Positions 1-22,257 of a stretch of DNA of 22,257 nt are shown in pieces. The notes under the pieces are model-generated. The model made no database searches and was not told the DNA's origin. It was given only the letters and a program-made list of their open reading frames with translations. The stretch's first letter is position 1, and each line of letters opens with the position of its first letter. The position numbers were made by a program, and so were the translations under genes. Source of the stretch: a virus; the IMG/VR virus record IMGVR_UViG_3300009100_000046, positions 1 through 22,257 of that record, one strand, 5' to 3'.

Positions 1-704
1 GCGAGCTGCCTACTGGTCTGGAAAACCAGTGTGTCATCGACGACGCGGAGACCAAGGAGTTCGAAACAGGCCTGACCACGGTGACCGCCAACGGCTTCAC
101 GGTCAGGTCCAGCTTCATCTGCGGTGCCGTTGGCATGGATGACGCCCGGCTTCGTCGCTTCACCATGGAGCGGCTGAAGATGGGAGAGCAGGCCGCCGTC
201 GAGCGGATCTTCTCCGAGGGCGGATTCGGCAACACCCCCACGTTGCAGGATCCGGACGCGACCCTCAGCGTCTCCGACTGCACCACCGACAACATCGTTG
301 CCAGTCTCGCTGCCCTGGAGCGGGACATCTACGCGGTGTACGGCCCAGCAGCAACACTGCACGTTCCGTTCGTCGCGGCGCCGTATATGTCCTCCGAGCA
401 CCTGATCTATTGGGACGCCTCCAAGGGCATGTGGACCACCGCCGCCGGTACGAAGGTGTCCATCGGCAACTACGCCAACGAAAGCAACAACGGCACCCCC
501 GCCGCCGCCGGTACCGCCTGGCTGTACATCACTGGCCAGGTGACCCTTTGGTACACCCAGGATGCCGACGTGTTCATTCCAACTATGGCCCAGGCCCTGA
601 ACCGAACCACCAACCAGGTGTACGCACAGGCGGAGCGCGAGTGGCTCGTGGCCTACGAATGCGCCAAGTTCGCGATCAACGTAACGCTCTGCGCAGCAGC
701 TTAG
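1..704 (+). CDS. Probable phage major capsid protein, C-terminal part
   Basis: The frame is open to the left edge (first full codon at base 3), so the N-terminus lies outside the window; about 233 residues are visible. The visible part has a helical stretch with the pattern MDDARLRRFTMERLKMGEQ, then FSEGGFGNTPTLQ, then a beta-rich region with LHVPFVAAPYMS, and ends in aromatic-rich strands. This resembles the axial domain and C-terminus of actinobacteriophage HK97-fold capsid proteins, in which N-terminal arm and E-loop come earlier. Its position just upstream of the connector and tail genes fits. The next gene's ribosome binding site AGGAG overlaps this stop codon (703-707). The identification rests on pattern and position; another head protein cannot be excluded. 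Confidence 0.7.
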   Translation, partial: ELPTGLENQCVIDDAETKEFETGLTTVTANGFTVRSSFICGAVGMDDARLRRFTMERLKMGEQAAVERIFSEGGFGNTPTLQDPDATLSVSDCTTDNIVASLAALERDIYAVYGPAATLHVPFVAAPYMSSEHLIYWDASKGMWTTAAGTKVSIGNYANESNNGTPAAAGTAWLYITGQVTLWYTQDADVFIPTMAQALNRTTNQVYAQAEREWLVAYECAKFAINVTLCAAA

Positions 705-715
705 GAGACCTAACA

Positions 716-1066
716 ATGGCGACCATTTTCCCCGCAGTTGGCGAAGAGAAGGCTGTTGCACAGCAGCTCCTGAACATGGCCGACTCGGCTCGTGACGTGA
801 AGATCATCACCGATACTGCACCTGGTACCGGCTACGTGGCCTTCTCTGTTCCGGACGAGCTGGGCGATCGATACATCGAGGCTCAGAGGCTTGCCAAGGA
901 CATCGACGAGGAGATCCAGAAGCGGCTTGCCGCCGAGGATGAAGAGGAAGCTTCGGTTCCCAAGAAGCGCGTCGGTCGTCCTCGCAAGCAGCAGGCCAAG
1001 GTCGAGGCCGAGGAGACCGCCGACGCCGAGATCGAAGAGGATGAAGAAGAGGACCCTAAGGAGTAA
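716..1066 (+). CDS. Small acidic head protein with AT-hook-like motif
   Basis: The product has 116 residues and starts at ATG 716, 9 bases behind an AGGAG site that overlaps the capsid stop. Residues 1-75 look like a small helical domain (AVAQQLLNMADSA, DRYIEAQRLAKDIDEEIQK). Residues 81-92 hold a basic VPKKRVGRPRKQ stretch whose GRPRK core is an AT-hook-type minor-groove motif. Residues 93-116 are almost wholly acidic. I do not recognise a named family. Position between capsid and tail-tube genes suggests a small head-associated protein; the basic hook next to an acidic tail would suit contact with packaged DNA. That role is inference. Confidence 0.85.
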   Translation: MATIFPAVGEEKAVAQQLLNMADSARDVKIITDTAPGTGYVAFSVPDELGDRYIEAQRLAKDIDEEIQKRLAAEDEEEASVPKKRVGRPRKQQAKVEAEETADAEIEEDEEEDPKE

Positions 1067-1069
1067 CAA

Positions 1070-2005
1070 GTGGTTGCTGTTTGCTTTGCTCCTATTCGGG
1101 TCCCGGCTGTCCGGGTCACGGCACTGGACGCTTGCGGTGCGGTAAGTACCTCCGTTTGCTCCAGCGTGGCCAGCACCGGCATCATCACCATTGAGCAGAC
1201 TGGTGAATACAACGAGCGCCAGGACTTCTTCACGCTCAATGCCGATGGTCAGCCTTGTGTGACGGACACCAGCCCGCCGATTCTCAAGTGGATCAACCTG
1301 GTCCTCACCTTCTGCAAGGTGGACCCGGAGATGTTCAACTTGATGACCGGTGAACCCCTGGTCCTCGACGACTCGGCCTCCCCACAGGCGATTGGTTTCC
1401 GTACCCGCGAGGGTTCGGTGAACACCGTCAACTTCGCCTTCGAGGCGTGGACGAGAATCAGTGGCTCCAACAACTGTTCCGGCGGCACGTTGCAGTTCGG
1501 CTACTTCCTTCTGCCGTGGGTCATCGAAGGCACCGTTGGCGACCTGACCCTCCAGAACGGGCTGGCCACCTTCACCGTGAACGCGCGGACGCGCTCGTCC
1601 GCACTGTGGGGCAGCGGCCCGTACAACATCCGGTTGGTACTCAGCGGCGCCGACCTGGGTGAGCCCCGGCCGCTACTGACGCCGATCGCGGTGGGGGACC
1701 ATCGACACATCCAGCTCACGACCCTGGCTCCGCCAGCGGACGCCTGCGGCTGCGTTGATGCGACACCTGCCTTCGTCATCGCCCCTGGTGCTGGAGCTGC
1801 CCCGTTGGCTGTTGTCGCGACCCATCCAACTGGCCTGGTTTACCCGATCATGATCGACTGGGGCGACGCTACGGCCACTGAGATAGACGCTGCTGGTCCG
1901 AGCACCAACCACAGCTACACAGTGCCCGGTTCGTACACCGCGACCCTGCGCCAGTCGACGATCTCGGGTCCGACCTGGACCTCCAACGTGGTAGTTGTGT
2001 CCTGA
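1070..2005 (+). CDS. Major tail protein-like, with C-terminal PKD/Ig-like domain
   Basis: The product has 311 residues and starts at GTG 1070 behind AAGGAG, three bases after the previous stop. Residues about 70-215 carry PEMFNLMTGEPLVLDD, GFRTREG and FGYFLLPWVIEG, segments like those in tail-tube proteins of actinobacteriophages. The last ~80 residues hold a PKD-type fold signature: DWGDAT near residue 263, then NHSYTVPGSYTATL. Such domains decorate phage tail tubes and may touch the host surface. The gene lies before the head-tail connectors, which is earlier than in the usual capsid, connectors, tail-tube order. A second head surface protein is the main alternative. Confidence 0.7.
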   Translation: MVAVCFAPIRVPAVRVTALDACGAVSTSVCSSVASTGIITIEQTGEYNERQDFFTLNADGQPCVTDTSPPILKWINLVLTFCKVDPEMFNLMTGEPLVLDDSASPQAIGFRTREGSVNTVNFAFEAWTRISGSNNCSGGTLQFGYFLLPWVIEGTVGDLTLQNGLATFTVNARTRSSALWGSGPYNIRLVLSGADLGEPRPLLTPIAVGDHRHIQLTTLAPPADACGCVDATPAFVIAPGAGAAPLAVVATHPTGLVYPIMIDWGDATATEIDAAGPSTNHSYTVPGSYTATLRQSTISGPTWTSNVVVVS

Positions 2006-2021
2006 CAAGGAGAAATGACAA

Positions 2022-2324
2022 ATGCCTCTCACCTCCTCCCTGCCGGTTAGCGCCTCAAACGGACGCCGGGTTGGCGTCCGGGGTGTCGACGTCCTGGAGG
2101 GCGCCAACGCCCGGATGGGTGTCGCCGTCCTGGTGAACGGCTCCGTCACCGTTGCCAACACCTCGATCACGGCAAACACCAGGGTCTTCCTGACCACTCA
2201 GGTGGTCGGCGGCACCCCGGCGTTCCCTCGCCTCAGCACCGTCACCCCGGGTGTCTCGTTCGTGATCATCAGTGCGGCGGCCGACACTTCGACGGTGGCC
2301 TGGTTGCTCGTGGAACCGGCGTAA
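2022..2324 (+). CDS. Small beta-rich virion decoration-like protein
   Basis: The product has 100 residues and starts at ATG 2022, 8 bases after an AAGGAGA site; an ATG at 2015 is in another frame and closer to the site than usual. The C-terminal half has TSITANTRVFLTTQVVGGTP, then PGVSFVIISAAADTSTVAWL. This strand pattern recurs at the ends of small phage structural and fibre proteins. There is no signal peptide or membrane segment. It is probably a head or tail surface component, but the exact virion site cannot be read from the sequence. Confidence 0.75.
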   Translation: MPLTSSLPVSASNGRRVGVRGVDVLEGANARMGVAVLVNGSVTVANTSITANTRVFLTTQVVGGTPAFPRLSTVTPGVSFVIISAAADTSTVAWLLVEPA

Positions 2325-2325
2325 C

Positions 2326-2553
2326 GTGAAGCCTTCCGTCGGCAGGATCGTTCACTACGTCTCGTACGGCACTCCGGGTGGCGAGTATGCCTCGGAGTGC
2401 CGTGCAGCCATCATCACGTTCGTCGCCAACGCGGAAATGGGCATGGTGAACCTGGCCGTGCTCAATCCAACGGGCCTGTTCTTCAACCCGTGCTCTTATG
2501 ATGAGGACAAGGCTGGCGGCACCTGGCACTGGCCGGAGCGCGTAGACGAGTAG
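2326..2553 (+). CDS. Short conserved phage protein of unknown function
   Basis: The product has 75 residues. GTG 2326, one base after the upstream TAA, gives a start of MKPSVGRIVHYVSYGTPGGE. Conserved-looking segments are GRIVHYVSYGTPGGEY, AVLNPTGLFFNP and a C-terminal GGTWHWPE. I have seen this type of small protein in many actinobacteriophages and know no defined function for it. It has no membrane segment or catalytic signature. Tight packing between virion genes implies co-transcription with them. Confidence 0.8.
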   Translation: MKPSVGRIVHYVSYGTPGGEYASECRAAIITFVANAEMGMVNLAVLNPTGLFFNPCSYDEDKAGGTWHWPERVDE

Positions 2554-2566
2554 GGGGTAGCTGCCG

Positions 2567-3364
2567 ATGGTTGATACCCCTTGCGACTGGCCAGCCGTTG
2601 ATCCCATCTGCTGCACGGGTTGGGACGAGTTCGACGTCACCGTTCAGCAGGCAGCAACGGACTACGCACAACTGGTGATGTGGTCCACCACGGGGCGCCA
2701 ATTCGGCCTATGCCCGAAGGTTGTACGCCCGTGTGGCCGGTGGCGCCAGAACGTCCCTTCGATCGTGGGCTTCGAGTGGCTCGGATACGGCAGTGGTGGG
2801 GCCTTCCTGGGCCCGTACATCGACAACAACGGGATCTGGCGTAACTGCGTCTGCCCCAACGTGTGCTGCACCTGTCATGCCCGGTGCGAGGTACTGCTAC
2901 CTGGCCCGGTGGACAGCGTCTCCGAAGTGATCGTTGACGCTGCAACCATCCCAGCCAATGCCTATCGGGTAGACGACGCCCGAGTCCTCGTCCGCACCGA
3001 CGGGGAATGCTGGCCCGACTGCCAGGACTACAACGTCGACTCGGGCGATGGGTTCTTCCAAGTCACCTACCTGCGAGGCAAGCCCGTCCCCGACTCGGTG
3101 GCTACGGCCATGTCAGTCCTGGCCTGTGAGTTTGCCAAGGCCTGTACGGGTGCCCCTTGTCGACTTCCCGGACGGATCACTTCCATCACCCGGCAGGGTG
3201 TGCAGGTGAACATGGTGGACACGGACACACTGATCCGGCGTCGGCTGACCGGCATCATGGAAGTCGATCAGGTGATCTTGTCCTACAATCCTGGTGGACT
3301 GATCCGCCGCCCCATGATCTGGTCCCCTGACGCACCGACGATCAGAAGGGTCACCAGTGCTTGA
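2567..3364 (+). CDS. Cys-rich head-to-tail adaptor
   Basis: The product has 265 residues and starts at ATG 2567. It carries a striking central cysteine cluster, NCVCPNVCCTCHARC, followed by EVLLPGPVDSVSEVIVDAATI and a helical region with ACEFAKACTG. The order of a Cys cluster before an LPGPV strand is typical of actinobacteriophage head-tail adaptor proteins, which sit on the portal ring and join it to the tail stopper. In total 16 of 265 residues are Cys, suggesting metal binding or disulfides in the virion. The stop overlaps the next gene's GTG. Confidence 0.8.
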   Translation: MVDTPCDWPAVDPICCTGWDEFDVTVQQAATDYAQLVMWSTTGRQFGLCPKVVRPCGRWRQNVPSIVGFEWLGYGSGGAFLGPYIDNNGIWRNCVCPNVCCTCHARCEVLLPGPVDSVSEVIVDAATIPANAYRVDDARVLVRTDGECWPDCQDYNVDSGDGFFQVTYLRGKPVPDSVATAMSVLACEFAKACTGAPCRLPGRITSITRQGVQVNMVDTDTLIRRRLTGIMEVDQVILSYNPGGLIRRPMIWSPDAPTIRRVTSA

Positions 3365-3866
3365 CCAGTCGATCCTGCCGGTCGCCCAGGAGCTACTGAC
3401 ATGCTTCTGCACGTCACTGAATGCCAACCCGGACCCGCCAGAAATCTGCTGCTTGAGGGTGGGTCAGCGGGTATCCGCGCTGATCTCCGCCAACGATGAC
3501 GAGTGCTGCCGAGGCCTGGCCTGGGTGCGGGTGGTCAGTGACTTCCCCTCCAACGACTTCCCTGAGCAGCTGACCACCCCGATAGGGAACTGTCCCCCTG
3601 GCTGGTTGGCGGTGATCCTCGAGATGGGCGTGCTGCGCTGCGCCCCGGCGGGCACCATCTTCGATCTGCCCACTTGTCCCGAGTGGACGGCGCTGTTCAC
3701 GACCCTGATGAACGACTCGGCGGCCATGAGGGACGCATTCTGCTGCCTGGACCTGGACGTCTCTGCGAAGCTGTTGGGTATCTGGGAGCCGCTGGAGGTC
3801 GAGGGCGGCTGTACCGGAGGTACCCGAACGGTGACGGTCTGGGTGCCGAGCTGTCTGGACTGTTGA
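3357..3866 (+). CDS. Cys-rich head-tail connector (stopper-like)
   Basis: The product has 169 residues. GTG 3357 overlaps the upstream stop and lies behind AGAAGGG (3344-3350), so the two connectors are translationally coupled. It has 14 cysteines, several in pairs (EICCL, DECCRG, AFCCLD) and a terminal SCLDC. The segment WVRVVSDFPSNDFP with GNCPPGWLAVILEMGVLRC recalls the beta-rich connector protein that follows the adaptor in actinobacteriophages. No enzyme motif is visible. The stopper role is inferred from order and general pattern; the family assignment is not certain. Confidence 0.7.
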   Translation: MLDQSILPVAQELLTCFCTSLNANPDPPEICCLRVGQRVSALISANDDECCRGLAWVRVVSDFPSNDFPEQLTTPIGNCPPGWLAVILEMGVLRCAPAGTIFDLPTCPEWTALFTTLMNDSAAMRDAFCCLDLDVSAKLLGIWEPLEVEGGCTGGTRTVTVWVPSCLDC

Positions 3867-3876
3867 GGAGGTTGAC

Positions 3877-4116
3877 GTGAACAAGAGGTTGGTGAAGGTT
3901 GCCATCGCCTTCGGTCTCATGAACCAGGGTGAGGTCTACGAGGCTGACATCGACGACGACAACACCAAGCATCTGCTCAGTGTGGGCTACTTGGTACAGA
4001 TGGACAGTCCCGAGAAGTTTTTTGTTGCTCAACCGGAGTCCGAGATAGAAGGTACTTCGAAGGTAGGTGGCTCGGCACCGAGGGCGAAGAAGAGTGGCTC
4101 GACTTCAACTCAATAG
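3877..4116 (+). CDS. Small connector-region protein, unknown function
   Basis: The product has 79 residues, starting at GTG 3877 behind a strong GAGGAGG site that overlaps the preceding stop. Residues 1-50 (RLVKVAIAFGLMNQGEVYEADIDDDN, then LLSVGYLVQM) look like a small SH3-like or beta-rich fold. The tail is Ser/Lys-rich and low in complexity. The 3' end overlaps the next gene. I do not recognise it. Its place between a connector and a tail terminator suggests a minor head-tail joining role. Confidence 0.7.
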   Translation: MNKRLVKVAIAFGLMNQGEVYEADIDDDNTKHLLSVGYLVQMDSPEKFFVAQPESEIEGTSKVGGSAPRAKKSGSTSTQ

Positions 4117-4543
4117 GGGCGCCGTCGAGAGGACTGCTACCTCGGCTGCGGTCAGCCTGGTGAGCAGGGCCATGCGTGGCACCGAGAACCGGGCCAAGCA
4201 GTTGGTGGGCGTCAAGACCGGGGAGACCCGGGCCAGCATCCAGTCGGGATTCACGAGAGTGAGTCGCAATGGCGTCACCGGCCGGGTGGGGTCCAGGCTC
4301 GCGAAGGCCCACTACTACCACGAGGGCACCAGGGCACACATCATCCGACCGAAGCGGAAGAAGGCGCTCCGGTTCGTCAGCGACGGAACGGTGTACGTGC
4401 GGGCCCTCGTGCATCATCCAGGGATCGGCTCTACGCCGTTCCTGACCACCGCCCTGTTCGAGGTGGCTGTCCCCTTGGGTTTCAGGGTCGAGCGGTTCCC
4501 ACCAGCCCGTTTGATGCCCAGGGAGGGTACCCTGACTCCATGA
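4094..4543 (+). CDS. HK97 gp10-like tail terminator/completion protein
   Basis: From GTG 4094 the product has 149 residues and begins MARLQLNRGAVER. An in-frame GTG at 4067 would add nine mostly basic residues; 4094 is preferred because its start matches the short N-termini usual in this family and a GAAGAAGA tract lies just before it. Residues 10-75 follow the gp10-like pattern: a long helix, then VKTGETRASIQSG, VTGRVGSRLAKAHYYHEGTRAH. The family caps the tail tube and docks it to the head. The stop overlaps the ATG of the next gene (ATGA). Confidence 0.7.
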   Translation: MARLQLNRGAVERTATSAAVSLVSRAMRGTENRAKQLVGVKTGETRASIQSGFTRVSRNGVTGRVGSRLAKAHYYHEGTRAHIIRPKRKKALRFVSDGTVYVRALVHHPGIGSTPFLTTALFEVAVPLGFRVERFPPARLMPREGTLTP

Positions 4544-4905
4544 CCAAGCCCGCACTCGCCATTACTATCGCCGGTCGTGACATCGCACTCCAGGCTCCCA
4601 ATGATGGCCAGCTAGCTGCTGCCATGAAGATTCTGAGCAACGCTCGCCGGGACATGACTGCCGAGGAGAGAAAGCCCGAAGAGGATCGGGATTACAGTCC
4701 AGCCATCGTCGCTACTGGGAAGTTGCTTCGGATCATCGACATGCTGATTGCCAACGAGGAGGATCGTGACTTCCTCGAAGACAAGATGATTGCTGGTGAG
4801 GTTGGACTCCTGGAGCTGATCGTCGTGTTCGAGGTCTTCAACGTCGACAAGGCCGAGAAGGCCCCAACCACGGGGCCCAAGACCAGGGCTCGGCGTGTCA
4901 AGTGA
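4540..4905 (+). CDS. Tail assembly chaperone, upstream frame
   Basis: The product has 121 residues; ATG 4540 overlaps the preceding TGA. It has a short beta-rich N-terminus (ALAITIAGRDIALQAPNDGQ) and helices with DFLEDKMIAGEVGLLELIVVFEVF, as expected of the short chaperone that coats the tape measure protein before tail-tube assembly. It lies directly upstream of a longer overlapping frame and the tape measure gene, the classical position. The end is basic and low in complexity (TTGPKTRARRVK), usual at the site where ribosomes shift frame. Confidence 0.82.
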   Translation: MTKPALAITIAGRDIALQAPNDGQLAAAMKILSNARRDMTAEERKPEEDRDYSPAIVATGKLLRIIDMLIANEEDRDFLEDKMIAGEVGLLELIVVFEVFNVDKAEKAPTTGPKTRARRVK

Positions 4906-5431
4906 CCCACTTGCCAGCATTCGATCGTGGCCAATAGCCATCACCTTGGCGGAGTCTGAGTTCGTCATCCCGCCACAGAGTGCAGCCGCGTGGTTGGTGG
5001 TTCTCATGGAGGAGCGGATCCAGACTCTGGATCTCGTTCCAGGGATGCTCCGTCCGGATGATCAGCAAGAGGTTATCGACCTCCTGGCCGAGGGGCGAAT
5101 CGACCTGAAGGAGATCAACGAGGTCTGCCTGGAAGTGATCCGCTCCGCGTCGGGTCGCGACTGGTGGTGGACCATGCGGATGCTGGCAGTCCTCGCCGAC
5201 ATGTGGCCTGCCCTCTTCGGTCAGATGGCAGATATGGACTTGGAGAGGGTCCCCCTTGGCGCGTTTCTGGACCGGGCATACTTCATCTGCATTCAGCACA
5301 TGCCAGAGGACAAGCGCAAACTGTTCGATCTGGAGCTGGAAGCTGTCCCTGAAGGGGTCGAAGTAGAGCTGGATGAGGATGCCGAGAGCAGAGCATTCCT
5401 CCAGATGATGCAGCAGGCGCAGCAGTTCTAA
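4820..5431 (+). CDS. Tail assembly chaperone, downstream frame (probable frameshift extension)
   Basis: This frame is open from 4820 to 5431 and overlaps the upstream chaperone end. It is in the +1 (equivalently -2) frame. A GTG at 4895 (GTGTCAAGTGA) could start a separate 178-residue product, but its ribosome binding site is weak, so a frameshift product is more likely given how this gene pair works in other phages. A plausible +1 site is CCC-A at 4876-4879, where a Pro-tRNA can re-pair with CCA. The protein is helical with RDWWWTMRMLAVLADMWPAL and an acidic, Gln-rich end. The exact shift point is not determined. Confidence 0.75.
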   Translation, partial: SSCSRSSTSTRPRRPQPRGPRPGLGVSSDPLASIRSWPIAITLAESEFVIPPQSAAAWLVVLMEERIQTLDLVPGMLRPDDQQEVIDLLAEGRIDLKEINEVCLEVIRSASGRDWWWTMRMLAVLADMWPALFGQMADMDLERVPLGAFLDRAYFICIQHMPEDKRKLFDLELEAVPEGVEVELDEDAESRAFLQMMQQAQQF

Positions 5432-5471
5432 AGGTTAGGGATCTCCCCTATCATGTGAAGCACATGGGGAG
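5432..5471 (+). promoter_or_regulatory. Paired hairpins before the tape measure start
   Basis: The 40-base gap holds two adjacent inverted repeats: TAGGG (5436-5440) with CCCTA (5446-5450), and the perfect CATGTG (5452-5457) with CACATG (5461-5466), loop AAG. The second touches the GGGGAGG ribosome binding sequence. In an otherwise gapless operon this may modulate translation of the tape measure gene or be a processing site. Function is inferred. Confidence 0.4.
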
Positions 5472-7214
5472 GTGATCCCAATCGCCAACGGCCTCGGTAA
5501 GGCCTTCATCGAGATCCACGCCGATACCCGACCCTTCGCCAAAGAGGTGTTCGTCGAGGTCAAGGCGATCTTGGAAGCTGTCGAGAAGACGATTGGGCCC
5601 GCCTCCAAGAAGCTTGGCGAAAGTATCGGGGAGAAGGTCTCCGAAGGGGTCAAGACCAAGGGCAAGAGGATCTCCGAGACCCTCAAGCAGGCCGTGGATC
5701 GAGACCGACCCACGGTCAATGTTGATGTCGATGTCGATCGGCGCGGCTTCCGCGCCTTCCTCAACAGTACCAAGACCCAGATCCTCGGTCTTGGCAGCAC
5801 CATCAAGGACTCGTTCGGCAGCATCTTCTCTGGCCTGAAGACCTTCGTAGCGAACATCTTCAACATCCCCGAGAAGAGTCCTCTCACCTCGGTACTCACC
5901 GTGCTGGCCGTAGGAGTATTGCCAGCACTGATCCCCCTGGTGATTGCGCTGGCCGCAGCTATTGCCGACCTGGCCGGCTTCCTGTTCCTTGTTCCTCCTG
6001 CATTGTCTGCGATTATTGCCCTAGTTCCACCCTTGATCCTGGGGTTTGGGGCGATAGCAGACGCAGTGGAACTGGCCTTCACCTCGGATCCGAAGAAGTT
6101 CCGGGAGGGCCTGCGGGCGCTATCCCCGCTGATGCAGAGCCTGACCAAGACGATCAGGGAGTTTGCTCCGGCGATCGAGGACATCGGGGCGCGGATCCAG
6201 AACGCCTTCATCGGGCCCCTGACCAAGGTACTAGCCCCGGTGCTGGAACGGCTGGTCCCCCTGATTGGCAGGGGACTGGAGGGTGTATCGGCTGCCCTGG
6301 GTAGGCAGCTCGCCCAGTTCGTGGACTTCCTGGGAAGCCCCACCTTCGAAAGCTTCCTGAACAAGCTGTTCCCATCGGTCATTCGAATGATCGATCGACT
6401 CGGGCCGTCGATCATTCGACTCTTCGATGCATTCACGGTTGCCTCAGAGAAGACGCTGCCATTCCTGGAGCGGTTCGCCGATGGATTCGGGGACCTCATC
6501 GATCGCTTCGCCATGTGGATCGAGGCAGCAGCTCAGGATGGCAGACTGGAGGACTTCCTCGAAGATGCCTTCGCCAGCCTGGAGGACATCGCCGCGTTGA
6601 CGGGGTCGATCCTGGGCCTGTTCCACACCTGGTTCACGGAGACGGACGATGAGGGGCGAACGCTTCTAGAGATCTTCACTGAGCTGTTCCAGCAGTTCGA
6701 CACCTTCTTCAGGTCGGAGAACGGGCGCAAGCTGCTGGGAGACCTAGCTGATCTTGCAATCATCTTCGCCGACAACCTGAAGCTGATCATCCCTATCGCC
6801 TTCTCGTTGCTACTGCCCTTCATTGAGATCTCCATTGCCATCAACAAGATCATCCTGTTCATCCGGATCATGATCGAGGCACTGAAGCAGGCGTTGGGAC
6901 TGAAGAACAGCCTGGACAACACGAACAAGTTCATCAAGTCCCGTACCAACGTCCAGGGAACCCCCTTCGCTGAGGGTGGCTTCGTTACTCGCCCGACTGC
7001 GGCGCTGGTTGGTGAGGCTGGCCCTGAGCTGATCATCCCGCTGACGAAGCCCAACCGGGCCGCCGCTCTGCTCCACGAGGCTGGGCTGCTCGGCCCCATG
7101 AACGTGTACGTGTTCCTGGGCAGCTCGCAGATCACCGACATCTTGGACATTCGCGTGGACCGGAAGCTGGAGCAACAGGCCAGGTCGATAGCCAACGGGC
7201 CAAGGAGCACCTGA
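5472..7214 (+). CDS. Tape measure protein
   Basis: The product has 580 residues. It sets tail length and is threaded through the tail tube. The N-terminus (LGKAFIEIHADTRPF) and following helices are typical; residues about 135-205 are strongly hydrophobic with several membrane-like segments; long helices follow; near residue 499 the motif FAEGGFVTRPTAALVGEAGP marks the C-terminal domain of this family. At about 0.15 nm per residue it would give a tail of roughly 85-90 nm. The only in-frame start is GTG 5472, but the GGGGAGG site runs into it with no spacer, which is odd; a rare ATC start at 5475 or 5481 would be better spaced. The stop overlaps the next ATG. Confidence 0.95.
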   Translation: MIPIANGLGKAFIEIHADTRPFAKEVFVEVKAILEAVEKTIGPASKKLGESIGEKVSEGVKTKGKRISETLKQAVDRDRPTVNVDVDVDRRGFRAFLNSTKTQILGLGSTIKDSFGSIFSGLKTFVANIFNIPEKSPLTSVLTVLAVGVLPALIPLVIALAAAIADLAGFLFLVPPALSAIIALVPPLILGFGAIADAVELAFTSDPKKFREGLRALSPLMQSLTKTIREFAPAIEDIGARIQNAFIGPLTKVLAPVLERLVPLIGRGLEGVSAALGRQLAQFVDFLGSPTFESFLNKLFPSVIRMIDRLGPSIIRLFDAFTVASEKTLPFLERFADGFGDLIDRFAMWIEAAAQDGRLEDFLEDAFASLEDIAALTGSILGLFHTWFTETDDEGRTLLEIFTELFQQFDTFFRSENGRKLLGDLADLAIIFADNLKLIIPIAFSLLLPFIEISIAINKIILFIRIMIEALKQALGLKNSLDNTNKFIKSRTNVQGTPFAEGGFVTRPTAALVGEAGPELIIPLTKPNRAAALLHEAGLLGPMNVYVFLGSSQITDILDIRVDRKLEQQARSIANGPRST

Positions 7215-8812
7215 TGCCCACCATCACCGCCACCCCGTTCATCAACCTGTCCTACGTGCTGGTGGAAACCGACTGGGCCGACATCCCAGCGGCCACCTGC
7301 ATCCGGGTCGTTCGGGTCAGCGTGGTCGATGGCAAGGAGACCCCGCTGCGGCCCTACGTGGCACCCTGTGGCGAGTCGGGAGAGTTCCTGGAGCTATCCG
7401 GTGGGCACGCTACATTCTGGGACACTGAGGCCCCGCTGGACACGGCGTTCTTCTACCGGGCCGAGGCGTCCGACTTCGCGTTGTTGGATCATGAGATCCG
7501 GGACTCGTTCTCCCGGACCCTGACCAACGAGTGGAACCCCGGCGTGGACACCGGGCAGACATGGACCCTGGAGTCGGGTGGTGGCCTCGCCGATTTCGAC
7601 GTGGGTGCCGGCGTCGGCACCATCGCCTTGGGCGCGGTGAACAACAGTCGGCGCAGCTCCATCGGATCCAATATCTCCGACGCTGACGTGTATCGAGACG
7701 TCCTGATCCCAGTAACGGCAACCGGTGCCGCCATTCAAAGCGCGGTAATGACCAGGTATATCGACACCGGGAACATGTACCGGTACCAGGCAGCGTTCGA
7801 AACCACCGGCCTGATCACCTTGTCCATCATCCGCCGAATTGCTGCGGCGGACACGACGGTGGCAACACTAGCCACCGGTATCAGCTACTCCCCAGGAGAC
7901 TGGTTCACTGTCCGGGGCAAGGTGATGGGCACCTCCCACATGGCCAAGATCTGGCTCAGGGGAACCACCGAGCCATCCGCCTGGATGGTGACTGGCACCG
8001 ACTCCTCAGTTTTGGTGGCTGGCAAGGTGGGTGGTCGGGAGATCCTTGCTGCGGGTAACACGAATGCGTTGCCGGTGACCCTGTCGGTGGACAACTTCCT
8101 CGCCGTGGTCGACTTCGTGGTCACCGAGACCGAGCCGTTGACGATGCCCAGCAATGGCTACTTCTGGCTGAAGGACCCTGTGCGTCCATGCCTGGATCGG
8201 CGGCTGACCACCAGCAAGATGCTGACCCCTGACTGCCCACCAGGTTTGGGTTTGTTCTTCATCAGCATGGACACCGAAGGGTACAACCCGAACGCGATCC
8301 AGGTGCTGCCGACCAACTCCCCCGACCTGATCCATGTGAGCCGGTCCCGTAGCAAGGTCAGCAGCACGTTGACGATTGCCACCCGTACCTTCCAGGACCG
8401 GGACGATGCCCTGACACTCAATGCGGCAGGTGGCCCGCTGCTGTTCCAGGCGGCACCTGACTATGGCATCCCAGACCGATACATGGGCATTGGCACTATT
8501 GGCGTCACCCGTGGCCTGCCAGACCACCGTTACCAGGCCCGCATCGTCACCATGCCATTCGCCGAGGTGCTCCGGCCAGTGGGTACTACACAGGGGATCT
8601 GTGGCTCCAGATTTATGGATCTTTGCGACATCTACTCCACCTGGGAGGAGATGGAGGATGCGGGCCTGACCTACGAGAGTCTGATCGCTGGAGCTGCATC
8701 CCCGCCGGCCGAGGGCTTCAACAGTTGGGACGACATCGAGGCCGGATACGCCGACTGGGATGCCGTCGAGGCTGCGTTCCCCACCTGGGGCGATGTAGCA
8801 GGTGGCCCCTGA
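7214..8812 (+). CDS. Minor tail protein with LamG-like insert and W-D repeats
   Basis: The product has 532 residues; ATG 7214 overlaps the tape measure stop. Residues about 95-300 form a jelly-roll (laminin G/concanavalin-like) insert beginning DSFSRTLTNEWN and DTGQTWTLESGG, a carbohydrate-binding type common in phage minor tail proteins. The flanking parts are the distal tail/hub-like body. The last 65 residues carry short repeats built on Trp plus acids (STWEEMED, NSWDDIEAG, ADWDAVEAA, PTWGDVAGG), a known signature of actinobacteriophage minor tail proteins. It probably sits at the tail tip and helps bind the host surface. Confidence 0.85.
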   Translation: MPTITATPFINLSYVLVETDWADIPAATCIRVVRVSVVDGKETPLRPYVAPCGESGEFLELSGGHATFWDTEAPLDTAFFYRAEASDFALLDHEIRDSFSRTLTNEWNPGVDTGQTWTLESGGGLADFDVGAGVGTIALGAVNNSRRSSIGSNISDADVYRDVLIPVTATGAAIQSAVMTRYIDTGNMYRYQAAFETTGLITLSIIRRIAAADTTVATLATGISYSPGDWFTVRGKVMGTSHMAKIWLRGTTEPSAWMVTGTDSSVLVAGKVGGREILAAGNTNALPVTLSVDNFLAVVDFVVTETEPLTMPSNGYFWLKDPVRPCLDRRLTTSKMLTPDCPPGLGLFFISMDTEGYNPNAIQVLPTNSPDLIHVSRSRSKVSSTLTIATRTFQDRDDALTLNAAGGPLLFQAAPDYGIPDRYMGIGTIGVTRGLPDHRYQARIVTMPFAEVLRPVGTTQGICGSRFMDLCDIYSTWEEMEDAGLTYESLIAGAASPPAEGFNSWDDIEAGYADWDAVEAAFPTWGDVAGGP

Positions 8813-9942
8813 TGTTGGCCCAGGGAACGGATCTGCTGTACCGCCAGGCGTTGGCCAGTAGTCATCGCCCCTACCTTCGCGTCGAAGTATGGGTGGCTGA
8901 CGGCTCGGAACGCCTGGCCAGTGATCTGATCTACGAGACTGGGTCCATCAGGGCTTCACTGTCCTCGCGGGTGACCCGGACCTTCGACTTCACCGTGGAC
9001 GAGTCACTGTTCCCTTTCCAGGTGGACGACCTGCTCAATCCCTACAGCAGGGAGGTCAGGGCGTTCCGGGGAATCGAATTCGCTGACGGTAATCGATACG
9101 TCTGGCCCGTGTTCCGGGGACGGATCATCAACGTTCGACTGGGGCCTGAGGCAACTGCCACTGTCTCCTGCAATGACAGGGCGGGGGACGTTGTCACCGC
9201 GACCTTCGAGGCGCCACACAACTCACAGGTTGGGCAGCTCGTCTCTGACGAGGTTCGACGCCTGATCGTGGGTGGGCTGCCCGATGCCACCTTCGGCACC
9301 TTCGACTCCTTCTTCCAGACAGTGCCTATCGAGTCATGGGAGCACGACCGGGCTGGGGCATTGGACGAGATGGCCACCTCCGTGGGGGCCTTCTGGTATG
9401 CCCTGGCCGATGGTGACTTTGTACTTCGTAAGAAGCCTTGGACCATCCCGGGCGATCCGGTGGTGACCTTCAGCGATGCGACCGTCGATAGCGATGCCCC
9501 CCCCACGATCACTGGATCTTCGGTGGAGCGCTCCAGGGAGGACGTCTACAACTCAGTCACCGTGACCGGCGAACGGGCCGATGGCACCATGCCTGTCTTC
9601 TACACAGCCCGGGACGAGGACCCTGCCAACGTCACGTTCATCGACGGACCGTTTGGCGTCAAGAACAAGCTGGTGAGCCTGCGTACTCCACAACTTCAGG
9701 GCACCGCCCGGGAGGCGGCACAAGATCAGCTTCGCAGCAGTACCGCACTGGTGGAGACCTGGGACTTCGCCACCACCGTGGATGCCGCCCTGGAGCTTGG
9801 TGACGTGATTCGCCTCGACGCCAGGGGTCAACGGAACACCATCCAGGTGGTGGCCTCGTTCGCTCTACCCATGAACCTGGATGGGTCTGGATCCATGCAG
9901 GTCTCTTGCCGGGCCCAGGTCATCGGAACACTGGAGGACTAA
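8812..9942 (+). CDS. Minor tail protein (tail hub-like)
   Basis: ATG 8812 overlaps the previous stop and gives 376 residues. The sequence is beta-rich: VWVADGSERLASDLIYETGSI, VTRTFDFTVDESLFPF, YVWPVFRGRIINV, TVSCNDRAGDV and a later VYNSVTVTGERADG. This is the layout of hub proteins that follow the distal tail protein in siphoviruses and connect tail tube to fibres. No peptidase or glycosidase motif is visible. A longer upstream reading frame exists but is covered by the preceding minor tail gene. Confidence 0.82.
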   Translation: MLAQGTDLLYRQALASSHRPYLRVEVWVADGSERLASDLIYETGSIRASLSSRVTRTFDFTVDESLFPFQVDDLLNPYSREVRAFRGIEFADGNRYVWPVFRGRIINVRLGPEATATVSCNDRAGDVVTATFEAPHNSQVGQLVSDEVRRLIVGGLPDATFGTFDSFFQTVPIESWEHDRAGALDEMATSVGAFWYALADGDFVLRKKPWTIPGDPVVTFSDATVDSDAPPTITGSSVERSREDVYNSVTVTGERADGTMPVFYTARDEDPANVTFIDGPFGVKNKLVSLRTPQLQGTAREAAQDQLRSSTALVETWDFATTVDAALELGDVIRLDARGQRNTIQVVASFALPMNLDGSGSMQVSCRAQVIGTLED

Positions 9943-10163
9943 TGGCGAGCCTTGCCGAGACGATCTTCGCGAACCCCGACAAGAGCAACCTACGCATCGG
10001 AGTGATCACTCAGCACACCCCTGATGTGATCGTGGAACTGGCCGGCGGGGAGATCCGGAATCCAGGCCTGCTCAATGGCGTCTTACCTGCACTGGGGCTG
10101 CCTGTTGCCCTGTTTCGCCAAGACTCCACCTGGCTGCTGCTGGGCTCGGTAGAAACGCCATGA
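9942..10163 (+). CDS. Small tail protein, possible OB-like fold
   Basis: ATG 9942 overlaps the preceding TAA and lies behind GGAGG. The product has 73 residues with alternating strands (LRIGVITQHTPDVIVELAGGE, LPVALFRQDSTWLLLGSV). A short strand-rich protein directly after the hub gene is common in actinobacteriophages; OB-like folds occur there, but I infer the fold from strand spacing only. It probably belongs to the tail tip. Confidence 0.72.
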   Translation: MASLAETIFANPDKSNLRIGVITQHTPDVIVELAGGEIRNPGLLNGVLPALGLPVALFRQDSTWLLLGSVETP

Positions 10164-10194
10164 ACACCTACAATCCTTCCGTAGGGAGGTGACC

Positions 10195-10785
10195 ATGGTC
10201 GCATTCAGCACAACGTTGGCGTTGCCGTATCAGACGTGTGGCGATCGACCTTGCGATGCCCCCGATGTGTGGTGCGACTTCGTTGCACGGTTCGAAGAGC
10301 TGGCCGTCGACTTGGACCAGGACATTGCCCGGATCACCCCCGCCATCCCCGCCGCTCGGCTCAAGAGGGAAACGTCTATCACCGTCTTGGCCGGCTCTTC
10401 ACGGACTCTGATTCCATTCGAGGTGGTGGATTTCGATACCGATCAGATGACCGACTTGGATCGTTCCGCCTACTTCATCACACCTCGAAGGAACGGCTTC
10501 TATCACATCGTCGGAAACATCACCTTGACCGGCGGTGGAGCCGCTGGGCAGCTCGTTTCCTTCGGGGTCATGAGGGCGGCTACCTCAGTGGCCTCCGATG
10601 ATGAGTTCCGCTCCCCCGGTGCGGGTGGCTACTACCTCCGGTCGATGACCATGGGAACGTGGACCGGGATGACCGGAAGTCATCAGGGATGGGGTATCGC
10701 AATCCTGCCCAATAGTGTGGACGCAGTGATCCTGGAAGCTGACGTTTCCGTGTACTGGGCCAGCGACAGGACCGATAACTCATGA
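10195..10785 (+). CDS. Tail fibre-like protein 1 (C1q/TNF-like)
   Basis: ATG 10195 is chosen over GTG 10189 because AGGGAGG (10183-10189) is ideally spaced from it and overlaps the GTG. The product has 196 residues. A short N-terminal motif (LALPYQTCGDRPCDAPDVWC) precedes a helix that could trimerise (FVARFEELAVDLDQDI). The remainder is beta-rich with NGFYHIVGNITL, the aromatic pattern of C1q/TNF-like jelly rolls. This is the first of four genes with the same plan. A receptor-binding or fibre role is inferred. Confidence 0.75.
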   Translation: MVAFSTTLALPYQTCGDRPCDAPDVWCDFVARFEELAVDLDQDIARITPAIPAARLKRETSITVLAGSSRTLIPFEVVDFDTDQMTDLDRSAYFITPRRNGFYHIVGNITLTGGGAAGQLVSFGVMRAATSVASDDEFRSPGAGGYYLRSMTMGTWTGMTGSHQGWGIAILPNSVDAVILEADVSVYWASDRTDNS

Positions 10786-11420
10786 GATTTACTGACGTTC
10801 TAGAGCTGCCATGTCCTGACGAGACGGACTTCGGTGCCCTCGCCCTGTACATGCAGAACCTGGCCAATCGCCTGGAGGCGATGCTGCTGGAGCAGCAGGC
10901 CGCGATAGAGACGTTCAACGAAGCGCCCACTGCCATCTTCGTCAACACCTCGACCATTGGGCCAGTCTCGTCTGCGGGATCTGCCCAGTTCAGCTTCCCC
11001 AATGCTGATGCAATCTTCAGCAACTACACGGGTGCGGCCATTACCTCGTCTACGGGTTCGTTGGCCACTTCAACCTTCAAGCAATCGGGGCTCTACCACC
11101 TGGGCTGGTTCGTGAACTGCACCGAGGTGGGAGCGATCACCAACGACAGCTTCCGTCAGGTGGCTTGCAGCATCCGAAACAACGCAGGAGTCGGCAGCAC
11201 TGTCGATATCCTGCACCGGAGGGTGACGTCGGAGAACCTTGCTGGCGGCAACTTCTTCGGCAACAACCTGGTGTTCTCGATCGGCGAGGACTTCGCACTG
11301 CACGGCGTCCTGTTCGAGTTCAGCCACGGGAACATCGCCAGCGATATGCAGATCACCGCCGGTAACGCCAGAGCATGGATCACCCGCATCGGGTCTCGCG
11401 AGACGATCGAGGTGAGCTGA
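10782..11420 (+). CDS. Tail fibre-like protein 2 (C1q/TNF-like)
   Basis: ATG 10782 overlaps the previous stop (ATGA). The product has 212 residues with an N-terminal ELPCPDETDFGALALYMQNL, a Gln-rich helix (LEAMLLEQQAAIETF), then a jelly-roll-like part with SGLYHLGWFVNCTEVG. The plan matches the preceding and following genes while the sequences have diverged, which suggests old tandem duplication. No enzyme motif is present. Confidence 0.75.
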   Translation: MRFTDVLELPCPDETDFGALALYMQNLANRLEAMLLEQQAAIETFNEAPTAIFVNTSTIGPVSSAGSAQFSFPNADAIFSNYTGAAITSSTGSLATSTFKQSGLYHLGWFVNCTEVGAITNDSFRQVACSIRNNAGVGSTVDILHRRVTSENLAGGNFFGNNLVFSIGEDFALHGVLFEFSHGNIASDMQITAGNARAWITRIGSRETIEVS

Positions 11421-11989
11421 TGCCTGGATCGACGCCCGTCTTCGGAATCCCTTACCCCTTCGCGGGGGAGAACATCACCTGCACAGATTTCCAGGCGTTC
11501 GTCGCGGCCGTCGATACCGCACTAGCGGCCAACATTAGCGACAGCGACGATGCCCTGGACCGTCCGATTCTGCTGCTGAATCACCTGGCTGCTGGAGCGA
11601 CGTACGCCGTCAACGTGGAGTCGAACATCGACTGGCAACTCATCGGCGGCGGCATCGACAACTCGGGCATGTTCACTACCGCTACTCCAACTCAGTTCAC
11701 TGTCCAAGTAGCCGGTGTCTACCTCGTGGTGCTCGATGCCGCACCGATCATCGGCTTCACCACAGTGACCTCCACCAGGGCGGCGATCTATCAGGATGCT
11801 GCGCTGCGCTACGCGGAACGGAAGAATGAGTTCACTGGTGCCACCGTTTCGGCATCTACCCAGACGTCTGGCCTACTGGCCTGTAACGCGGGCAGCGTCA
11901 TCCAGGGACGAGCGTTGATCAACGGAACTGGCGGTCCGGGCACTATGTTCGGCGGCAACTTCTATGCACGATATGTATGTCCGCTATGA
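11420..11989 (+). CDS. Tail fibre-like protein 3 (C1q/TNF-like)
   Basis: ATG 11420 overlaps the previous TGA; the product has 189 residues. It opens with VFGIPYPFAGENITCTDFQA, a PYP motif shared by many actinobacteriophage fibre proteins, then a short helix and a beta domain with VAGVYLVVLDAAPI and a C-terminal GGNFYARYVCPL. Same architecture as its neighbours, so probably part of a fibre set at the tail tip. It could be one chain of a heteromeric fibre or an alternative receptor-binding protein. Confidence 0.75.
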   Translation: MPGSTPVFGIPYPFAGENITCTDFQAFVAAVDTALAANISDSDDALDRPILLLNHLAAGATYAVNVESNIDWQLIGGGIDNSGMFTTATPTQFTVQVAGVYLVVLDAAPIIGFTTVTSTRAAIYQDAALRYAERKNEFTGATVSASTQTSGLLACNAGSVIQGRALINGTGGPGTMFGGNFYARYVCPL

Positions 11990-12004
11990 CCAAGGAATCT
12001 GCTG

Positions 12005-12697
12005 ATGCCTACTAACTCTGCTGATCAACAGATCACTACTCCGATCGGGACCGATGCCCCCGCTCGGATTGCTACGGCATTCACGGACTTCCTCGCGGAT
12101 GTCGAGACCCGGCTGATGTGCCGGTACGCCAGCATTGCCGACCGTACTGCTCGGCACCCAGTCAGCCTGGAGAATGAGCTGTCAGGCCTGGCCGACCTGG
12201 ACCGGATCGAGGTCTACGACGGGACGAACCATATCTCGTTGCAGGCTCGGAGTCTGTACACGCTGGCTCGGCGTACCGCCGACGCTGCGGCGGTGAACAA
12301 CTCTACGGTCCTGGTCAACGACGCGGTGATGGCCTCCGCGCTGGTCATCAACGCCTCGTACTACTGGGACAATGTGATCTTCTACGACTCGGCCACCGCT
12401 GCCGACTTCAAGGTGGCGTTCACTTGGCCGGCGGGTGCCACTGCCCGGTGGGGGATCATGGGCATCGGTACCCCTGGTGCCACGGACGCAGTGGCCAGCA
12501 CGGCGGCTGCATCGGGTACGTCGATAGCGGTGGGTGGCCTGGGTGTGGGTACCGGCACCTGGTGCAAGATCGAAGGTTTCATCGACACCGCTGGTACGGC
12601 AGGGAACCTACAAACGCAGTACGCGCAGCAGACTGCGGACCCCACCAACACCACGGTTCGCCGGGGCTCGATCATGCGCGTATACCGGGTGGCGTGA
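12005..12697 (+). CDS. Tail fibre-like protein 4
   Basis: ATG 12005 follows an AAGGAA site; 230 residues. The N-terminal part (TPIGTDAPARIATAFTDFLA) is a shortened form of the plan in the three genes before it. Residues about 115-155 carry SYYWDNVIFYDSATAADFKV then AFTWPAGATARWGIMG, a strand pattern widespread in the terminal domains of phage fibre and head-surface proteins. No catalytic motif is seen. Virion surface role is likely; specific partner unknown. Confidence 0.75.
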   Translation: MPTNSADQQITTPIGTDAPARIATAFTDFLADVETRLMCRYASIADRTARHPVSLENELSGLADLDRIEVYDGTNHISLQARSLYTLARRTADAAAVNNSTVLVNDAVMASALVINASYYWDNVIFYDSATAADFKVAFTWPAGATARWGIMGIGTPGATDAVASTAAASGTSIAVGGLGVGTGTWCKIEGFIDTAGTAGNLQTQYAQQTADPTNTTVRRGSIMRVYRVA

Positions 12698-12698
12698 C

Positions 12699-13028
12699 AT
12701 GGCCAGGGTCGACATCCCAGTGTCCCGGATCAGCCGGGTGGACGTGTTCGAGTTGAACGATCCAGTAGCTGATGCCGTAAACGACCATCAAATGGTCAAC
12801 AACGGTGCGACGCTGATCCTGGTGGAGAACACTGATGCCGCCGTGCACAACGCTGAGGCGGTGATCGAGCAGACCGTCGATGGACAGGCGGTGGCCGTGC
12901 TGCCCTATGCAATCCCAGCCAACTCCATGGTGGTGCTTGGACCCTACCCCCGCGACATCTACGGCGACCTGCTGCTGATCAACATCGACAACAACAACCT
13001 GGAGCTGCGAGCATTTAGTCTGATATAG
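12699..13028 (+). CDS. Small Ig/beta-sandwich-like virion protein
   Basis: ATG 12699 lies one base after the previous stop; 109 residues. Strands such as ATLILVENTDAAVHNAEAVI, GQAVAVLPYAIPANSMVVLG and PYPRDIYGDLLLINID form a pattern I know from short actinobacteriophage virion proteins with a beta-sandwich. It has no signal peptide. A decoration role on tail or head is likely but not proven. Confidence 0.72.
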   Translation: MARVDIPVSRISRVDVFELNDPVADAVNDHQMVNNGATLILVENTDAAVHNAEAVIEQTVDGQAVAVLPYAIPANSMVVLGPYPRDIYGDLLLINIDNNNLELRAFSLI

Positions 13029-13038
13029 GAGGTGCGTC

Positions 13039-13782
13039 ATGGCTGATTGGTATTTGAATCGAGCCCTGTCCAACTTCAGGGATGCCGTCAATGCCGAGTA
13101 TCCCCATCGGGACAAGGAGTCTGACGGCACGATCGGTGACGAGGCGCACCAGGGCACCAGTTCGGACCACAACCCTGACCCCGAGCCTCAGCCCGATGCT
13201 GGCTCTGTCGATGCCTGGGACATGGACAAAGAGGTCAACGGCAAGGGAGCCCCTTACGAGGACGATGTTCAGGCCCTGATCAGGGTATTCCAAAAGCACG
13301 AGTCGTCTCAGTATTGGATCTACAACCGCCAGTCGGCTTCACGTTCCGAGAATTGGGAAGTCAAGACCTACACTGGGTCCAATCCACACGATAAGCATGT
13401 TCACTTCAATACTCGCGAATCACACGAAGACTCCAATGCCCCCTGGATCTTGGAGAATGACATGGAACAGACTGACAAGCTGATCGACAAGACAGACAAC
13501 CCGAACCGGACTGTAGGTGACGTCTTCGCTGATCTGTCGAACCTGCGCAACTGGTACGTATCCCCGCCCGGTGGTGCCGAGATCGGTGCTCCGCCGGCTG
13601 GATCGGTAGGCGACCTGATTCTGAAGAAGGCTCAGGAGCCGGCCTCCCCACCCGCTGAGGTGGACGTAGAGGCTCTGGCGGCTGCGTTGGCACCCCTACT
13701 GATGCCTCACATCCAGGCTGCTGCTGACGCAGCGGTACGCGACGTCCTGGGCTCCCTGGACGAGGAAGTCGCTGGGGGATAG
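13039..13782 (+). CDS. Endolysin, M15-type peptidase
   Basis: ATG 13039 follows AGGAGG (13027-13032); 247 residues. Residues 1-140 match the M15/VanY-like peptidase fold: SSDHNPD with His44, VDAWDMD with Asp61, and DKHVHFN with His120 and His122, giving the zinc-binding His/Asp/His set. The family cuts L-Ala-D-Glu or D-Ala bonds of cell-wall peptides. The remainder is a Pro/Ala linker and an amphipathic end (VDVEALAAALAPLLMPHI) rather than a recognised wall-binding domain. It precedes two membrane proteins, so this is the lysis cassette. Confidence 0.9.
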   Translation: MADWYLNRALSNFRDAVNAEYPHRDKESDGTIGDEAHQGTSSDHNPDPEPQPDAGSVDAWDMDKEVNGKGAPYEDDVQALIRVFQKHESSQYWIYNRQSASRSENWEVKTYTGSNPHDKHVHFNTRESHEDSNAPWILENDMEQTDKLIDKTDNPNRTVGDVFADLSNLRNWYVSPPGGAEIGAPPAGSVGDLILKKAQEPASPPAEVDVEALAAALAPLLMPHIQAAADAAVRDVLGSLDEEVAGG

Positions 13783-13784
13783 AG

Positions 13785-14015
13785 ATGCCCCCGGAATGGA
13801 TTCCTTGGGCGATTCAAGGGGGGTTCCTCGGCACGCTCATCTGGGGCATTCGCCTGATCTATCTGGGTAAGTTGGTTCCAGCAAGCACCCTGCTCCAGTG
13901 CAGGGAAGATGTGAAGGAGTGGCGAGCCGCCTACTTTGCCGAAGTCGAGGTGAACAAGGAGCTGGTGAAGCAGCTCGCCCCGTTCATGTCGACGGCTCGG
14001 GAGATTGCCGCATGA
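13785..14015 (+). CDS. Single-TM membrane protein, holin candidate
   Basis: ATG 13785, two bases after the endolysin stop; 76 residues. One membrane segment (WIPWAIQGGFLGTLIWGIRLIYLG) is followed by a cytoplasmic coiled region (CREDVKEWRAAYFAEVEVNKE). Actinobacteriophage lysis cassettes often carry such a protein beside lysin. It may be a holin or a holin regulator. The end overlaps the next start. Confidence 0.75.
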   Translation: MPPEWIPWAIQGGFLGTLIWGIRLIYLGKLVPASTLLQCREDVKEWRAAYFAEVEVNKELVKQLAPFMSTAREIAA

Positions 14016-14191
14016 ACTGGCATTGGTTCCGCAGGCGTAAGAAGACGCCAGAGGCTTCCCAGGCAGCAGTCGAGGCCAGGGAGATGGCAGAACGTCGACT
14101 GGAGGCGTTGAGGAAGCAGCGTCCGGTGGCGAAGGCTGCGGCTGATCAATTTGAGATCCTAGTACGTAGGGCTTTGGAGGGGGGCAACTGA
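14012..14191 (+). CDS. Small charged phage protein (DUF7620-like)
   Basis: ATG 14012 overlaps the previous stop; 59 residues. It begins MNWHWFRRRKKTPEASQAAV and continues as one charged helix. Short proteins with a W-F-RRRKKTPEA start lie in many actinobacteriophage lysis regions; function is unknown. No membrane segment is present, although the aromatic/basic N-terminus could touch the membrane. Confidence 0.7.
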   Translation: MNWHWFRRRKKTPEASQAAVEAREMAERRLEALRKQRPVAKAAADQFEILVRRALEGGN

Positions 14192-14493
14192 TGAGGGTGT
14201 TCATCGGCCTAGAGATCATCGTTTTGATCCTGGCCACATCGACATTCGTTGTCCGTTATCTCTGGGTGCCCAACTGGTGGAGAACGACCATAGGCCGAGT
14301 GATGGTGGGTATCGCAGGAGGCCTGTCTGCCTTCTTCACAATGTTGATGCTCAACGACACCTGGCAGCCCCCGCTATTCGCCTGGGCTCTGCTGCTCGGG
14401 TTGCTGGACATCCTTTTCATCACCCAGGTGGTGCTGCTGTTCAAGGCCCAGGCCCAGGTGCATGCGAAGGTGAAGGCCGAAGATGAAACATAG
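14191..14493 (+). CDS. Three-TM membrane protein, holin candidate
   Basis: ATG 14191 overlaps the previous stop; 100 residues. Three hydrophobic stretches (IGLEIIVLILATSTFVVRYL, VGIAGGLSAFFTMLMLN, FAWALLLGLLDILFITQVVL) with a WWRTTIGR motif between the first two fit a common actinobacteriophage membrane protein of lysis cassettes. With the single-TM protein upstream it is the better holin candidate. The C-terminus is charged. Confidence 0.78.
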   Translation: MRVFIGLEIIVLILATSTFVVRYLWVPNWWRTTIGRVMVGIAGGLSAFFTMLMLNDTWQPPLFAWALLLGLLDILFITQVVLLFKAQAQVHAKVKAEDET

Positions 14494-14890
14494 CTTCGTC
14501 TGGAAGCTCCAGGTGTCTGAGCCGGAGAAGGCTCAGCTCATCATCTGGGATGCCCTGGAACGGTTCATGATCCTCAACCGCCACATGTCCAATGCTCACG
14601 TGGAGGCCGGCGAGGACCACTGCCTGATCCGGTTCCACTTCGAGGGCCGGGACCGTTGGTGGGTGCACAGCCGGGCCAAGTACGCGGCCATGGCTATCTG
14701 CGTCCGGGTGAAGGTGCACCCCAAGAACCTCGAGCTGGTCCAGGTGGACCGCGTGGACAGTGGCCACGATCTGAGGAAGCCGAACCGCACCGAGGCGCAG
14801 CAAGAGGCCGACCTGAAGAAGACCAAGCACTACAAGTGGTCCCAGTTCCAGGCTGAACAGGAGAATCTAAAAGCCGAACCGCTCTCCTGA
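14483..14890 (+). CDS. Unknown protein at the end of the + operon
   Basis: ATG 14483 lies inside the end of the preceding gene; 135 residues. The N-terminal half (FVWKLQVSEPEKAQLIIWDAL, CLIRFHFEGRDRWWVHS) looks like an alpha/beta domain; the C-terminus is a charged helix. I do not recognise it. It is the last rightward gene and overlaps the last leftward gene by 24 bases, so the two transcripts converge here without an obvious terminator. Confidence 0.75.
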   Translation: MKHSFVWKLQVSEPEKAQLIIWDALERFMILNRHMSNAHVEAGEDHCLIRFHFEGRDRWWVHSRAKYAAMAICVRVKVHPKNLELVQVDRVDSGHDLRKPNRTEAQQEADLKKTKHYKWSQFQAEQENLKAEPLS

Positions 14891-15094
14891 ACGGAATGCG
14901 TACCTAGTCATTTTCGACGGACCCTTCACGAACAGAATGGCGTGCTTGAGCTGGCGAGACAAGACAGTAGCAAGCCACTGTGCTTCTTCTTCAGTGTGAC
15001 AAACGGCGACGAACTGGCGATGCCCAATGCCCCCTTGAGCCATCTCGACTTCCCATGGATGGTCACAGAAAAAGGTATCGGGTACGTCAGTCAT
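14867..15094 (-). CDS. Small unknown protein, last gene of the - operon
   Basis: The product has 75 residues from ATG 15094. It contains CDHPWEVEMAQGGIGHRQFV and HTEEEAQWLATVLSRQL, a compact alpha/beta layout. Upstream of the ATG there is only a weak purine stretch, so it may depend on coupling to the 28-residue peptide gene just before it. The 3' end overlaps the convergent + strand gene. Function unknown. Confidence 0.65.
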   Translation of the reverse strand: MTDVPDTFFCDHPWEVEMAQGGIGHRQFVAVCHTEEEAQWLATVLSRQLKHAILFVKGPSKMTRYAFRSGERFGF

Positions 15095-15110
15095 TTGACC
15101 AGCTCATTGC

Positions 15111-15197
15111 TCATGTCATCAGCTCCGGCAACAGGGCCACCGCCAACACGATGACCAAGATGGCCAATAGCCATTTCAGATAGCTGTTACTAGGCAT
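15111..15197 (-). CDS. Very short single-TM peptide
   Basis: The product has 28 residues, MPSNSYLKWLLAILV followed by IVLAVALLPELMT. ATG 15197 overlaps the stop of the upstream zinc-ribbon gene and the stop is ATGA-coupled to a following ATG. The hydrophobic centre is a clear membrane segment. It is too short for default gene callers but sits in a gap with the right overlaps on both sides. Function unknown; small membrane peptides are common in such phage regions. Confidence 0.6.
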   Translation of the reverse strand: MPSNSYLKWLLAILVIVLAVALLPELMT

Positions 15198-15366
15198 CGG
15201 AATCGAATGCGAAGACGACGATACCTGGTTCGATCTTACCTACTCGCTCCCAGCCACATCCCGACTTGCACCTGAGCACTGGAATGAACTGACCCTCCGC
15301 CAGATCCAAGCCGATCTGATTGCAGTTCGGGCAATGAGCTGAACCGGGTGCAAACTTCTTTTCCAC
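15190..15366 (-). CDS. Zinc-ribbon-like small protein
   Basis: The product has 58 residues from GTG 15366, behind a strong GAAGGAGGGG site. It carries HCPNCNQIGLDL and LRCKSGCGWERVG, so two CxxC-type knuckles (Cys12/Cys15 and Cys33/Cys37) form a likely zinc ribbon. The end is VVFAFDSDA. It overlaps the next small TM peptide gene. Role unknown; small zinc ribbons often act as adaptors or inhibitors in phages. Confidence 0.78.
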   Translation of the reverse strand: MEKKFAPGSAHCPNCNQIGLDLAEGQFIPVLRCKSGCGWERVGKIEPGIVVFAFDSDA

Positions 15367-15385
15367 TTCCCCTCCTTCTACGGCC

Positions 15386-15421
15386 GGGGCGTCAGACCCG
15401 GTCCATTGAATCTGACGCCCC
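15386..15421. repeat. 11-bp perfect hairpin
   Basis: GGGGCGTCAGA (15386-15396) is perfectly complementary to TCTGACGCCCC (15411-15421) across a 14-base loop. There is no T-run on either side, so a simple intrinsic terminator is not supported. It lies three bases from a tRNA-like element. Confidence 0.7.
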
Positions 15422-15424
15422 TAG

Positions 15425-15472
15425 TGCCCCGACCAGGCTTGAACTGGTTGTGAGCCTCCGCTCAGCGGGGCA
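15425..15472 (-). ncRNA. Compact tRNA-like element without anticodon arm
   Basis: On the - strand a perfect 7-bp outer stem (TGCCCCG with CGGGGCA) encloses a 5-bp hairpin TGAGC-GGAG-GCTCA and a canonical T-arm, ACCAG-TTCAAGC-CTGGT, directly followed by the 3' acceptor strand as in a tRNA. Total length is 48 bases, so there is no room for an anticodon arm. The T-loop TTCAAGC obeys the tRNA consensus at every position. It could be a deleted tRNA or a functional tRNA mimic. Confidence 0.45.
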
Positions 15473-15474
15473 AC

Positions 15475-15534
15475 GGACCAGGGACACTTCGATGGGTGGC
15501 ACCCAGTCCTCGCCTAGTGCCGTATCCCTGGTCC
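15475..15534. repeat. 10-bp inverted repeat enclosing hairpin
   Basis: GGACCAGGGA (15475-15484) pairs perfectly with TCCCTGGTCC (15525-15534). Inside, TGGGT-GGC-ACCCA (15493-15505) forms a second hairpin. With the two elements before it, the whole 15386-15534 gap is base-paired RNA rather than coding sequence. Confidence 0.65.
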
Positions 15535-15544
15535 TTGTGCGAGG

Positions 15545-15664
15545 TCAATCCAGCAGGCCGGCCACGACGAAGACCAAGAGAACGGCGATGATGGTCACCG
15601 CCAACTGCCACGGCTTCATTCGCTTGCGCGGCTTGTTGGGCTCGTCGTCCCAATCACCACTCAC
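15545..15664 (-). CDS. Small single-TM protein
   Basis: The product has 39 residues from GTG 15664, seven bases after a CAGGAGG site. It starts MSGDWDDEPNKPRKRMKPW and ends in a membrane segment AVTIIAVLLVFVVAGLLD. The GTG overlaps the upstream stop. A longer in-frame extension overlaps the neighbouring gene and is unlikely. A tail-anchored topology with acidic/basic cytoplasmic part is expected; function unknown. Confidence 0.7.
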   Translation of the reverse strand: MSGDWDDEPNKPRKRMKPWQLAVTIIAVLLVFVVAGLLD

Positions 15665-15918
15665 TTGTTCCTCCTGATCGTGGTGGGCTGCTTCATCGTG
15701 GGCTTGACCGCTACCGGCTTCTTCGTGGGGGCTACGTGCCCGCACTCCCACCATTCGCCCTTGGCCCGGTCCTCAGCGTCGCAGTCCTCGACCTCGACGT
15801 CGTTCCCGGTGGGCTGTACAGCGGCCGGTGTGCGACATGCAACGATCAGCAGTACCACCAGCGTGAGGACGGCGAGGAATCCGCCGCCAAGCAGAAGGAT
15901 CTTCTGGTTCCTACTCAT
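15661..15918 (-). CDS. Lipoprotein-like small exported protein
   Basis: The product has 85 residues from ATG 15918. It begins MSRNQKILLLGGGFLAVLTL and the hydrophobic stretch ends VVLLIVACRTP, a lipobox-like LIVAC with Cys as candidate lipidated residue. After it come VEDCDAEDRAKGEWWECGHV and a Lys/Pro/Thr-rich tail. A surface lipoprotein made during infection, for instance in superinfection exclusion, is possible but inferred. It overlaps both neighbours. Confidence 0.7.
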   Translation of the reverse strand: MSRNQKILLLGGGFLAVLTLVVLLIVACRTPAAVQPTGNDVEVEDCDAEDRAKGEWWECGHVAPTKKPVAVKPTMKQPTTIRRNK

Positions 15919-16123
15919 CTGGACCTTTCGGTGTAGTGAACGTCTCCCAATCCCGCTGAGCACGCTCGGCGTGACCGTAGACGACCTCACGGACGAGGTT
16001 GCCGTCCGCGTCGTACAACTGGACGTGTCCCACTGGCCCAGCCCCGTCACGTATCTGCACCGATGCGGCATGCGCGGCTTCGAAGCGGTCAATCTTGGTC
16101 GTACCGTTTACGACATAGAACAT
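15911..16123 (-). CDS. Small soluble unknown protein
   Basis: The product has 70 residues from ATG 16123 (MFYVVNGTTKIDRFEAAHAA). It contains GPVGHVQLYDADGNLVREVV, a beta-hairpin-like repeat-type strand pair. An in-frame GTG at 16168 would add 15 residues, but it falls inside a 17-residue peptide frame with a better ribosome binding site. Its stop lies within the start of the lipoprotein-like gene. Function unknown. Confidence 0.68.
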   Translation of the reverse strand: MFYVVNGTTKIDRFEAAHAASVQIRDGAGPVGHVQLYDADGNLVREVVYGHAERAQRDWETFTTPKGPDE

Positions 16124-16146
16124 GGTTATTGTCGATCTTCGATGTA

Positions 16147-16200
16147 TCACGTGGCGTCGACCCCGCACCCTGTGCAGAGCAGTATCTTGCGACGGCCCAT
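16147..16200 (-). CDS. Candidate 17-residue CxxC peptide
   Basis: ATG 16200 follows a strong GAGGAG site located at the stop of the upstream gene. The frame reads MGRRKILLCTGCGVDAT and stops. The CTGC knuckle resembles the first half of the zinc peptides nearby. It may be a real micropeptide, a leader that couples translation to the next gene, or a remnant of a longer zinc-ribbon gene. Confidence 0.4.
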   Translation of the reverse strand: MGRRKILLCTGCGVDAT

Positions 16201-16208
16201 GTCACTCC

Positions 16209-16628
16209 TCAGTTTTGCAGGTGACAGAACACTGTTGCGGGTGAAAGGGTCACGTCCGGGGTGCCGACCAGGGCACCATTCTCAGTGGTCCAGAAGCATT
16301 CCAGTCGACGGAAGTCGAACTGCTGTGCTTCGATCAGAGCGGAACTGCCACGAGGTACGAAGATCATTTGCTCGTAACTGTCCCTGGACCAGGGAAGATC
16401 CTGCTGGCCGAATCCATCGACACTGACCTTGATCCGAACGGGGTTGTCACGGTGACACTCCCCCTTGCCCTTGTCCTGATTGGGAGAGCAGAGCACGACG
16501 TGGGCGATGTAAGACCTACCATCTCGTTGCTCTGTGTCGGTTGGACCGAGGCGAGGCCACACCAGTCCTGCCATGACAATAAGGACCAAGGCTCCGAAAC
16601 CTACCTTGATCCTGGTGCCTAGCTTCAT
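16209..16628 (-). CDS. Membrane-anchored or exported unknown protein
   Basis: The product has 139 residues; ATG 16628 overlaps the upstream TAA. Residues 8-26 (KVGFGALVLIVMAGLVWPRL) form an N-terminal membrane anchor or uncleaved signal. The remainder has VLCSPNQDKGKGECHRD and a C-terminal LECFWTTENGALVG region, with four Cys that could pair outside the cell. The topology resembles the protein encoded at 16732-17130. Function unknown. Confidence 0.75.
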   Translation of the reverse strand: MKLGTRIKVGFGALVLIVMAGLVWPRLGPTDTEQRDGRSYIAHVVLCSPNQDKGKGECHRDNPVRIKVSVDGFGQQDLPWSRDSYEQMIFVPRGSSALIEAQQFDFRRLECFWTTENGALVGTPDVTLSPATVFCHLQN

Positions 16629-16720
16629 TACTTCCTTTCACGATGTTGACAGTCACACCAGGTGCTCCCGATGCATTTGTCATGTTGCCCGGCCTTGCAG
16701 CCCTTGCAGATGAACCCCAT
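16628..16720 (-). CDS. 30-residue zinc-binding peptide
   Basis: The product is MGFICKGCKAGQHDKCIGST followed by WCDCQHRERK. Cys5, Cys8, His13, Cys16, Cys22, Cys24 and His26 give a dense CxxC/H/C/CxC set suited to zinc. ATG 16720 lies behind an excellent GAAGGAGG. Similar tiny proteins with a TWCDCQH ending occur in actinobacteriophages; no function is known to me. It overlaps the next gene by one base. Confidence 0.82.
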   Translation of the reverse strand: MGFICKGCKAGQHDKCIGSTWCDCQHRERK

Positions 16721-16731
16721 GGTCGCCTCCT

Positions 16732-17130
16732 TCAGGGGACAACGTATCGAACGGAGATCTCTCCTGGGACCTGAGTCGACCGCTGTGGGGTGACTATCCA
16801 TCCCTGGTTGGTCAACCAGATCCGGGAGAACCCTTTGTCCCACCACTGTGCGAACCAGAAGTTGATCACTTGGCCGCGACGTACGCCCGGGATCTCGTCC
16901 TGACCGGACCTGCTCACCGTGTAGGGGCCGAACTGCACCTCATCGATGATGTACCAGATCAGAGCATCTTGCGTTCGATGACCTTGGATCTCCCAATGGG
17001 CCACGATCACCGGAGGACGATCAGGGTCTACCTGCGGTTCAACCTTCTTGCGTGTCTGATGGGACAGCACCGAGATGGCAATCAAGATGGCCGCCAACAG
17101 TGCAACCCCACTCACGAACTTCTTGCCCAC
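16732..17130 (-). CDS. Membrane-anchored unknown protein
   Basis: The product has 132 residues from GTG 17130, behind AAAGGGG. Residues 5-23 (FVSGVALLAAILIAISVL) form one membrane segment, followed by a basic stretch and a soluble domain rich in Trp (AHWEIQGHRTQDALIWYIID, INFWFAQWWDKGFSRIW). It is the gene nearest to the tRNA array. An N-anchored extracytoplasmic domain is likely; role unknown. Confidence 0.75.
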   Translation of the reverse strand: MGKKFVSGVALLAAILIAISVLSHQTRKKVEPQVDPDRPPVIVAHWEIQGHRTQDALIWYIIDEVQFGPYTVSRSGQDEIPGVRRGQVINFWFAQWWDKGFSRIWLTNQGWIVTPQRSTQVPGEISVRYVVP

Positions 17131-17146
17131 TTAGCCCCTTTCTAGA

Positions 17147-17205
17147 GGGCACGGACCTACCCGTAGGTAGCTGGGGATGGCCCCAAAGGCGGCAGGTCCG
17201 TGCCC
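17147..17205. repeat. 12-bp inverted repeat copied from the tRNA-Arg anticodon region
   Basis: GGGCACGGACCT (17147-17158) is perfectly complementary to AGGTCCGTGCCC (17194-17205). Inside is TGGGG-ATGG-CCCCA. The same 12-mer AGGTCCGTGCCC recurs at 17247-17258, within the D/anticodon region of the neighbouring tRNA-Arg, so the hairpin arms duplicate part of that tRNA. Confidence 0.75.
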
Positions 17206-17207
17206 AG

Positions 17208-17279
17208 TACCCGTACCGGGATTCGAACCCGGATCCCAGACTTAGGAGGTCCGTGCCCTGTCCGTTGGGCTATACGGGT
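17208..17279 (-). tRNA. tRNA-Arg (CCT)
   Basis: Read on the - strand, acceptor ACCCGTA pairs with TACGGGT, the D-arm has GCCC/GGGC, the anticodon loop is CTCCTAA (anticodon CCT, codon AGG) and the T-arm is CCGGG-TTCGAAT-CCCGG. Discriminator A; CCA is not encoded. AGG is a rare codon in GC-rich actinobacteria, so the gene may support translation of phage mRNAs. Confidence 0.93.
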
Positions 17280-17285
17280 AGGTTG

Positions 17286-17335
17286 CCCTGTCACCGCTAG
17301 GTGCCCTAGAACCTTGCATGCGCGCGATGACAGGG
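17286..17335. repeat. 8-bp inverted repeat with inner hairpin
   Basis: CCCTGTCA (17286-17293) pairs with TGACAGGG (17328-17335), and CTAGG-TGC-CCTAG (17297-17309) lies inside. The outer stem can be lengthened by GGT/ACC across a 2-base bulge. It fills the spacer between tRNA-Arg and tRNA-Thr. Confidence 0.6.
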
Positions 17336-17409
17336 ACCTCCTTAGCAGAGAGACAGCGTTAGATGAGACCAGGTACCTGATCGTCGATACTGCTCGGGCG
17401 CTCCCGCTG

Positions 17410-17483
17410 AGCCTCAGACAGGAATCGAACCTGCGTCCGGTTGCCTACAATGCAACTGCTCAGCCAACGTGAGCTACTGAGGC
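17410..17483 (-). tRNA. tRNA-Thr (TGT)
   Basis: Acceptor GCCTCAG pairs with CTGAGGC, D-stem GCTC/GAGC, anticodon stem GTTGC/GCAAC with loop ATTGTAG (anticodon TGT, codon ACA), T-arm GCAGG-TTCGATT-CCTGT. Discriminator T, which is unusual but not unknown for Thr. No CCA encoded. ACA is rare in GC-rich hosts. Confidence 0.92.
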
Positions 17484-17487
17484 GGGT

Positions 17488-17531
17488 GCGGGGACTTAGT
17501 TTAACGACCTCACCCAATCCCCGCTGAGGTC
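17488..17531. ncRNA. H-type pseudoknot element in the tRNA spacer
   Basis: Two perfect 7-bp stems interlock: GCGGGGA (17488-17494) with TCCCCGC (17518-17524), and GACCTCA (17506-17512) with TGAGGTC (17525-17531). The order a-b-a'-b' with no base between a' and b' is the layout of a coaxially stacked H-type pseudoknot; the pairing holds on either strand. It may instead act as two exclusive hairpins. Confidence 0.6.
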
Positions 17532-17583
17532 ACCAGATGCAAGCATCCGGACGGTGGAGCGTTCCCCTACTAGGTGCCTGACA

Positions 17584-17610
17584 GTGTCGAGGTCCATGGC
17601 CAGTCGACAC
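17584..17610. repeat. 7-bp hairpin between tRNA-Thr and tRNA-Lys
   Basis: GTGTCGA (17584-17590) pairs with TCGACAC (17604-17610) over a 13-base loop. It partly overlaps a CACCCTGCC motif that recurs in other spacers. No coding frame is visible in this gap. Confidence 0.55.
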
Positions 17611-17635
17611 CCTGCCTCCGTTTGAAGCCCCCACG

Positions 17636-17706
17636 TACCCCCGGTAGGAATCGAACCTACCTCTACTGGTTAAGAGCCAGCAGCTAAACCACTCAGCTAC
17701 GGGGGC
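17636..17706 (-). tRNA. tRNA-Lys (CTT)
   Basis: Acceptor GCCCCCG pairs with CGGGGGT, anticodon stem GCTGG/CCAGT with loop CTCTTAA (anticodon CTT, codon AAG), T-arm GTAGG-TTCGATT-CCTAC, discriminator A, no CCA. All canonical features are present. AAG is a common codon, so this gene may replace a damaged or limiting host tRNA rather than supply a rare one. Confidence 0.95.
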
Positions 17707-17775
17707 GTTGAAGTTTTCCGGTACACGTGGAACTTGGGGCGTGCCCTTCTCCCGGCTCAGTAGGGGAGCGCTCGG

Positions 17776-17964
17776 TCAATTGTGACGCTGCTTGGGTTTG
17801 TGTCCCACGTGCAGCTTTCCACAGTGCTTGCAGTAGTACACGTTGTAGCTCTTGGGGTTGGCTCCCCTGCGCCGGGCCAAGTAGAAGATGAACTCCATAC
17901 CAGCCTTCTTGCTGGTGAATGCCTTCTTGTCCCCGCAGGCACGCCCCTTCGTCGCGGTGACCAT
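17776..17964 (-). CDS. Small zinc-knuckle protein
   Basis: The product has 62 residues; ATG 17964 overlaps the upstream TAA. A basic N-terminal helix (GDKKAFTSKKAGMEFIFYLA) precedes YNVYYCKHCGKLHVGHKPK, a CxxC plus HxxxH zinc knuckle. Small proteins of this design, helix then a CKxCGxxHxxH end, are frequent in actinobacteriophages and of unknown role; nucleic-acid binding is plausible. A longer frame upstream overlaps the neighbour and is less likely. Confidence 0.8.
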   Translation of the reverse strand: MVTATKGRACGDKKAFTSKKAGMEFIFYLARRRGANPKSYNVYYCKHCGKLHVGHKPKQRHN

Positions 17965-18191
17965 TACTGGATCTCACCAGGGGGAGAGACGACCGCTTGG
18001 CTACCGTCCGAATACTCGACCACCACCCAAATGGGGGGATCTCCTTCTTCCCTCAGTGCGGGGACGTAGAGGGCGCCTGGGGCACTCACGGTCACCGTAT
18101 GCCTGAGGTCCCCTTTGTCCGGATGTTCGCTGTAGAACCTCACGGTGAACGGGAACGTGTCCAGCGGAAGATCAATGAACTTGACTTGCAT
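17964..18191 (-). CDS. Small beta-rich unknown protein
   Basis: The product has 75 residues from ATG 18191, five bases after GAGGAGG. The sequence is strand-rich: FIDLPLDTFPFTVRFYSEHP, VTVSAPGALYVPAL, IWVVVEYSDGSQAVV. The promoter-proximal side carries a tandem duplicate of its own ribosome binding site and ATG. Function unknown. It is translationally coupled to the zinc-knuckle gene. Confidence 0.75.
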   Translation of the reverse strand: MQVKFIDLPLDTFPFTVRFYSEHPDKGDLRHTVTVSAPGALYVPALREEGDPPIWVVVEYSDGSQAVVSPPGEIQ

Positions 18192-18228
18192 GTCACCTCC
18201 TCAGTTTTCATGTCACCTCCTCAGTTTT
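18189..18228 (-). repeat. Tandem 20-bp duplication of a translation start
   Basis: On the - strand AAAACTGAGGAGGTGACATG occurs twice head to tail. Each copy holds a full ribosome binding site and ATG. The inner copy starts the 75-residue gene; the outer ATG opens a 23-codon frame out of phase with it. A near copy lacking one G lies at 16198-16216. Confidence 0.9.
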
Positions 18229-18238
18229 AGAGTGCACG

Positions 18239-18352
18239 CCCCGCCTCCTGGTAGTGCGGGGTCGCTGACCAGTGTCGATCAGACTCTCCAGGTGCCACCT
18301 GAACATGCACTTTGTCCATCACGAGGGCCTCACTCTCTATCCTCCATGGACA
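18239..18352. repeat. Two hairpins in the gap before the zinc gene pair
   Basis: CCCCGC (18239-18244) pairs with GCGGGG (18256-18261), and TGTCCAT (18313-18319) with ATGGACA (18346-18352), the latter enclosing GAGG-G-CCTC. No coding frame longer than chance or tRNA is visible from 18229 to 18403; no promoter could be recognised. Confidence 0.5.
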
Positions 18353-18403
18353 CTCGGTTCCGCAAGCGCAACGTGAGGCGTGTCTGCGACATCACCGAAA
18401 GTG

Positions 18404-18472
18404 CGGACACGGGAGGGATCGAACCTCCATCCAGGCTCCTCGCCTGTGATCTGCCTTTTGATCTACGTATGC
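18404..18472 (-). tRNA. Degenerate tRNA-like sequence, isotype not assignable
   Basis: Acceptor GCATACG pairs with CGTGTCC except for one C-C mismatch; TA, D-arm GATC-AAAAGGCA-GATC and T-arm GGAGG-TTCGATC-CCTCC are canonical. The anticodon arm is short: CAGGC-GAGGA-GCCTG, a 5-base loop, or a 7-base loop CGAGGAG with G at position 33. It may be a decaying gene or a specialised tRNA. Confidence 0.5.
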
Positions 18473-18478
18473 CCGTTC

Positions 18479-18571
18479 GGGAACCGGCGCTGGCCGCCTG
18501 TGCGCTTACGGACTCATTGTCGACGGGTACCCACCTTCGCACTGGCCTCTCCCCGTCCTAGCCCGGTTCCC
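18479..18571. repeat. 9-bp long-range inverted repeat between tRNAs
   Basis: GGGAACCGG (18479-18487) is perfectly complementary to CCGGTTCCC (18563-18571). Nested within are GTGCG (18500-18504) with CGCAC (18538-18542) and flanking GGCC blocks, giving a long rod-like RNA of 93 bases. Confidence 0.6.
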
Positions 18572-18622
18572 TGGCCCACGAGTCATGCCAGACGCTTTCC
18601 TTCTGGTCACTCTCGAGGGTTG

Positions 18623-18699
18623 TGGACTCGGCAGGATTCGAACCTGCACTCATTCCTGGCCGCGACCAGGGCGCTCATGCCCGTTGGAGCTACGAGTCC
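18623..18699 (-). tRNA. tRNA with 6-base anticodon loop, isotype uncertain
   Basis: Acceptor GGACTCG pairs with CGAGTCC, D-stem GCTC/GAGC, T-arm GCAGG-TTCGAAT-CCTGC, discriminator A and overall 77-base length are all normal. The anticodon arm is CCTGG-TCGCGG-CCAGG: the stem is perfect but the loop has six bases. If the T is position 33 the anticodon reads CGC (Ala), yet the G3-T70 pair of Ala is missing. Isotype left open. Confidence 0.72.
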
Positions 18700-18713
18700 T
18701 TGTCGGGCTACTG

Positions 18714-18769
18714 CCCGTTACAACCCTTAACGGGTCAGTCATTACCGGTTTGTCGGCCCGCGCAATGAC
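18714..18769. repeat. Two adjacent hairpins in tRNA spacer
   Basis: CCCGTTA (18714-18720) pairs with TAACGGG (18728-18734), and GTCATT (18738-18743) with AATGAC (18764-18769). They follow the tRNA at 18623 on its upstream side. Nothing coding is seen in 18700-18878. Confidence 0.5.
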
Positions 18770-18878
18770 CACCGCGACGGCGCAGCGTCCGTGGCCTGTC
18801 TTGCGACTGATCGTTTCATGCGCATCGAGGGCCGTTCTACCAGGAGCATCTAAGTACGCTAGGCCCCTCCCTGGCTTG

Positions 18879-18957
18879 TGACAGTCAGTGGAATCGAACC
18901 ACTCATGCCGAAGCACGGGTTTTACAGACCCGCTGTAGCACCAGCTACGTGACTGCC
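18879..18957 (-). tRNA. tRNA-Tyr (GTA)
   Basis: Acceptor GGCAGTC pairs with GACTGTC; anticodon stem CGGGT/ACCCG with loop CTGTAAA (anticodon GTA, codons TAC/TAT); a long variable arm with TGC-TTCG-GCA, as expected of bacterial tRNA-Tyr; T-arm AGTGG-TTCGATT-CCACT; discriminator A. Confidence 0.93.
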
Positions 18958-18962
18958 TTGGC

Positions 18963-18994
18963 TGGGGGAGGGAGATACCCTTCTCCCTCCCCCA
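18963..18994. repeat. 12-bp perfect hairpin between tRNAs
   Basis: TGGGGGAGGGAG (18963-18974) is perfectly complementary to CTCCCTCCCCCA (18983-18994), loop of eight. On the - strand it lies immediately upstream of tRNA-Tyr, with no U-run after it, so it resembles a processing or insulating hairpin more than a terminator. Confidence 0.75.
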
Positions 18995-18998
18995 ATTT

Positions 18999-19087
18999 AA
19001 ACGATACTGGGATTTGCACCCAGGTGATCCTTTCAAGGGATCTCCGGATTTGACGTCCGGTGCCTTTGGCTTCTCGGCAACATCGTT
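18999..19087 (-). tRNA. Class II tRNA-like gene, apparent TCA anticodon
   Basis: Acceptor AACGATG pairs with TATCGTT (an eighth A-T pair is possible), anticodon stem CCGGA/TCCGG with 7-base loop CGTCAAA, long variable arm GATCC-CTTGAAA-GGATC, T-arm CTGGG-TGCAAAT-CCCAG. By geometry the anticodon is TCA (reads UGA). Position 33 is G, the T-loop has TGC instead of TTC, and the D-loop lacks the GG pair. Read from the T as position 33, the anticodon would be CAA (Leu), but then the stem fails. Confidence 0.58.
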
Positions 19088-19155
19088 TTCGAGGTGAGAT
19101 CAACACGTCGCGATCCGCGACTACCCAGCGCCATTTAAGACCACAGGTCATTCAT

Positions 19156-19231
19156 GTGACATCGCGCTCTGCCATTGAGCTACGGGGCCATGAGAGAGGC
19201 CCCGCCGGGATTCGAACCCGGAACCTCAGTT
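19156..19231 (-). tRNA. Candidate circularly permuted tRNA (3' half before 5' half)
   Basis: In the direction of transcription a variable loop AGGTT, T-arm CCGGG-TTCGAAT-CCCGG and 3' acceptor CGGGGCC (19226-19198) come first. After 8 bases (19197-19190) follows 5' acceptor GGCCCCG, TA, and D-arm GCTC-AATGGCA-GAGC (19189-about 19165). The two acceptor strands match over 7 bp. No other 3' half fits the 5' half on its downstream side. The anticodon stem is not convincing: only about 3 of 5 pairs form at the expected positions. An orphan 5' half beside a separate RNA is the alternative. Confidence 0.48.
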
Positions 19232-19459
19232 GTCTTGCCCGTGACCGGTCGATCTGAGCGTTGACGTTTTAGGTTCAGTCTGGAGCAATAGCCTCAGACT
19301 ATGCCCTACGGCATCAATGATGCGCAGAGCTGAATCTTACGTAGAGTCGGATTTTGGTGGGGCGTCCGACAACCCTCGTACTGTGCTCCTACCCGGCCAA
19401 GCCGGGGGTCTATGGGGCAGTTCGCGTTTACGGTAGCCAACTGCCAAGTCACCGGGGCC
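19198..19459 (-). ncRNA. Structured RNA, possible long-insert tRNA-like (tmRNA-like) molecule
   Basis: A second GGCCCCG (19459-19453) also pairs with the acceptor CGGGGCC at 19204-19198. Nine bases later CAGTTG (19443-19438) pairs with CAACTG (19232-19227), which is followed by a 5-base variable loop and the T-arm with exact tRNA spacing. Between them lie hairpins GGCAGTT/AACTGCC (alternative to the former), CCCGGC/GCCGGG, TCCGAC/GTCGGA, ATGCC/GGCAT and AGTCTG/CAGACT. A missing D-stem and a ~190-base insert recall tmRNA, but no tag ending in LAA and no G3-U70 pair are seen. Confidence 0.4.
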
Positions 19460-19497
19460 AGCGGCAGGGTGACTAAGCCCACCGCCTGCATCCACCA

Positions 19498-19519
19498 CTT
19501 CCGCCCGCTCGGGCGGAAG
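19498..19519 (-). terminator. GC-rich hairpin after the DUF7873-like gene
   Basis: CTTCCGCCCG (19498-19507) is complementary to CGGGCGGAAG (19510-19519), one base past the stop codon of the gene read leftward. There is no U-tract, so it is at best a weak or protein-assisted terminator, or a 3' end protector. Confidence 0.6.
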
Positions 19520-19520
19520 A

Positions 19521-20255
19521 TCAGAGTGCGAACAGGTAACCGAAGATCTTGTTACCGATGTTCCGGTCGATGACCTCGACGCTGTTCGCGGTTTCTCGAG
19601 CGAACTTCACTGCCTGACGCAGGACTTCGATCCGCTCCAGGAGCTGGGTCACCCGGGCCTGCGGTACCGCACCGGAGAACTTGACAGTGGTCCAGTCGCC
19701 GACCACGGTGTCCTCCATCCACACGTCCACCTGCGCAGGGTGCTTGTCCGTGGCCTTGGACTTCTCCAGAGTACGGGGCACCTTCTTGCTGCGGGTGGTC
19801 GACGTCGACTTGGTAGCCCAGGCGTCAGCGTTCGTGTCGTAGTGCCACTCCTCGGCCGGGTCCAGGACCGGTAGCCGGGATACCACAGTCCGTACGTCGG
19901 TGAGCTGCTTCTCCAGGAACAGCAGCGTGGCGACTGGGACCTTCTCCAGGAGCACCTTGCCGCCGACGACCACGTCAGCGAAGGCGACGGTGTTGGTGTG
20001 TTCCTGGGTGGCTACGACGTCGAACAGCCTGGTCAGGTACTGGGCCGCGTCGTTGAGCAGGTGCTCGGCCCTGAGCTGCACCTTGTTGCCTTCGCCAGGA
20101 AGCTGCTCACCGTCGTCGTCACGCGGACGGTAGGTGCGCACCTGGCCGTGGAACGGCTCCTTCTTCTGGAGCTGGTGGTAGATCTTGGTGAATGCGCCGT
20201 TGGTGTCACCCTTCACACCCTTGACGATCGCCACGATCTGGTTGAGCTTGGCCAT
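19521..20255 (-). CDS. DUF7873-like phage protein
   Basis: The product has 244 residues from ATG 20255 behind GGAG. It shows the features of a protein family common in Streptomyces and its phages: MAKLNQIVAIVKGVKGDTNG, FHGQVRTYRPRDDDGEQLPG, LLFLEKQLTDVRTVVSRLPV, LDPAEEWHY, TDKHPAQVDVWMEDTVVGDW and a C-terminal GNKIFGYLFAL. The family has no established biochemical role. It is the largest soluble protein in the early-type leftward region and stands alone between RNA elements, followed by a hairpin. Confidence 0.88.
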   Translation of the reverse strand: MAKLNQIVAIVKGVKGDTNGAFTKIYHQLQKKEPFHGQVRTYRPRDDDGEQLPGEGNKVQLRAEHLLNDAAQYLTRLFDVVATQEHTNTVAFADVVVGGKVLLEKVPVATLLFLEKQLTDVRTVVSRLPVLDPAEEWHYDTNADAWATKSTSTTRSKKVPRTLEKSKATDKHPAQVDVWMEDTVVGDWTTVKFSGAVPQARVTQLLERIEVLRQAVKFARETANSVEVIDRNIGNKIFGYLFAL

Positions 20256-20280
20256 TCTTCTCCGTCTCTACTCAGTCTGA

Positions 20281-20355
20281 CTAGAGCTTGTAGATCACGT
20301 AGATACAACCTATCGCGATCAATGCAAGCACAACGATCAAGATGACGAAATCCAC
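20281..20355 (-). CDS. Candidate 24-residue TM peptide
   Basis: From GTG 20355, seven bases after GAGGAAGGA, the frame reads MDFVILIVVLALIAI then GCIYVIYKL and stops. It is a clean membrane segment. The frame stays open upstream to a possible TTG start that would add ~30 polar residues, so the true start is uncertain. It lies just upstream of the DUF7873-like gene. Confidence 0.5.
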   Translation of the reverse strand: MDFVILIVVLALIAIGCIYVIYKL

Positions 20356-20482
20356 GTCATCATCCTTCCTCGATTCCCTCCCAGGACACTCCGAGCGTTC
20401 TCTCCGCCACGAACACGGATTCTCCGGAGTAGCCCCATACAGGTACAACGTCGATCGCCTGGTACGAACGGGAATCGGATCG

Positions 20483-20558
20483 TAGCGGGAACGAGATTCG
20501 AACTCGTGATCTTCAGCTTATGAGGCTGACGGGGACGACCGAACTCCCCTATCCCGCT
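20483..20558 (-). tRNA. tRNA-Met (CAT)
   Basis: Acceptor AGCGGGA pairs with TCCCGCT, D-stem GGGGA/TCCCC, anticodon stem TCAGC/GCTGA with loop CTCATAA (anticodon CAT), T-arm ACGAG-TTCGAAT-CTCGT, discriminator A. A paired A1-T72 argues against an initiator tRNA. A lysidine-modified Ile tRNA (ATA codon) cannot be excluded from the sequence. Confidence 0.94.
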
Positions 20559-20561
20559 GTG

Positions 20562-20642
20562 GTGGCAGGGTGTTTGTTAGCTCGTCAACACCTGGCAAAG
20601 GAAGCACGGAAACCAACACCCGGTGGAGCGACACCCTGCCAC
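20562..20642. repeat. 12-bp inverted repeat upstream of tRNA-Met
   Basis: GTGGCAGGGTGT (20562-20573) is perfectly complementary to ACACCCTGCCAC (20631-20642). Inside, CACCTGG and CCCGGTG can pair with one mismatch. On the - strand the stem ends three bases before the mature 5' end of tRNA-Met, a place where it could guide processing. Confidence 0.7.
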
Positions 20643-20663
20643 GTTGAACTGGTGCTGCCTGTT

Positions 20664-20729
20664 TCATGCCCGATTCACAGCGAGGTCCGGAGGTCTCCTC
20701 CGACACCATGGGCAGCACCAGAACTTCAT
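20664..20729 (-). CDS. Candidate 21-residue Cys-rich peptide
   Basis: ATG 20729 lies four bases after the stop of the 50-residue TM gene; the frame reads MKFWCCPWCRRRPPDLAVNR-A. A CCPWC knuckle followed by a basic stretch resembles the other tiny zinc peptides here. The ribosome binding site (GGAAAGGG) is rather far, so re-initiation would be needed. Confidence 0.35.
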   Translation of the reverse strand: MKFWCCPWCRRRPPDLAVNRA

Positions 20730-20733
20730 CAGG

Positions 20734-20886
20734 TTACAAGGCCCTTTCCAGTACGGGGATCAGCGCCGTCAGCACCCAGAGCATCAGCCCTAGGGCAACG
20801 AGGTTGACCCGTGCCCCCACGCCGAAGGCGGCGAGGCCGAAGCACACCGTCGCACCCAGCAGAAGAAGAAGGATCAGAGCATCCAT
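20734..20886 (-). CDS. Small two-TM membrane protein
   Basis: The product has 50 residues from ATG 20886: a first hydrophobic segment DALILLLLLGATVCFGLAAF, a short GVGARVN turn and a second segment LVALGLMLWVLTALIPVL. Small two-TM proteins with this hairpin layout are widespread in actinobacteriophage genomes. Codon choice is GC-biased at third positions as in its neighbours. A 7-bp hairpin lies just before the ATG; the ribosome binding site is weak. Confidence 0.7.
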   Translation of the reverse strand: MDALILLLLLGATVCFGLAAFGVGARVNLVALGLMLWVLTALIPVLERAL

Positions 20887-20890
20887 GCTC

Positions 20891-20911
20891 GACTCTTACC
20901 CGTTCAGTAAG
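20891..20911 (-). promoter_or_regulatory. Hairpin in front of the two-TM gene
   Basis: CTCTTAC (20891-20897) pairs with GTAAGAG (20905-20911), loop of seven. It lies five bases from the ATG and includes the only purine-rich stretch there, so it could hide the ribosome binding site until opened. Confidence 0.45.
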
Positions 20912-20939
20912 AGTGTGAACCTGATCAACTTGGTGACAG

Positions 20940-20989
20940 GGTACGGAACCTCGGCAAGAGGAAACGAAGCGTGAACCCATGTCCGTACC
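20940..20989. repeat. 8-bp inverted repeat with inner hairpin
   Basis: GGTACGGA (20940-20947) pairs with TCCGTACC (20982-20989); CCTC-GGCAA-GAGG (20949-20961) lies inside. It has the size of a reduced tRNA-like fold but no T-loop consensus. Confidence 0.55.
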
Positions 20990-21037
20990 ACTGGATGAGC
21001 AGCAGCACCCTATGGACCCGCACCCTGCCACGTTAGG

Positions 21038-21096
21038 AGTGGTGTAGCCGGTTCCCCCTGAACCGGCCCTGTTGTCGGTCAGGCGGCTACACCACT
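21038..21096. ncRNA. Three-way-junction RNA element
   Basis: AGTGGTGTAG (21038-21047) pairs with CTACACCACT (21087-21096), extendable to 13 bp. Inside are CCGGTTC-CCCCT-GAACCGG (21048-21066) and CCTG-TTGTCGGT-CAGG (21068-21083). All 59 bases are thus accounted for by three stems, an unusually complete fold. It begins three bases from the tRNA-like element at 21100. Confidence 0.65.
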
Positions 21097-21099
21097 TCG

Positions 21100-21153
21100 T
21101 CCCCCGCCAGGACTCGAACCTGGGACCTCGATACCCAACTGAGCTACGGGGGC
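21100..21153 (-). ncRNA. tRNA-like element without anticodon arm
   Basis: On the - strand: acceptor GCCCCCG pairs with CGGGGGA over 6 bp (G1-A72 mismatch), TA, a D-arm CTC-AGTTGGGTATC-GAG, three bases, and T-arm CCAGG-TTCGAGT-CCTGG. Total 54 bases; no anticodon arm is present, though the D-loop keeps its G run and the T-loop is canonical. Either an internal deletion of a tRNA or a minimal tRNA mimic. Confidence 0.55.
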
Positions 21154-21290
21154 AATGTGGCTGTGGAGTTGTCAAATCTACGAGAAGCTCCGTGCTTCGT
21201 CCTCCAGGGTACCCCTAGTCGAAATCAGCGTCAACCTCGACCAGATGACGAACCATAACCCGTCCAGAGCTACTTGGCACCAGGGTTCTC
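21154..21290. other. Gap with no recognised feature
   Basis: I see no gene, RNA or strong inverted repeat between the tRNA-like element and the glycosidase stop. A 13-codon frame is too short to support. Confidence 0.4.
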
Positions 21291-22127
21291 TTACTGACTG
21301 TTGATCACACCTTGCAGACTTGGCTTGGTGGGTGCCTTGGTGAGCCGATCCCCACCCTTGTTCCACCACATCATGGCCTTGACCTGGGGCTTCGTGCGAG
21401 CGTAGCTGACCGTGCTGCGGGTAGCGGCAGCTCGCAGCTCGTCGGAGGGGTCATCGATACTCTGTTCCGCGCCCCACTCGCCGAGCAAGGTATCGCAGCC
21501 GAACCGCGTGGCCAGCGCCACAGCCGGATCCACCATCTCCCTGATCTTGTACGCCTGACCATCGTTGTACGAGTCGACCCCGTAGTAGGTGGCGCCCTCG
21601 TACCAGAACAGTTGCGGGTCCCCGCCGTTCTCCACCAGCCAGTACCGGGGAACGATCGGGCCGTTGCCCAGGATCCGATGCCGGTTGGGGCTCGCGTTGA
21701 TGATCTGAACCATCCGCCGCGCCGTGGTGCGGTACCTCGCCGGGTCCACGTTGCCGTTCGGCTCGTGGTACCAGGTCAACCAGATGTCCCGATCCAGGGT
21801 GGGCAGCCAGGACTCCAATTGCTCCACGTCGTCCTTCCAGGACAGCAGGATGCGACAGTTAGGGAACTTGGCCAGGGCCAACCACACCGGATCGGTCTTC
21901 ACGTCGGGCAGCTCGGGTAGGGAATCGGCATCCCCGGTGTCCTTGCCGAAGTGGCGGTACGCCCGCAGGCCTGGGTAGTCCCTCAGGTCCGTCTGGATGT
22001 CGGCAGGTATGCAATGCAGCCCGATGCGGAGAGGCTCAGCTACTGGTGGTGCCGGCGGAGCGGTCAGCGTCAGGGTGCCGGCCAGTTCGTAGCCTTCGGC
22101 TGCTGTCTGTATCGGAAAACTGGTCAT
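21291..22127 (-). CDS. Clan GH-A-like glycoside hydrolase
   Basis: The product has 278 residues from ATG 22127, behind AGGA. After a 30-residue polar/Pro-rich lead it has a TIM-barrel-like chain: LRIGLHCI, RAYRHFGKD, RILLSWKDD, then WLTWYHEPNG with candidate acid/base Glu122, and LLGEWGAEQ with candidate nucleophile Glu217, then MMWWNKGGD. The spacing of about 95 residues between the two Glu and the HEP/GEW motifs match retaining clan GH-A enzymes such as beta-mannanase-like GH26. There is no signal peptide. It may trim host wall or capsule glycans as a virion or lysis-related enzyme; the substrate cannot be deduced. Confidence 0.8.
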   Translation of the reverse strand: MTSFPIQTAAEGYELAGTLTLTAPPAPPVAEPLRIGLHCIPADIQTDLRDYPGLRAYRHFGKDTGDADSLPELPDVKTDPVWLALAKFPNCRILLSWKDDVEQLESWLPTLDRDIWLTWYHEPNGNVDPARYRTTARRMVQIINASPNRHRILGNGPIVPRYWLVENGGDPQLFWYEGATYYGVDSYNDGQAYKIREMVDPAVALATRFGCDTLLGEWGAEQSIDDPSDELRAAATRSTVSYARTKPQVKAMMWWNKGGDRLTKAPTKPSLQGVINSQ

Positions 22128-22135
22128 GTCCTAGT

Positions 22136-22255
22136 TTACCGCCTGTAGAAAACATACCTAAGTAGCTGGATCAGGGCATGAACGGCGAGGACGACAATGA
22201 TGCCGCCAGTGATTCCCCTTGGATCGAACGGGAACATGGTCAGGACGATGAACAT
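22136..22255 (-). CDS. Small membrane protein at the right edge
   Basis: From ATG 22255 the frame codes 39 residues: MFIVLTMFPFDPRGITGG then a membrane segment IIVVLAVHALIQLLRYVFYR. The frame remains open to the window edge, so an earlier start is possible. It lies 8 bases upstream of the glycosidase ATG, so the two are probably co-transcribed. Function unknown. Confidence 0.6.
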   Translation of the reverse strand: MFIVLTMFPFDPRGITGGIIVVLAVHALIQLLRYVFYRR

Positions 22256-22257
22256 CA

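Follow-up and report, generated by a model that had tools for sequence, protein, structure and literature searches.

A permuted, tRNA-shaped RNA element adjacent to DUF7873 genes in phages and Streptomycetaceae

Does a phage carry a circularly permuted tRNA gene, or an RNA that takes the shape of a tRNA for another use? The question is raised by a 22,257-nt stretch of viral DNA (here called the window; IMG/VR record IMGVR_UViG_3300009100_000046), whose minus strand presents, from 19221 to 19166, a permuted set of tRNA parts, arranged as T-arm, acceptor 3' strand, linker, acceptor 5' strand, TA and D-arm (Table 1). A preliminary description read these parts as a possible permuted tRNA gene whose product would be joined in the anticodon region. 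As in the permuted tRNA genes of red and green algae and of Thermofilum, the 3' half comes first and only a short linker separates the facing acceptor strands. Most likely the element is not a tRNA but a noncoding RNA shaped like one. A Y-RNA-like mimic of tRNA, coupled to DUF7873 (the domain of the protein encoded beside it), is the better description.

The permuted module and the helices that surround it

Sequence and detector both bear out the T-arm and acceptor 3' strand placed 8 bases ahead of the acceptor 5' strand, TA and D-arm, and the match of the acceptor strands over 7 bp holds at 7/7 pairs. Free-energy folding of the window recovers the three arms with modest z-scores (-0.2 to -2.0), so that energy alone would not make the case; comparison among relatives does. 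ARAGORN and Rfam find normal tRNAs nearby and none covering either half of the module, and joining the halves forms no 7-nt anticodon loop with a 5-bp stem, so that the poor anticodon-stem pairing had been judged correctly. Three further tRNA-like genes lie on the same strand: one that ARAGORN calls a tRNA-SeC (18998-19088, anticodon tca, long variable arm), which may be an unusual UGA-reading or a degenerate Ser/Leu-type tRNA, and two others at 18622-18699 and 18404-18472, one having an irregular anticodon loop (ARAGORN 'tRNA-???') and the other found by Rfam only (34.5 bits).

Table 1. Coordinates of the element, its neighbours and compared loci
Feature	Position	Strand	Basis or remark
DUF7873 protein gene (PF25283), 244 aa, presumed RNA partner	window 19521..20255	-	Pfam E=1.5e-99
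Conserved downstream motif of element A, AGTCTGAGGCTATTGCTCCAGACT	window 19277..19300	-	comparison with A loci
Whole conserved RNA element B, ~124 nt, permuted tRNA-like head on covarying basal stem	window 19131..19254	-	model R1
Conserved 5' flank, GATCGACC	window 19247..19254	-	TCGA near-invariant in alignment A5
Outer basal helix, 5' strand, GGTCACGGG	window 19238..19246	-	9 contiguous pairs with 19139-19147, 3 of them G-U
T-arm, CCGGG-TTCGAAT-CCCGG	window 19205..19221	-	sequence, detector, RNA fold
Acceptor 3' strand, CGGGGCC	window 19198..19204	-	7/7 Watson-Crick pairs with 19183-19189
8-nt linker, TCTCTCAT	window 19190..19197	-	between facing acceptor strands
Acceptor 5' strand, GGCCCCG	window 19183..19189	-	pairs with acceptor 3' strand
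TA	window 19181..19182	-	between acceptor 5' strand and D-arm
D-arm, GCTC-AATGGCA-GAGC	window 19166..19180	-	sequence, detector
Outer basal helix, 3' strand, CCTGTGGTC	window 19139..19147	-	partner of 19238-19246
Conserved 3' flank, TTAAATGG	window 19131..19138	-	TTAAA invariant in alignment A5
TROVE/YrlA-like and DUF7873/B region	L291 2164, 4479, 4312-6234, 7951-8685, 8917		
Trinavirus same-slot locus, Ro-like gene and RNAs (Trina)	L315 13335, 14240, 14459		
Trinavirus same-slot locus, DUF7873 and A/B (NiceHouse)	L004 8732-9266		

DUF7873 loci carry one or two permuted RNAs, A first and then B, and the element of the window is of the B type. Conserved RNA extends beyond the module that was noticed first, over 19254-19131, and takes in an outer helix with its flanks. 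The covariance model R1, built from 33 relatives with the window left out, matches the window over its full length (102.6 bits, E=3.1e-21) with the outer helix fully paired, which is the outcome of the covariance-model search that had been proposed as a check. Within alignment A5 of 33 relatives, two-sided changes occur at 9/9 pairs of the outer helix, 90.2% of its cells are paired, and the structure as a whole has a covariation score of 0.662, as compared with 0.201 after shuffling. Among 66 non-redundant B elements, compared at loci that have the TCGA and TTAAA flanks, the longest run of pairs averages 7.0 for cognate outer-helix strands and 4.2 for non-cognate ones, and none of 200 strand shuffles reached the observed mean. 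The acceptor, T and D arms were picked by pairing during detection and the building of R1, and their pairing is therefore partly built in, whereas the outer helix played no part in that choice. The inner stem beside the head pairs above shuffles in A, in B and in other classes (0/200 in each), with only 48% of it paired in A5, where it is misaligned.

Because the strands past the D-arm and the T-arm form the inner stem and then the 9-bp helix, no anticodon loop is left, and the proposal of a tRNA gene joined in the anticodon region is not supported: inner stem and covarying helix occupy the place where there would have to be a loop to ligate. A true permuted tRNA gene, from which the linker is removed and the anticodon-side ends are joined to give a working tRNA, is accordingly a very improbable reading of the element, although its arms and acceptor are canonical, CCA is encoded in many relatives, tRNA-like variable regions occur in some members from Klebsiella, Rhizobium and marine phages, and an RNA ligase lies near the DUF7873 locus of phage Racecar. 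The covarying helix would need to be removed, and unlike the known permuted tRNA genes the element has no anticodon arm or joining site, its strands running on into conserved helices. Acceptor sequences also vary freely, with 58 different 5' strands in 91 B matches, and such variation among close relatives does not suggest one tRNA identity.

A second possible origin is that the halves belong to two separate normal tRNAs. Duplicated tRNA-Asn genes in Streptomyces do give permuted matches, and the module might on this account be what is left of two ordinary tRNA genes in tandem, with facing acceptor strands that pair by chance. We give this origin almost no credence, since the element has a covarying stem and is conserved in phages whose hosts belong to several bacterial phyla. 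In the tRNA-Asn control both complete tRNAs are recovered by ARAGORN, which predicts none over the modules of the four DUF7873 loci examined (L219, L264, L177 and L040), so the halves are not parts of two tRNAs in these relatives.

The linker nevertheless bears a mark of tRNA-type ends in many members of the family. A discriminator followed by CCA stands immediately after the acceptor 3' strand in 143 of 305 module matches, as compared with at most 5 of the 305 for CCA at any other linker position, and in many relatives the linker consists of discriminator and CCA plus a short leader. Since this CCA is placed as in a mature tRNA 3' end, it points to an opening of the linker by enzymes that process tRNA, and the earlier idea of end-processing at the junction is plausible to that extent; the copy in the window has TCTC there and no CCA, and for this copy we only infer that the linker would be opened. 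Opening of a precursor by tRNA processing enzymes has been proposed for two-piece tmRNA (PMC3985003). That RNA likewise has a permuted gene, and its precursor would be cut at the acceptor end into two pieces that stay paired and have a CCA end. The present element differs from it in having a canonical D-stem and, in the window, an acceptor pair C3-G70 in place of G3-U70, and the window gives no match to the Rfam tmRNA model, which matches a single relative (L045) weakly and locally; a tag reading frame was not noticed.

Linkage of the RNA to DUF7873 in phages and bacteria

The DUF7873 gene of the window ends at 19521, upstream of the start of the RNA at 19254 and on the same strand. Direct DNA relatives of the window were not found in phage records (megablast and blastn, E 1e-5), nor did the exact module pattern match in viral contigs, and relatives were reached via DUF7873 and via short module matches. 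By tblastn, DUF7873 occurs in 73 phage records, with Vibrio, Gordonia, Rhizobium, Klebsiella, Serratia, Arthrobacter, Pseudanabaena, Rhodococcus and Microcoleus represented. An unannotated gap behind the gene holds one or two permuted modules in Racecar, Phendrix, NiceHouse, Keelan, Pam2, RHph_Y65, FBKp24 and others, so that the arrangement is present in phages of actinobacteria, cyanobacteria, Rhizobium, Klebsiella and Vibrio, and the comparison of this locus in relatives finds the circular permutation conserved. The RNA family beside DUF7873 is apparently undescribed, and DUF7873 is not mentioned in the open-licence literature that we searched.

To these we added 240 further loci, obtained by profile scans in three sets of 80 (two sets from viral contigs and one from genome contigs). 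The sample is skewed toward actinobacterial hosts and their phages. We applied to it a detector of the permuted order set out above, from T-arm to D-arm, with the two acceptor strands pairing across the linker. A permuted module lies at most 1.5 kb downstream of DUF7873 on the same strand in 216 of these 240 phage and bacterial loci (75/80, 68/80 and 73/80 in the three sets), and the detector gave 283 matches inside that 1.5 kb as against 8 in all other flanks on both strands. Element A typically lies about 90 nt and element B about 240 nt after the stop codon, and B was recovered by a later search in many loci missed by the detector. At most DUF7873 loci of Chloroflexota, Herpetosiphon included, the RNA was not detectable, which implies that DUF7873 can exist without the RNA or with a form that is not recognised. 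Among the conserved bacterial neighbours of DUF7873 that were listed, the largest other cluster appears in 12 of 80 loci. By eye, a gene resembling an ADP-ribosylglycohydrolase adjoins DUF7873 in Streptomyces himastatinicus (L264, 1687-2928) and Herpetosiphon (L243, 3825-4823).

The RNA is not confined to phages: it is carried by about two thirds of the Streptomycetaceae genomes sampled. DUF7873 was found in 64 of 101 genomes, and a full-length R1 match lies next to it on the same strand in all 64, at -13 to 301 nt downstream (median 210), with scores above 65 bits at 62 of the genes and of 52-55 bits at two. The 37 genomes without DUF7873 have no full-length R1 match of 50 bits or more among the matches listed, and the other weaker matches that we checked were duplicated tRNA-Asn genes or the heads of Ro-linked RNAs. 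A full-length, B-like match of 45 bits stands at a contig end (L297; G045:C387:222-338) in a genome, G045, in which DUF7873 was not detected.

Element A, whose head also shows covariation, is represented in the window by its conserved downstream motif (Table 1); its tRNA-like core is not recognisable there, an intact A is absent, and R1 has no second full-length match in the window. The core of A appears to have been lost in L264 and L257 as well as in the window, with the flanking conserved sequence and B retained. In L099, the A/B pair (4455-4578 and 4610-4732, minus) lies on the strand opposite to DUF7873, and a second DUF7873 motif was not found on the A/B strand of this locus.

The fixed spacing after the stop codon, on the same strand, together with an apparent terminator hairpin 3' of B seen by eye in Streptomyces-type loci, would also suit a 3'-UTR element of the DUF7873 mRNA, whose head would either bring in RNase P or RNase Z, so that the message is cut or stabilised, or sense tRNA-like ligands and so regulate DUF7873. 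We regard such an element as improbable. The opposite-strand pair of L099 indicates that the RNAs need not be co-transcribed with DUF7873, a processing signal would require neither two copies nor a covarying basal stem, and the exchange with Ro plus permuted RNAs in the same slot of Trinavirus genomes, described below, favours a ribonucleoprotein (RNP) role.

Comparison with Ro60 and YrlA

YrlA, a bacterial Y RNA that mimics tRNA, shares the plan of the element: its two ends come together in a basal stem, to which Ro60/Rsr is bound, and the stem carries a permuted head (T, acceptor and D arms) that docks on PNPase (PMC8394870; RYPER). As in YrlA/Ro60 loci, a protein gene adjoins the RNA, and in Ro phages, too, there are often two RNAs per locus. 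The Rfam model of YrlA (RF02553) matches the window weakly (39.4 bits, E=1.2e-5), below its curated cut-off of 69, and the relatives likewise fall under the cut-off wherever they were tested. The element differs from YrlA in its own basal stem (AUCGA - 9 bp - UUAAA), in the discriminator and CCA often encoded at its linker, in its place downstream of the gene, and in its partner gene DUF7873.

DUF7873 is not Ro60 by sequence or predicted fold, since it has no sequence relative with a solved structure (best E 0.57) and no significant Foldseek match. AlphaFold models its 244 residues as a confident alpha/beta protein (pLDDT 92.8, pTM 0.76), for which Foldseek returned no match with E below 0.001 in the PDB or in a viral library and one weak match to a crAss-phage protein (A0A7M1RW91, TM 0.45/0.59). 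A recognisable RNA-binding fold was not found in the model.

Ro-linked permuted RNAs do occur in the same hosts and their phages. In the same bacteria, the modules linked to Ro match R1 only over the head (positions ~29-89) and have different basal stems, and the flanks AUCGA and UUAAA of the covarying stem beside DUF7873 differ from those of the Ro-linked RNAs. The Streptomyces phages Moab, Gilson and BRock contain unannotated, YrlA-like permuted modules near annotated Ro-like or RNA-binding proteins, and Ro-carrying Streptomyces phages have two unannotated YrlA-like RNAs per locus (L007 at 3670 and 5004; L010 at 1807 and 3004; L008 at 4653 and 5006). Chen et al. reportedly described tRNA-mimic Y RNAs beside Ro60 in phages in 2014.

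One could therefore take the element for a YrlA-type Y RNA that works with a phage or host Ro60/TROVE protein. The shared head, the Rfam match and the Ro-linked modules of Streptomyces phages all point in this direction, and in the Streptomycetaceae sample TROVE is present in 44 of the 64 DUF7873 genomes, so that the two are not exclusive in bacteria and in fact co-occur more often than expected (odds ratio 3.6, p=0.003, with no correction for kinship). We nonetheless consider a Ro60-dependent role unlikely. The 22-kb record of the window, a fragment, has no Ro60/TROVE gene and carries DUF7873 in its place beside the RNA; TROVE is absent from the complete relatives Racecar, Phendrix, NiceHouse and Keelan, which have the RNA, and from six bacterial genomes with DUF7873; and of eleven records, five contain TROVE and another five contain DUF7873 without it. 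Filing the element as YrlA was rejected, as the head agrees and the score, stem and partner do not. One Streptomycetaceae genome (L291; Table 1) has a TROVE gene with YrlA-like modules about 2 kb from a DUF7873 gene with element B.

Two Trinavirus genomes illustrate an exchange of the two systems at one position (Table 1). The order in Trina is tRNA-Asn, tRNA-Tyr, permuted RNAs, Ro-like gene, band-7 gene, tRNA-Lys and tRNA-Arg(cct), and that in NiceHouse is tRNA-Asn, tRNA-Tyr, tRNA-Lys, DUF7873, A and B, tRNA-Lys, band-7 gene and tRNA-Arg(cct). One slot is thus occupied by two unrelated proteins with similar RNAs, which argues for equivalent roles.

A two-component model and its meaning

We think it probable that the element is a noncoding RNA and not a tRNA gene, and that it forms with DUF7873 a two-component locus, a new tRNA-mimic RNP family that is the counterpart of Ro60-YrlA. 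By analogy, DUF7873 and its RNA may together fill the role that belongs elsewhere to Ro60 and Y RNA. A fuller version, to which we give an even chance, holds that DUF7873 and one or two permuted tRNA-mimic RNAs make up an undescribed RNP system of phages from several bacterial phyla and of many actinobacterial chromosomes, that this system stands in for Ro60/Y RNA, and that tRNA enzymes yield a two-piece mimic with a CCA end.

The comparisons establish the conserved anatomy, the covariation of the basal helix, the close linkage to DUF7873 and, in many members, the tRNA-type ends encoded at the linker. The head imitates three tRNA arms (acceptor, T and D), permuted, and where the anticodon arm would be there is a two-helix basal stem joining the RNA's own ends. 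What we infer about expression, binding, processing, partner and purpose of the RNA can be put as follows. As Ro60 does with YrlA, DUF7873 may hold the basal stem (AUCGA ... UUAAA). Enzymes of tRNA maturation (RNase P, 3' trimming) would open the linker, so that the mimic of tRNA would consist of two pieces and have a CCA end, and this mimic, like the head of YrlA on PNPase, might dock the RNP onto a partner that recognises tRNA, such as a nuclease, a synthetase, EF-Tu or the ribosome. Judged by Ro60-YrlA with PNPase, the purpose is probably RNA quality control or tRNA protection, and the phage copy would serve the same end during infection.

A domain without assigned function thereby gains a molecular context in a large share of the genomes of the Streptomyces family and in many phages, and tRNA-mimic RNAs of the Y RNA type are not limited to Ro60. 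If the CCA ends are real, the element would be one more bacterial RNA that is matured like a tRNA without being one. The role of bacterial Y RNAs would become testable in two unrelated protein settings, including the natural swap in Trinavirus.
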